Source: Polaromonas sp. | GTDB lineage: Bacteria > Pseudomonadota > Gammaproteobacteria > Burkholderiales > Burkholderiaceae_C | Direction of reading: 5' to 3' | Assembly (NCBI RefSeq): GCF_029945925.1 | Contig: NZ_JAQSDN010000004.1 | Coordinates: 1-64,000, forward strand | Length of the DNA: 64,000 nucleotides | In this document: in pieces, positions 1 to 64,000 of the stretch | Layout: each line of letters starts with the position of its first letter | Position numbering within the stretch: position 1 is the first letter of the stretch | Translations under genes and position numbers: made by a program | Notes under the pieces: model-generated | Told to the model about the DNA's origin: nothing | What the model saw: the letters and a program-made list of their open reading frames with translations, nothing else | The model's database searches: none

Positions 1-3000
1 TTCCTCGAGCCCGAAGCCGAGGAGTTTCCGTTCAAGTACAGCAAGGAGCAGGCGCATGAGCTGGCGCCCTACCTCGCCACCGAGCCGGCCACGCCGCTGC
101 TCAAAAGTTATCTCGCCGCCATCGACCGCACGCCCAAACGCACCATCGATTTCCTGGTCGGGCTGAACCAGAAACTGCAGCACGACATCAAGTACGCCAT
201 CCGCATGGAGCCGGGCGTGCAGACGCCGGAAGAAACCCTGCAGCTCGCCGTCGGCTCCTGCCGCGACACCGGCTGGCTCATGGTGCAGCTGTTTCGCCAC
301 CTCGGGCTGGCCGCACGTTTTGTCTCGGGTTACCTGATCCAGCTCAAGGCCGACGTCAAGTCGCTCGACGGCCCCAGCGGCGCCGAGGCCGACTTCACCG
401 ACCTGCACGCCTGGTGCGAGGTGTTCCTGCCCGGCGCCGGCTGGGTCGGCCTGGACCCGACCTCGGGCCTGATGGCCGGTGAAGGCCACATCCCGCTGGC
501 CTGCACGCCCGAGCCCTCAAGCGCCGCGCCGATTGAAGGCGGCGTCGATAAAAGCGAAGTGGACTTTGCCCACCACATGGGTGTGCAACGGATTTATGAG
601 TCGTCGCGCGTGACCCAGCCCTACACCGACGCGCTGTGGGCCGATGTGCTCAAGCTGGGCCACCAGGTGGACCAGGACCTGGTCGCCGGCGATGTGCGCC
701 TGACCATGGGCGGCGAGCCGACTTTTGTTGCCACGCAGGACCGCGATGCCGCCGAATGGAACATCGACGCGCTGGGCCCGACCAAACGCGGCTACGCGAC
801 CGAACTCGTGCAGAAGCTGCGCGCCGAATACGGCAACGGCGGCTTCCTGCATTTCGGCCAGGGCAAGTGGTACCCGGGCGAGCAGTTGCCGCGCTGGGCG
901 CTGAGCATTTTCTGGCGCAAGGACGGCCAGCCGGTCTGGCAGAACCCGGCGCTGTTCACCGACGAGCGCCAGCCCTGCAGCTACACCAGTGACGACGCGC
1001 GCCGATTTACCGAGACGCTGGCCGGCAAGCTGGGCCTGTCCGCCCAACACATCACCCCGGGTTATGAAGACACCTGGTACTACCTGTGGCGCGAGCGCCG
1101 CCTGCCGGTCAATGTCGATCCCTTCGACACCAAGCTCGACGATGCGATGGAGCGCGCCCGCCTGCGCCGCGTGTTCTCGCAGGGCCTCGATGCCGTGGTC
1201 GGCTACGTGCTGCCACTCAAGGTTCGCGAAGAAAGCGCAAAAGGCAAGGGCCCGCAATGGTCCACCGGCCCCTGGTTTTTCCGCGACGAACGCATGTATT
1301 TGATGCCGGGCGACTCGCCCATGGGTTACCGCCTGCCGCTGGACTCCGTGCCCTGGGTGTCGAAAACCGATTTCCCCTACATGACCGAGGCCGACCCGTT
1401 TGCGCCGCGGGACGAGCTGCCCTCCACCGCGGCCCTGGCCGCGCGTTACAACGCCGCCACCGGGCAAGCCGCACCAAGTCCCGCGCCTGCAGCGGCGGCA
1501 CCCGCCACCGGGCACAACAGTGCGAGCATGCTGGCCCAGTACATGGCGCGTTACATGACGGCCAGCGGCCCGCGCAATGAAGCCAGCCGCCTGCTGCAGT
1601 TCAAGCCGTCCACGGTCAGCACCGATGTACGCTTCAGCCAGACTCCAGTCAACACGGCAGCCCCCACCGCCCCGCCGGCGGCTGCGCCGGCGCCGGATAC
1701 TTCGGCCCGCATGCCCAAACCCGGCGAGTCCGCCGCCTGGCTGACCCGCACCGCGCTGTGTGTGGAAGTGCGCGACCCGACGCGCGCCAACGGCCCCCAG
1801 GACAAACCCAAAGCAGCACCGAAAGAAAAAGGCGCAAAGGCGGAGACAGGCGCGCTCTACATTTTCATGCCGCCGCTGGAGCGTCTGGAAGACTACCTGG
1901 ACCTGCTGGCGGCCGTGGAGGCCAGCGCGCAGACGCTGGGCCTGCAGATCGTGCTCGAAGGTTACCCGCCGCCACGCGATCCGCGCCTGAAGATGCTGCA
2001 GGTCACGCCCGACCCCGGCGTGATCGAGGTCAACATCCACCCGGCCTACAACTGGAACGAGCTGGTTGAACACACCGAGTTTCTGTACAAAATCGCGCAC
2101 GAGACACGCCTGTCGGCCGAAAAGTTCATGACCGACGGCCGCCACACCGGCACCGGCGGCGGCAACCACTTTGTGCTCGGCGGCGCCACACCGCCGGACA
2201 GCCCCTTCCTGCGCAAGCCGGAGATGCTGGGCAGCCTGATTGCCTACTGGCACAACCATCCGTCGCTGAGTTATCTGTTCTCGGGCATGTTCATCGGCCC
2301 GACCAGCCAGGCGCCGCGGGTGGACGAAGCGCGCAACGACCAGCTGTACGAGCTTGAAATCGCGCTGCGCGAAATCGCCGCCAACCGCGAGAAATACGGC
2401 CAGGACATGCCTCCATGGATCGTGGACCGCGCCTTGCGCAACATCCTGGTCGACGTCACCGGCAACACACACCGCAGCGAGTTCTGCATCGACAAGATGT
2501 ATTCGCCCGACTCGGCCACCGGCCGCCTCGGCCTGCTCGAGCTGCGTGCTTTTGAAATGCCGCCGCATGCCCGCATGAGCATCGTGCAGCAGCTGCTGCT
2601 GCGCGCGCTGGTCGCGCGTTTCTGGAACAAGCCTTACCACGGCCGCATGACGCGCTGGGGCACCGAGCTGCACGACCGTTTCCTGCTGCCGGGTTTTGTG
2701 CGCATGGATTTCGCCGACGTGCTGACCGAACTCAACGAAGCCGGTTACGCCTTTGACATGGCCTGGTTCGAACCCCATTTCGAGTTCCGCTTCCCGATGA
2801 TCGGCCAGGTGAAAGCCAACAGCATCGAGCTGACGCTGCGCAGCGCGCTGGAACCCTGGCATGTGATGGGCGAGGAAGGCTCGTCCGGCGGCACCGTGCG
2901 TTATGTGGACTCCTCGCTGGAGCGTGTCGAAGTCCATGTGACCGGCCTCAACGACAACCGCTATGTCATCACCGCCAACGGCCGCGCCCTGCCGCTGCAA

Positions 3001-3324
3001 AGCACCGGCACCGTTGGTGAGTACGTGGCCGGCGTGCGCTACAAGGCCTGGAACCCGCCCTCGGCCCTGCACCCGTCAATCGGCGTGCATGCGCCGCTGA
3101 CCTTTGACATCGTCGACACCTGGATGGAACGTTCGCTGGGCGGCTGCCAGTACCACGTGGCGCATCCGGGCGGCCTGAGCTACGACACGCTGCCGGTCAA
3201 CTCCTACGAAGCCGAAAGCCGGCGCCTCAACCGCTTCTTCCAGATGGGCCACACCGCGGGCAAGATGCGGGTCCAGCCGGCACAGCCGAGCCGGGAGTTT
3301 CCGTTCACGCTGGACCTGCGCTAA
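1..3324 (+). CDS. Transglutaminase-like / DUF2126 family protein (5' truncated by window edge)
   Basis: Frame 1 is open from base 1 (FLEPEAEEFPFKYSKEQ...), so the listed start at 205 is internal. Has transglutaminase core (GSCRDTGWLMVQLFRHLGLAARFVSGYL...DLHAWCEVFLPGAGWVGLDPTSG) followed by a long C-terminal DUF2126-like region (TMGGEPTFVATQDRDAAEWN, HTGTGGGNHFVLGG). Confidence 0.9.
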   Translation, partial: FLEPEAEEFPFKYSKEQAHELAPYLATEPATPLLKSYLAAIDRTPKRTIDFLVGLNQKLQHDIKYAIRMEPGVQTPEETLQLAVGSCRDTGWLMVQLFRHLGLAARFVSGYLIQLKADVKSLDGPSGAEADFTDLHAWCEVFLPGAGWVGLDPTSGLMAGEGHIPLACTPEPSSAAPIEGGVDKSEVDFAHHMGVQRIYESSRVTQPYTDALWADVLKLGHQVDQDLVAGDVRLTMGGEPTFVATQDRDAAEWNIDALGPTKRGYATELVQKLRAEYGNGGFLHFGQGKWYPGEQLPRWALSIFWRKDGQPVWQNPALFTDERQPCSYTSDDARRFTETLAGKLGLSAQHITPGYEDTWYYLWRERRLPVNVDPFDTKLDDAMERARLRRVFSQGLDAVVGYVLPLKVREESAKGKGPQWSTGPWFFRDERMYLMPGDSPMGYRLPLDSVPWVSKTDFPYMTEADPFAPRDELPSTAALAARYNAATGQAAPSPAPAAAAPATGHNSASMLAQYMARYMTASGPRNEASRLLQFKPSTVSTDVRFSQTPVNTAAPTAPPAAAPAPDTSARMPKPGESAAWLTRTALCVEVRDPTRANGPQDKPKAAPKEKGAKAETGALYIFMPPLERLEDYLDLLAAVEASAQTLGLQIVLEGYPPPRDPRLKMLQVTPDPGVIEVNIHPAYNWNELVEHTEFLYKIAHETRLSAEKFMTDGRHTGTGGGNHFVLGGATPPDSPFLRKPEMLGSLIAYWHNHPSLSYLFSGMFIGPTSQAPRVDEARNDQLYELEIALREIAANREKYGQDMPPWIVDRALRNILVDVTGNTHRSEFCIDKMYSPDSATGRLGLLELRAFEMPPHARMSIVQQLLLRALVARFWNKPYHGRMTRWGTELHDRFLLPGFVRMDFADVLTELNEAGYAFDMAWFEPHFEFRFPMIGQVKANSIELTLRSALEPWHVMGEEGSSGGTVRYVDSSLERVEVHVTGLNDNRYVITANGRALPLQSTGTVGEYVAGVRYKAWNPPSALHPSIGVHAPLTFDIVDTWMERSLGGCQYHVAHPGGLSYDTLPVNSYEAESRRLNRFFQMGHTAGKMRVQPAQPSREFPFTLDLR

Positions 3325-3342
3325 TGCTGAGAAATGTCTTCC

Positions 3343-3465
3343 CGTTCATGTTGAGCTTGTCGAAACGCCTCTACATCCAGGGCTGCAATGCTGTTTAGTC
3401 AGCCCCGCTCTCCCTGAGCTTGTCGAAGGGCTGCAAGGCTTCGACAGGCTCAGCCCGAACGGACA
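3343..3465. repeat. Dispersed repeat, family B, clustered copies in intergenic region
   Basis: ttgagcttgtcgaaacg ... ctgagcttgtcgaagggctgcaaggcttcgacaggctcagcccgaacggac; contains inverted cores gagcttgtcgaag / cttcgacaggctc. Confidence 0.8.
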
Positions 3466-3612
3466 ATCCCCCAACCTTCCGTCGAGCTTGCATTCGATCT
3501 GTCTTGCGACAGCAACAACGGCGGCCCATTGCCGTGTGATCGTGCGCTGAACCGCATCCCGATGCCGCATGGGTGGCCTGCAAGGTAAGCATAAAGGCAT
3601 ACTTGGGCCACC

Positions 3613-6411
3613 GTGGACAACAACCCCTCCCTTTTTGCAGCCGCCGCGCTGGAAGCACCTGGCGACCTGGCAGCAGCGTTGGCGCTGCCGGCGTCCGTCG
3701 GACATTTTGACGAGTTGCACGGCCGGACCCTGGACAAAGCCCCACCCCTGGCCAGTCAAATGCAGGGCCAGAGTCAAAGCCAGACCCAGCAAATGCTGCA
3801 GCTGGCGGGTACCGCCGTTGCGCCCGCTGCAGCGCCCGGCCCCACCGCTGCCCCGGCGTCCACCCTGGCGCCCGACTGGAGCCGGTTCTTCAATTTCCTG
3901 GGCGGCGACGGTTTTGACGACCTGAACCACCGCACCGCCAACCTGCAACGCCAGATCCGCGACAACGGCGTGACCTACAACGTCTATGCCGATGCCAACG
4001 GCCCGCAACGGCCCTGGTCGCTGGACCTGTTTCCGCTGGTCCTGTCGGCGCAGGACTGGGCGAAGATCGCCACCGGTGTGCAGCAGCGCGCCCGGCTGCT
4101 GGAGCGCATCCTGGCCGACGTGTACGGCCCGCAGCAGTTGCTGGCGCTGGGCCTGCTGCCTGCGGCGCTGGTGCAGGGCCACCCCGGTTACCTGCGCGCC
4201 ATGCACGGCGTGGTGCCGGCCGGCGGCACTTTTCTGCACATCGCCGCCTTTGACCTGGCGCGCGGCCCCGACGGGCGCTGGTGGGTGGTGTCGCAACGCA
4301 CCCAGGCGCCCTCGGGCCTGGGTTACCTGCTGGAAAACCGCCTGGCGATCTCGCGGCTTTTTCCCGAGGCCTTCCGCGAACTGAAGGTGCAGCGCCTGGC
4401 CGCCTCCTACAAGGCGCTGGTCGACGGCATGAAGGCGTCCAGCCCCGCGCATGCGCGCGGCGAGGAAAGCCGCATCGTGCTGCTGACCCCCGGCCCCTAC
4501 AACGAGACCTATTTCGAACATGCCTACCTCGCACGTTACCTCGGTCTGACCCTGGTGGAAGGCAGCGACCTGCTGGTGCGCGACGACAAGCTCTACCTCA
4601 AGACGCTGCAGGGGCTGGAGCCGGTGCACGGCCTGCTCAAGCGCCTGGACGACGAGTTTCTGGACCCACTGGAGCTGCGTTCCGACTCCACACTCGGCGT
4701 GCCCGGCCTGCTGCAGGCGATACGCGCCGGCAACGTGCTGGTGGCCAATGCCCCGGGTTCTGCTTTTCTCGAATCCAGCGCGCTGCTGGGTTTTCTGCCG
4801 GCACTGTCGCGCCACCTGCTCGACGAGCCGCTGGCCCTGCCTTCGCTGGCCACCTGGTGGTGTGGTGAGCAGGCCGCGCTGCAGGCGGTCCTGCCGCGCC
4901 TGAAGGAATGTGTCATCAAGGGCACCTATCCGGAGTCCGGCATTGAATCGGTGATTGGGCAGACGCTGTCCCGCCGCGAACTCGATGAATGGGCCGGCCG
5001 CCTGGTCCGGCGCAGCGAAGACTACACCGTGCAGGCCTACCTGCCGCTGTCCCAGACACCCACCTGGCAGGGGCAGAGGATCGCCCCGCGCTCGACCATG
5101 CTGCGTGTGTTTGCGGTAGCCGACGGCGCGGGCTCCTGGCAGGTCCTGCCGGGCGGGCTCGCGCGGCTGGCCGGCCCCAACGACAAGATTGCCTCCATGC
5201 AGCAAGGCGGCAGCAGCGCGGATGTGTGGGCGCTGGGCGAAGCCGCAGCCCCAGCCCCGGCGACCTCAGGCAGAACCACCGGTCCGGCGGCAGCCTGCAC
5301 CGACGCCGTGCCGCTTTCCCCGTCCGGAGTAGAACTGGGTGCTGCGCCGCGTGCGGCCATGCGCACCATGCACAAACCCCCGGTCACCAGCCGCGCCGCC
5401 GAAAACCTGTTCTGGCTGGGCCGTTATACCGAGCGCACCGAAAACGCCATCCGCATGGCCCAGCTGACGCTGCAGTCCCTCAACGGCGAAGACCAGTCTT
5501 CACAGCCACTGCTGGCCTGGCTGTCGGAGCTGTCCGTGAAAAACGGCCTGGTGCTTGACTCGGTGCCACCTGCCACACAGTCGCGCCGTGTGTTCGAGCG
5601 CTCACTGATTGCCAGCCTGGACGACACCCAGGACGCCGCCAGCGTGGGCTACAGCCTGCGCGCACTCAAAGGTGCGGCTTCGGCCGTGCGCGAACGGCTG
5701 TCGCAGGAACAGTGGCACGTGATCATGCGCGCCGAGGCCGATTTTTTCAGGCGCTGCGAGGCTTTCAGCGGATCCGACCACCCTGCGTCGCAGGCACTTG
5801 AATACTCGTCGGTCGAAGCCCTCGCGGCACTGGAGTCGGCCAGCGGCTTCCTGGCCGCCATGACCGGCGCGCAAACCGACCGCATGAGCCGCGACGACGG
5901 CTGGCGCCTGCTCAGCGCGGGGCGCCACATCGAACGGCTGAACACGCTGGCATCCTCGCTGATCCTCGGCCTTGAAACCGGCGCCGTGTTCGACGAAGGT
6001 GGCTTCGGCGCCATCCTCGCGCTGTTCGACAGCACCATCACCTTCCATGCCCAATACCAGCAGCAACGCGATGTGCGGGCGCTGCTGGACCTGCTGGTGC
6101 TGGACCGCGACAACCCGCGCTCGCTCGGCTGGGTCACCCAGACGCTGCGCGGCCGCCTTGCGCGCCTGGCCGAAAACACCGTGGGCGCACCGCAACCGGT
6201 ACCCGACCTGACGCCCACCCTGCCCGACCCGGGCAGCTGGCTGCTCAGCGAGCTGTGCACACCCGCGCCCGGCGCGAGGGACAGCGAACCGTACGCGGGC
6301 CTGCTGGCGCAACTCGAGCTGTGCTGCAGCGCCGCCTTCGAGCTCTCGGACACGCTGAGCCGGCGCTACTTCAGCCACGTGGCCCCGGACGAACACAGCC
6401 TGGGCGCCTGA
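3613..6411 (+). CDS. Circularly permuted type 2 ATP-grasp protein fused to alpha-E domain (DUF404/DUF407 + DUF403)
   Basis: 932 aa ORF. N-terminal part RQIRDNGVTYNVYAD...RPWSLDLFPLVL, LLTPGPYNETYFEHAYLARYLGLTLVEGSDL is typical of CP-ATP-grasp. C-terminal part SRAAENLFWLGRYTERTENAIRMAQ is typical of alpha-E. Confidence 0.9.
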   Translation: MDNNPSLFAAAALEAPGDLAAALALPASVGHFDELHGRTLDKAPPLASQMQGQSQSQTQQMLQLAGTAVAPAAAPGPTAAPASTLAPDWSRFFNFLGGDGFDDLNHRTANLQRQIRDNGVTYNVYADANGPQRPWSLDLFPLVLSAQDWAKIATGVQQRARLLERILADVYGPQQLLALGLLPAALVQGHPGYLRAMHGVVPAGGTFLHIAAFDLARGPDGRWWVVSQRTQAPSGLGYLLENRLAISRLFPEAFRELKVQRLAASYKALVDGMKASSPAHARGEESRIVLLTPGPYNETYFEHAYLARYLGLTLVEGSDLLVRDDKLYLKTLQGLEPVHGLLKRLDDEFLDPLELRSDSTLGVPGLLQAIRAGNVLVANAPGSAFLESSALLGFLPALSRHLLDEPLALPSLATWWCGEQAALQAVLPRLKECVIKGTYPESGIESVIGQTLSRRELDEWAGRLVRRSEDYTVQAYLPLSQTPTWQGQRIAPRSTMLRVFAVADGAGSWQVLPGGLARLAGPNDKIASMQQGGSSADVWALGEAAAPAPATSGRTTGPAAACTDAVPLSPSGVELGAAPRAAMRTMHKPPVTSRAAENLFWLGRYTERTENAIRMAQLTLQSLNGEDQSSQPLLAWLSELSVKNGLVLDSVPPATQSRRVFERSLIASLDDTQDAASVGYSLRALKGAASAVRERLSQEQWHVIMRAEADFFRRCEAFSGSDHPASQALEYSSVEALAALESASGFLAAMTGAQTDRMSRDDGWRLLSAGRHIERLNTLASSLILGLETGAVFDEGGFGAILALFDSTITFHAQYQQQRDVRALLDLLVLDRDNPRSLGWVTQTLRGRLARLAENTVGAPQPVPDLTPTLPDPGSWLLSELCTPAPGARDSEPYAGLLAQLELCCSAAFELSDTLSRRYFSHVAPDEHSLGA

Positions 6412-6443
6412 GCGTCCGGGGTCCGCTTTCCTTCTTTTTTTCC

Positions 6444-7388
6444 ATGCTGCTTCACCTTGTTCATGAGACGCGTTATGCGTACAGCCCCACCGTCGAAAGT
6501 GCCCACCATGTGCTGCACCTCAAGCCGGCCAGCCACGCCGGCCAGCAACTGCTGAGCCACCAGCTGACGATCAGCCCGCAACCGGCACGGCTGCAGGAAC
6601 GGACCGACGTGTACGGCAACACCCGCAGCTATTTCTCGCTGCACGCGCCGCATGACAAGCTGACGGTGGTCGCCGACAGCATCGTCTCCACCCTGGCGTT
6701 TGCCGCAACGCCGGAAGACGCGCCGGCAGGCCTGCCCTGGGAACAGGTGCGCGAGCAGTTCCGCTACCACGCCGGCGCCGCCTATGACAGCGCCTGCGAA
6801 TTCCTGTTCGCCTCGCCCTACATCCCGCGCGACGAGGCGTTTGCGGAATTCGCCCGGCCCAGCTTCACGCCCGGGCGTCCCTTGCCTGAAGCAGCGCAGG
6901 ACTTGATGGAACGCATCCACACCGGCATGGTCTATGACAGCGAAAGCACCGAGGTGGGCACGCCGGCGCTGGAGGCGCTGCAACTGGGCAAAGGCGTGTG
7001 CCAGGACTTTGCCCACATCATGGTCGCCTGCTGTCGCGCCATGGGTGTGCCGGCGCGTTATGTCAGCGGCTACCTGCTGACCACACCGGCACCCGGCCAG
7101 CCGCGCCTGATCGGCAGCGATGCCTCCCATGCCTGGGCCTCGGTCTATTGCCCGGTGGAAAGCGAGGCCGGCGGCCTGGCGCTGGCGGAAGGACAAAGCC
7201 CGGGCCTCTGGCTGGACTTCGACCCCACCAACAACCGCGCCCCGGGCGAGGACTATGTCACGCTGGCCACAGGCCGGGACTTCCTGGACGTCTCGCCGAT
7301 GCGCGGCGTGATACGCGGCGGCGCGCGCCATGTGCTGGACGTAGCCGTGACGATGACACCCATCGCCAAACTGCCCGAGCCCGAGTGA
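6444..7388 (+). CDS. Transglutaminase family protein
   Basis: MLLHLVHETRYAYSPTVESAHHVLHLKP... with GVCQDFAHIMVACCRAMGVPARYVSGYL and DASHAWASVYCP core (Cys-His-Asp). ATG at 6444 chosen over the upstream in-frame extension. Confidence 0.9.
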   Translation: MLLHLVHETRYAYSPTVESAHHVLHLKPASHAGQQLLSHQLTISPQPARLQERTDVYGNTRSYFSLHAPHDKLTVVADSIVSTLAFAATPEDAPAGLPWEQVREQFRYHAGAAYDSACEFLFASPYIPRDEAFAEFARPSFTPGRPLPEAAQDLMERIHTGMVYDSESTEVGTPALEALQLGKGVCQDFAHIMVACCRAMGVPARYVSGYLLTTPAPGQPRLIGSDASHAWASVYCPVESEAGGLALAEGQSPGLWLDFDPTNNRAPGEDYVTLATGRDFLDVSPMRGVIRGGARHVLDVAVTMTPIAKLPEPE

Positions 7389-7461
7389 ACGCAGCTCGCC
7401 TGCCGGGCCGCTGCATGCCCAGCGCTTCGCGGGCTAAAATTGCCGGAAGCCAGCCGCAATC

Positions 7462-7526
7462 GCTATCTTTTTCATAGCTACTTGCGCTCGCCCCATAAGG
7501 GCTAATGGCATATTTCATTCAAATTT
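7462..7526. repeat. Dispersed repeat, family A (GCTATC...ATAGCT...AAGGGCT...), copy 1
   Basis: gctatctttttcatagctacttgcgctcgccccataagggctaatggc; resembles copies at ~21417, ~41667, ~44095, ~55276 and ~62746. Confidence 0.65.
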
Positions 7527-7554
7527 TCTACCCATCCACTTTCTGGAGCACTTC

Positions 7555-8025
7555 ATGAGCACAGCCACCGGCCCCATCTACGACAAGCTGAAAACCCTGG
7601 GCATCACCCTGCCACCGGTCTCCACGCCGGCAGCGGCCTATGTACCTTTTGTGCAGACCGGGAAACTGATTTTCCTCTCCGGCCACATTGCCAAAAAAGA
7701 CGGCAAAGCCTGGGTCGGCCAGTTCGGCAAGAACATGAGCACCGAGGAAGGCAAGGCCGCGGCACGCGCCATTGCGATCGACCTCATGGGCACGCTGCAT
7801 GCAGCCGTCGGTGATCTCGGCAAGATCACACGCATCGTCAAGGTGATGAGCCTGGTCAACTCGACCGGCGACTTCACCGAGCAGCATCTGGTGACCAACG
7901 GCGCCAGCGAACTGCTCGGCGAAGTCTTCGGTTCTGCCGGCAGCCATGCACGCAGCGCGTTTGGTGTCGCGCAAATCCCCATGGGCGCCTGCGTCGAGAT
8001 CGAGCTGATCGCCGAAATGGAATAA
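7555..8025 (+). CDS. RidA (YjgF/YER057c/UK114) family protein
   Basis: FVQTGKLIFLSGHIAKKDGKAWVGQFGKNMSTEEGKAAARAIAIDLM...HARSAFGVAQIPMGACVEIELIAEM; preceded by ctggag. Confidence 0.9.
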   Translation: MSTATGPIYDKLKTLGITLPPVSTPAAAYVPFVQTGKLIFLSGHIAKKDGKAWVGQFGKNMSTEEGKAAARAIAIDLMGTLHAAVGDLGKITRIVKVMSLVNSTGDFTEQHLVTNGASELLGEVFGSAGSHARSAFGVAQIPMGACVEIELIAEME

Positions 8026-8224
8026 GCACACCCCGTGGAGGCTTCGCCTCCTCCCCCTTGCAGGGGCGGGCGCCTCTCGCCCGGCGAAGCCGGATCGCGG
8101 CCCCCGCTTGCAATGCGGTGTGGCAGCCTCTTGATCGGCACACGGTGCCCAATAGCCCGCCCGCAGCGCCGGCTTTGGCCCGGCGCTTAAACTTCATGGG
8201 TGCCGGCCATGACGCCGGCACAGC

Positions 8225-8466
8225 GTTCTCAGGGCGGGGCGAAATTCCCCACCGGCGGTGTTTGCGTGCAAACGCATCAGCCCGCGAGCGCCCGGCCTGG
8301 CCATTTTTAGTTCAGCGCGAGATTAGGCGCGTCGCCGCAGGCAGTGCTACGGCACGATAAGGCGGCGCAACGACATATCGCGTTGAATTGGAAATGGCAC
8401 CCGGGGTCAGCAGATTTGGTTCAACTCCAAAGCCGACGGTCACAGTCCGGATGAAAGAGAGCGCGA
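8225..8466 (+). promoter_or_regulatory. FMN riboswitch (RFN element)
   Basis: Conserved blocks gttctcagggcggggcgaaattccccaccggcggt, agcccgcgagcg, and gtcagcagatttggttcaactccaaagccgacggtcacagtccggatgaaagagagcg, 100 bp upstream of a lumazine synthase gene. Confidence 0.93.
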
Positions 8467-8566
8467 AGTCCATGGCCTTGCCGTGGGCTGGCGCCTGCGC
8501 GCCGGCCTGCCGGAGGCCACCGGCTCGTGCGCCCTGATTTCCGGTGACCGTTTTCAGGAGAAGCCC

Positions 8567-9067
8567 ATGAGTCAGAGAGATCCCCAAGCCGCCACCTTGC
8601 CGCAGCAACACCCTGCCAGGTTCTGCTTCATCCAGGCCGGCTGGCACGCCGACATCGTCAACCCCGGCCGCGATGCCTTCCTGGCAGAGATGGCCAGACA
8701 GGGCGTGCCGCAGCAGGACATCGACTTGATGGAGGTACCCGGCGCCTTCGAGATACCCCTGCATGCACAGCAGTTGGCGCGCTCAGGACGCTACGCCGGC
8801 ATCGTGGCCTGTGGCTTGGTGGTGGACGGCGGCATCTACCGCCATGAGTTCGTCGCCGATGCCGTGATCAGCGGCCTGATGCGGGTGCAGCTCGACACCG
8901 GAGTGCCGGTGTTTTCGGCGGTGCTGACACCCCACCACTTCCACGAACATGAGGAGCATCGCCGCTTCTTCAGCGCGCACTTTGTGGTCAAAGGCACCGA
9001 GGTCGCGCAAGCCTGCCTGCGCACAGTCGCCAGCTTGCGGCAGCTGGCAGGGCTGGCACCGGCCTGA
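8567..9067 (+). CDS. ribH2: 6,7-dimethyl-8-ribityllumazine synthase, type II (RibH2-like)
   Basis: FCFIQAGWHADIVNPGRDAF...DLMEVPGAFEIPLHAQQLARSGRYAGIVACGLVVDGGIYRHEFVADAVISGLMRVQLDTGVPVFSAVLTPHHFHEHEEHRRFF resembles the Brucella-type RibH2 pattern; downstream of the FMN riboswitch. Confidence 0.88.
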   Translation: MSQRDPQAATLPQQHPARFCFIQAGWHADIVNPGRDAFLAEMARQGVPQQDIDLMEVPGAFEIPLHAQQLARSGRYAGIVACGLVVDGGIYRHEFVADAVISGLMRVQLDTGVPVFSAVLTPHHFHEHEEHRRFFSAHFVVKGTEVAQACLRTVASLRQLAGLAPA

Positions 9068-9103
9068 CCCAACCTGACCTTGGCGAAGCACTTCCATGCT
9101 GGT

Positions 9104-9182
9104 GACCCTTCGACAGGCTCAGGACAGGCCCCTTCGACCCTTCGTCAAGCTCAGGACAGGCCAAGCCCAGGGCGAACGGTCG
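9104..9182. repeat. Dispersed repeat, family B (CTTCGACAAGCTCAGGnCGAACGG type), two partial copies in tandem
   Basis: cccttcgacaggctcaggacaggccccttcgacccttcgtcaagctcaggacaggccaagcccagggcgaacggt; same core at 3343-3463 and 59735-59797. Confidence 0.8.
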
Positions 9183-9198
9183 AGCGGACAGTTGCTTC

Positions 9199-11823
<2,625 letters not shown>

Positions 11824-11910
11824 GACAGATTGATCGTTGGGCAGAAATAGGGACGTTCTCGGCCAGACTGCGCACAGTACAGCAGGCCAACTATGCATTA
11901 TCGCCCGGCA

Positions 11911-12840
11911 TCAGCGCAGGTGCCCGCCGGTTGCTGACAGGTTTCCATCGAGCGTGGGACGCACGGCAGTCAGAAAATTACTCAGTGACTCAGGCAACAC
12001 CGCCCCTTTGCGCCAGGCAAGGCCGACCTCCAGGTGCGGCATCGGGTACGCCAGGGACCTTGCTTCAATTCGATCACCTTCCAGAGACCAGGGGCGGTAC
12101 AACATGTCCGGAAGCACCGAACACCCCGCACCAGTGGCCACCAGACTGCGCACCGCTTCCACAGAAGATGTGCGGATCAAGATGTTGGGGTCGGATCCCC
12201 CGGCGTTCCACAGCGCGGTAGCCGTGTCGCCCAACTCGTCTGCCTGCAACAGTATCAGTGGCTGCTCGGCGAGTTCCCTGGCTTCAATTTTTTCCTCGCT
12301 CGCCAAACGGTGGTTGACCGGACACCAAACGCGCCAGCCCGAGCGAAGAACAGTCTCGGTCTCGAGTGCACGGTAATTCTGCAGTTGTGACACAACGATC
12401 AAGGCCACGTCCAACTCACCATTGATCAGCAAATGCTCAAGATAGTCACGCCGATCTTCAGTGATTTGAACCTGGATCCGTGGAAATACCCGGCGAAACC
12501 GGTCCAGCAAAAACGGCAGGTAGTACCCCACCATCAGGCTGGTGACGCCGATGTTGAGGCTGCCGGTGACGGTATGGGGGCGCGAGGCCAGCGCGTCGCG
12601 CGCATTGCGCATGGCCACTTCAATCTGGTGGGCATGGCGCAAAAACTGGTGGCCCGCATGGGTCAAGGCCATGCCGCGGGCCCGGCGCTCAAACAACAAG
12701 GTACCCAAATCAGCCTCGATTTGGGCAATGGCCGCCGACACCACCGATTGCGACACACCCAACTCATGGATTGCCGCCGAGATGGAACCCGATTCCGCGA
12801 CCGCTATGAAATACCGAATGCTCTTAAAAGATGTACTCAT
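11911..12840 (-). CDS. LysR family transcriptional regulator
   Basis: MSTSFKSIRYFIAVAESGSISAAIHELGVSQSVVSAAIAQIEADLGTLLFERRARGMALTHAG: LysR HTH; divergent from the ABC operon. Confidence 0.95.
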   Translation of the reverse strand: MSTSFKSIRYFIAVAESGSISAAIHELGVSQSVVSAAIAQIEADLGTLLFERRARGMALTHAGHQFLRHAHQIEVAMRNARDALASRPHTVTGSLNIGVTSLMVGYYLPFLLDRFRRVFPRIQVQITEDRRDYLEHLLINGELDVALIVVSQLQNYRALETETVLRSGWRVWCPVNHRLASEEKIEARELAEQPLILLQADELGDTATALWNAGGSDPNILIRTSSVEAVRSLVATGAGCSVLPDMLYRPWSLEGDRIEARSLAYPMPHLEVGLAWRKGAVLPESLSNFLTAVRPTLDGNLSATGGHLR

Positions 12841-13072
12841 ATCGTTGTTTCGTCATTTCAGGCACCTTTTTGGCCCATTTAGCGGGTAAACCCGGCAATG
12901 CACCTTTTTGAAACCTAGGGTTAACCACTAAACCAATGCCATTTGGTGCAAGGTTTCTGTTTTTCCGATGGATTGTATTGCCATGCGCGTATGGATCAAG
13001 CCTATCGCTCTCCCTAAGATGCCAGCAGGCCCGCAAACGCTGGCCACAACAACCCACGTCAGGAGCCTCTTT

Positions 13073-14224
13073 ATGTCACAAGCCCGCGCATTACTCACCG
13101 GTTTGCTGGCGGTAGCCGCCGCCGCTTCCAGCTTCGCCAGTCCACCCTCGTCCATCGGCAAGGGTGAAGGGAAACTCAACATCATTGCCTGGGCGGGATA
13201 TATAGAGCGTGGAGCAACCGTCAAGGAATACGACTGGACCACCGAATTCGAGAAGACATCCGGCTGCAAAGTCAACGTCAAGACGGCGGCCACTTCGGAT
13301 GAAATGGTGTCTCTGATGAAAGCCGGTGGTTATGACCTGGTCACAGCCTCGGGCGATGCCAGCGGACGCCTGATCGCCTCCAAATTGGTGCAGGAAGTCA
13401 ACGTGGGCCTGGTTCCCAGCTACAAGAACGTGGACCCGCGCCTCCAAAACGCGTCCTGGCACACCATTGATGGAAAGCACTACGGCGTGCCCTACCAGTC
13501 GGGTCCCAACGTACTCATGTACAACACCGATGTGTTCAAAAAGGCACCCGATTCCTGGGGTGTCGTGTTTGAAGAACAAACCCTGCCCGATGGCAAGTCC
13601 AACAAAGGCCGCGTACAGGCCTTTGACGGAGCCATCTACATTGCCGATGCAGCGCTGTACCTCATGACAAAAAACCCGGCGCTGGGCATCAAGGATCCCT
13701 ATGAGCTGAATGAAAAACAATACGCTGCGGTGCTGGACCTGCTGCGGGCCCAGAAGAAACTGACGCACCGCTACTGGCACGATGCCACGGTGCAGATGAA
13801 TGACTTCAAAAACGAAGGCATCGTCGCTTCCGGCTCCTGGGGCTTCATGGTCAATTCACTGAAAGGCGAGAAAAAGCCGATTGCCTCGGTCATCCCCAAG
13901 GAAGGCGCCACGGGCTGGGCCGACACCACCATGCTGCACACCAACGCCAAGAACGTGAACTGCGCTTACAAGTGGATGGAGCATCAGCTCAGCGACAAGC
14001 TGCAGGCCCCCCTGGCCGAGTGGTTTGGCACTGTGCCGGTGACACCTGCGGCCTGCAAGGCCAAGGCCCCGGGTGGCAGCGACTTCTGCAAGATCAATGG
14101 CTTTGACGACCTGAACAAGATCAAGTTCTGGAAAACCCCGCAAGCCAAGTGCACCACCCAGGGCACCTGTGTTCCTTACGCCAAGTGGGCGATGGACTAC
14201 ATCGCCATCATGGGCGGCCGTTGA
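13073..14224 (+). CDS. ABC transporter substrate-binding protein (spermidine/putrescine type, YdcS/PotD-like)
   Basis: Signal peptide MSQARALLTGLLAVAAAASSFA; GEGKLNIIAWAGYIERG...FEKTSGCKVNVKTAATSDEMVSLMKAGGYDLVTASGD. Confidence 0.92.
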   Translation: MSQARALLTGLLAVAAAASSFASPPSSIGKGEGKLNIIAWAGYIERGATVKEYDWTTEFEKTSGCKVNVKTAATSDEMVSLMKAGGYDLVTASGDASGRLIASKLVQEVNVGLVPSYKNVDPRLQNASWHTIDGKHYGVPYQSGPNVLMYNTDVFKKAPDSWGVVFEEQTLPDGKSNKGRVQAFDGAIYIADAALYLMTKNPALGIKDPYELNEKQYAAVLDLLRAQKKLTHRYWHDATVQMNDFKNEGIVASGSWGFMVNSLKGEKKPIASVIPKEGATGWADTTMLHTNAKNVNCAYKWMEHQLSDKLQAPLAEWFGTVPVTPAACKAKAPGGSDFCKINGFDDLNKIKFWKTPQAKCTTQGTCVPYAKWAMDYIAIMGGR

Positions 14225-14246
14225 TCCGCAAAATCTGAAGGTGTGT

Positions 14247-15272
14247 ATGCCAGTCGCTATCGAGTTTCAACAGGTATCCCGGCACTACGGTGAAGTCAAA
14301 GCGCTGGACAGCGTGAGCTTCACCGTGGAAGAAGGCGAGTTTTTTTCCATGCTGGGGCCGTCGGGCTCGGGGAAAACCACCTCGCTGCGGCTGATGGCGG
14401 GCTTTGAGCAGCCCACCAGCGGCAGCCTGACCTTGATGGGCAAAGAGGCTTCTGGCACACCGCCTTATGAGCGCGATGTGAACACCGTCTTTCAGGATTA
14501 CGCCCTGTTTCCGCACATGAGTGTGCTGGACAACGTGGCCTACGGACTGATGGTCAGAAAAGTGGGCAAGGCCGAGCGCCATGCCAAGGCGCGCGATGCC
14601 TTGGCCATGGTCGCCTTGCCCAACCACGCCGAACGTACGCCGGCCCAACTCTCCGGCGGTCAGCGCCAACGTGTGGCCTTGGCCCGCGCACTGGTCAACC
14701 GGCCCCGTATTTTGCTGCTGGACGAACCTCTGGGCGCACTGGACATGAAGTTGCGCGAACAAATGCAGGTGGAGCTGAAAGTGCTGCACCGCAAACTGGG
14801 CATCACCTTTGTGTATGTCACGCACGACCAGGGCGAAGCCCTGTCCATGTCGGACCGCATTGCCGTTTTCAACCACGGCAGGATTGAACAAATAGCCTCG
14901 CCACGTGCGCTGTACCACCAGCCCCGCACCCGCTTTGTGGCGGACTTTGTGGGCAGCGCCAACGTGATCGACACCGATCTGGCCCACACCATCACCGGCA
15001 AGGCGCAGGCCTTTGCCGTGCGCCAGGAAAACATCACCGTGGTCGCGCCCGGCGGCAGCGCCAAAAAGGGCCTGCTGCAGGTCGAAGGCGAAGTGCTGGC
15101 CATCCAGTTCCTGGGGGCCAGCCAGCGCCTGGAAGTGCGGGTAGGTAACCAGACCCTGACCGCTATGCAGACTGAGAGCGAAGCCGCGTCCACCCTCGCA
15201 GCCCATACCCAGGCAGGCCAGCGCGTGGCCCTGAGCTGGTCGCAGCAGCACATGGTGATGCTGGACGCCTGA
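14247..15272 (+). CDS. ABC transporter ATP-binding protein (PotA/YdcT-like)
   Basis: Walker A GPSGSGKTTSLRL, signature LSGGQRQRVALARAL, Walker B ILLLDEPLGALD, C-terminal TOBE-like region. Confidence 0.96.
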   Translation: MPVAIEFQQVSRHYGEVKALDSVSFTVEEGEFFSMLGPSGSGKTTSLRLMAGFEQPTSGSLTLMGKEASGTPPYERDVNTVFQDYALFPHMSVLDNVAYGLMVRKVGKAERHAKARDALAMVALPNHAERTPAQLSGGQRQRVALARALVNRPRILLLDEPLGALDMKLREQMQVELKVLHRKLGITFVYVTHDQGEALSMSDRIAVFNHGRIEQIASPRALYHQPRTRFVADFVGSANVIDTDLAHTITGKAQAFAVRQENITVVAPGGSAKKGLLQVEGEVLAIQFLGASQRLEVRVGNQTLTAMQTESEAASTLAAHTQAGQRVALSWSQQHMVMLDA

Positions 15273-15282
15273 GGCCCCTGCC

Positions 15283-16185
15283 ATGCGCGCACTCTCCAAC
15301 TTTTTTTACCAGCGGCGCACACTCACGCTGCTGTTGATCCTGACCCCGCCCCTGTTGTGGTTTGGCGTGGTGTACGTGGGCTCGCTGCTCACCCTGCTGA
15401 GCCAGAGCGTCTTTACCTTTGACGACATGAGCATGTCGGTGGTGGCTGAATTCACCACGGCCAATTTCGCAGGCCTCCTGGTGCCCGCCAACCTGGACAT
15501 CGTTCTGCGCACGCTGGGCATGGCCATCGCGGTCACCCTGGGCACCGTCCTGATCGGTTTCCCCATGGCCTATTACATGGCCCACCATGCCAGCCCGGCA
15601 GAAAAAGGTTTTTTCTTTGTTGGCGTGATGCTGCCCATGTGGGCGAGCTACATCGTCAAGGCCTATGCCTGGACCGTGTTGCTGGCGCAAGGCGGCGTGA
15701 TTTACTGGGCGCTGGATGCGCTGGGTTGGCGCGGCGCACTACAGGCGGTGCTGCAACTCCCGGTGATTGGTGGCGACACCCTGGCGACCTCCAATCTGGG
15801 GCGTTTTCTGGTGTTCACCTACATCTGGCTGCCCTTCATGGTGCTGCCGATCCAGGCCGCCATCGAGCGCGTGCCGGCCAATTTGCTGCTGGCCTCGGGT
15901 GATTTGGGCGCCCGGCCGTTACAGACCTTTCGCCACGTGCTGTGGCCGCTCGCCTTCCCGGGGGTGGTGGCGGGCTCCATCTTCACCTTTTCGCTCACGC
16001 TGGGCGATTACATCATTCCGCAACTGGTGGGGCCGCCCGGCCTGTACATCGGCAACATGGTCTACACCATGCAAGGCACCATTGGCAACATTCCCATGGC
16101 CGCGGCGTTTACCTGCGTCCCCATCGTGTTGATCACCATTTACCTGGCGATGGCACGCCGACTGGGAGCATTCAATGCACTCTAA
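15283..16185 (+). CDS. ABC transporter permease (YdcU/PotB-like)
   Basis: Multi-TM protein with inner-membrane permease motif; lies between ATPase and second permease. Confidence 0.93.
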
Positions 16186-16990
16186 CCCAAAGACCTGGCG
16201 TCGCCCCAGCCTGCTGCGGGTGGCCGCCTATGCGGGGCTGGCTTTTTTGCACCTGCCGCTGTTGTTCATCGCACTGTATGCCTTCAATAGCGATGACAGC
16301 GGCTACAGCTTCCCCATCCAGAGCCTGACGCTGCGCTGGTTTTACCGCGCGCTGGAGCGCACCGATATCCATGAGGCCATTGCCCTGTCACTCTCGGTCG
16401 CGGCCATGGCCACCGTGATTGCCATGGTGCTGGGCACGCTGACCGCCGCCGCCCTGAACCGCGACCGCTTCTTTGGCAAGGACGCCTTCACCACCATGCT
16501 GATCATGCCGATTGCCCTGCCCGGCATCGTGACCGGCATTGCGCTGTTGTCGGCGTTCAAGATGATGGAAGTGAACCCCGGCTACTGGACCATTGTGATT
16601 GGCCACGCCACCTTCTGCGTGGTCATCGTGCACAACAACGTGGTGGCCCGCCTGCGCCGCCTGCCCGATCGCCTGTGGGAAGCCTCCATGGACCTGGGGG
16701 CCGACACGCTCACCACGCTGCGCTACATCATCCTGCCGCAGCTCAGCACCGCGCTCCTGGCCGGCGGCATTCTGGCCTTTGCGCTGTCGGTGGACGAGTT
16801 GATCGTCACCACCTTTACCGCCGGAGCTGACCAAACCCTGCCCATCTGGCTCATGGGGCAACTGGGCCGCCCCCGCGAAGTCGCCATCACCAACGTGGTG
16901 GCGCTGGCCATCATGCTCATCACCATGCCGCTGATTCTGCTGGCCTGGCGCCTCACCCGCGACGGTGAAGCCAGCCCCAACGCCCGTTGA
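16175..16990 (+). CDS. ABC transporter permease (YdcV/PotC-like)
   Basis: [59 protein letters not shown]: polyamine permease EAA loop; overlaps the upstream permease by 11 bp. Confidence 0.94.
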
Positions 16991-17042
16991 TTGCCCGCTG
17001 AACCAAGCATCCCATTACCCTCAATCCTCTGGACTCTCCACC

Positions 17043-18488
17043 ATGGCTGCAACACGATTTCCCACCCGACTCCTGATCAACGGCACCAGTGTCACCGGCG
17101 AAGGCCGGGCCGAAAGCGTGCTCAACCCGTCCACCGGCGAAGTGCTGTGCGAAGTGCGCGAAGCCAGCGCGGACCAGTTGCGCCAGGCCGTGGACGCCGC
17201 CCACGCCGCCTTTCCTGACTGGGCCGCACTCACCCCCAAGGACCGCAGCGCCTACCTACTGAAAATTGCCGATGCCGTGGAGGCCCACGGTGACGAGTTC
17301 GCCATGCTGGAGTCCCTGAACTGCGGCAAACCCCTGAGCGCCGCCCGCAACGACGAGATTCCGGCCATTGCCGATGTGTACCGGTTTTTTGCAGGCGCCA
17401 TCCGCAACATGTCCGGCAGCCTGGGAGGCGAATACCTGGCGGGCCACACCAGCATGATCCGGCGCGACCCGCTGGGCGTGGTGGCGTCCATTGCACCGTG
17501 GAACTACCCGTTGATGATGGCGGCCTGGAAGCTGGGCCCGGCCATCGCGATGGGTAACACCGTGGTACTGAAGCCCTCGGAGATGACACCGCTCACCACT
17601 CTGCGCTTTGGCGAGTTGCTCTCCGACATCCTGCCACCGGGGGTGGTCAACATCGTGTGCGGCCGGGGCGACACGGTGGGCGCGCCGCTGATCCGCGACC
17701 CGCGCATCCGCATGGCCTCGCTCACCGGTGATGTCTCCACGGGTAGCAAAATCATGGAATCCGCCGCACGTGGCATCAAACGCACCCATCTGGAACTGGG
17801 CGGCAAGGCACCGGTCATCGTGCTGGACGATGCGGACATTGCCAGCGTGGTCGAAGGTCTGCGTACCTTTGGCTACTACAACGCCGGTCAGGACTGCACC
17901 GCCGCCTGCCGTGTCTACGCCAGCGACAAGATTTATGAGCGTCTGGTGGCCGACCTCAGCAGCGCGGTGTCCGGCATCCAGTTGGGCCTGCAACAGGAAC
18001 CCGGCGTCGAGATGGGGCCACTCATCTCGGCCCGCCAGCGCGACCGCGTGGCCAGCTTTGTGGACCGCGCCAGCCAACTGCCCCATGTGGAGATCACCGC
18101 CGGTGGCAGCGCCTGGGGCACCAAAGGCTTTTTCTACAAGCCCACAGTCGTGGCCGGTGCCTTGCAGGACGACGAAATTGTGCGCAGTGAGGTGTTTGGC
18201 CCGGTGGTGTCCATCACGCGCGTCAAGGACGCGGAGCAGGCTGTGGCCTGGGCCAATGATTCGGAATACGGCCTGGCCAGTTCGGTGTGGACCAGCGACG
18301 TGGGTCGCGCCATGAACATTGCCTCACGCCTGCAGTACGGCTGCACCTGGGTCAACACCCACTTCATGCTGGTGTCGGAAATGCCGCACGGCGGCATGAA
18401 ACATTCCGGCTACGGCAAGGACATGTCGGTGTATGCGCTGGAAGACTACAGCTGCGTGCGCCATGTCATGGTCAAACACAACGCATAA
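17043..18488 (+). CDS. patD: Aldehyde dehydrogenase, probable gamma-aminobutyraldehyde dehydrogenase (PatD/YdcW-like)
   Basis: ALDH motifs [16 protein letters not shown] and [12 protein letters not shown]; the Gln-Asp-Cys motif and context beside a polyamine ABC transporter and gabTD fit aminobutyraldehyde DH. Confidence 0.85.
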
Positions 18489-18536
18489 CGCATAACCCAG
18501 GCACAGAGAGACAACTCCTCAAGTGAAAAGCACACG

Positions 18537-19841
18537 ATGACCATTGCCAGCACCCCAACCAACGCCGCCCTCATGGCCCGCCGTAGAACCGCAGTACCAC
18601 GGGGCGTGGGCCAGAGCCACGAAGTTTTTATCGCACGCGGCGAAAACGCCGAGGTGTGGGACGTGGAAGGCCGACGCTACATCGACTTTGCGGGGGGCAT
18701 TGCAGTGCTCAATACGGGGCACTGTCACCCTGAAATTATTGCCGCTGTAAAGGCGCAACTCGACAACTACACTCACACCTGCTTCCAGGTGGTAGCGTAT
18801 GAGCCCTATGTAGAGTTGGCAGAACGAATCAATGCACTGGCACCTGGCAACTTTGACAAGAAGACCCTGTTGCTGAGCTCAGGGTCAGAAGCGGTGGAAA
18901 ATGCCATCAAAATCGCGCGCGCCTACACCCAGCGCTCCGGCGTCATCGCGTTTACCAGCGGCTACCACGGGCGCACCCTGCTCACCCTGGGCCTGACCGG
19001 CAAAGTAGCGCCTTACAAAACCGGCTTTGGCCCGTTCCCCGCAGAAATATTCCATGCCCAGTTTCCCAATGCGCTGCATGGCGTCAGCGTGGACGAAGCC
19101 ATCGCATCCGTAGAGAGCATCTTCAAAAATGACATTGAGGCCAACCGGGTGGCCGCCATCATTGTGGAACCGGTGCAGGGCGAAGGCGGTTTCAATGTGG
19201 CCTCGCCGGAATTTCTGCAACGCCTGCGCGCACTTTGCGATCAGCATGGTATTTTGATGATTGCCGATGAAATACAAACCGGTGCCGGCCGCACCGGCAC
19301 CTGGTTTGCCATGGAGCAAAGCGGTGTTGCACCCGACATGATCACCATGGCCAAGTCCATGGCAGGCGGCTTCCCCATCTCGGCGGTGGTGGGCCGTGCC
19401 GAAGTCATGGACGCGCCAGCCCCCGGTGGCTTGGGCGGTACGTATGCTGGCAGCCCCCTGGGTTGCGCCGCCGCACTGGCCGTGCTCAAGGTATTTGAAA
19501 AAGAAAACCTGCTGGAGCGCAGCAAGACCCTGGGCGCACGCTTGACCACACGCCTGCAAGCACTGGCAGCCCAAAACCCCTGCATCGCCGATGTGCGCGG
19601 CATGGGCGCCATGGTCGCGATTGAGTTGTGCAAGAACGGCGACGTGCGCCACCCCGATGCCGATCTAACCAAACGCCTGTGCGCAGAGGCCACGCGCCGC
19701 GGGCTGATTTTGCTGTCCTGCGGAACCTACGGCAATGTCGTGCGGATTCTGGTGCCCTTGACCGCGAGCGATGCAGTGGTGGATGAAGGCCTCCAGATGC
19801 TGGAAGCCGCTTTGGCGACTTGCCTGGCCCTGCAACGATAA
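18537..19841 (+). CDS. gabT: 4-aminobutyrate aminotransferase
   Basis: Class III PLP aminotransferase: FAGGIAVLNTGHCHPEI, SGSEAVENAIKIARAYT, LMIADEIQTGAGRTGTWFAMEQSGVAPDMITMAKSMAGGFPISAVVGRAEVMD. Confidence 0.94.
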   Translation: MTIASTPTNAALMARRRTAVPRGVGQSHEVFIARGENAEVWDVEGRRYIDFAGGIAVLNTGHCHPEIIAAVKAQLDNYTHTCFQVVAYEPYVELAERINALAPGNFDKKTLLLSSGSEAVENAIKIARAYTQRSGVIAFTSGYHGRTLLTLGLTGKVAPYKTGFGPFPAEIFHAQFPNALHGVSVDEAIASVESIFKNDIEANRVAAIIVEPVQGEGGFNVASPEFLQRLRALCDQHGILMIADEIQTGAGRTGTWFAMEQSGVAPDMITMAKSMAGGFPISAVVGRAEVMDAPAPGGLGGTYAGSPLGCAAALAVLKVFEKENLLERSKTLGARLTTRLQALAAQNPCIADVRGMGAMVAIELCKNGDVRHPDADLTKRLCAEATRRGLILLSCGTYGNVVRILVPLTASDAVVDEGLQMLEAALATCLALQR

Positions 19842-19880
19842 TGGCCAACACAGACTTCCCACAACTTTTCATCTGCCACC

Positions 19881-21374
19881 ATGAACTCAATCACAGCCAC
19901 AGCCACAGCCGCACCCCTGTCCCTCCTGAAAGACCCCAGCCTGCTCAAGACCGACGCCCTGATCAACGGCCAGTGGGTCAAGGGCAGTTCGCGTTTTGAC
20001 GTGAATGACCCCTCCACCGGCCTCAAACTCGCTGACGTGGCCAACCTCGGCGCCCAGGACGCGGAAGCCGCGATCGCCGCCGCCAACGCCGCCTGGCCCG
20101 CCTGGCGCAGCAAGACCGGCAAGGAGCGCCACGCCATCCTGCTCAAGTGGTACCAGCTCCTGATGGCCAATGTCGAAGACCTGGGCCGCATCATGACCGC
20201 CGAGCAGGGCAAGCCTTTTGCGGAAGCCAAGGGTGAAGTGGCCTATGGAGCGAGTTTTGTCGAGTGGTTTGCCGAAGAGGCCAAACGTGTCAACGGCGAA
20301 ACCCTGCCCCAGTTCGACAACAACCGCCGCCTGATGGTCTTGAAGCAACCCATCGGTGTCTGTGCGGCCATCACGCCGTGGAACTTCCCGCTGGCCATGA
20401 TCACCCGCAAGGTCGCGCCAGCCCTGGCCGCCGGCTGCCCCGTGGTCATCAAGCCAGCCGAACTGACCCCGCTGACGGCCCTGGCCGCGGCCGAACTGGC
20501 AGTGCGCGCCGGCATCCCGGCCGGCGTGCTCAATGTGCTCACTGCCGACAGCGACAACTCCATCGCCGCCGGCAAGGTGTTCTGCGCAAGCGACGTGGTG
20601 CGCCACATCAGCTTTACCGGCTCCACCGAAGTCGGCCGCATCCTGATGGCGCAGAGCGCGCCCTCGATCAAGAAGCTCGCGCTGGAGCTGGGCGGCAACG
20701 CGCCCTTCATCGTGTTCGACGATGCCGACGTGGACTCGGCCGTCGATGGCGCCATGGCCAGCAAGTACCGCAACGCCGGCCAGACCTGCGTCTGCGCCAA
20801 CCGCCTCTATGTGCAGGACGGCGTGTACGACCAGTTCGTCGAGAAATTCGCCGCCAAGGTCAAGCTGCTCAAGGTCGGCAACGGCTTCGAGGAAGGCGTG
20901 GTCCAGGGTCCGCTGATCGAGGACGCGGCCGTGGAGAAAGTGCAGCGCCATGTGGACGACGCCATTGCCAAGGGTGGCAAGCTGATGGCCGGCGGCAAAA
21001 AGCTCAGCGGCCAGTTTTTCGAGCCCACCGTGATTTCGGAAGCGACCGGCGACATGCTTTGCGCCAAGGAAGAAACCTTTGGCCCGTTTGCGCCGGTGTT
21101 CCGCTTCAAACACGAGCAGGAAGCCATTGATGCGGCCAACAACACCGAGTTCGGCCTGGCCAGCTACTTCTACAGCCGCGACATCGGCCGCATTTACCGG
21201 GTCGCCGAGGCGCTCGAATACGGCATGGTCGGCATCAACGCCGGCGTGATCGCCACCGAACACGTGCCTTTCGGCGGCGTCAAGCAGTCAGGCCTGGGCC
21301 GCGAAGGCTCCAGCCACGGCATGGAAGAGTACCTGGAAATGAAATACCTGTGCCTGGGAGACATCCTCAAATGA
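19881..21374 (+). CDS. gabD: NAD(P)-dependent succinate-semialdehyde dehydrogenase
   Basis: FVEWFAEEAKRVNGETLPQFDNNRRLMVLKQPIGVCAAITPWNFPLAMITRKVAPALAAGC: typical GabD signature; NAGQTCVCANR catalytic Cys. Confidence 0.95.
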   Translation: MNSITATATAAPLSLLKDPSLLKTDALINGQWVKGSSRFDVNDPSTGLKLADVANLGAQDAEAAIAAANAAWPAWRSKTGKERHAILLKWYQLLMANVEDLGRIMTAEQGKPFAEAKGEVAYGASFVEWFAEEAKRVNGETLPQFDNNRRLMVLKQPIGVCAAITPWNFPLAMITRKVAPALAAGCPVVIKPAELTPLTALAAAELAVRAGIPAGVLNVLTADSDNSIAAGKVFCASDVVRHISFTGSTEVGRILMAQSAPSIKKLALELGGNAPFIVFDDADVDSAVDGAMASKYRNAGQTCVCANRLYVQDGVYDQFVEKFAAKVKLLKVGNGFEEGVVQGPLIEDAAVEKVQRHVDDAIAKGGKLMAGGKKLSGQFFEPTVISEATGDMLCAKEETFGPFAPVFRFKHEQEAIDAANNTEFGLASYFYSRDIGRIYRVAEALEYGMVGINAGVIATEHVPFGGVKQSGLGREGSSHGMEEYLEMKYLCLGDILK

Positions 21375-21811
21375 ACCGCCGGCTTTTTATCCATGCCGGT
21401 GCCGCCGTCGCAGGCGCTACATTTTTAGTAGCTGGCGGCGCCCAGGGGACGGGGGCTACAGGCCAAAAACGTCACAAAATGGTGATCCAGGTCAGCGACA
21501 ATGACCCGGCCAAATGGAACCTGGCGCTGAACAACGCCAAAAACCTGCAGGACGACGTGGGCGCCGCCAATGTGGACATCGAAATGGTGGTCTACGGCCC
21601 GGGGATCAACATGCTCAAGCTCGAATCCTCCGTCGGCTCGCGCGTCGCTGACGCCATGAAGGCCAACGTCAAAGTAGTGGCCTGCGAAAACACCCTGCGC
21701 GCGCAGAAGCTGAGCCGGGAAGACATGCTGCCCGCTATCAGTTATGTGCCGGCCGGCGTGACTGAAATCATGAAAAAGCAGGGCGAAGGCTGGGCTTATT
21801 TGCGGCCCTGA
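21371..21811 (+). CDS. DsrE-like small protein with N-terminal signal-like segment
   Basis: MNRRLFIHAGAAVAGATFLVAGG...MVIQVSDNDPAKWNLALNNAKNLQDDVGAANVDIEMVVYGPGINML...VVACENTLRAQKLSREDMLPAISYVPAGVTEIMKKQGEGWAYLRP; start overlaps gabD stop (ATGA). Confidence 0.85.
   Translation: MNRRLFIHAGAAVAGATFLVAGGAQGTGATGQKRHKMVIQVSDNDPAKWNLALNNAKNLQDDVGAANVDIEMVVYGPGINMLKLESSVGSRVADAMKANVKVVACENTLRAQKLSREDMLPAISYVPAGVTEIMKKQGEGWAYLRP
21417..21481 (+). repeat. Dispersed repeat, family A, copy lying inside the DsrE-like CDS
   Basis: gctacatttttagtagctggcggcgcccaggggacgggggctacaggccaaaaacgtcacaaaat, compare 44095 copy gctatcatattaatagctgcccgcgctttctgtcattgggctggaggccaaaaacacttcaaaac. Confidence 0.65.
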
Positions 21812-21864
21812 GCGTTTTTCGCCGTCAGTTCACTTTTATAATCGGCTGAGCTTCCAGCCTGAAT

Positions 21865-21938
21865 GCGGGTGTAGTTCAATGGTAGAACTTTTGCTTCCCA
21901 AGCAAATAGCGTGGGTTCGATTCCCATCACCCGCTCCA
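21865..21938 (+). tRNA. tRNA-Gly (anticodon CCC), encoded CCA
   Basis: gcgggtgtagttcaatggtagaacttttgcttcccaagcaaatagcgtgggttcgattcccatcacccgctcca: cloverleaf with acceptor gcgggtg/caccgc-type pairing, anticodon loop ttcccaa. Confidence 0.95.
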
Positions 21939-21973
21939 CATCTCTCCGTGCCCGGCCCCTGCCGGCACACACC

Positions 21974-24696
21974 TCACACGGCGACCGCCGGACTGTCAAC
22001 CACCACTGCGCCAAGGGTGAAGTAAAACGTCGCCCCCTGCCCCTCGGCAGCCTTGGCCCAGACCCGGCCCCCATGCCGGTCAATGATGCGCTTGACGGTG
22101 GCCAGCCCGATGCCGGTGCCGGCGTAGTCCGTGGAGGAATGCAGCCGCTGGAAGGTTCCAAACAACTTGTCGGCGTATGCTATGTCGAAGCCGGCACCGT
22201 TGTCCCTGACGAAATAGACAGCTTCGCCGTCTTCTCCCGTCTGGCAGCCCACATCGATGCGCGCCGACGGCTGCAGGGACGTGAACTTCCACGCGTTGCC
22301 CAGCAGGTTCTGGATCACCACCGACAGCAGCAACTGGTCACCCAGCGCGAGCAGCTTCTCCTGGATGTGGATATCCACCGCGCGCTCCGGTTCGCGCTCG
22401 CGGCACGCCTGGACCACCTGCCTGGCGATTTTTGCAATATCCACTGTCCCGGCGCGCAGCGGGTCGCGCGCCAGCTTCGCCAGGGACAGCAGACCCTCGA
22501 TCAGCTCGCCCATCTGGCGGGTGCCGGCACGGATGCGGCTGAGGTAGTGCCTGCCCTGCTCACCGACTTTGTCCCTGGCCATGCGCTCGAGCAACTGGCT
22601 GAATCCATCAATCGTGTTGAGCGGGGAACGCAGGTCGTGTGACACCGAATACGAAAACGCTTCGAGCTCGCGGTTCACGGCCTCGAGTTGCGATGTACGC
22701 TGCCGCACCCGTTCCTCCAGTTCGGCATTGAGGCGCAGGATGCTTTCCTGGGCCTGTTTGCGTTCGGTGATGTCCTGGGTCGAGCCGTGGAGCCGGATGA
22801 CATGGCCGCTGTCGTCGCGCACCACTTCACCAATCACCCTGACCCAGACCCGGCGCCCGCCGGCAGAAATGATTTCCATTTCTTCATCAAACGGCGTTCC
22901 GCTGTCGATACACGCTTCGATAACCGCTTCCATCTTCCCGCGCCACTCAGGCGACACATAAAACTGCAAGGCTTCCTGCAGGGAGGGCGTGGTTCCGGGC
23001 GGCACCTCATGGATTTTGCAGACTTCGTCGGACCAGACCACATGATCCGAGGACAGCTCCAGCATCCAGCCGCCTATCCGCGCGGTGCGCCCTGCAATCC
23101 TGAGCAAGGCTTCGCTCTGGCGCAGCTTGGACTGGATAGCCCGGCGCTCCGTGATGTCTTCGGTCACCGAGATGACGTGCGTGGCCTCCCCCGACGCCGA
23201 CCGCACCATGGACACCGTGGAATGAACCCACACGGCGGTGCCATCCTTTTTCACATAACGTTTTTCATCCGAGAAGCTCTCCAGCTCGCCGGCCAGCATC
23301 CGGTCCCTCTGCGCGGCGTAACGAACCCGGTCGTCGGGGTGGGTCAACTCGCGCGTGTCCATGGCCTGCAACTCGGCCTCGGTGTAACCCACGATGGCGT
23401 AGTAGGCCGGGTTGGCCATCAGGAAGCGTCCGTCAGGCGTGTTCATCACGATGCCTGTTGCAGCGGTGCCGAACATCAGCTGAACCATGTCCTGGCTGAC
23501 CTTGAGCTGCTGCTGCGCCTCAGTCCGCCGCAACACCTCGGTCTGCAGCTGCCGGGTGCGATCGCGAACACTGCGGCGCATCTGCAGGTTCCACAGCAGC
23601 ACCAGGGCCAGCAGGGCGGCGACGCCAACAACCGAGCCGGCCAGCCAACGCGCCTGGGAAGGATGCAGGCCCGACCGCGGTTCGAACATCAACCCCGCCA
23701 GGGAGTAGTCCGCCTTGACCATGCCCAGGCTCGCCAGCGTCCGCGCGATGGACTCCAGCCGGCCGGGGTTGAGTGCCCGATCTCCACCAGATCGGGCAAC
23801 ACCAGAGGCCGCATCTGCATCGCCTCGCCCAGCAGGGCCGCGCGGGTCAGCCCCCGCTGCCGGACGCCCTTCATGCCCGTGATCAGATCGGCGATTTCCT
23901 GTTCGTGGTTGAAGGCATATTCCCAGCCCTTGCGGGTGGCACGCAGGAAGGCGGCGGTACGCTCGGGCGCTTTCGCTGCCTGGGCCTCGGTCGTGAAGAG
24001 AATGTCGCCATAAAAATCTACGCCATAGTCCAGGCTGCGCATGATCGCAGGCGCCACGCCGCGGGCGCGAAGCAAGGCGGGCTCCACCGTGGCATACGCT
24101 GACATGGCATCTACCCTGCCCTCGATCAGGTCCTCGAGCTTCCAGGTCTGGGGGAGGATGTTGACGCGCTGGGGGTCGATGCCCTCGCGTTTGAGCACGG
24201 CGCGAAGTTGGATGCTGCCCTGACCGTCGGAAAGCATGACCCTGGCGCCGACCAGATCGCTGGGAACGCGAATCTGGCGATCCGCCCGGCTCATCAGGAC
24301 ATAAGGCGAGTGCTGAAATATCGCCGCCAGCGCCACGAGCGGCTGCCCGTTGATGCGGTCGATCAGCAGGTCCGAATCGCCAATGCCGTAGTGCGCGTCG
24401 CCCTTGAGAACGGTGGCAATCACCGGCCGGTCTGCACCGCCCTCGCGAATGGTGACGTCCAGGCCTTCATCGCGGTAAAAGCCCTTGGCCAGGGCAGCGT
24501 AATAACCGGCAAACTGGAACTGGTGCAGCCACTTGAGCTGCAGGGTGACGCGTTCGGGTGCTTTGGTGTCGGGGGCGGCATGCACCTGACTGGTGCAAAA
24601 AACCCAGAGGGCAATGACCGGAAAAATGGCCATAACCGCCACCAGCGGCCTCACCGGATTCAGCAAGGACTTGGGCAAGCGGCTCGAGAGAAACAT
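21974..24696 (-). pseudogene. NMT1/THI5-like periplasmic domain + TM + PAS + HATPase sensor histidine kinase, split by an apparent frameshift near 23770
   Basis: ORF 23689..24696 (NMT1: VTLQLKWLHQFQFAGYYAALAKGFYRDEGLDVTIREGG) ends out of frame after LVEIGH. ORF 21974..23722 continues the same domain in another frame (LNPGRLESIARTLASLGMVKADYSLAGL) then TM, PAS/PAC, HisKA (FSYSVSHDLRSPLNTIDGF) and HATPase (DNGAGFDIAYADKLFGTFQRLH). Confidence 0.8.
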
Positions 24697-24957
24697 CGTG
24701 ATTTCAGTCTAGCATGCGTATGTCTTTTTCCGAGAGAAAGTAGCTCTCCCGATGGCGCAGACAATGCTCTTCTTTTGATAGCTTTTGTACATGGCCGGAG
24801 CGGGGTTGCTGCCACGGATCTACAAAGCGGGTACTCAGGACAGCAACGGCAGAACAACCAGGCGGACCTAGTTTTCCACAGAAGCCGGCTCCAGCACTTC
24901 GGGATTCAAGCTTAGCTGCGTAAATTCGAGCATCGCGTTCATGAAGTTCAATCGGAA

Positions 24958-24995
24958 ATAAAAAAAACCGGGCAAAACGCCCGGTCTTTTCTTAT
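24958..24995 (-). terminator. Rho-independent terminator downstream of the pilin gene
   Basis: + strand aaaaaaaaccgggcaaaacgcccggtcttttc; on the minus strand a perfect accgggc/gcccggt stem followed by a T run. Confidence 0.88.
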
Positions 24996-25003
24996 CGCTC
25001 CTG

Positions 25004-25666
25004 TTAGAGAGGTTTGCAGAGAACGAAGCCCGCAGTGGCCTCAACATAAGGGCTGGATGCTCCGGCATTTGCAGCAGGAGGTGCAGCGGCAACAAGTGCA
25101 CGAACATCCCCGGTGTTGCTGACACCGTCATCAAGCATTCGATCCAATGCGCCGGCCTGCTTGCCTGTCAAGCCGCTCAGGCATACAACATTCCGGACGC
25201 CAAAACCAAAGACGCCATTGGTCAGACCAATTTGACCGCCTGCTGCATTTAACAGCGGCCCCGTATCCGTTGAGTTGCCTTCCAGAAATCCAGCGTAGCG
25301 CAGTGCTCGAATGGCTTGCCTGTTTTCCAGAAGTATCGCCGCTGCAGTGTTCAGGAACGGGTTGGAGCCGGCAGCGCCTATCAAACTATCGGATGCAGCG
25401 ACAGCGGTAAGCGCCGGAGCGCTGGTCCAGCCGCGGTCTGCGATATTCGCCGCAGTAAGGTCATCGCCGGGAAGACCACGGTAACGGTCCTGGTAGCTGG
25501 TAACGACTGCGGTCATGCTGCTCATGTCCTTTGCCATGTTCTTGATCCTTGAGCTTTCAATCAGCTCCTGGCCTTTGAGAACACCAGCCAGCAGCAAGCC
25601 AACAATCACCAGAACGATTGCGATTTCCACCAAAGTGAAACCGCCCTGTTTTTTCAATGTTTTCAT
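25004..25666 (-). CDS. Type IV pilin / prepilin-like protein (MSHA major-pilin-like)
   Basis: MKTLKKQGGFTLVEIAIVLVIVGLLLAGVLKGQELIESSRIKNM: class III signal with G|FTLVE cleavage motif; C-terminal Cys pair (VVCLSGL...FVLCKPL). Confidence 0.93.
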   Translation of the reverse strand: MKTLKKQGGFTLVEIAIVLVIVGLLLAGVLKGQELIESSRIKNMAKDMSSMTAVVTSYQDRYRGLPGDDLTAANIADRGWTSAPALTAVAASDSLIGAAGSNPFLNTAAAILLENRQAIRALRYAGFLEGNSTDTGPLLNAAGGQIGLTNGVFGFGVRNVVCLSGLTGKQAGALDRMLDDGVSNTGDVRALVAAAPPAANAGASSPYVEATAGFVLCKPL

Positions 25667-25742
25667 TGATGACTCCAAAATAATTACGCGACGCGGGATG
25701 CATCGGTAATTAAATGTATCTTTTGTTTTAAAGCTAGGGGAG

Positions 25743-26906
25743 TCAGGAATTTTTACAAGGCATGCGCAGCGTGATACGCACCCCCAGGCCCAAGGGCTCT
25801 GCGTAGAGGTTGCCGCCCGCCTGAAGGGCCTGCTTGCGCGCCTGGTACATGCCCAAACCCTTGTTAACCGTCCCGGACGTCGCCCAAGGCTCAAAAAGCC
25901 TGTCCAACGGAATCTCCAGCGGCAACTGAGGCGTTTCGAAATGGACAGCGATGTCCTGCCCTTCTTCCATCACCCGTACCCTGCAGTGTGCCGGCAGCAG
26001 GCGCTCGCGCGACAAGGTGGACACATTGCCCAGCACGTTGTCGAGCACTGTCGCAAGTGCCTGCTCGTCCCACTGCAACCAGGCACCGCCCTCGAGCTCG
26101 ATCTCGACCTGGTGCAATTCTCCGGCCTGGCGGATGTGTTCATCCAGATCCAGCATGGGCGCAGCCTCGGGATCTTCCCGCGAGGTTAGCGGCGCTGAGA
26201 GTGATGGCTGCCAGGTGGGATTGAGCAAGGCCTTCGCCATGCGCTCTGCCCGGTTGGCCGCCAGGGCGGCATTGCTGCGCAACCGCCGCGCGCGGACCAT
26301 CAGCGTCTGGTCGTCCTGTGCCGCCGCAAAGTCTTCTGCCACCAGCTGTACCCATTGCGCTAGGTTGCGCATGTCGTGCTGCAGAAAAACGCCTACCCGC
26401 GCACGCTGGCTGACCGCTGCCACCAGTGCAAGCTGACGGGCCGCCAAGGCGCCCTGAAGCATGGCAAACAGCACCTCGGCGGCCTGCACGGCAAACAGAT
26501 GGCGCTCACCGCGCAAACCTTTGAGTCCGATGCGAAAGTCCAGCGAAATATCGTCAAACTGAAAGCTCTGACAAAGGACGCGATCATCAAACCGCCGCTG
26601 ACCCCGCGCATCGGTCGCCGCCGCCCCATGCACCAGGGCAGGAATGGGCGGCCCCATTCGGGTGAACACCGGCGAGCCATACCAGTTCCCTTGCCAATCC
26701 ATGCTGATCAGGCCTACCTGCGCAAGCGTGCGCTGATGCAGGACCAGCGTGCCCAGCAAGTCATCATGCAAGGCCTCGCGCAAGGCCAGCATCTGGTCCA
26801 TGCGCTGGCGATGCAGGCGGCTCAGGTGGCGCAGCCAAACCATGGTGAAGCCCACGCTCAAACCAGCCACCACCAGTGCCACCGCGGCATCGTAAAGATC
26901 TGTCAC
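25743..26906 (-). CDS. Sensor histidine kinase (PrsK-like, with degenerate H-box)
   Basis: FLQHDMRNLAQWVQLV H-box-like, QWDEQALATVLDNVLGNV N-box-like, LFEPWATSGTVNKGLGMYQARKQALQAGGNLYAEPLGLGVRITLRMP. Confidence 0.82.
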   Translation of the reverse strand: MTDLYDAAVALVVAGLSVGFTMVWLRHLSRLHRQRMDQMLALREALHDDLLGTLVLHQRTLAQVGLISMDWQGNWYGSPVFTRMGPPIPALVHGAAATDARGQRRFDDRVLCQSFQFDDISLDFRIGLKGLRGERHLFAVQAAEVLFAMLQGALAARQLALVAAVSQRARVGVFLQHDMRNLAQWVQLVAEDFAAAQDDQTLMVRARRLRSNAALAANRAERMAKALLNPTWQPSLSAPLTSREDPEAAPMLDLDEHIRQAGELHQVEIELEGGAWLQWDEQALATVLDNVLGNVSTLSRERLLPAHCRVRVMEEGQDIAVHFETPQLPLEIPLDRLFEPWATSGTVNKGLGMYQARKQALQAGGNLYAEPLGLGVRITLRMPCKNS

Positions 26907-27520
26907 GACGCCGCTCTTTCGATACCGAACTTTTTCATGAAGTAGTACAGGTGCTCCCGGGTCAGCCCCAGCTTGCGGGCAGCCTGTGCCACATTGAACT
27001 GACTGTCGGTCAGCACCGAACGCACCAATTTTTCCTGCGCTGCCTCGCCGAACTCCCTGACGCCTTCCCCAATCGGTGCAGTCAATGTCATGCGCGCCTG
27101 TCCGTCGGTGCTCAGCTGTTGTTCAGCCTGCAGAAACAGCACGGCACGGGCCAAAGCCTCGCGCAGGCGCTGGCTGCTGGCGGGTTTGTTTAGAAAGTCA
27201 AACGCACCCAACCCAATCGCCGTGAGCGCGACTGAAGGTTCGTCCTGGCCGGTCAGCACCACCACTTTGAGCGAAGGCCGCTCCAGGATGAGCAGACGCA
27301 GCAACTCCAGACCGGCCGTTGGCTCGTTCGGATGAGGCGGAAGGCCCAAGTCAAGCAAGGCGAGGTCAAACGGCGCTTGCGCCTGCCGGGCAATCACCAG
27401 CGCTTCAGCAGCAGAGCCCGCCGAAAGCACGTCGTAACCCATGTCTTCGAGCGAGCCGCACCACCAGTCGCGAAGAGATGCGTCGTCTTCGACAATAAGA
27501 ACGGTGTGGTGAACTGGCAT
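26903..27520 (-). CDS. Response regulator: REC domain + Fis-type HTH, no AAA domain
   Basis: MPVHHTVLIVEDDASLRDWW...LALLDLGLP...VVVLTGQDE...LNKPAS; C-terminal SQFNVAQAARKLGLTREHLYYFMKKFGI. Confidence 0.9.
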   Translation of the reverse strand: MPVHHTVLIVEDDASLRDWWCGSLEDMGYDVLSAGSAAEALVIARQAQAPFDLALLDLGLPPHPNEPTAGLELLRLLILERPSLKVVVLTGQDEPSVALTAIGLGAFDFLNKPASSQRLREALARAVLFLQAEQQLSTDGQARMTLTAPIGEGVREFGEAAQEKLVRSVLTDSQFNVAQAARKLGLTREHLYYFMKKFGIERAAS

Positions 27521-27522
27521 TG

Positions 27523-28425
27523 TTAAGGCAACACCCCAGCCTTTATCAAGCCACTTCCAATGACACTTGTCGGTTGCCATAGAAAAATATCATCGAAGGC
27601 GCCGTTAGCTGCACCAGGTTCCGAGCGCGGATGAAACACATACACCGGGTCATTGTCCAGGTTGGCAGACTCATCCGCGCCACCCCCACCAGGAAGCTCA
27701 GCACCATTGCGCACCGTGGACCAGACTACGAAACCGGCCTGGGCTAAACGCACTGCAGTCCCGCAACTGGTCGCCGTGATACCAGTGACGGTGGTACAAA
27801 CCTCCAGCTGACCCACTGGAATACCTGTAGTGGCAACAAATGAAGGAAAGAATTCGGCCGCAGAAACTGCAGCGGGCACACCGTCCAAGTAGTAAGCGCT
27901 CTTAAGCCCATCGACCTGTGTAAACGGATAGCAGGGCGCCCCGGCTACCGAACAATCCTTTTTTGTCACGGCTGGGTTGTGCCCAGCCCCAATATATGCC
28001 CGCTGATCAACAGCGTAGCGCAGGCCAAAACCCCATGCATCCTGCATCAGCCCGTCAGGCCCCTGTTCACCAAGGCCCAGGGTACGAGCTGGTACAAAAC
28101 CGTCGTTCGGATTGGCACATTGACCCCGCGTGCCTGCCGCGCCTGCGGATACCACTTCAAGTCCGGCGCTAACCGCAGTAGCAGGACAAGGCAGCCTCCG
28201 ATTCACCATCGCAAACGCCATGATGGCGTCTGAAGCCTGCTTGATGCGCTCCTGGGTATCGCCAACTTTCCTGTTTTCAAGCTGTGGCCCAAGCGCCGCC
28301 ATAATTCCGCCAAGCGCCAAGCCAACGATCACAAGTACCAAAGCAATTTCTATCAGGCTAAACCCGCGCTGACGCAGTCTGAAAACAGCAGGTAGAAGCA
28401 CTTTATCAGCGGGGGGATGATTCAT
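27523..28425 (-). CDS. Prepilin-type protein with long leader (minor pilin-like)
   Basis: MNHPPADKVLLPAVFRLRQRGFSLIEIALVLVIVGLALGGIMAALGP: RG|FSLIE prepilin motif; 300 aa with multiple cysteines. Confidence 0.9.
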   Translation of the reverse strand: MNHPPADKVLLPAVFRLRQRGFSLIEIALVLVIVGLALGGIMAALGPQLENRKVGDTQERIKQASDAIMAFAMVNRRLPCPATAVSAGLEVVSAGAAGTRGQCANPNDGFVPARTLGLGEQGPDGLMQDAWGFGLRYAVDQRAYIGAGHNPAVTKKDCSVAGAPCYPFTQVDGLKSAYYLDGVPAAVSAAEFFPSFVATTGIPVGQLEVCTTVTGITATSCGTAVRLAQAGFVVWSTVRNGAELPGGGGADESANLDNDPVYVFHPRSEPGAANGAFDDIFLWQPTSVIGSGLIKAGVLP

Positions 28426-28993
28426 TTTCCTTACTCCTTCTAATACTGACACCCACCCCAGCCTTCGGCGGAATGATCCGGATAGCCCCGGGGGGCAACA
28501 AATCTACCGCCTGCCCCGAAGGCACATCAATCACCTGCCCCGGCCTGGCTTTGAGTTGCATGTCATGGCCCCCGGACTGCAACACACCCGCCCGACCCGC
28601 CAGCGTGCGCAAGGGATTGGCTGCACCTCGTCCATAAATCGGCTGGTCATTGACCCACACCGTGCTGCGGTTGCCTGAACGGACCACCACGCCACTGACG
28701 ACCAAAGCATCGGGCAAACCCGGCGACACATCAATGGAAGGATCTTTCTGCAACACTTGAATGCCGGCATCCGGGTTGTCGGCAGTATTCCGTAATGTTT
28801 CAAGGTTGCGTCGCTGGGATGGCGAAAGGATAAGTGAGCCCAGCGTGTCGGAAGTGAAGTTAGCCTGCGGAGCCGCTAGCAGGGGACCAGCAGCTTGCGC
28901 CATTGCCGAACAAGTACCCAACGTGATCACGGCACAGACCGCACCCCGCACCCATAACATAAGCCAGCTTCGGACTGGCAGCAAAGCTGTCAT
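28406..28993 (-). CDS. Hypothetical secreted protein in the pilus operon (MshK/PilP position)
   Basis: Signal-like N-terminus AVCAVITLGTCSAMAQA; SGVVVRSGNRSTVWVNDQPIYGR; short overlaps with neighbours. Confidence 0.75.
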   Translation of the reverse strand: MTALLPVRSWLMLWVRGAVCAVITLGTCSAMAQAAGPLLAAPQANFTSDTLGSLILSPSQRRNLETLRNTADNPDAGIQVLQKDPSIDVSPGLPDALVVSGVVVRSGNRSTVWVNDQPIYGRGAANPLRTLAGRAGVLQSGGHDMQLKARPGQVIDVPSGQAVDLLPPGAIRIIPPKAGVGVSIRRSKENESSPR

Positions 28994-29006
28994 GACATGC
29001 CCGCTT

Positions 29007-29639
29007 TCATGGTGCTTTCGGCGCTACGCCTTCAGCTACCACATACAACCATGACAAACTGCATTGCGCATCCAAGGCCATCGTGGACCTTTCGCCCAAA
29101 CTGAATTTCTTCCCCAGATAGGTACAGCTATCTGCTGTGAAATAACCGCCGCTACTACCCTGCAGACGCGCCAGCAGTTGTAGCCATTCCTCCTCATGAA
29201 TCGTGCTGGCACTGAGTTTCATCGGTACCCGCACCAAGTGGGCCACCGTTACCCCGGTCTTGTCATCGTTCAGTGGCTTGAGCTTTTCCTGTGCACCGAG
29301 CTCCCATAAGACAGTGACTTTTCGCATATCACGGGCAGCGACTTCCAGCGCTTCCAGCATCGCAAGGCGGTCGGGCCTGTGAGCAAAGCGGGACTGCCTG
29401 AGTTTGTCAAACATCTGCAGGTTCTCCTCAAGACGTGCCCGGTCCGACTGCGTGTTTTCGAGCGACAGGTTGGCCGCGTTCAGTGCCGCCTCGGCCTGGG
29501 CCGCTTCCAAGGCAATACTGTCGGCCAGCCAGCTTGCGCCACCGGCCAACGACGCAGCAACGGTACACATGATTGCCCCCAGCACAAGCGGCCGGGCGGC
29601 CATGCGCCAGACGCTGCTCGGTTCTTGCTGGTTGGTCAT
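29007..29639 (-). CDS. Pilus assembly protein, MshJ/PilO-like
   Basis: Single N-terminal TM followed by a coiled region (AEAALNAANLSLENTQSDRARLEENLQMFDKL); ATG overlaps upstream stop. Confidence 0.7.
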   Translation of the reverse strand: MTNQQEPSSVWRMAARPLVLGAIMCTVAASLAGGASWLADSIALEAAQAEAALNAANLSLENTQSDRARLEENLQMFDKLRQSRFAHRPDRLAMLEALEVAARDMRKVTVLWELGAQEKLKPLNDDKTGVTVAHLVRVPMKLSASTIHEEEWLQLLARLQGSSGGYFTADSCTYLGKKFSLGERSTMALDAQCSLSWLYVVAEGVAPKAP

Positions 29640-31201
29640 GGCGCAACCTTCTCCAGACACAGGTCCAGCGTGCGTGCGCCCACCTCGCCCAGCGTGCCGG
29701 TCTGGACCTGCACCGGGTCCAACGTTACGGTGGACTTGAGCAAAAAGGCCGACCAGCCTCCCGTATTCAAACCAGCAAGCAAGCCGTCCTGCAACTGCAG
29801 TGCCTGCCGCTGTGTCAATGCCAGGGGAAGCGCCGCGGAGAAGCTCAGCAAGGCAAGGGCGGGTTTGGCAGCTTCCGCAGCAGCTGCAGCGGCATCAACC
29901 ACCTTGGGGCATCCAAAAGGCTGGGCAGGAGCAGGAGGCGCGCCGGCGGCTTGCACCTGCAAACGCGGCAGTGTCCAGCTGATTTTTTGCACTTCCACCC
30001 CCGGTGCACCCTTCAGTGCACCGGCCAGATGCTGCAGACCGGCAAACTGGTCGGGCTGCGACGCGAGGGTTTGCTGCCAGGCCTGCACCGCCGCCACAGC
30101 AAGGCCGGCCTGGCTCAGGTCGCCCTTGGCGCGCAGGACTTCCTGGCTGGCCTGCTGATTGATGACCGCTGCGCGCGCCAGTTGCTCCTGGGCCAGGTTG
30201 CGCTTGCCCCAGGACAGCCACAACAAGTCTGCCGACCACAAGACAGCCAGGGCCAAAGCCGCGATGCCGCCGTACTTCGCACCGGCGGCGATCTGGGCAG
30301 CGCGCCATTGCGTGCGTGACTCGTCCGGCAAAAATTGCAGTTGTGCAGAGGCCGACTTGATCCGCGGCAGCAGCCGGGCATAAGCGTCGGTCACACCTTC
30401 AATAAATTGCACGTCCAGTGCGGGGTCACTGCCAACCTCCGCGAGGGCCTGCTCGTCGTCAAACGGCAACCACATCTGCGTGGCGACCGGCTGGTCCGCG
30501 CTGCCCAGCCATTCCTGTGAAATCAGGTACTGGACGGTTCTGCGCGCTTCGGCCAGCACAAAGGCCGCCGACAGGCTGCCTTCGCCCACACTCAGGGCCA
30601 GCCGCGAAAACAACGGGGTCTTGCCGCGAACCAGCACCTGCCGCAAACCGGCAGGGGTGGCCACCAGGGCCAGGATAGGCCGAAGGCTGGCGGGCTCCGG
30701 TGGCGCCGGGGGGCCTTGCACCAGCGGATCGGTGCGCGGCCGCCGGGGCAACTTCTGCCGGACCTCCAGCGCGATCAGGGCCGACAGCGGCCACAAGCCC
30801 TTGACGCGAATGTGGTGCGCCGTCAGGGCGGCCAGCCATTGGGCGATGCGCTCGCTTTGCCCCATGCCGATCAGGCTGACACGGGTCGGCGGTCGCCACG
30901 AGCCGGAGGGAACCAGCACGGCGGCGCGGTAGGGGTTGTCGCGCATCTGCTGCTGCAGCCGGCGTTGCAGCAGTTGCTGCCGGGTGCCGGCCAGCCAGAT
31001 GGGCGGCAAGACGTTGCGTATATAGGCCTCGTCCATGATGTCGCTGACCAGCGAACAGTTGCCGCGCGCGGGCATGTGGGCAGCGACCCAGGCGACGGGG
31101 TCAACATCCACACCCGCTGCCGCCACAGGCTCGGCGCGGGCGCCGCTCAGCCGGTACAGATGGACCGACTGCTGCGCAATGACGAGGGCGAAGTCCAGCA
31201 T
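29636..31201 (-). CDS. Pilus assembly protein, MshI / PilM-PilN-like
   Basis: 521 aa; N-terminal actin-fold-like region and a mid-protein TM (GGIAALALAVLWSADLLWLSW) followed by a coiled segment; position in operon. Confidence 0.65.
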   Translation of the reverse strand: MLDFALVIAQQSVHLYRLSGARAEPVAAAGVDVDPVAWVAAHMPARGNCSLVSDIMDEAYIRNVLPPIWLAGTRQQLLQRRLQQQMRDNPYRAAVLVPSGSWRPPTRVSLIGMGQSERIAQWLAALTAHHIRVKGLWPLSALIALEVRQKLPRRPRTDPLVQGPPAPPEPASLRPILALVATPAGLRQVLVRGKTPLFSRLALSVGEGSLSAAFVLAEARRTVQYLISQEWLGSADQPVATQMWLPFDDEQALAEVGSDPALDVQFIEGVTDAYARLLPRIKSASAQLQFLPDESRTQWRAAQIAAGAKYGGIAALALAVLWSADLLWLSWGKRNLAQEQLARAAVINQQASQEVLRAKGDLSQAGLAVAAVQAWQQTLASQPDQFAGLQHLAGALKGAPGVEVQKISWTLPRLQVQAAGAPPAPAQPFGCPKVVDAAAAAAEAAKPALALLSFSAALPLALTQRQALQLQDGLLAGLNTGGWSAFLLKSTVTLDPVQVQTGTLGEVGARTLDLCLEKVAP

Positions 31202-31203
31202 GG

Positions 31204-32406
31204 CTAGAACTTGACCTTGGAGATCAGGTCGTAGATTGGCAGCATCACGGAAGACATGATCCAGGCGATCATGCCGCCCAGCACCAGCGTCAGCACAGGC
31301 TGTATCAGCCCCTGCAGCTTTTCAATGGCATCGTTGACTTCGCGGGTGTAGAAATAACTGACGTTTTCAAGCGCCTTGTCCAGGCCACCCGTGCTTTCGC
31401 CAACCCGGATCATGCGAACAACCAACGCCGGAAACAAGGTGGTTGCGGCGAAGGAGTCCGACACCTTCTGTCCCTGGGAAATGCTCAGCGCTGCACCGCT
31501 GATGGCCTTTCGATAGGCGGCGTTGTCCGAAAGACTTAAACAGAACCCGAGCGCGTCGAGTACCGAGACGCCGCTTTTGTACATCAGGCCAAACGACTTG
31601 GCAAAACGCGCCATGATGATCTTCTTGAGGATGGGGCCGAAGATGGGCGCCCGCAATTTGGCACTGTCCACCCAGAGCCTGGCCGCCGGCGACAGGCGCA
31701 CCGCCGTGATCCACGTGGCTGCAACTAGAAAAATCACCAGGGGAATGGTGTACCAGTAATTGACCAGAAAGCCGGAAAAAGCCACCAGCGCGCGTGTCTG
31801 GATGGGAACCGTTCCGCCCAGGTTCTTGATGAAACCGATCAACTGTGGCACGAGGTAGATCATCAGAAAACCAACGGCGCCAAGCACCACGGTGCCGGCA
31901 AACACCGGGTACATCAGCAATTTTTTGGTCTGCGCGGCAATTTCGTCCGACCACTTCAGGCTTTCCACGAGCTCGGCCAGCACTTCCGGCAACTTGCCGG
32001 TGGCTTCGCCGGTACGAATCAGGTTGACGTTGACCTTGTCGATGCCTGCAGGCGATTGCTCGAGCGCCTCCGACAGGCTGGCGCCGCCCTCGATGCGGTC
32101 TACCAGGTCAGAGATAAAACGTCGCACGGTGGGTGTGTCGGCAGAGTCGCGCAAATCGATCAGCGATTCAAACAAGGGCACACCTGCATGGCTCATCGTC
32201 TGCATGTGGATGAAGATGTTGATGAGCTCCTTGCTCTCCAGCTTCTTGCGGGCAAACAGCGTAACGGCCCGTACCGGCGTGGCTTTCAGAAGCTCCAGCT
32301 GCATGCGGCCCAGGCGCGCTTCCAGGTCCGACTCGCTGGTGGCGGACTGGCGCCCCGAGATGGTCCGGCCCTCGGCCGTGATCGCGCGGTAGTTGAACTC
32401 CAGCAT
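31204..32406 (-). CDS. Type II secretion / type IV pilus inner-membrane platform protein (GspF/PilC/MshG family)
   Basis: MLEFNYRAITAEGRTISGRQSATSESDLEARL...SHAGVPLFESLIDLRDSADTPTVRRFISDLVDRIEGGASLSEAL: two T2SSF domains. Confidence 0.95.
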   Translation of the reverse strand: MLEFNYRAITAEGRTISGRQSATSESDLEARLGRMQLELLKATPVRAVTLFARKKLESKELINIFIHMQTMSHAGVPLFESLIDLRDSADTPTVRRFISDLVDRIEGGASLSEALEQSPAGIDKVNVNLIRTGEATGKLPEVLAELVESLKWSDEIAAQTKKLLMYPVFAGTVVLGAVGFLMIYLVPQLIGFIKNLGGTVPIQTRALVAFSGFLVNYWYTIPLVIFLVAATWITAVRLSPAARLWVDSAKLRAPIFGPILKKIIMARFAKSFGLMYKSGVSVLDALGFCLSLSDNAAYRKAISGAALSISQGQKVSDSFAATTLFPALVVRMIRVGESTGGLDKALENVSYFYTREVNDAIEKLQGLIQPVLTLVLGGMIAWIMSSVMLPIYDLISKVKF

Positions 32407-34121
32407 CAGTTGGCCAACCGGGTCAGGTCCACCACGCGGGCCACCTCTTCAAGCGAGGTTGTGCCTGCCAGCACGCGGCCCAGCCCGTCTTCGGCCATGG
32501 TGGTGAAACCATTGCTGCGCGCGTGGGCCAGCAGCTCGGGCGTGCGGGCGTTGCGCGACAGCAGGTCGTCCAGGCCCATGTCGAAACGCAGCAGCTCCAT
32601 GATGCTGGTTCGCCCCTTGTAACCCTGGTTTTTGCAGTGGGCGCAGCCCACGGCGCGGTAAAGGGTCAACGGCAGATGGTGCGCAACGCCCAGCAGCGAC
32701 TTTTCAACATCGCCGGCTTCATAGGCAACCTTGCACTTGGGGCACAGCAGGCGCACCAGGCGCTGCGCGACGATGCCGATCAGGTTGCCCGTCATCACGC
32801 TCACGGGAATGCCCAGGTCCAGCAGCCGGGCAATGGCCAGCACGGCTGAATTGGCGTGCAGGGTTGAAAACACCTGGTGGCCCGTCATGGCGGCACGAAA
32901 AGCCATCTCTGCCGTCTCGTGGTCGCGGATCTCGCCGACCAGGATGATGTCCGGATCCTGCCGCATCATGGAGCGGATGCCGTTGGCAAAGTCCATCTTG
33001 GGGTTGTCGGCGGCAGAGGCCTGGCGGATACGCGCCATCGGGTATTCGACCGGGTCCTCCAGCGTCATGATGTTGACGCTCTCGGTGTTCATCTCATTGA
33101 GGATGGAGTACAGCGTGGTGGTCTTGCCGCTGCCGGTCGGCCCCGTCACGAGGATGATGCCGTAAGGCCGGGCCAGCATCAGCCGCAAGGTGTTCATGCG
33201 GTCGGCAGGCAGCCCCATCTTGTCCATGGGCACGATGGACTTGCGCCGGTCGAGCACCCGCAGCACGAAGTTCTCACCATGGATGGTCGGCTGCGCGGCG
33301 GCGCGAAAGTCAACATCGTGCCCACGTATGACCATGGAAATACGCCCGTCCTGGGGTGCACGCGTCTCGGCGATGTCCATGCCCGACAGGACCTTGAGCC
33401 TGACCGACAACGCCGGCCAGTACTGCTTGTGCAGCACCCTGACCTGCCGCATCACGCCGTCAATGCGGTAGCGAATGCGCAAGAAACCCTCTTCGGGTTC
33501 GAAGTGAATGTCGGAAGCGCCTTCGAGCACAGCATCGGCCAGCAGTGCATCGATGAGCCGGACAATCGGGTGCGCAAAAGCCTCCGCGCCGCGCATGGAC
33601 AGTGCGCTGTCGTCCATCTTGCCGGTGCGCAGCCCCTTGAGGATGTCGTCGATGGACAGCACATAACCATAGAAGCGGTCGATGGCGGCCTTGATGTCAG
33701 CCTTGGACGCCAACCGCCAGCGCAGTGAAATATCTGCAGGCACGGCGGAGCGGCACTGGTCCATGGCCACGACGTCGTTGGTGTCGCTGATGGCCACCGT
33801 CAGTTGCCGGCTCTCGTCGTCAAAGCCGACCGGGAAAACGTCGTAGTTCTGCGCCAGCGTTTTCGGAATCAGCTTGATCGCCCCGTCGTCGGGGACCATG
33901 TCGTCGAGGCGGATGGCTTCTGTGGCACTGGCCGCCGCCATGATGGCCGTGAGGTCATCGAGCGACAGCATGCCCAGGCTGACCAGGATGTCGCCGAAAG
34001 AGCCGCCGCGCTTTTCACGCTCGGTCCAGGCAATCTCGGCCTGGTCGTGTGTGATCAGGCCGCTGCGCTCGAGCTCAAGGTAAAACGACGTCGGGTTGTA
34101 GACGTCGAGTTTGGCGTTCAT
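32406..34121 (-). CDS. mshE: GspE/PilB/MshE family assembly ATPase
   Basis: ILVTGPTGSGKTTTLYSILNEMN Walker A; LEDPVEYPMARIRQ; MRQDPDIILVGEIRDHETAEMAFRAAMTGHQVFSTLHAN; zinc CxxC motifs (LLCPKC, CAHCK). Confidence 0.95.
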   Translation of the reverse strand: MNAKLDVYNPTSFYLELERSGLITHDQAEIAWTEREKRGGSFGDILVSLGMLSLDDLTAIMAAASATEAIRLDDMVPDDGAIKLIPKTLAQNYDVFPVGFDDESRQLTVAISDTNDVVAMDQCRSAVPADISLRWRLASKADIKAAIDRFYGYVLSIDDILKGLRTGKMDDSALSMRGAEAFAHPIVRLIDALLADAVLEGASDIHFEPEEGFLRIRYRIDGVMRQVRVLHKQYWPALSVRLKVLSGMDIAETRAPQDGRISMVIRGHDVDFRAAAQPTIHGENFVLRVLDRRKSIVPMDKMGLPADRMNTLRLMLARPYGIILVTGPTGSGKTTTLYSILNEMNTESVNIMTLEDPVEYPMARIRQASAADNPKMDFANGIRSMMRQDPDIILVGEIRDHETAEMAFRAAMTGHQVFSTLHANSAVLAIARLLDLGIPVSVMTGNLIGIVAQRLVRLLCPKCKVAYEAGDVEKSLLGVAHHLPLTLYRAVGCAHCKNQGYKGRTSIMELLRFDMGLDDLLSRNARTPELLAHARSNGFTTMAEDGLGRVLAGTTSLEEVARVVDLTRLAN

Positions 34122-35833
34122 CGGGACGCCCCCGCAACCGCGCCCGCCTTCAATGCGGCCAGCCTGGTGCGCGCGCTGGTTTCGTCAAACCCCGAGGCCC
34201 GTCCCTGGGCCAGCCCGATCGCGGTTTCGTAGTACTGGGCCGCGAGACCGGACTTTCTCAGGTGGTCCAGCGTCACCGCCAGGTTGTAGGCGAATTGCGG
34301 CTCCTGGGGCGCTGCGGAATGCGCCTTGAAAAACAGGGGTTGCGCCTCGGACCAGCGCTTTTCGCCGGACAGGACCAGCCCCAGGGCATTGTTCAGATCG
34401 GCCTCCTGCGGCGACCGGGCCAGCATTTCCCGGAGCCTGGACTCCTGCTGGGGTTCGCCCGCGTTGGTGATCAGGCTGCTGAGGCCGGCGAGTGCCGTGG
34501 CGTTTTGCGGCTCCAGGCGCAAGACCCGCTTGTAGGCATCCATGGCCGGTTCGCGCTGGTTGCTGGCATGTGCAATGACGGCCAGACCGAGCCAGGCATC
34601 ACGCTGGGTCGGATCGGCCCTGAGAACTTCCTGATAGAGCCGGGTGGCTTCCGTGGTCTTGCCCGCCTGGTAGGCCGCATAGGCAGCGTCCATGAGCGAG
34701 GCAGGTTTTGCGGCATTGGGACGCAATGCCACGCCCGGTCCGCCGGCGGCGACATCCGCCCCACCGCGGCTGTCGCCGCTGGTGGGCGCCTGCCTGGCCG
34801 CGGTGGTGCGTGCAGAATTTTGCGCCACTACGCGGGGACGAGACGTCACAGGCACCGGGCCAGAAGATGTGCGGGTTGGGCCGCCAGCCACCCCTGGCGC
34901 GGGCGACGGGACCATGCCGGCCACCGGCTGTGCGGCGGCAGGGGCACCCCTGTCTGCCCCGGCAACCGCCGTTGTTTCGCTGGCCGCAGCGGGCAGATTG
35001 CCGGGTGCGGCAGTATCGGTTGGGGGCGCCGGGGATGCCTCAGGCGCAGCGACCTGTGGGGCGACGACTGGCACGATGGGTTTGCTCGCAAGCAGTGTGC
35101 TGGAGGACCCGAAAAGCGCATCCCCAAACAGCAAAAAAGCGGCCAGGGGCAGAGCCACCACCAGCGCCACGGCAGCCAGCAGCCACTGCCGTCGCTGAGC
35201 CCTGTTCGGCACCTTGCGGGCGCCGGCACCCGCCATCGCGCTCGCGGCCGAGATCGCCTGGCGCTGTGTGGTTCCCGCCAGGGGCGCGGCCCGGTCCAGG
35301 GGCCCCGCCGCGGTCGGCGTTGCCTCTGGGGCTTGGGACACCGGAGCTGGCCCGGCGAAGGACCCCGTTGAGGAGCGCACCGGTTCGCGTGCCACTTGGG
35401 CGGCGGCCCAGCCCCCGGCGACAGGACCCGTACTCTGGCCGGCTTCCGCGCCGATTGGTCTGGCATAACGTCCATAGGACTGAATCGGCGTCCGGGGGTC
35501 GGCGACCGAGGTCACAGGCGTGGCTTGCGGCAACGGCGCGGGGGCAGCGGCTTGGTCCGAGACCAGCGTCAGATCCGGAAAATCCGTCTCGGACGCCGGT
35601 GCCTGTGGCGCCATGGAAGCATGCGCATCAGCCCCGGCCGGCTCCGGGGTGGGGTATGAAGGCGGCGTCTGCGCCTGCAAGGTCAACTCGGCGCCGGATG
35701 CCTGGGCCTGATCCGCGGGCGTGCCCCCCACGGGCGCCATGGGCGTCGGGCCGGCGCCGGTCGCAGATGCGTCCAGCTTGCGCTTGCGGGAGTCCTCCTC
35801 TGCCCGGCGGAGCGCGTCGAGCAACAAGCTCAT
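34118..35833 (-). CDS. TPR protein (MshN-like)
   Basis: MSLLLDALRRAEEDSRKRK, Pro/Ala-rich middle, TM (WLLAAVALVVALPLAAFLLFG), C-terminal TPRs. Confidence 0.82.
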   Translation of the reverse strand: MSLLLDALRRAEEDSRKRKLDASATGAGPTPMAPVGGTPADQAQASGAELTLQAQTPPSYPTPEPAGADAHASMAPQAPASETDFPDLTLVSDQAAAPAPLPQATPVTSVADPRTPIQSYGRYARPIGAEAGQSTGPVAGGWAAAQVAREPVRSSTGSFAGPAPVSQAPEATPTAAGPLDRAAPLAGTTQRQAISAASAMAGAGARKVPNRAQRRQWLLAAVALVVALPLAAFLLFGDALFGSSSTLLASKPIVPVVAPQVAAPEASPAPPTDTAAPGNLPAAASETTAVAGADRGAPAAAQPVAGMVPSPAPGVAGGPTRTSSGPVPVTSRPRVVAQNSARTTAARQAPTSGDSRGGADVAAGGPGVALRPNAAKPASLMDAAYAAYQAGKTTEATRLYQEVLRADPTQRDAWLGLAVIAHASNQREPAMDAYKRVLRLEPQNATALAGLSSLITNAGEPQQESRLREMLARSPQEADLNNALGLVLSGEKRWSEAQPLFFKAHSAAPQEPQFAYNLAVTLDHLRKSGLAAQYYETAIGLAQGRASGFDETSARTRLAALKAGAVAGASR

Positions 35834-37605
35834 GGCCGGCGCCCCACAGGCACCGGTGTGCCGATGGACAGCTGACTCCGGATAAAGGAGGCGTCGCCAT
35901 CAATGCTCGAGTCGCGAAGGATGGTGGGACGCAGGAAGATGACCAGTTCGCTTTTGTTGGACTGATTGCTGCGGACCTTGAACAGTTCGCCAACGACCGG
36001 CACATTGCCCACGCCGGGAATCTGGTCCGTGGCGTTGCTCTGGTCGTCCTGCATCAGGCCACCCAGCACCGCGGTCTCGCCGTCCCGCACCTTCATGATG
36101 GACTCGAACTCGCGCGTCTGTATTTCAGGAATCCGGTTGGTGACACCAGCTGTCGCCAGCGCGGGACTCGGATCATTGACATAACTCATGATCCGGGACA
36201 CGGACGGACGCAGGTTCAGCGTGATTTCATCGTCGTCACCGACCTGGGCCGTCACGTTCATCAGAAAGCCCACCGGCACGGTGTTGATGGTGGTGGTGTA
36301 AACCGCTGCAGTGGGGGCCACACCAAGTGAGCCTGGCGTGCCCGGCGTCACCGAGATCGTGAAATACACCTTGTTGTCCACCACCTTGAGCAGCGCGGCC
36401 TGGTTGTTCATGACACTGACCTTGGGACTGGAAAGCACGCGGGTCTTGCCGAATGATTCGAGCAGACGCACGGTCGCAGAAATATCGGTTTTTCCGAAGG
36501 ATTTCTGGGCGGTAAAGGTACCAAGAGAAGCTGGATTGACGCCCGTCAACAGGGCTGTTCCGCCGCCGGCGGCCATCACCAGGCTCAGCGGTGTGGAGAC
36601 CGCGTTCCGGATGAACGACCAGTTAATCCCTTGCTGGTAATCGTTGCTCAACGCCACTTCCACAATCGTGGCTTCAATCAACACCTGGCGCCTGGCATTG
36701 CCGACGACCTGGTCGAGAAACTCGCGCACGCGCGCATGCTGCTTGCCCGTGGCGCGAACACTGATCACACCCGTTTCCGGATTGGCAATGACCGATGCGG
36801 CCTCGCGGTAAAGCGGTTGCGGCGCGGCAGCCGCTGGCGCAGCAGTGCCGGTGATGGCTCGGCCGGCAGCACCCAGCGCCCCGGCCACAGAGGCCACAGG
36901 TGTCGGCGCCGCGGGCGCCGTAGCAGGTGCGGCGGCGGCCGTCGTTTCAATGACCTTGTCGGTTTCCCGGAGCAGGTCACGGATGTTTTCCGTGAGCGTG
37001 ACCCAGAACCGGTTGTTGGACGTATTGCGAATCGATGCGGACGAGGAGTTGCCCGTACCCGAGGCGGTGCCCTGTCCGGTGGTCGCGACCTGCGACTCGG
37101 AGCCCGTGCTGCTGACCGAATCGCGGGAGATGTTGGGGTAGTCGGCCTTGTACAGGCGCAGAAACGGCGTGTCGGGCAACACGAACAAGTTTTTGCCTTC
37201 CAGCTCGTAACGCATGTCCACCTGCCGCGCAATGCGATCCAGCAGTTCGGAAATCGTCTGGTCCAGCGCATTGAGCGTGACGGTGCCGGTGATGCGCGGG
37301 TGAACATCGAGGTTCAATTTGGCATCGCGAGCCAAGGCAAACAGCAGGGTCTGGACGTTGACGTTGCTGACCACCACGCTGTAGGTTTCCTGCGGTTTGA
37401 CCGCCCGGGGGGCGGGCAGACGCGGCGCTCCGGCCGAAAGCGGGGGGATGCTGACGACGTCGCTGGGCGCCTGGGCGAGTGGCGGAACCGTGCCTGGCTC
37501 CTCGGCCAGGTGTCCTTTGGACAAGGGCGGCGGCGGCGTTGCACAGCCTGCAAGCACCAGTGCGGCCAGCAAGGCCGGCTTCCAGACGGGGCAATGCGTT
37601 TTCAA
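35830..37605 (-). CDS. mshL: Secretin, lipoprotein (MshL/PilQ-like)
   Basis: LVLAGCATP lipobox; STN-like region; SVIANPETGVISVRATGKQHARVREFLDQVVGNARRQVLIEATIVEVALSNDYQQGINW; secretin core GETAVLGGLMQDDQ...GVGNVPVVGELFKVRSNQSNKSELVIFLRPTIL. Confidence 0.94.
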   Translation of the reverse strand: MKTHCPVWKPALLAALVLAGCATPPPPLSKGHLAEEPGTVPPLAQAPSDVVSIPPLSAGAPRLPAPRAVKPQETYSVVVSNVNVQTLLFALARDAKLNLDVHPRITGTVTLNALDQTISELLDRIARQVDMRYELEGKNLFVLPDTPFLRLYKADYPNISRDSVSSTGSESQVATTGQGTASGTGNSSSASIRNTSNNRFWVTLTENIRDLLRETDKVIETTAAAAPATAPAAPTPVASVAGALGAAGRAITGTAAPAAAAPQPLYREAASVIANPETGVISVRATGKQHARVREFLDQVVGNARRQVLIEATIVEVALSNDYQQGINWSFIRNAVSTPLSLVMAAGGGTALLTGVNPASLGTFTAQKSFGKTDISATVRLLESFGKTRVLSSPKVSVMNNQAALLKVVDNKVYFTISVTPGTPGSLGVAPTAAVYTTTINTVPVGFLMNVTAQVGDDDEITLNLRPSVSRIMSYVNDPSPALATAGVTNRIPEIQTREFESIMKVRDGETAVLGGLMQDDQSNATDQIPGVGNVPVVGELFKVRSNQSNKSELVIFLRPTILRDSSIDGDASFIRSQLSIGTPVPVGRRP

Positions 37606-39185
37606 GGGACAGGTTCCTTACGGATGGCGTCGAGACTGCGCACAACCGGGTTGTAGCGTCTGATGGCAGCAGGCGCAGATTGTATGAACTCGAGGGCGTC
37701 CGCGCGGGTTTCGAAGTGCCCCGCATAAAGAGCGTGAAAGAGCTGGCGCTGGTAGAGCCGGTTATGGACGAGCACCGGCGCGGCGGGCTGCGCAGCGCCG
37801 TCCAGCGCAGCCTGGACTTCATTGGCCATGGCCAGCACCTCGGCATCCCGGGGGGCGCGCTGGGACAGCAATTGAACCGTGAACCCCTTGCTGGACAGTT
37901 TAGCGATGAACTCGTCCGTGGCCTGCATGCGAACGGCCAGCGAGTTGTCCTTCAGCTTCGCAACCAGCGCGGGCTCCGCGATCGACGCTTTTCCGGCTGC
38001 AGGCGTTGGGGGCACCGGGACCGCAGAGGCCGGACTGGTGACAGGGCGGGTCGGCGGGGCTACGGCCACAGGCAGGACGGGACTGGGAGCCGCCTGAGCG
38101 ACCGGGACAAGCTGCGACGGCGAGTGTGGCCCGGATGGCAGCGAAGGCGGCGGGCTTGTGGTCGGAATCGAAGCCGCCTCGGAAACCAGCGGCGTTACCG
38201 GCTGGGTCATGGCCACGCGCTCATTCCTGTCCATGTTTTTTCCGCTGCCCAAAAGATATCCGACGCCCAAGGCGACCAGCACCCCGAAGCCTGCCGGCGC
38301 AAACCTGCGCCACAGGGCTGCAGAGTTGCCGCTGGCTGTGTTTGCGGCAAACAGCGTGGCGCGCCTGGTGGTCGGCAGGCTGTCGCCGATCGCGCGGCGC
38401 ACCTGGTCGATACCCACTTGCGGCACACCTTCCGCATACGCCGCCAGCATGGACTTGTCGGCCAGCATGTTGAGCTTGCGTGTACGCCCCTCGGAGGCCT
38501 GAACCAGCAGGCGCAACGCGGCGGCGTCAAACAGCTCGCCCCCCTTCCACCCGGCCTTGTGCAGGCGAAACATCAGGTAGGCCGACGCATCCTGGGCATC
38601 GAGCGGCTGCAGTTCAAACCGGTGGCTGATCCTGTCCTTGACCTGCCTGAGTTGCGGTGCGGCCAGCAATTCGTCCAGCTCGGGCTGGCCAAACAGCACT
38701 ATTTTCAGGAGCTTGTTCTGTGTCGTTTCCAGGTTGGACAGCAGGCGGATTTCCTCCAGCGTGGTCGCCGGCATGCTGTGCGCCTCATCGATCACGACCA
38801 CCACGCGCCGGCCCTGGGAGTAACGCTCGATGAGCACGGATTCCAGCGCCGCCAGCATGTGCGCCCGGTTGCCCTGCGGCGGCTCGGGCATCAGGTCGCG
38901 GGCAATGGCGCCCAGAATTTCGTCGCGGTCAAAAACTGGGTTGGCCAGGTAAACCGTGTCCGACGGCAAGGGCCGCAGCCGCTCCAGCAACATGCGGCTG
39001 AGCATGGTTTTTCCCATGCCGATTTCACCCACCACACTGACGATTCCCTCGTCATGCATGGAAGCAACGATCAATCCCTCAAGGATGTCGCCACGCTGGC
39101 CTCCGGTAAAGAAGAGTCCTGTGTCGGGTGTAATGCGAAAAGGATCCGTCGACAAGCCGAAGTGATCTAGGTAAAGAACACTCAT
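37602..39185 (-). CDS. mshM: AAA ATPase (ExeA/MshM-like) with Pro/Ser-rich linker and C-terminal SPOR-like region
   Basis: MSVLYLDHFGLSTDPFRITPDTGLFFTGGQRGDILEGL...VVGEIGMGKTMLSRMLLERL...VVVIDEAHSMPATTLEEIRLLSNLET. Confidence 0.9.
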   Translation of the reverse strand: MSVLYLDHFGLSTDPFRITPDTGLFFTGGQRGDILEGLIVASMHDEGIVSVVGEIGMGKTMLSRMLLERLRPLPSDTVYLANPVFDRDEILGAIARDLMPEPPQGNRAHMLAALESVLIERYSQGRRVVVVIDEAHSMPATTLEEIRLLSNLETTQNKLLKIVLFGQPELDELLAAPQLRQVKDRISHRFELQPLDAQDASAYLMFRLHKAGWKGGELFDAAALRLLVQASEGRTRKLNMLADKSMLAAYAEGVPQVGIDQVRRAIGDSLPTTRRATLFAANTASGNSAALWRRFAPAGFGVLVALGVGYLLGSGKNMDRNERVAMTQPVTPLVSEAASIPTTSPPPSLPSGPHSPSQLVPVAQAAPSPVLPVAVAPPTRPVTSPASAVPVPPTPAAGKASIAEPALVAKLKDNSLAVRMQATDEFIAKLSSKGFTVQLLSQRAPRDAEVLAMANEVQAALDGAAQPAAPVLVHNRLYQRQLFHALYAGHFETRADALEFIQSAPAAIRRYNPVVRSLDAIRKEPVP

Positions 39186-39632
39186 GTTTTCAAATACTTG
39201 TTAAGGAATACTCATGTTGTGCAACGTCATTTTTTCAATGGCGGCTATAACAAGGATTATGCGTTTGAAACCAAAAATGCAAGAAATTGTTACGCATCCA
39301 ACGGGAACGACTGTTGCATTCAGGGAATACCGACGCGGCCGCGGGCCGACCGGCATAGTTACCCGCATTGCACGGGGAGCAACAGGATCTGTTGCGGGAA
39401 CGAACCGGGCCACCTCGCCTTGGGGGCCCTTGGTCGTGCGAATCCGCAAAAAGAGATCTGCCCATGCAGGCGGGTGACCAGAGAAGCCAACCCTGGGGAT
39501 GGAGTGGCACAGGCGCCGGTTGCGCGCCACCGGCTTCCCGGGTGGCGCGCCCCAAGCCTGAAGAGGCGACCTGGGAAAACTTGTACATTGCCTTCAGACG
39601 GCGCGAACGCCACCTGAAGGCGGGATGGCCGC

Positions 39633-40271
39633 TCAGAGCAGCTTGCAGCCTGTCTTGGCCTGCAGGGCCTCAAGGGTCACCCCGGGTGCCAGTTCAACCA
39701 CTTTCAGGCCTTCCGGCGTGACGTCCATCACGGCCAGGTCGGTGATGATGCGGTCCACCACACCGACCCCGGTCAGGGGCAAGGTGCATTTTTCGAGGAT
39801 TTTCAGGTCTTCCGTGCCGTCTTTTTTCTTCGCGACATGCTCCATCAGGATGATGACCCGCTTGACACCGGCCACCAGGTCCATGGCGCCGCCCATGCCC
39901 TTGATCATCTTGCCCGGAATCATCCAGTTGGCCAGGTCGCCGTGTTCGTTGACCTGCATGGCCCCCAGGATGCTGAGGTTGATCTTGCCGCCTCGGATCA
40001 TGGCAAAGCTGTCGTGACTGCCGAAAATCGACGAGCCCTTGATGGTGGTCACGGTCTGCTTGCCGGCGTTGATCAGGTCGGCGTCCACCTCGTCTTCATA
40101 CGGAAACGGGCCAATGCCCAGCATGCCGTTCTCGCTTTGCAGCCACACCTCGATGTGGTCGGGCACGAAGTTGGCCACCAGCGTCGGGATGCCGATACCG
40201 AGGTTCACATAAAAGCCGTCTTCGAGTTCCTGCGCCGCGCGTGCGGCCATTTGATCCTGGGTCCATGCCAT
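39633..40271 (-). CDS. scoB: 3-oxoacid CoA-transferase subunit B
   Basis: [57 protein letters not shown]: CoA-transferase B with active-site SENG. Confidence 0.95.
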
Positions 40272-40282
40272 GTTCGTGCTCC

Positions 40283-40987
40283 TCAAACTTTACGGTCGCG
40301 GGTGGTGCGCTTTTCAATGCGCTTCTCGGGCGTGGGGTTGTGCACGATGCGGTGCACATAGATGCCGGGCAGATGGATGTCGTCGGGCGCCAACTCGCCG
40401 GTGGCGACGATGCGCTCCACCTCCACGATGCAGACCCTGCCCGCCATGGCCGCGGCCGGGTTGAAGTTGCGCGCCGTCAGGTTGAAGCGCAGGTTGCCCG
40501 AGCGGTCGGCGATGTCGGCCTTGACCAGCGCCACATCAGGCACCAGCGAGCGTTCCATCAGATAGGTTTCGCCATCGAACTCGCGCAGTTCCTTGCCCTC
40601 GGCGACGAGGGTGCCGACACCGGTTTTGGTGAAAAATGCCGGGATGCCGGCGCCGCCCGCGCGCAGCTTCTCTGCCAGCGTGCCCTGCGGCGTGAACTCC
40701 AGTTCCAGTTCGCCGGCCAGGTACTGGCGCTCGAACTCCTTGTTCTCCCCCACATAGCTGGAAATCATCTTCCTGATCTGCCGGGTCTCCAGCAGCTTGC
40801 CCAGGCCGAAACCATCCACGCCGGCATTGTTGGAGATCACGGTCAGGTTTTTGACCTGGCTGGCTTTCAGCGCTTCGATCAGTGCCTCGGGAATGCCGCA
40901 CAGGCCAAAACCACCAACAGCCATCAGCTGGCCGTCCTGGACGATGCCCTTCAGGGCTTCGTCGGCGGATGGGAAAATTTTATTCAC
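40283..40987 (-). CDS. scoA: 3-oxoacid CoA-transferase subunit A
   Basis: [63 protein letters not shown]. Confidence 0.95.
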
Positions 40988-41100
40988 AGAAATCTCCTGC
41001 AGAGCTTCGACACGAACTTCAAAAGCCTTACGATACTACCTATCCATATACGTAGTTATCCCTAAAGTCAAACCCGCACTCCCCACTCACCTGCACCACC

Positions 41101-41655
41101 ATGGACATTGACTACCGCCTGGCATTTGACATGGCCCCCGTGGGTCTGGTGCTTTCGCGCAACCGGGCCATTGTCGACTGCAACCAGCATCTGTGCGAGA
41201 TGTTCGGGGCCACGCGCGAGCAACTGACCGGCCAGTCGTTCCAGATCCTCTACCCGAGCGCGGACGAGTATGAACGCATAGGCGCGCGCATGCTGCCCAT
41301 CCTCAATGCGAAGGGGCACTACGCCGACGACCGCATCATGAAACGCGTGGACGGCCGCCTCAAGGGCGAGACCTTCTGGTGCCATGTCACGGGGCGCGCG
41401 CTGAACCGAGCTGCGCCGCACGAGTCCGGCATCTGGACCTTCGAGGACCTGAGTTCACGCCGGCCCGTCAAGGCCGAACTCACCGCGCGCGAGCGCGAAG
41501 TCGCCGCACACCTGATGGACGGACTGACATCCAAGGAAATCGGCCGCGCCCTCGTCATCAGCCACCGCACGGTGGAGATCTACCGGGCCCGCCTGATGCG
41601 CAAGTACAAGGCATCCACGACCGCCGACCTGGTGCACAAGCTGATGGCGGGCTGA
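41101..41655 (+). CDS. PAS domain + LuxR-type HTH transcriptional regulator
   Basis: PAS-like FDMAPVGLVLSRNRAIVDCNQHLCEMFGATREQLTGQSF; C-terminal LTAREREVAAHLMDGLTSKEIGRALVISHRTVEIYRARLMRKY. Confidence 0.93.
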   Translation: MDIDYRLAFDMAPVGLVLSRNRAIVDCNQHLCEMFGATREQLTGQSFQILYPSADEYERIGARMLPILNAKGHYADDRIMKRVDGRLKGETFWCHVTGRALNRAAPHESGIWTFEDLSSRRPVKAELTAREREVAAHLMDGLTSKEIGRALVISHRTVEIYRARLMRKYKASTTADLVHKLMAG

Positions 41656-41729
41656 CCTGGGCGCTCCTTGATTGATAGCGGCTCGCGCTTTCCTGCCAAG
41701 GGCTGCGGGCATTTTTCACCCTAACTCCC

Positions 41730-43223
41730 CTACATCATGACGCGGGAAACACGCGCAGGCCTGTCGGCCAGGTGGTCCTGGGCGTGGCTGCCGTCCGTCG
41801 CGGCCAGCTGGTCAAACGGCAGCGCCTGTTTGACCAGCACGACGGTGCACGGCGCCGCCATGGCGACCCGGATGGGCACCGTGGCCAGCAGCCGCTGCAT
41901 TTGCAGCCCGTGGGTGGCCGCGCCCATCACGATCATGCTGACCTGGTTGCCTTGCGCATAACGCAGCAGGGCCTGGGCGACGTCACCGTTTTCGAGGATG
42001 TGGAAAGAGACCGTCTGGCCGCTCAGGTCCAGCGGTTGGGCCCACTGCCGCAGCATGCCGAGGTAGCGCCGGTGCACCGTGGTCTCACTGGAGGCGGTAT
42101 CGTGGCCCGGCGTTTCTGCCGGGTCAATCACGCTCACGCAGGCCAGCCGGGCACCGGGCACGGTACCGAGGGCACGCGACACCGCCCCGCGCAGGGAGTA
42201 CAGGGTGGCATCACTGACGTCGCGGTTGGGAACGGCCACCATGATGATGGGCACCTCGTCAATCTGCCGTGACGGCAGCGCGCTCGGCTGGTAGTGCATG
42301 CCGGCCGCGCGCACCCAGCGTTTCAGATGCGCCCAGAACCCGGTGGGCCGCACGCGGCGCCCTCGGTCGGTCACCTGCACCTGCTGCGGATGGGAGAGGT
42401 CGAAGGCCAGATGCGCGGCGGACGCATAACGCTGCGCGGCGTCCGGTTCCAGGCAGCGCAGGATCACTTCCTGCAGCCATTCGGGCAACGCCGGGTGCCA
42501 CTTGCGCGGCGGCACCGGGTCCATCCACAGGCGCTGGCGCAGTCCGCCGGTGGTCTGCGGGTTGCCAAAAGGAAGCTCGCACGTGGCCAGCTCGTACAAC
42601 ATCACACCGATGGCAAAAATGTCGCTGCGCGGATCACCGCGCATGCCCACCACCTGTTCGGGCGCCATCCAGGTCGGCGATCCCACGGCGGGACGCAATT
42701 CCTCGGCCAGCAGGTCCGGATAGTGGGCGTGGCAAGACAGGCCGAAGTCGAGCAGCACCGCCAGGCCGTCCGGCCGCATCAGCACATTGGCCGGCTTGAG
42801 GTCCAGGTGGCAGACGTCCTGCAGGTGCAGGCTGTGCGCGGCCTGCGCCACGGCCGCGCCCAGCCGGGCGATTTCTTCAGCCGGCAGCGGCGCGGGATCG
42901 TCGTCCAGCCATTGCTGCAGGGTGCGCCCGGGCACGTGTTCCATGACCAGGTAAGGCAGCTTTGCCAGGTCGCCGGTGGCCACCAGGCGCGGCACATGCG
43001 GCCCCGTGAGCACGGACAGGATCTGCCTCTCCACCTCGAACCCGACGATGTTCTCCGCGCCGTCGCCCTCGGTCATGCGCGGCACCTTCATGACCATGGG
43101 AAATGGCTCGCGCTGCGCAGCGCCCGCATAAGCGACCTGGTAGATGTGGGCCATGCCGCCGGCATGCAGGCAGTCGCCTACCTGGAAGCCGTCCATCACC
43201 GTTCCGGGGGCCAGCAGCTTCAC
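41730..43223 (-). CDS. Serine/threonine protein kinase fused to UspA-like domain
   Basis: Kinase motifs VCHLDLKPANVLM, LLDFGLS; WMAPEQVVGMRGDPRSDIFAIGVMLYELATCELPF; C-terminal IIMVAVPNRDVSD...MIVMGAATHGLQMQRLLATVPIRVAMAAPCTVVLVK. Confidence 0.92.
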   Translation of the reverse strand: MKLLAPGTVMDGFQVGDCLHAGGMAHIYQVAYAGAAQREPFPMVMKVPRMTEGDGAENIVGFEVERQILSVLTGPHVPRLVATGDLAKLPYLVMEHVPGRTLQQWLDDDPAPLPAEEIARLGAAVAQAAHSLHLQDVCHLDLKPANVLMRPDGLAVLLDFGLSCHAHYPDLLAEELRPAVGSPTWMAPEQVVGMRGDPRSDIFAIGVMLYELATCELPFGNPQTTGGLRQRLWMDPVPPRKWHPALPEWLQEVILRCLEPDAAQRYASAAHLAFDLSHPQQVQVTDRGRRVRPTGFWAHLKRWVRAAGMHYQPSALPSRQIDEVPIIMVAVPNRDVSDATLYSLRGAVSRALGTVPGARLACVSVIDPAETPGHDTASSETTVHRRYLGMLRQWAQPLDLSGQTVSFHILENGDVAQALLRYAQGNQVSMIVMGAATHGLQMQRLLATVPIRVAMAAPCTVVLVKQALPFDQLAATDGSHAQDHLADRPARVSRVMM

Positions 43224-43972
43224 AAGCCCTGCTCCAGCCGTTTCGCAAAAACCTCCGGCAACCCCGCGGCCCGGACATCGGCCGCAGCCGCAAGATGGTC
43301 ATAAGCGACCCGGTGAAAGGTCAGCTCGGCGCGGGCTGCGTCGAAAATCGCATACATCGCATCGGTGTCCCCATCACGCGGCTGTCCGACCGAGCCCACG
43401 GTGGCAATCCAGCGGCGATGGGACGGTACCGGAATGGTGGCGCCTGACGTCGGCTCAAAACGCAGGAGCTTCTGGCTCGCGCCCCGGAAATAAAGGGTCT
43501 GCTGGTGCACGTGGCCGCCAAAGACATAACGCACACGCTCGTCCGCGCAGGCCGCATGGAGGCTGGCCTCGGCGCGGTGCCCGCTGTCGACATACAGCCA
43601 GCGCTGCGGCGCGTCGGCGCTGCCGTGCACCAGAAACGCAGTGTCGTCGGTAGCGGTCAGCGGCAGGCCGGCCAGGAAATCCAGGTCGGCGGGCGCCAGT
43701 TGCGCGCGGGTCCACGCCGCCCCACCCGCGTCCATCGTGCCGGCCTGGTCGAGCGGGGCCGCCGCCAACGCGTCGTGGTTGCCCTGGAGGACGATGGCAC
43801 CGTCCTGCGCCAGCGCACGTACCCGGCGCACCACCTGCGCAGGCTGCGCCCCGTAACCCACCAGATCGCCGAGCACGGCGAAACGCTGCGCACCCTGCGC
43901 GGCGGCGTGCTCCATGCAGGCGTCAAGCGCGCGCAGGTTGGCATGAATGTCGGACAGCAGGGCAATTTTCAT
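43220..43972 (-). CDS. Metallophosphoesterase
   Basis: MKIALLSDIHANLRALDA; VLGDLVGYGAQP; LQGNHDAL; VFGGHVHQQ: Calcineurin-like metal-binding motifs. Confidence 0.94.
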   Translation of the reverse strand: MKIALLSDIHANLRALDACMEHAAAQGAQRFAVLGDLVGYGAQPAQVVRRVRALAQDGAIVLQGNHDALAAAPLDQAGTMDAGGAAWTRAQLAPADLDFLAGLPLTATDDTAFLVHGSADAPQRWLYVDSGHRAEASLHAACADERVRYVFGGHVHQQTLYFRGASQKLLRFEPTSGATIPVPSHRRWIATVGSVGQPRDGDTDAMYAIFDAARAELTFHRVAYDHLAAAADVRAAGLPEVFAKRLEQGL

Positions 43973-44093
43973 GGGTTGTTGCGCACATCATCACCCCCGA
44001 ACCTGATGCGAGGCTTGCAATCGGGGAGGCCGGCGTTGTACCGCCCGTGATGCCGCACGCGCGCAGGAGGGCAGCCGCACCTACCGGCCGGAA

Positions 44094-44160
44094 AGCTATC
44101 ATATTAATAGCTGCCCGCGCTTTCTGTCATTGGGCTGGAGGCCAAAAACACTTCAAAACA
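44094..44160. repeat. Dispersed repeat, family A, intergenic copy
   Basis: aagctatcatattaatagctgcccgcgctttctgtcattgggctggaggccaaaaacacttcaaaac. Confidence 0.65.
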
Positions 44161-44212
44161 AAAAGCCGATCCCTGTCAATGCGCCGGCAGCCGGCGCTGA
44201 CTGCCTGCCGGC

Positions 44213-44572
44213 TCAGAGAGCGCCCGGATCGGGCTCGCGGCGGATGGACTCGCGTGAACGGTGGTCACGCAGCTTGTCCAGCGTGTGCTCCAGCACCCGC
44301 TTGAGCTTCTCGCTGGCGCCCCGGAAGGCTTCGTCCTGGCTGGAGGCGTGGTGGTTGACGGCCAGCGGTTCGTGGTGAGCGAGCCGCGCCTCGATCATGC
44401 AGCGCTTGTGGTCGGTGCTGACCTTGTCGCTGTTCTCGTCGCTCATGTGCACCTCGATGCGGGTGATCTCATCCTTGAAGCGGCTCAGCGACGCGTTGAG
44501 TTCCGTGCTTGCCCATCGCTCAAACGACTCACCGGTGTGGATGGTGTGGTTGGAGTTGACTTGAACCTGCAT
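44213..44572 (-). CDS. HPF/RaiA family ribosome-associated protein
   Basis: MQVQVNSNHTIHTGESFERWASTELNASLSRFKDEITRIEVHMSDENS...CMIEARLAHHEPLAVNHHASSQDEAFRGASEKLKRVLEHTLDKL. Confidence 0.85.
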   Translation of the reverse strand: MQVQVNSNHTIHTGESFERWASTELNASLSRFKDEITRIEVHMSDENSDKVSTDHKRCMIEARLAHHEPLAVNHHASSQDEAFRGASEKLKRVLEHTLDKLRDHRSRESIRREPDPGAL

Positions 44573-44822
44573 GTCATTTTTCCTTTCGGGGTCGGCAACC
44601 TGCGGCGAAAAGGCCGGGTTGCCATGAAGTCACACGGCGGCGACTGGAAATTCATTGTGCACCCTGCCCGCCCTGATGGCGTGTAGTCCACATTCCCCCG
44701 CCGGAGTAGGGCGAGCGAAAACGGGCAACGTTTTCTCAGCACGGTCTCCCGGCAGCAGGCGGTCTTTCTGCTTGCAGGCGCTGCAAAAAAAAACGGGTGC
44801 ACACCGTTGAAGGCATCACCAT

Positions 44823-44852
44823 GAAAAACGGACCCCGAAGGGCCCGTCTTTC
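44823..44852 (-). terminator. Probable rho-independent terminator downstream of the Ala/Lys-rich protein gene
   Basis: + strand gaaaaacggaccccgaagggcccgtctttc: acgg-cccc/gggcccgt hairpin with T run on the minus strand. Confidence 0.6.
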
Positions 44853-44871
44853 TCTCACAAGCCAGGCTGGA

Positions 44872-45210
44872 TCATTTTTCCCCGGAAGCGATTTCGCCTT
44901 TCTTGACGGCGGCAGCGGCAGCGGCTTTGCGCTTGGCCCGGGCCGCATCGCGCTCCTGCTTGGTGGCCGCCTTGGCGGTGCCGACACCTTTTTCCTCGGC
45001 TGCACGCGGCGTGACGGCCTTGTGGGCCGCAGCGGCGCCTTCCTCTTTGCGCCCGGCCTTGGCAGTGGCTTTTTCAGCGGGCGTCGCTTTGGGCATGGTC
45101 TGGCCCTTGGATTGTTCGGCGTCGGCCTCGCCCCCTTTGGTCTGGGCGAACGCGCTCACGGCCAACATCTGGGCAAGAACGAGGCTCAGGGGAAGCAACA
45201 GTTTTTTCAT
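44872..45210 (-). CDS. Small secreted Ala/Lys-rich protein
   Basis: MKKLLLPLSLVLAQMLAVSAFAQTKGGEADAEQ...: signal peptide plus low-complexity K/A/E-rich mature part. Start at MKK chosen over the longer ORF. Confidence 0.7.
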   Translation of the reverse strand: MKKLLLPLSLVLAQMLAVSAFAQTKGGEADAEQSKGQTMPKATPAEKATAKAGRKEEGAAAAHKAVTPRAAEEKGVGTAKAATKQERDAARAKRKAAAAAAVKKGEIASGEK

Positions 45211-45349
45211 GACAGATCTCCAGGAAGGTTGATGAACGAGGGATTCGAATAACGGGAAATTCAAGTATTTCATGCGGCCTTGATGCGCAACTTGCGCTTT
45301 ATCAACAGGAGAGCATGCCCTGCAATGGCGTCTACACATGGCTTTGCGC

Positions 45350-46294
45350 CTAAGGTGCCGTCTGCTGCCGCAGGTACTCCTTGCGTTTCATGTCGAGGTA
45401 GGCGGCACGGTCCACCTCATACAGCTGGCGGGCATATTTCTGGGTTGCCGCGAACCAGCCCTCCAGGCCTTTCTCGAAGCGTTGCGGCGGTGGCACCGCA
45501 AGCGCATCGAGGTAGGACTCAATCGCGAGGTAGTAACGCATTGTGTTTCGCTCCACCACGCCACGCACCCCCCCAATGAGTGCCGGCGGCTCGCCGGGTG
45601 AAGCCGCTGCGGTCGGGGTGAACCCGACCTTTCCGCGGCCGAGGGTCGCCAGATACAGCTGCATGGCGACGCGACCCGCGCGCCCATAGGCGAAGGAGTA
45701 CCGCATGTGAATGAAGCTTTGGCCCTGCGCGATCGGGACAGCCTCGAGCAGGATCTTGTAATCATGTGTATCCAGCGGTCCATCTGCGGCGTCGAGTTCG
45801 ATGGCCAGATATTCCGGCTCTACCGCAGCCGTGCGGTAGGAAAAAAGAACCGTGGACGCCTCAACCAACGGCCGGTCATGCTTGCGGCCGATCCGCACAT
45901 CCAGCTGGGTGCCTCCACCGGCCGGTCTGGCACGGCAGAACTTGATGTTCAGATGCAGGATCAGCATGTCACACCAGTGCCTGGGGTCGCTCAGCTCGGT
46001 GCTGACCGTCCCGAACGGGTGCTTGACCAGGGCGTAGACATCACCCTCCAGTTGCTGGGCGCTTTCAGTCGACGCCAGGTACAAGGGCCCCTGGAACTGA
46101 TTGCTGGCAAGTTGAGGGCCCAAGGCAAGGTGCTTGGCCCGCAAGGCAGCAGGCCCGAGCGCCTGCGAACCGCCGGCGCCCCAGGCAGACATGAACAGCC
46201 CCAGCGAGAGCGACAACACAATCGCATGGCGGATGACCCGTTGGCTGGTATGGATGAACCACATCATGCCGATCATTATGGGCAGCCGGCCCAA
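45350..46294 (-). CDS. Hypothetical exported protein
   Basis: TM/signal region HAIVLSLSLGLFMSAWGAGG; coherent soluble domain (LYLASTESAQQLEGDVYALVKHPFGTVSTELSDPRHWCDMLILHLNIKFC). Exact start uncertain (several Met). Confidence 0.75.
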   Translation of the reverse strand: MGRLPIMIGMMWFIHTSQRVIRHAIVLSLSLGLFMSAWGAGGSQALGPAALRAKHLALGPQLASNQFQGPLYLASTESAQQLEGDVYALVKHPFGTVSTELSDPRHWCDMLILHLNIKFCRARPAGGGTQLDVRIGRKHDRPLVEASTVLFSYRTAAVEPEYLAIELDAADGPLDTHDYKILLEAVPIAQGQSFIHMRYSFAYGRAGRVAMQLYLATLGRGKVGFTPTAAASPGEPPALIGGVRGVVERNTMRYYLAIESYLDALAVPPPQRFEKGLEGWFAATQKYARQLYEVDRAAYLDMKRKEYLRQQTAP

Positions 46295-46376
46295 CAGAAA
46301 CTTTGCGGCAGATCATGTCCGGTCGAGCCCATGCGCAGAAAAATCCGCCGTGCCAGCCGGCCGGCGGTTTCCCGTC

Positions 46377-46745
46377 CTACTTGCCGTCAATCACCTCGGC
46401 AGCGCTGCGGAAGGCATCCACCGCCGTGGGCACACCGCAATAAACGGCGGCGTGCAGCAACACCTCCTGAATCTCCGCAGAAGTTGCGCCGTTGTTGAGC
46501 GCACCGCGCACATGTGCCTTGAGTTCATGCTGCTTGCCGAGCGCCGCGAGCATGGCCACGGTGATCAGGCTTCGCGTCTTGCGCTCCAGGCCCGGCCGCT
46601 GCCAGACATCCCCCCAGGCTTTGGCGGTGATGTGTTCCTGAATGGGACGGGTGAAATCGGTGACATTGGCGAAAGCATTGCTTACAAAGTCTTCGCCCAT
46701 CACCTGCTTGCGGGTGGCGAGGCCTTTGTCGAATTGGGAATTCAT
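46377..46745 (-). CDS. Carboxymuconolactone decarboxylase family protein
   Basis: TAKAWGDVWQRPGLERKTRSLITVAMLAALGKQHELKAHVRGALNNGATSAEIQEVLLHAAVYCGVPTAVDAFRSA. Confidence 0.92.
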   Translation of the reverse strand: MNSQFDKGLATRKQVMGEDFVSNAFANVTDFTRPIQEHITAKAWGDVWQRPGLERKTRSLITVAMLAALGKQHELKAHVRGALNNGATSAEIQEVLLHAAVYCGVPTAVDAFRSAAEVIDGK

Positions 46746-46871
46746 GGGTCAAGTGCTCCTGGACAAATCGCCAGCATAGCCGCTGGCGTCCCCATCAGCC
46801 TGCGCCGACAAGGCCAACCTCCCCAAAGTCACCTCGCACTGAACGTATCATTGCCCCAACATTCACCCGCC

Positions 46872-47459
46872 ATGAGACAAGCCATGACCACAAGATACCC
46901 CCTGCCCGACCTCAACACCCTGCCCGATGACATCAAGGCCAAAGTGCTGGAAGTGCAGGAAAAAGCCGGCTTCGTACCCAATGTGTTTCTGGCGCTGGCG
47001 CGTCGTCCGGCGGAGTGGCGTGCCTTTTTTGCCTACCATGACGCATTGATGTTGCGCGAGGAGTCGGGCCTGAGCAAAGGCGACCGCGAGATGATCGTGA
47101 CCACCACGAGTGCGGCCAACCACTGCGTGTACTGCGTGGTGGCGCATGGCGCGCTCCTGCGGATCTACGAGAAAAAGCCGCTGGTGGCCGACCAGGTGGC
47201 GGTGAACTACCGCAAGGCCGACATCACGCCGCGCCAGCGCGCCATGCTGGACTTCGCGATGAAGGTCTGCCAGAAGTCGGGCGAGGTGGAAGAAGCCGAC
47301 TTTGCCGCGCTGCATACCCACGGCTTCAACGACGAGGACATCTGGGACATTGCGGCGATCACCGCTTTCTTCGGCCTGTCCAACCGCATCGCGAGCTTTT
47401 CCAGCATGATGCCCAACCCCGAGTTTTACCTGATGGGTCGGTTGCCGAAGCAGAAATAG
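46872..47459 (+). CDS. Peroxidase-related enzyme (AhpD-like)
   Basis: ITTSAANHCVYCVVAHGALLR-type CxxC motif (AANHCVYCVVAHG); YPLPDLNTLPDDIKAKVLEVQEKAGFVPNVFLALARRPAEWRAFFAYHDALM. Start 46872 or 46884. Confidence 0.9.
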   Translation: MRQAMTTRYPLPDLNTLPDDIKAKVLEVQEKAGFVPNVFLALARRPAEWRAFFAYHDALMLREESGLSKGDREMIVTTTSAANHCVYCVVAHGALLRIYEKKPLVADQVAVNYRKADITPRQRAMLDFAMKVCQKSGEVEEADFAALHTHGFNDEDIWDIAAITAFFGLSNRIASFSSMMPNPEFYLMGRLPKQK

Positions 47460-47483
47460 GGAAACAGGGGCCGCTGGCCCCGG

Positions 47484-49910
47484 TCAGCGCAGCTTTCCGG
47501 GTTTGCGTTCCGGTTTGTGCTGCTCCGCACGCTGGCAGGAGCGCCGGAAATCCTGCAGGGTTTTCTGCGCGCGGCCCAGCACGCTGCCTTCCGGGTAATC
47601 GCCTGACGCGCCGAACCCGCCAAAAGGCGTGCCGGTGAGCAGTTCCAGGCCTTCACTGGCATGTTCGGCCGTGTAGATGTGGAACCGTCCCGCGGCCACC
47701 GCCTCCACCACCTTGCGCTCGAGCATCAGGTGGCGCCGGTTACGGTGCGGAATCAGCACGCCCTGGCTGCCGTCCAGCCCGACAATTTCACAGCTGCGAA
47801 AGTAGCCTTCTATTTTTTCGTTGATCCCGCCGACCGGCAGCATGTCGCCATGCTGGTTGATCGCCCCGGTCACGGCGACGCCCTGTTTCAGCGGCAGCCC
47901 TGACAGCGACGACAGCAGTACATACAGTTCGGCGCAGGAAGCGGAATCACCCTCGACGCCGTGGTACTCCTGTTCGAAAACAATGGCCGCATTCAACGCC
48001 AGCGGCGCAATATGGGCAAACAGCGCCGACAGGTAACTGTGCAGGATGAGCACCCCCTTGTCATGGATGGGGCCGGAAAGCTCCACCTCGCGCTCCACGT
48101 TGAGCAGGCCCTCGTCGCCGGCGTAGGTGCGTGCCGTGACACCCACCGGAAAACCGAAACGGTAGTCGCCCAGGTCAATCACGGTCAAGGCATTGAGCTG
48201 CCCCACCTTCTCGCCGGTCAGGACCAGCAGCCGCTCCCCGTCCGCAATGGTTTCCTGCTGGCGCTGCTCGGGGTAGTCGTGCCTGTAGTTGCGGGCACGA
48301 AGCGCCGCCTCGACGTCCTGCAGGTCCACCAGGGTCGCGCCCCGCGCGCGGCCCATGGCGGCGCTCTCCATCACGAGGGCCTCGGTGCGGGAAAAAATGG
48401 CGCTCTGGCGCGTCTGATCGTCCACCTCGCGGTGGGAATCTTCCAGCAGGCGCGCGACGGCCGCCGCGGAAAAGTGGGGGAAGCCCATTTTGCGGCAGGT
48501 GTGCGCCACAAAAACCGCCGAAGCCCGGCGGGTATCCTGGTTGGCCGGAAAACTTTCGGCCACGTCCACCTTGCAGCGAAAACGGCGGGTGAACTCCGGA
48601 TCGCTCTCCTGCAGGAGGTAGTACTCCTCGACGGAGCCGATCAGGATGATCTTGACATCCGCATCGACAGGTTCCGGCTCCAGTGCCACGGCGGCCATGG
48701 GCGAATACGTCATGCCGGACTCCTCGATCTGCACGCGGCCGCTGCGCAGGAAGCGGCGCAGCTTTTCCCACACCAGCTCATCGGCCAGCAGGTCGTGCAG
48801 GTGCAGCATCAGAAAGCCGCCGTTCGCCTTGAGCAGGCTGCCCGCGCGTATGCGCGAAAAATCCGTGACCCGCACATCGTTGTCGGACTGGTACTCGATG
48901 CTGCCAAACAGCCTGCGCAGCAGGGGGTTGTCCTCGACCATCACCGGCGCGCCGGTCAGGCCGTGGTTGTCCACGACCAGGTTGACCCGGTAACGGCCCA
49001 GCACTGAAGCCAATGCCTCAAGCCGGACCTCTTCGTCGGTGTCGCCCGCCTGGAACAGCTCCAGGTTTTCGAGCGCATCGTGCATGACCAGTTCCAGGTA
49101 GTTGCCCAGCTTGACCGAGTCCTTGATCTGTTTGCGCAGCTCGTTGCGGATCTCCTGCAGTTCGTGCTCCACCATCGGTTTGACCACCTGGCGGCGCAAG
49201 GCCGCCAGGCCTTCGTGCAGGACCCGTTCCATGGACCGGGTTTTGTCGAGAAACCGGGCGATTTCGGCACGCAGTTCCTGCTCGGCGCGGTCAATCTCCA
49301 CACGCCGCTCTTTCGGCAGGGCCAGCGCCTCGCTTTCGGTCAGGGCCCGGCCCTTGTCATCCCTCAGGGTGAAGACCAGGTGGCCCGCCTCGCGAAACAA
49401 TGAAAAGCTCCGGGCCTCGGCAAACGCATCCAGCTCCGCGTAGGCCGGGTCCTCTTCCGCCTTGTAACTTTTTTCGATGCGTTCGCTTTCCGTGCGGAAA
49501 TCCTGATCCGCCAGTCGTTTGGGAATTTCCGCCTGAAGCGTTTTAGTCAACTGCAGCATGAGTTGACGCAGCAACCGGCCCTGCCCCGCGGGCATGCGCA
49601 AGGCCCGGGGCCGCTCCGGCGCGTCGAAATTGTTGAGGTAACACAGGTCCGGCGGCACCGGCCGGCTGGCCGCCGCCGTCTGCATCATCTGCAGCAGCAG
49701 GGTTGATCTTCCCGTGCCGACCTCGCCCAGCACGAAAAGGTTGTAGTCGGGCTGCGCCATTGCCAGGCCAAAGCGGGCCGCGGTTTCGGCACGCTCCTGG
49801 CCGATCCAGTGCATCGGCTGGTCCAGCAGTTCGGAGGTGTCCGCGAACCCCAAAAGCCCGGGGTCGATGGCGAGACGCAGATCAGCGGGAAGGACTTTGG
49901 CGACAGGCAT
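47484..49910 (-). CDS. ATP-dependent Lon-like protease (LonB-type, AAA_32 + Lon proteolytic domain)
   Basis: FVLGEVGTGRSTLLLQMM; C-terminal GVEGDSASCAELYVLLSSLSGLPLKQGVAVTGAINQHGDMLPVGGINEKIEGYFRSCE with Ser/Lys dyad. Confidence 0.92.
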   Translation of the reverse strand: MPVAKVLPADLRLAIDPGLLGFADTSELLDQPMHWIGQERAETAARFGLAMAQPDYNLFVLGEVGTGRSTLLLQMMQTAAASRPVPPDLCYLNNFDAPERPRALRMPAGQGRLLRQLMLQLTKTLQAEIPKRLADQDFRTESERIEKSYKAEEDPAYAELDAFAEARSFSLFREAGHLVFTLRDDKGRALTESEALALPKERRVEIDRAEQELRAEIARFLDKTRSMERVLHEGLAALRRQVVKPMVEHELQEIRNELRKQIKDSVKLGNYLELVMHDALENLELFQAGDTDEEVRLEALASVLGRYRVNLVVDNHGLTGAPVMVEDNPLLRRLFGSIEYQSDNDVRVTDFSRIRAGSLLKANGGFLMLHLHDLLADELVWEKLRRFLRSGRVQIEESGMTYSPMAAVALEPEPVDADVKIILIGSVEEYYLLQESDPEFTRRFRCKVDVAESFPANQDTRRASAVFVAHTCRKMGFPHFSAAAVARLLEDSHREVDDQTRQSAIFSRTEALVMESAAMGRARGATLVDLQDVEAALRARNYRHDYPEQRQQETIADGERLLVLTGEKVGQLNALTVIDLGDYRFGFPVGVTARTYAGDEGLLNVEREVELSGPIHDKGVLILHSYLSALFAHIAPLALNAAIVFEQEYHGVEGDSASCAELYVLLSSLSGLPLKQGVAVTGAINQHGDMLPVGGINEKIEGYFRSCEIVGLDGSQGVLIPHRNRRHLMLERKVVEAVAAGRFHIYTAEHASEGLELLTGTPFGGFGASGDYPEGSVLGRAQKTLQDFRRSCQRAEQHKPERKPGKLR

Positions 49911-49947
49911 GGGGCTGGCAAGGTGGATGGATGGCCGGATTTTGCGC

Positions 49948-50367
49948 TCAGCTGACCAGCTGGCGCATCCAGTCGGGCAAGGGGGCGGCCTTCTGGCTCG
50001 GAAAGTCGACCCAGATCGTCGTGGCACCGCCGGCCGCACAGATCACACCGGGCTGGTCGGCACGCTCCATCGTGCCCCAGCTCTCGAAGGTGGTGCGTGC
50101 CGGGTCGCTGACATACATCTTGACCAGCACGTCCCCCGGGTATTCGAGTTGTTTGTAAAAATTGCAGAACGCATTGACGATGACCGGGCCTTCGCCCTGG
50201 GGGTCGGGCACACAGCCGATGGAATGCATCCAGTCGATACGAACCGTTTCCAGGTAACGGAAATAGCTGGTGTTGTTGACATGGCCCATGGCGTCCATAT
50301 CGCCCCACCGGATGGGGATGGACATTTCAAAAACCAGTTTCTTGATCTCGGGAATTTCAATTTTCAT
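49948..50367 (-). CDS. Acyl-CoA thioesterase (4-hydroxybenzoyl-CoA thioesterase fold)
   Basis: MSIPIRWGDMDAMGHVNNTSYFRYLETVRIDWMHSIG: hotdog thioesterase motif. Confidence 0.92.
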   Translation of the reverse strand: MKIEIPEIKKLVFEMSIPIRWGDMDAMGHVNNTSYFRYLETVRIDWMHSIGCVPDPQGEGPVIVNAFCNFYKQLEYPGDVLVKMYVSDPARTTFESWGTMERADQPGVICAAGGATTIWVDFPSQKAAPLPDWMRQLVS

Positions 50368-50447
50368 GGCGCTGTGAAGACGATGGAGAGTCGAAAAGGA
50401 AGGACAAAAAAAGATGGCCGATGGACAGGCGCTCAGCGGCGCGCGCC

Positions 50448-51230
50448 TCAGAGCCCGAAGCCGTCGTCCGCCGCAATGACCGCACCGTTGATGAAGTGGC
50501 TCTGGCCACTGGCCAGCATCACCAGCAGCGCGTCCAGGTCCTCCGGCTTGCCGATGCGCTTGCGCGGCAACATCTGCACCAGCCGTTTTCCCTGCTCGGT
50601 TTCCCAGTGGTGGTGGTTGATCTCGGTGTCGATGTAGCCCGGGCAGATGGCGTTGACGTTGATGCCGAACTTGCCCCACTCCAGCGCCATGGCCCTGGTC
50701 ATCTGCACCACCGCCGCCTTGCTCATGCAGTACACGCCAATCTGCGGCAACACGCGCAGGCCGGCCATGGAGGCAATGTTGATGATGTGTGCGCCGGAAA
50801 AGGCGCCGGGCGCCGCGCCGCGCGACCGCGCCAGCATGCGTTTGCCGACTTCCTGCGCCACAAAAAAAGCGCCCTTGACGTTGGTGCCGAAAATGAAGTC
50901 GTAGTCATCCTCGCCCACGTCCTGGATGCGCTGCGTGGTGCTCACGCCGGAGTTGTTGACGAGGATGTCAATGGGGCCGACCTCGGTCTCGGCGTGCGCC
51001 ACCGCCGACTTGATGCTGGCATGGTCCGTCACATCGAGCGTGACCACATGCGCATCACCGCCTTCGGCCTCGATCTGCGCGCGCAATGCCTTGAGCTTGT
51101 CCATCCTGCGGCTGGCCAGCACCACCGCTGCGCCGGCACGGCTCAGGGTTTTGGCAAACTGCGCACCCAGACCGCCGGATGCGCCGGTCACGAGCGCGAC
51201 ACGCCCTGAAAGATCCAGGCTGTAAGCCAT
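50448..51230 (-). CDS. SDR family oxidoreductase
   Basis: VALVTGASGGLGAQFAKTLSRAGA; NNSG; YCMSKAAVVQMTRAMALEWGKFGINVNAICPGYIDTEI. Confidence 0.95.
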   Translation of the reverse strand: MAYSLDLSGRVALVTGASGGLGAQFAKTLSRAGAAVVLASRRMDKLKALRAQIEAEGGDAHVVTLDVTDHASIKSAVAHAETEVGPIDILVNNSGVSTTQRIQDVGEDDYDFIFGTNVKGAFFVAQEVGKRMLARSRGAAPGAFSGAHIINIASMAGLRVLPQIGVYCMSKAAVVQMTRAMALEWGKFGINVNAICPGYIDTEINHHHWETEQGKRLVQMLPRKRIGKPEDLDALLVMLASGQSHFINGAVIAADDGFGL

Positions 51231-51368
51231 TAGAGGGTCCTCTCGATAAAAGTGTGCCGATGCGAACGATCGTTCGACTCAGCGGATTCACGACATAAAA
51301 TCAGGCGCAGACTGCGGCCGTTACCTGACGGACAACCGTTCCTGAAATTGATTATCAGCGAGTCCACC

Positions 51369-53054
51369 ATGAACAACGAAGAAATCCTGGCCCAGTTCGG
51401 CCCCCGTGAAGCGATGGAATACGACGTGGTCGTGGTCGGAGGCGGGCCCGGCGGTCTGGCCACGGCCATTCGCCTGAAACAGCTGGCCGCTGAAAAAGGC
51501 ACGGAGCTCTCTGTGGTGGTGCTTGAAAAAGGCTCGGAGCCCGGCGCGCACATTCTGTCCGGCGCGGTCATGGACCCCAAGGCCCTTACCGAGCTGATTC
51601 CGGACTGGAAAGAGCTGGGTGCCCCGCTGAACCAGCCCGTGACCAGCGACGAGGTGCTGTTCCTCAGCGAAACGGGCGCGACAAAAACACCGGCTTTTTT
51701 TGTGCCCGAGTGTTTTCACAACGAAGGCAACTACGTCGTCAGCCTTGGCAATGTGGTGCGCTGGATGGCGCAGCAGGCCGAGAACCTGGGGGTGGAAATT
51801 TTCCCAGGCTTCGCAGCCGCCGAAGTGCTTTACAACGACAACGGCTCCGTCAAGGGCGTGGCCACCGGCAACCTGGGCGTCGGCAAGGACGGCCAGCCGA
51901 GCGACCATTTCCAGCTCGGCATGGAACTGCACGGCAAGTACACGATTTTTGCCGAAGGCGCGCGCGGCCACCTGGGCCGCCAGCTCATGGCGCAGTTCAA
52001 GCTCAACGAGGGCAAGGACCCGCAGGCCTACGCGCTGGGCGTGAAGGAACTCTGGGAAATCGATCCGGCCAAACACAAGCCCGGCCTGGTCGTGCACACC
52101 GCCGGCTGGCCCATGGACAGCCAGACCTATGGCGGCGGCTTCATGTACCACCTGGAAGACAACAAGGTCACGCTGGGCCTGGTGGTCGGCCTGGACTACA
52201 GCAACCCCTGGCTCAGCCCCTTCGAGGAAATGCAGCGCTGGAAAACGCACCCCAGCATCAAGGCCTACCTCGAAGGCGGCAAACGCATCAGCTACGGCGC
52301 ACGTGCCATCACGGCCGGGGGCATGGTCAGCCTGCCCAAAACCGTGTTCCCCGGCGGCGCACTGATCGGCTGCGAAGCCGGTTACCTCAACGCCGCACGC
52401 ATCAAGGGCAGCCATGCCGCCATCAAGACCGGCATGCTCGCGGCCGAGGCCGCCTTCGATGCGGTCACCGCGGGCCGCCAGCACGACGAACTGAGCGCCT
52501 ACCCGCAAGCCTTTGCCAAAAGCTGGCTGCATGCCGAACTGAACCAGTCACGCAACTTCAAGCAGTGGTTCAAGAAAGGCGTGTATGTCGGCTCCTTCAT
52601 GACCGGCATCGAACAGTGGCTGCTGCCCAAGCTGGGCATCCGCAACCCGCCGTGGACGATTCGCCGCAAGGTGGCCGACCACGCCACGCTCAAACCGGCG
52701 GCCGAGTGCCCGCAGATTGTTTACCCCAAGCCCGACAACAAGATCACCTTCGACCGTCTGAGTTCGGTGTTTGTTTCCAACACCAACCATGAAGAGCAGC
52801 AACCGGCGCACCTGACGCTCAAGGACGCCAGCGTGCCGGTCAACATCAACCTGGCGACTTATGCCGGTCCGGAGTCGCGCTACTGCCCGGCCGGTGTGTA
52901 TGAGTTCGTGAAGAACCCCGACGCTAGCTCCCGCCTGCAGATCAACGCGCAGAACTGCGTGCACTGCAAGACCTGCGACATCAAGGACCCGACGCAAAAC
53001 ATTGTCTGGGTCACACCCGAAGGCGGTGGCGGCCCCAACTACAGCGGCATGTAG
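51369..53054 (+). CDS. Electron transfer flavoprotein-ubiquinone oxidoreductase
   Basis: YDVVVVGGGPGGLATAIRLKQLAAEKG; EPGAHILSGAVMDPKAL; C-terminal QINAQNCVHCKTCDIKDPTQNIVWVTPEGGGGPNYSGM. Confidence 0.97.
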   Translation: MNNEEILAQFGPREAMEYDVVVVGGGPGGLATAIRLKQLAAEKGTELSVVVLEKGSEPGAHILSGAVMDPKALTELIPDWKELGAPLNQPVTSDEVLFLSETGATKTPAFFVPECFHNEGNYVVSLGNVVRWMAQQAENLGVEIFPGFAAAEVLYNDNGSVKGVATGNLGVGKDGQPSDHFQLGMELHGKYTIFAEGARGHLGRQLMAQFKLNEGKDPQAYALGVKELWEIDPAKHKPGLVVHTAGWPMDSQTYGGGFMYHLEDNKVTLGLVVGLDYSNPWLSPFEEMQRWKTHPSIKAYLEGGKRISYGARAITAGGMVSLPKTVFPGGALIGCEAGYLNAARIKGSHAAIKTGMLAAEAAFDAVTAGRQHDELSAYPQAFAKSWLHAELNQSRNFKQWFKKGVYVGSFMTGIEQWLLPKLGIRNPPWTIRRKVADHATLKPAAECPQIVYPKPDNKITFDRLSSVFVSNTNHEEQQPAHLTLKDASVPVNINLATYAGPESRYCPAGVYEFVKNPDASSRLQINAQNCVHCKTCDIKDPTQNIVWVTPEGGGGPNYSGM

Positions 53055-53192
53055 GGCCATGCGGGGCGGGCCAGCCTCCGCCAAAGTGCAAGCCGCCCGA
53101 CCTGCCCGTCTTGAACCTTCACCCGCGGCATCGCCCGGGTGACGCCAGCGCCACACGATGTCCGATCAACGTCCAGAGAAGGCCCAGCTCCC

Positions 53193-54191
53193 ATGAACAT
53201 TGTCATTACCGGCGGCGCCGGTTTTCTGGGCGTTCGCCTGGCCCGCGAACTGCTCCAACAAGGCACGCTGTCGCTGGCCGGCAGCCCCGCGCAACCCATC
53301 ACCCGCGTGACCCTGCTGGACCGGGCGGCACCACCGGCCGACCTGATGGCCGACAGCCGCGTTCGCGCCGTCGAGGGGGACCTGAACGCCCTGCTCGCAA
53401 CAGGCCAGTCCTCCAGCCCCGTGATCGCCAATGACACGGACGTGGTTTTTCACCTCGCCGCTGCGGTCAGCGGTGAATGCGAAGCCGATTTCGACCTCGG
53501 CATGCGCAGCAACCTCGATGCCACGCGCGCCCTGCTGGAGACCTGCCGGCGCCTGAAGACCTCGCCGACACTGGTGTTTGCCAGCTCACTGGCCGTGTTC
53601 GGCAATTCCCCCGAACAACCCCTGCCCGCAGTGATTGAAGACAGCACCTTGCCGACGCCCCAGAACAGCTACGGCATCCAGAAATTCATCGGCGAGCAGC
53701 TGGTGGCCGACTATGCCCGCAAGGGTTTTGTCCGCGGCCGCAACGTGCGCCTGATGACCGTGAGTGTGCGCCCCGGCAAACCCAACGGCGCGGCCTCCAG
53801 CTTCCTGAGCGGCATGATCCGCGAGCCGCTGGCCGGCGTGCGGGCCGCGTGCCCGGTGGCGCCCGACACACCGGTGGCGCTGTCCTCGCCCAGCCGCACC
53901 ATCCATGGCCTGATCAGGGCCGCCGAGGCCAGCGACGCCGACTGGGGCGCGCGTACCGCCATCAACCTGCCAGCCCTCAAGACAACTCCCGGCGAGATGG
54001 CGGCGGCGCTGGAGCGCCTGGCAGGCAAGGAGGTGGCCGCGTTGATTGACTGGACGCCGGACGCCGCGATTGCCAACATCGTGACCAGCTGGCCGGCCCA
54101 CATCGACGCGGCTCGGGCTCGCCGGCTGGGCCTGCTGCCCGACGCCAATTTCGATGCCATCATCGGAGAGTACTTAAGCGAAAACCCCTAG
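53193..54191 (+). CDS. NAD-dependent epimerase/dehydratase, DenD-like
   Basis: MNIVITGGAGFLGVRLARELLQQG; YGIQKFIGEQLVADYARKGFVRGRNVRLMTVSVRPGKPNGAASSFLSGMIREPLAG; sits directly upstream of a TRAP transporter. Confidence 0.85.
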   Translation: MNIVITGGAGFLGVRLARELLQQGTLSLAGSPAQPITRVTLLDRAAPPADLMADSRVRAVEGDLNALLATGQSSSPVIANDTDVVFHLAAAVSGECEADFDLGMRSNLDATRALLETCRRLKTSPTLVFASSLAVFGNSPEQPLPAVIEDSTLPTPQNSYGIQKFIGEQLVADYARKGFVRGRNVRLMTVSVRPGKPNGAASSFLSGMIREPLAGVRAACPVAPDTPVALSSPSRTIHGLIRAAEASDADWGARTAINLPALKTTPGEMAAALERLAGKEVAALIDWTPDAAIANIVTSWPAHIDAARARRLGLLPDANFDAIIGEYLSENP

Positions 54192-54277
54192 GCGACGCAA
54201 CGCCCCAAGAGATGAAAATTGCAAGTTGTATGACAACTTTTCCATCCACCCCTTTTTTCACCCCGAGGAGACACTCC

Positions 54278-55264
54278 ATGACTTTTTTCAAACCCACGCT
54301 GACCCGACTCGCCTTGGGCATGACGCTGGCACTCGGCCTGGTGGCCGGTGCTGCGGCGCAGACGACCATGAAGATCAGCATCTCGACATCGCAGAACTCG
54401 CACCAGGGCGTGGCCATCGACACCTTCGCCAAGGAAGTGGAAAAGCGCACCGGTGGCCGCTACAAGGTCCAGACCTTCTACAGCGGCTCCCTCGGCGGTG
54501 AGCGCGAGTCCATCGAGGCCGTGCAGCTGGGCACCCAGGAACTGGCTTTCTCGTCGACCGGCCCGGTCCCCAACTTCGTGCCCGAAACCAAGATTCTCGA
54601 CGTGCCTTTCCTGTTCCGCGACAAGGCCCACGCACGTGCGGTGCTGGACGGCCCGATCGGCCAGGACCTGCTCGTCAAGTTCGAAGCCAAGGGCTTCAAG
54701 GCATTGGCTTGGGGCGAAAATGGTTTCCGCCACATGACCAACAGCAAGCGTGACGTGAAGACGCCCGAGGACCTGAAGGGCCTGAAAATGCGCACCATGG
54801 AAAATCCAGTGCACATTGCGGCCTACAAGGGCTTCGGCATCATCACCACCCCCATGGCTTTTCCCGAGGTGTTCACCGCACTGCAGCAGGGCACGGTTGA
54901 CGGCCAGGAAAATCCGCTGTCGGTCATCATCGCGTCCAAGTTTGACCAGGTCCAGAAACACCTGTCACTGACCGGCCACGTCTATTCGCCCTGCATCTGG
55001 GTGATGAACAAGGCCGTCTTCGACAAGCTCAGCGCCGCCGACAAGAAAGCCTTCCTCGAAGCGGCCGCCGAAGGCACCAAGGCCAACCGCGCGCGCGTGG
55101 ACGAAGACGATGCCAAAGGCGTGGCCGACCTGCGCGCCAAGGGCATGACCGTGATCGACAATGTCGACAAGGCCAAGTTCGTCGCCGCCCTGGCACCCGT
55201 GAACGCCGAGTTTGAAAAGCAGTTCGGCAAGGCCAACATCGAAAAGATCCGCAGCGTCAAGTAA
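54278..55264 (+). CDS. TRAP transporter substrate-binding protein (DctP family)
   Basis: Signal peptide; SISTSQNSHQGVAIDTFAKEVEKRTGGRYKVQTFYSGSLGGERESIEAVQLGTQELAFSSTG. Confidence 0.95.
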   Translation: MTFFKPTLTRLALGMTLALGLVAGAAAQTTMKISISTSQNSHQGVAIDTFAKEVEKRTGGRYKVQTFYSGSLGGERESIEAVQLGTQELAFSSTGPVPNFVPETKILDVPFLFRDKAHARAVLDGPIGQDLLVKFEAKGFKALAWGENGFRHMTNSKRDVKTPEDLKGLKMRTMENPVHIAAYKGFGIITTPMAFPEVFTALQQGTVDGQENPLSVIIASKFDQVQKHLSLTGHVYSPCIWVMNKAVFDKLSAADKKAFLEAAAEGTKANRARVDEDDAKGVADLRAKGMTVIDNVDKAKFVAALAPVNAEFEKQFGKANIEKIRSVK

Positions 55265-55275
55265 GCTGCCCGTTC

Positions 55276-55330
55276 GCTACGCTTTTTGTAGCTGAACACG
55301 CCCGCAGCCATTAGGCTTGCGGGCGTTTTC
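55276..55330 (+). terminator. Repeat-derived (family A-like) hairpin / attenuator-type terminator between dctP and dctQ genes
   Basis: gctacgctttttgtagctgaacacgcccgcagccattaggcttgcgggcgtttt: strong cgcccgca/tgcgggcg stem followed by tttt, 35 bp after the dctP stop. Confidence 0.7.
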
Positions 55331-55350
55331 CTTGCAGAACCGGGATTCCC

Positions 55351-55845
55351 ATGAAAAACACCTTTCTCAGACTCGAACGCTGGACCACGGGGTTTGCCAC
55401 GCTGGTGGCCTGCCTCATGCTGGTGATCGCGTCCTCGCTGGGCATGTTCCAGATCGTGACGCGCTTCGTGCTCGAGCAGCCTGCCGAGTGGAGCGAGATC
55501 CTGATCCGCCTGTCGCTGATCTGGATGGTCTTCATGGGCATACCGGCGGCCTTCCGCCAGGGCGCCATGGTCAGCGTCGATGTGCTCTACCGCTGGAGCC
55601 CCATCAAGGTCAAACGCATCCTCGACTGGGTGGTCTGCTTGGCCGCCCTGGCCCTGATCGGCGTCATCATCTGGTGGGGCTGGGACTACGCCATCCGCGG
55701 GCAAGTGCAGTCCATGGCGGGCCTGGAGTCCATCTCCATGTTCTGGGGTTATGTGGCCATGCCGATAGGCGGCATGTTCTGCGTAATCGGCATCATCGGC
55801 AACCTGCTTGATCCGCAGCGCGAGGAACTGGAGACGGCAACATGA
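55351..55845 (+). CDS. TRAP transporter small permease (DctQ family)
   Basis: Four TM helices; WSEILIRLSLIWMVFMGIPAAFRQGAMVSVDVLYR. Confidence 0.94.
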   Translation: MKNTFLRLERWTTGFATLVACLMLVIASSLGMFQIVTRFVLEQPAEWSEILIRLSLIWMVFMGIPAAFRQGAMVSVDVLYRWSPIKVKRILDWVVCLAALALIGVIIWWGWDYAIRGQVQSMAGLESISMFWGYVAMPIGGMFCVIGIIGNLLDPQREELETAT

Positions 55846-55894
55846 GCTGCATCATCAACAACACCGACAACAACTTTTTTCCGGGGATCGCCCA

Positions 55895-57172
55895 ATGACC
55901 GCCGTCATGCTGACCACCATGATCGTGTGTTTCGCACTGACGATCTCCGTTGCCGTGTCCATCGGGCTGGCTTCCATCTTCGGCATCCAGGCGACCAATG
56001 CCCACATGCTGATCTCCGTCAAGGAGATGTTCAACGCCATCAACAAGTTTCCGCTGGCCGCCATTCCGTTTTTCATCCTCGCCGGCAACCTGATGGAGAC
56101 CGGCGGCATTTCGCGCCGCCTGGTCGAGTTTGCGAAAAGCATCGTCGGCGGCGTCCAGGGCGGCCTGCCCATGACCTGCGTGCTGACCTGCATGATTTTT
56201 GCCGCGGTCTCCGGCTCGTCGGTGGCCACCACGTTTGCGGTGGGCGCGATCCTGATTCCCGCCCTGATCAAACATGGCTACCCCACCAGCTACGCCGCGG
56301 CCCTGCAGGCCACCAGCGCCGAGCTGGGCGTGATCATTCCGCCCTCGATTCCGCTGATCCTGTACGGCGTCAGCGCCGAGGTCTCGATCGGCGAACTGTT
56401 CATCGCCGGCGTCGGCCCGGGCATCCTGATCAGCCTGTCGCTGATGGCTTTTGTCTACGTGTATTGCAAGATCAAGGGTTGGGGCAAGAACGACGGCGAC
56501 GGGCGCCTGGGTTTCTTCAAGGCCACCTGGCAGGCCGGCTGGGCATTGCTGATGCCGGTCATCATTCTTGGCGGCATCTATGGCGGTATCTTCACGCCGA
56601 CCGAGGCAGCAGCCGTGGCCGTGTTCTACGCGCTGATCGTGGGCGGAGTGATCTACCGCGAGATCAAGCTGCCGACACTGGTGCTGGTGCTGCGCAAGTC
56701 GGTGATTTCCAGCGCCGTCATCATGTTCATCATTGCCAATGCCGGGTTGTTTGCCTTCCTGATCACGCGCGCCGGTGTGCCCGATGCCATTGGCCGCTGG
56801 CTGGAAGCGGTGCTGCAGTCGCCTACCCTCTTTCTGCTGGGCGTCAATGCCGCGCTCTTCTTCATCGGCATGTTCATCGAAACCAGCGCCGCCATCATCG
56901 TGCTGGCGCCCATCCTGGCTCCCGTGGCCATGCACTTCGGCATCGACCCGGTGCATTTCGGCATGGTGATGGTCGTCAACCTGGCGCTGGGCATGATCAC
57001 GCCGCCGTTCGGCGTGAATCTTTTCGCGGCCTGCACCGTCGCCAAAATATCGCTGGACCGGATCGTCGGTCACCTGATTCCCTTCGTGCTGGTCATCATC
57101 GCCTGCCTGATGGTGATCACTTATTTCCCAGCCATCTCGCTGACCCTACGCGATCTGGTCTACGCCCGCTAG
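55895..57172 (+). CDS. TRAP transporter large permease (DctM family)
   Basis: AIPFFILAGNLMETGGISRRLVEFA...AAVSGSSVATTFAVGAILIPALIKHGYPTSYAAALQATSAELGVIIPPSIPLILYG. Confidence 0.96.
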   Translation: MTAVMLTTMIVCFALTISVAVSIGLASIFGIQATNAHMLISVKEMFNAINKFPLAAIPFFILAGNLMETGGISRRLVEFAKSIVGGVQGGLPMTCVLTCMIFAAVSGSSVATTFAVGAILIPALIKHGYPTSYAAALQATSAELGVIIPPSIPLILYGVSAEVSIGELFIAGVGPGILISLSLMAFVYVYCKIKGWGKNDGDGRLGFFKATWQAGWALLMPVIILGGIYGGIFTPTEAAAVAVFYALIVGGVIYREIKLPTLVLVLRKSVISSAVIMFIIANAGLFAFLITRAGVPDAIGRWLEAVLQSPTLFLLGVNAALFFIGMFIETSAAIIVLAPILAPVAMHFGIDPVHFGMVMVVNLALGMITPPFGVNLFAACTVAKISLDRIVGHLIPFVLVIIACLMVITYFPAISLTLRDLVYAR

Positions 57173-57307
57173 GAGCCTGCGCGGCAGAAGGCGTCGAAGC
57201 TTTGCAGCCGACCTTCCTTCCGCCGTTCAGACGCCTGGCCCGCCCAGGCTTCATACGTGTGTCATATTGTGTATGCATGATCGGTGCTTTACCGTTCAGG
57301 ACGCCCC

Positions 57308-57886
57308 ATGCAGCTCCACAAGACAGACCTCGCCCGGGCCGAGCTCAAATCGGGAACCCGCACGCTCGGCCAGCGCGAGCGCACCCTGCTGTTGCTGGCC
57401 GATGGCAGCAAGTCCGTTTTGGACTTCCGGCCGCTCTTCAATGGTGACGGCGAGGAAATCGCCCTGCGCCTGATGCGCGAAGGTTTTCTGCAGACCCAGC
57501 ATGGCAAGTCGTCACAAGCCGTCCGCCCACCGGTGATTGCGGCAGACAAACCACAGCCCGCCAAGTCTGAAAGGCAGCCACTTCCGCAAAACAATCCTGC
57601 TCCACCGGCACCCGCCCGGGTGTCAGCAGACCAGTTTGACGGAAAAAGGTCGCTGGCAACCACACGAATGTTCCTCTTTGATATCTGTGAACGCATGTTT
57701 TCCAAGCGGCATCCCGAGCTGGCCGGGACCTTCCGCGATGCTCTGCGCGACGCCCGGGATCGCGACGCCATGCTGGCCACCTCCCGCCGCATGATCGAGG
57801 AGATCGAGAAGATCTCGGGGCACGAACGGGCTGACTCCATCAGTGAGCGCATCGCCATGCTGCTGCCTGCCGAGCAGGCGGCCTGA
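57308..57886 (+). CDS. Hypothetical protein
   Basis: 192 aa ORF with low-complexity Pro-rich centre and coherent C-terminal helix-rich domain (TRMFLFDICERMFSKRHPELAGTFRDALRDARDRDAMLATSRRMIEEIEKISG); intact between flanking features. Confidence 0.72.
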   Translation: MQLHKTDLARAELKSGTRTLGQRERTLLLLADGSKSVLDFRPLFNGDGEEIALRLMREGFLQTQHGKSSQAVRPPVIAADKPQPAKSERQPLPQNNPAPPAPARVSADQFDGKRSLATTRMFLFDICERMFSKRHPELAGTFRDALRDARDRDAMLATSRRMIEEIEKISGHERADSISERIAMLLPAEQAA

Positions 57887-57908
57887 GGCCGGCTTCAGCT
57901 ACACTTGC

Positions 57909-58124
57909 GCGGTCAGGAGAGAGTTTTCCTCGCGAAAACCGCCGAAGGCGCATGCGGCACCCCAATGGTGCTCTGAACGCTCAGGCAAAAGGACTGGCAA
58001 CCGCCACCCGGGCGAACATCTTCCGGGCGGCGTTCCCTACTGGAGAGAGGCCACCTTCGAGGTGGTCCACCGAAGGAGCAAACCTGCATCGCCAGGCGAA
58101 TCTCTCAGGTAAAGAGGACAGCAG
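57909..58124 (+). promoter_or_regulatory. Tandem glycine riboswitch
   Basis: Two aptamer-like halves: ggtcaggagagagttttc...gccgaaggcgcatgcggc...gctcaggcaaaaggactg and ctactggagagaggcc...caccgaaggagcaaacc...atctctcaggtaaagaggacag; directly upstream of gcvT. Confidence 0.93.
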
Positions 58125-58143
58125 GGGCAGCCCATGATTTTTC

Positions 58144-59316
58144 ATGGATAACGACTTGCCCCCGGAGAACGCCTTGTCCGCCATCGCCCTTGAACTGCTG
58201 AAAACACCGCTGTACGACCTGCACCTGGAACTGGGCGCGCGCATGGTGCCGTTTGCCGGTTACGCCATGCCGGTCCAATACCCGGCCGGCCTGATGGCCG
58301 AGCACCACCACACCCGCCAGGCCGCCGGCCTGTTCGATGTCTCGCACATGGGCCAGCTGCGCCTGGTCGGTCTTGATGCCGCGGCCGCGCTGGAAACCCT
58401 GATCCCGGTCGATGTGATCGACCTGCCCGCCGGCAAGCAGCGCTACGGCCTGCTGCTCAATGAGGACGGCGGCATCATCGACGATCTGATGTTCTTCAAC
58501 CGCGACTACTCGAACGGCGGCGACATCTTCGTCATCGTCAACGGTGCCTGCAAGGTCGGCGACATCGCGCATATCGAGGCAAAAATCGGCACGCGTTGCC
58601 AGGTCATTCCCATGCCCGACATGGCGCTGCTGGCACTGCAGGGCCCGCAGGCCGTCACCGCGCTCTCGCGCCTCGCACCCGGCGTCGAGAAACTGGTTTT
58701 CATGACCGGCGGGCGTTTTACCGTCGCCGGTTGCGACTGCTTTCTCACACGCAGCGGCTACACCGGCGAAGATGGTTTCGAGATTTCCGTGCCCGCCGCG
58801 CAGGCCGACACCCTGGCCCGGGCCCTGCTGGCCCAGCCCGAAGTCAAACCCGTCGGCCTGGGCGCGCGCAACTCGCTGCGGCTCGAAGCCGGCCTGTGCC
58901 TCTATGGCAATGACATCGACACCACCACCACACCGGTCGAGGCCAGCCTGAACTGGGCGATCCAGAAAGTGCGTCGCACCGGCGGTGCGCGCGCCGGCGG
59001 TTTTCCGGGTGCCGACAAGATACTGGCGCAACTGGCCGACCCCGCCGCGCTGGGGCGCAAGCGCGTGGGCCTGGTGGCGCTGGAACGCATTCCCGTGCGC
59101 GACCACACGGCCCTGCAAAGCCTGGACGGCACGCCGATTGGCGAAGTCACCAGCGGCCTGCTGGGCCCCAGCATCGACAAGCCGGTGGCCATGGGTTACG
59201 TGAAGCCCGAATTCTCGGCCATCGGTACACGCGTGAACGCCATCGTGCGCGGCAAACCCGTGCCCATGGAAGTCAGCCCCATGCCTTTTGTTCCAAATCG
59301 CTATTTCCGCGGTTGA
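58144..59316 (+). CDS. gcvT: Glycine cleavage system aminomethyltransferase
   Basis: [53 protein letters not shown]. Confidence 0.97.
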
Positions 59317-59341
59317 AGTTTTTATTATTCTGGAGAAACCC

Positions 59342-59710
59342 ATGATCAAGTACACCGAAGACCACGAATGGATCAACGTTGACGGCGACATCGCCACCGT
59401 CGGCATCACCCCCCACGCGCAGGACGCGCTCGGCGACGTGGTGTTTGTCGACCTGCCTTCCGTTGGCAGCACGCTGGCGCAAAAAGAAGTCGCCGGTGTC
59501 GTCGAGTCGGTCAAGGCCGCGGCCGACGTCTACATGCCCATCAGCGGCGAAGTCACCGAAGTCAACGAAGCCCTGCGCGACGACCCCTCGCTGGCCAACA
59601 GCGACCCCTTGGGCGCCGGCTGGTTCTTCAAGGTGAAACTGTCTGACAAATCGCAACTGGACGCGCTGATGGATGAGACCAGCTACACCACCTTTTCCGC
59701 AACTGCGTAA
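59342..59710 (+). CDS. gcvH: Glycine cleavage system protein H
   Basis: [71 protein letters not shown]. Confidence 0.97.
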
Positions 59711-59734
59711 ATAGCCCTCCCGCCCCACTGTTCG

Positions 59735-59797
59735 GACTGAGCCTGTCGAAGTCTTGCCTCACTGTTCACCGACCCTTCGACAAGCTCAGGGCGAACG
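59735..59797. repeat. Dispersed repeat, family B, pair between gcvH and gcvP
   Basis: gactgagcctgtcgaagtcttgcctcactgttcaccgacccttcgacaagctcagggcgaacg: inverted cores gagcctgtcgaag / cttcgacaagctc. Confidence 0.85.
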
Positions 59798-59813
59798 AAT
59801 CCTGGAAACTGCC

Positions 59814-62708
<2,895 letters not shown>

Positions 62709-62714
62709 GCAAGC

Positions 62715-62745
62715 GTCCCGGGCACCAGCAGCCACGGGACTTTTT
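62715..62745 (+). terminator. Rho-independent terminator downstream of gcvP
   Basis: gtcccgggcaccagcagccacgggacttttt: gtcccg/cgggac stem with T run. Confidence 0.8.
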
Positions 62746-62805
62746 GCTACTGATTCCATAGCTGCCTCCGCCCGTCTCACAAGGGCTGGAGGCCGATTTC
62801 ACCTG
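62746..62805. repeat. Dispersed repeat, family A, intergenic copy
   Basis: gctactgattccatagctgcctccgcccgtctcacaagggctggaggccgatttcacc. Confidence 0.65.
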
Positions 62806-63027
62806 TAGCCCGGGGGCTGGTAGCCAATCCCGCTGCTGCCTGACGCCCGATGGCCAGGCGGGTGCGACGCCAGCCCTGCCCCACACTGAGCGGCCGGTCA
62901 CGGTCACTGCGCCAGCGGGCGGACCCGATCCGATGTCGTCAGCTCTTGACAGCGATCAAGCCCGCGCGGCCATCCCAGCCCAGAATGTCGTCGAACTTTC
63001 CCTTTTTGACGATGGTGGAGGTGACCC

Positions 63028-63480
63028 ATGGACGACGACATCAAGCGGAAAATCATGGCGCTGCTGGACCAGCATCGCATCATGACGGTGGCAACATTGC
63101 GGCCCGATGGCTGGCCCCAGGCCACGACGGTCGGCTACGTGAACGAGGGGCTGACGCTTTATTTTCTCTGCGGTCTGGACAGCCAGAAGGCAACAAACCT
63201 GGCGCGTGACAATCGGCTCTCGCTGACCATCGATCACGACACGGCGGATTTGATGGCCATCACCGGCCTGTCGATGGCAGCCCACGCGCAGGCGGTGAGT
63301 GACCGGGCTGAGGCCGAAAAAGTCCTGCGCATGCTGCCGCTGAAATACCCGGAGGCACAACCCCTGCCGATGAAGATGCCGGAGCCGGACGAGGTCCGCA
63401 TCTTCCGCGTCACACCCTCGGTCATCTCCGTCCTTGATTACACCCAGGGCTTTGGGCATACGGATCTGGTCACTTGCTGA
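63028..63480 (+). CDS. Pyridoxamine 5'-phosphate oxidase-like FMN-binding family protein
   Basis: IMALLDQHRIMTVATLRPDGWPQATTVGYVNEGLTLYFLCGLDSQKATNLARDNRLSLTID. Confidence 0.9.
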   Translation: MDDDIKRKIMALLDQHRIMTVATLRPDGWPQATTVGYVNEGLTLYFLCGLDSQKATNLARDNRLSLTIDHDTADLMAITGLSMAAHAQAVSDRAEAEKVLRMLPLKYPEAQPLPMKMPEPDEVRIFRVTPSVISVLDYTQGFGHTDLVTC

Positions 63481-63547
63481 TGGCGTCGCTCTCACGGCTT
63501 TGCTCTCATCCGCGACCCGGATGTTCTCCAGACCTGCAACCGGGGTA

Positions 63548-64000
63548 ATGCCGCCTGACTTCCAGTCCAAGGTCTCCGCCATGCGCCCCACCTTCAGCAC
63601 TGAACTCGTCAACAACCCCCTGGAAGACGCCGGGCTGTATGTTGATTTCATGTTCGAGAAGCGGGCGCTGCTGTTTGACCTGGGCGACCTCACGGTGCTG
63701 CCGGCCAAAAAGATACTGCGAATTTCGGATGTGTTTGTCACGCACACCCACATGGACCACTTCTACGGTTTCGACCGTCTGCTACGGCTCTGCCTGGGCC
63801 GTCACAAGCACATCCGCCTGTACGGCCCGCCCGGTTTTACGGCCCAGGTCGGGCACAAGCTTGCCGCCTACACCTGGAACCTGGTCGACAACTATCCCGG
63901 CGACTTCGTGATCGATGTCTGGGAGATCGATGCCGCATGGCAGGCCCTGGGCACCCGCCTGCGTTGCCATCGGCATTTTCAGCCGGAGCCGCTGGCACCG
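63548..64000 (+). CDS. MBL-fold hydrolase, ribonuclease Z-like (3' truncated by window edge)
   Basis: Open to the window end and therefore absent from the ORF track: MRPTFSTELVNNPLEDAGLYVDFMFEKRALLFDLGDLTVLPAKKILRISDVFVTHTHMDHFYGFDRLLRL with HxHxDH motif. Start 63548 or 63581. Confidence 0.88.
   Translation, partial: MPPDFQSKVSAMRPTFSTELVNNPLEDAGLYVDFMFEKRALLFDLGDLTVLPAKKILRISDVFVTHTHMDHFYGFDRLLRLCLGRHKHIRLYGPPGFTAQVGHKLAAYTWNLVDNYPGDFVIDVWEIDAAWQALGTRLRCHRHFQPEPLAP

Follow-up and report, generated by a model that had tools for sequence, protein, structure and literature searches.

The window, by which we mean the whole 64-kb stretch of Polaromonas DNA analysed here, comes from a genome of 4.78 Mb in 71 contigs, and between positions 25004 and 39185 it contains 12 ORFs on the minus strand, all of which we verified. 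Labelling the products by their Msh counterparts, and the response regulator and histidine kinase as RR and HK, the order in the direction of transcription is M-L-N-E-G-I-J-K-prepilin-RR-HK-pilin. A preliminary description of this DNA had spoken of 12 consecutive minus-strand pilus genes, and this is what we observe, with tight junctions throughout most of the locus. The M/L, L/N, N/E and RR/HK pairs overlap by 4 nt and E/G by 1 nt, G and I are spaced by 2 nt, and K overlaps the prepilin gene (ATG at 28425) by 20 nt; the exceptions are a 13-nt gap between J and K and a 73-nt gap between HK and the pilin gene. Starts at 27520 (MPVHHTVLIVED) for RR and at 25669 (MKTLKKQGGFTLVE) for the pilin were preferred over those of the longest ORFs. 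An Rfam scan of the locus identified no RNA family inside it.

The first gene of the operon (37602..39185; this and all features below are on the minus strand) encodes an mshM-like AAA ATPase with a C-terminal SPOR-like stretch, which matches AAA_22 (4e-26) and, under the cut-off, TIGR03015 (190 bits), and whose position is conserved. It is followed by the mshL secretin gene (35830..37605), an mshN-like TPR protein gene (34118..35833) assigned by TPR families and synteny, the mshE extension ATPase gene (32406..34121), recognized by GspE/PilB models and by comparison of its MshEN motif, and the mshG inner-membrane platform gene (31204..32406), recognized by GspF-family models. MshL passes the curated cut-off of its own model, TIGR02519 (259.6 versus 250.2 bits), while the remaining machinery proteins match the expected families with scores under the equivalog cut-offs, those at the I, J and K positions being placed by position alone. 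E, G and M are thus named as GspE/PilB-family, GspF-family and MshM-like AAA proteins by general family models, and they are syntenic with their counterparts in other MSHA-type loci. The MshI-position protein (29636..31201), the MshJ-position protein (29007..29660, with one apparent membrane helix) and the MshK-position protein (28406..28993, with an apparent signal peptide) matched none of the library families, and their assignment follows position, topology and synteny. Two prepilin genes complete the set: a long prepilin, pre2 (27523..28425; N_methyl, 1e-5), and a probable MshA-type major pilin (25004..25669; N_methyl, 3e-7), which adjoins RR-HK in nearly all relatives and is classed as a class III prepilin by N_methyl, a general rather than MshA-specific model.

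Most knowledge of MSHA pili comes from Vibrio and Shewanella, in which they are under c-di-GMP control. From its gene content, the predicted machine is an MSHA-type pilus locus, as the preliminary description had proposed, and the score of MshL bears this out. Like the Vibrio and Shewanella loci, it has counterparts of the pilin, MshE, MshG, MshL and MshM and contains no prepilin peptidase gene; unlike them, it has the order M-L-N-E-G-I-J-K and an embedded RR-HK pair, and it does not contain an mshD/O/P/Q-like set. The mshL secretin gene and a peptidase encoded elsewhere in the genome rather than in the locus are both features of the published MSH model (PMC6668835). The sole genome match for the peptidase, PilD, lies outside the locus on contig C62, and three PilT-family genes are found elsewhere, on other contigs. 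The earlier observation that peptidase and retraction ATPase are missing from the locus is accurate, but the missing peptidase marks no anomaly, given that MSH loci in general carry no prepilin peptidase gene (PMC6668835).

Comparison with related loci places the gene order in context. In other families of the order, loci share M-L-N-E-G-I-J-K followed by prepilins; they usually have an additional large prepilin-like gene after K and before the prepilin, which the Polaromonas loci do not contain. The same order also occurs in loci without the RR-HK pair (for example L197), and it recurs, up to assembly gaps, in other Polaromonas loci, so it is not due to chance. Both relatives that have the pair and relatives that do not show M-L-N-E-G-I-J-K, which is the ordinary order of the Betaproteobacterial MSHA type, so its departure from the Vibrio order is a lineage trait; the order had been called rearranged, which is true relative to Vibrio and Shewanella and not among Betaproteobacterial relatives.

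Within the genus the locus is uncommon: a secretin orthologue is present in only 9 of 87 genomes. In two Polaromonas genomes, a CoA-transferase gene 98-99% identical to that of the window directly adjoins the gene for a substrate-binding protein, and the stretch absent from two sister genomes corresponds to window positions 24,784 to about 39,530, a cassette of 14.7 kb. Because the empty site in these sister genomes spans the whole cassette, the genes for machinery and for regulation are gained or lost as one block.

The response regulator (26903..27520) consists of a REC domain (Response_reg, 4e-20) and a Fis-type helix-turn-helix (HTH_8, 3e-6), without a sigma-54 AAA domain; its predicted phospho-acceptor is Asp57, in the motif DLGLPP, and E11-D13, D57, T90 and K112 are invariant among 12 regulators. 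The histidine kinase (25743..26906) has one N-terminal membrane helix, a small mixed domain, a DHp domain with His177 and a catalytic domain with Asn290, both residues being invariant among 13 kinases. Its HATPase_c match lies under the cut-off, but its AlphaFold model (pLDDT 75.5) has a standard histidine-kinase core, and the PDB matches of the model are histidine kinases. The middle domain matched none of the library families. The best NCBIfam model for the regulator is PrsR (TIGR02915; 99.7 bits in two stretches versus a cut-off of 502.6) and the best curated model for the kinase is PrsK (TIGR02916; 20.7 bits versus 300), and the same two models are also the best curated ones for the pair of distant relatives, again far under the cut-offs. 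Although PrsK and PrsR of XrtA/PEP-CTERM loci thus provide the closest curated models for both proteins, scores this far under the cut-offs, a regulator without the sigma-54 AAA domain and a kinase of about half the model length set the window pair apart from them.

The PilS-PilR pair of Pseudomonas type IVa pili offers a second comparison. PilR is an NtrC-type sigma-54 activator, whereas the window regulator comprises REC and Fis HTH domains only, and the two systems serve different pilus classes. They are alike in that a two-component pair regulates the major pilin gene, pilA, in Pseudomonas (PMC6058289), which is the role that we propose here from sequence. A third relative is found in Nitrosomonadales, Azonexaceae and Methylophilaceae, where an NtrC-type regulator encoded upstream of mshM accompanies an MSHA-type operon of the same order and shares the DLGLPP motif; however, that regulator is a full REC-AAA-Fis protein encoded at the opposite end of the operon, and the REC domains of the window-type regulators form a group separate from it. 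EmbRS of Rubrivivax (PMC3684757) was considered as a described relative and rejected, its regulator being of LuxR type and its locus another one. Our literature searches found no description of this kinase/regulator pair, and no paper joining MSHA, pilus and Polaromonas.

The pair lies between the two prepilin genes, as originally described, in every orthologous Polaromonas locus whose sequence extends that far (L051-L057), and also in other families. A kinase profile search retrieved it from 6 of 349 genomes in the order, in all of which an MshL gene lies no more than about 12 kb away, from 6 of 301 in the family to which the window belongs, from 9 of 246 in the family of genome G185 and from 15 of 158 in the family of a Gallionella genome (G199). 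MshL-model matches occur in 181 of the 349 genomes, a figure that is only an upper bound for MSHA loci because, of 20 such loci that we fetched, 9 paired the secretin with an MshM-like gene alone, E and G being absent from the vicinity, and 4 were ordered differently; we therefore dropped the equation of an MshL-model match with an MSHA locus. Scanning GTDB contigs with the regulator alignment yielded 50 close REC-Fis matches, for which, as for the other loci compared here, many of them from metagenome bins, we use the taxon names of the record titles: Polaromonas, Rhodoferax, Undibacterium (including the named strain U. seohonense KACC 16656), Herminiimonas, Hydrogenophaga, Gallionella and Sulfuritalea, as well as Gammaproteobacteria, Desulfocapsa, Deltaproteobacteria, Syntrophaceae, Thermodesulfovibrionales, Nitrospirae and Deferribacteraceae. 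Where the contigs permitted a check, a kinase was next to the regulator in 45 of 48 matches (regulators without one include L144, L154 and L157), a pilin gene followed the kinase in 33 of 39, and MshE/MshG-type genes lay near the regulator in 28 of 30. Across 27 loci the distances of RR, HK and MshE correlate with one another (Spearman 0.62-0.75), and we therefore conclude that they moved together. The pair is a stable component of such loci and occurs in a sparse set of MSHA loci. Two outcomes had been named in advance as counting against its significance, and we observed neither: the pair is not universal, as MSHA-type loci without it exist, and it is not a one-off insertion, as it holds a fixed place in many families.

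At the HK-pilin junction we find a conserved inverted-repeat element, new here, which precedes the pilin gene and is found with the regulator in several phyla. Its copy in the window, a putative RR operator, is TGTAAAAATTCCTGACT (25741..25757), which covers the last codons of the kinase gene and overlaps its stop codon. An alignment of 7 Polaromonas junctions shows TGTAAAA followed by TCCTGACTCC, and also a 16-nt invariant stretch, AACAAAAGATACATTT, both conserved amid variable DNA. The general pattern is (T)GTAWA-N7-KACW; across phyla the full form is TGTA-N9-(T/G)ACA, after which TTG is frequently seen and, 16-18 nt further on, a TATAAT-like hexamer. The pattern GTA(A/T)A-N7-(T/G)AC(A/T) occurs in 25 of 36 HK-pilin junctions, for which dinucleotide shuffles give an expectation of 0.08 (maximum 1), whereas none of 122 other junctions of the same loci has it (36 RR, 24 E, 24 G, 23 I and 15 prepilin). 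Since this pattern was derived from the 36-junction loci themselves, we also scored loci fetched later, from which five already seen had been removed, and 13 of these 20 held-out junctions have the element (0.06 expected). Of the 12 matches to a stricter form, 9 lie in the HK-pilin gap and 2 more at its edge, and 600 kb of sequence from 31 control loci that do not have this pair (11 carrying an NtrC-type regulator and 20 other MshL loci) contains no match to it. The window site is the best PWM site in the 64-kb window, and with a PWM built without the Polaromonas clade it ranks second of about 128,000 positions. The element is absent from L124, L127, L143, L220, L222, L242 and L243, and a protein other than the neighbouring regulator might recognize it.

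Downstream of the element, a candidate -10 box of the pilin promoter, TACATT (25713..25718), lies inside the 16-nt stretch invariant in the 7 Polaromonas loci. A sigma-70 consensus promoter was sought at the pilin in the window and not found, and the -10 and -35 positions given here are tentative placements. The pilin leader can form a hairpin (25689..25705) whose six pairs are conserved in 7 loci, and the pilin gene is followed by a predicted intrinsic terminator, a stem with a T run (24960..24985). We make no claim for an outer helix over the pilin Shine-Dalgarno as a means of regulation, as it shows no compensatory change.

Taken with the distribution of the pair, the element suggests that the RR-HK pair controls pilin production via a conserved site in several phyla, and its place before the pilin gene is in keeping with the earlier suggestion that the locus is self-regulated. 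We hypothesize, with good though not complete confidence, that the window carries an MSHA-type type IV pilus cassette, which comes and goes as one block and whose dedicated two-component system controls the pilin promoter via the junction repeat. The membrane-anchored kinase would phosphorylate the REC-Fis regulator, a dimer of which would bind the inverted repeat just upstream of, or overlapping, the -35 position and control, probably activate, a promoter dedicated to the major pilin. Pilin supply could then be tuned apart from the machinery genes, which would be driven by the operon promoter.

The sign of this control may be the opposite. In the window the element lies near the promoter and could block polymerase, so that the regulator might repress the pilin promoter and the kinase relieve repression; we give this a minor but serious share of the probability, as the element usually sits just upstream of the -35 position, a placement typical of activators. 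That the element belongs instead to the core promoter of the pilin, as a sigma-factor element rather than the neighbouring regulator's site, is unlikely: many loci do have TTG after the element 16-18 nt upstream of a TATAAT-like hexamer, but the element lies upstream of that -35 position and is built as an inverted repeat, its strict form does not occur in the control loci, and it accompanies the regulator across phyla.

The two remaining alternatives concern the cassette as a whole. The highest scores for E and G come from GspE and GspF models, and the pilins weakly match GspH and GspG, as might be expected of a secretion system with a pseudopilus rather than a surface pilus; we consider this quite improbable, because the secretin scores above the cut-off of its own MshL model, the locus also has mshM- and mshN-like genes, and all matches of E and G to T2SS models fall under the cut-off. 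Regulators of this kind commonly act on many genes, and the pair is sparse (6 of 349 genomes), so it could be a hitch-hiker whose main targets lie elsewhere, yet its constant position ahead of the pilin across many families, its co-variation with MshE and the presence of the element at the adjacent promoter make such an arrangement very improbable.

The MshE protein of the window differs from its described relative in one further respect. In Vibrio, MshE binds c-di-GMP via two copies of the motif RLGxx...G...LxxxLxxQ, and a change of Gly11 abolishes binding (PMC5013675). The N-terminal motif of the window MshE (33930-34088) is eroded, and its first copy reads SFY...A...W..R. In the Polaromonas clade together with L108 and L109, the R-L-G start and the glutamine of the first copy are gone, as are one or both of its spaced leucines, and the second copy is partly altered; by contrast, the first copy retains (R/P/K)-(L/I)-G in every other locus of the comparison, whether pair-bearing or control. 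We infer that MshE of the Polaromonas clade probably does not bind c-di-GMP, whereas Vibrio MshE uses the motif to do so (PMC5013675). Coupling of motif loss to possession of the RR-HK pair was rejected, since most other pair-bearing loci keep the motif.

A broader reading, which we offer as a speculative possibility, is that REC-Fis regulator, short membrane kinase, 17-bp operator and pilin form a portable module that defines an MSHA-like subtype in several phyla and that, in the Polaromonas clade, where the c-di-GMP pocket of MshE is eroded, has replaced c-di-GMP as the main control. If so, there would be a widespread MSHA subtype with its own two-component control, in one clade of which MshE apparently has no c-di-GMP site, and the view of surface attachment by environmental Betaproteobacteria would change. 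The putative operator is short and directly testable. A weaker operator-like site lies upstream of mshM (39278..39295), conserved in five close Polaromonas only.

In sister genomes of Polaromonas, the entire MSHA-type cassette is cleanly present or absent between genes for a CoA-transferase and a substrate-binding protein (24784-39530 in the window). In one relative, locus L063, the prepilin and the regulator are separated by two genes, one ABC-2 permease-like and the other TPR-like (L063:8187-9663). At the N-terminus of the extension ATPase MshE (33930-34088), both MshEN c-di-GMP-binding motifs are eroded in the Polaromonas clade and in two further loci, L108 and L109; in every other locus included in the motif comparison, at least the first motif is retained.

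Among MSHA-type operons with the same gene order as that in the window, we observed an NtrC-type REC-AAA-Fis regulator immediately upstream of mshM in loci L166, L168-L170, L174, L175, L177, L179, L180, L182 and L185, and also in L200, L203 and L204. This is a second linkage between a regulator and an MSHA-type operon, distinct from the REC-Fis regulator and kinase pair. In loci L189, L191-L196, L198 and L201, a secretin matching the NCBI MshL model (TIGR02519) adjoins an MshM-like AAA protein, with no extension ATPase or platform protein within reach; these loci represent a different system, which inflates the MshL counts.

The leader of the pilin gene (25664-25705) can form a six-pair hairpin, which could be a 5' stabilising stem. 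All six pairs are formed in seven Polaromonas loci, one of them being compensatory, and the longer pilin leader has a folding z-score of -4.5.

Elsewhere in the window lie an FMN riboswitch (8221-8466) and a tandem glycine riboswitch (57904-58131). A substrate-binding/PAS/histidine kinase gene (21974-24696) is split in the window, whereas its counterpart in the orthologous Polaromonas locus L051 is a single frame of 906 amino acids; the split results from a one-base length difference.
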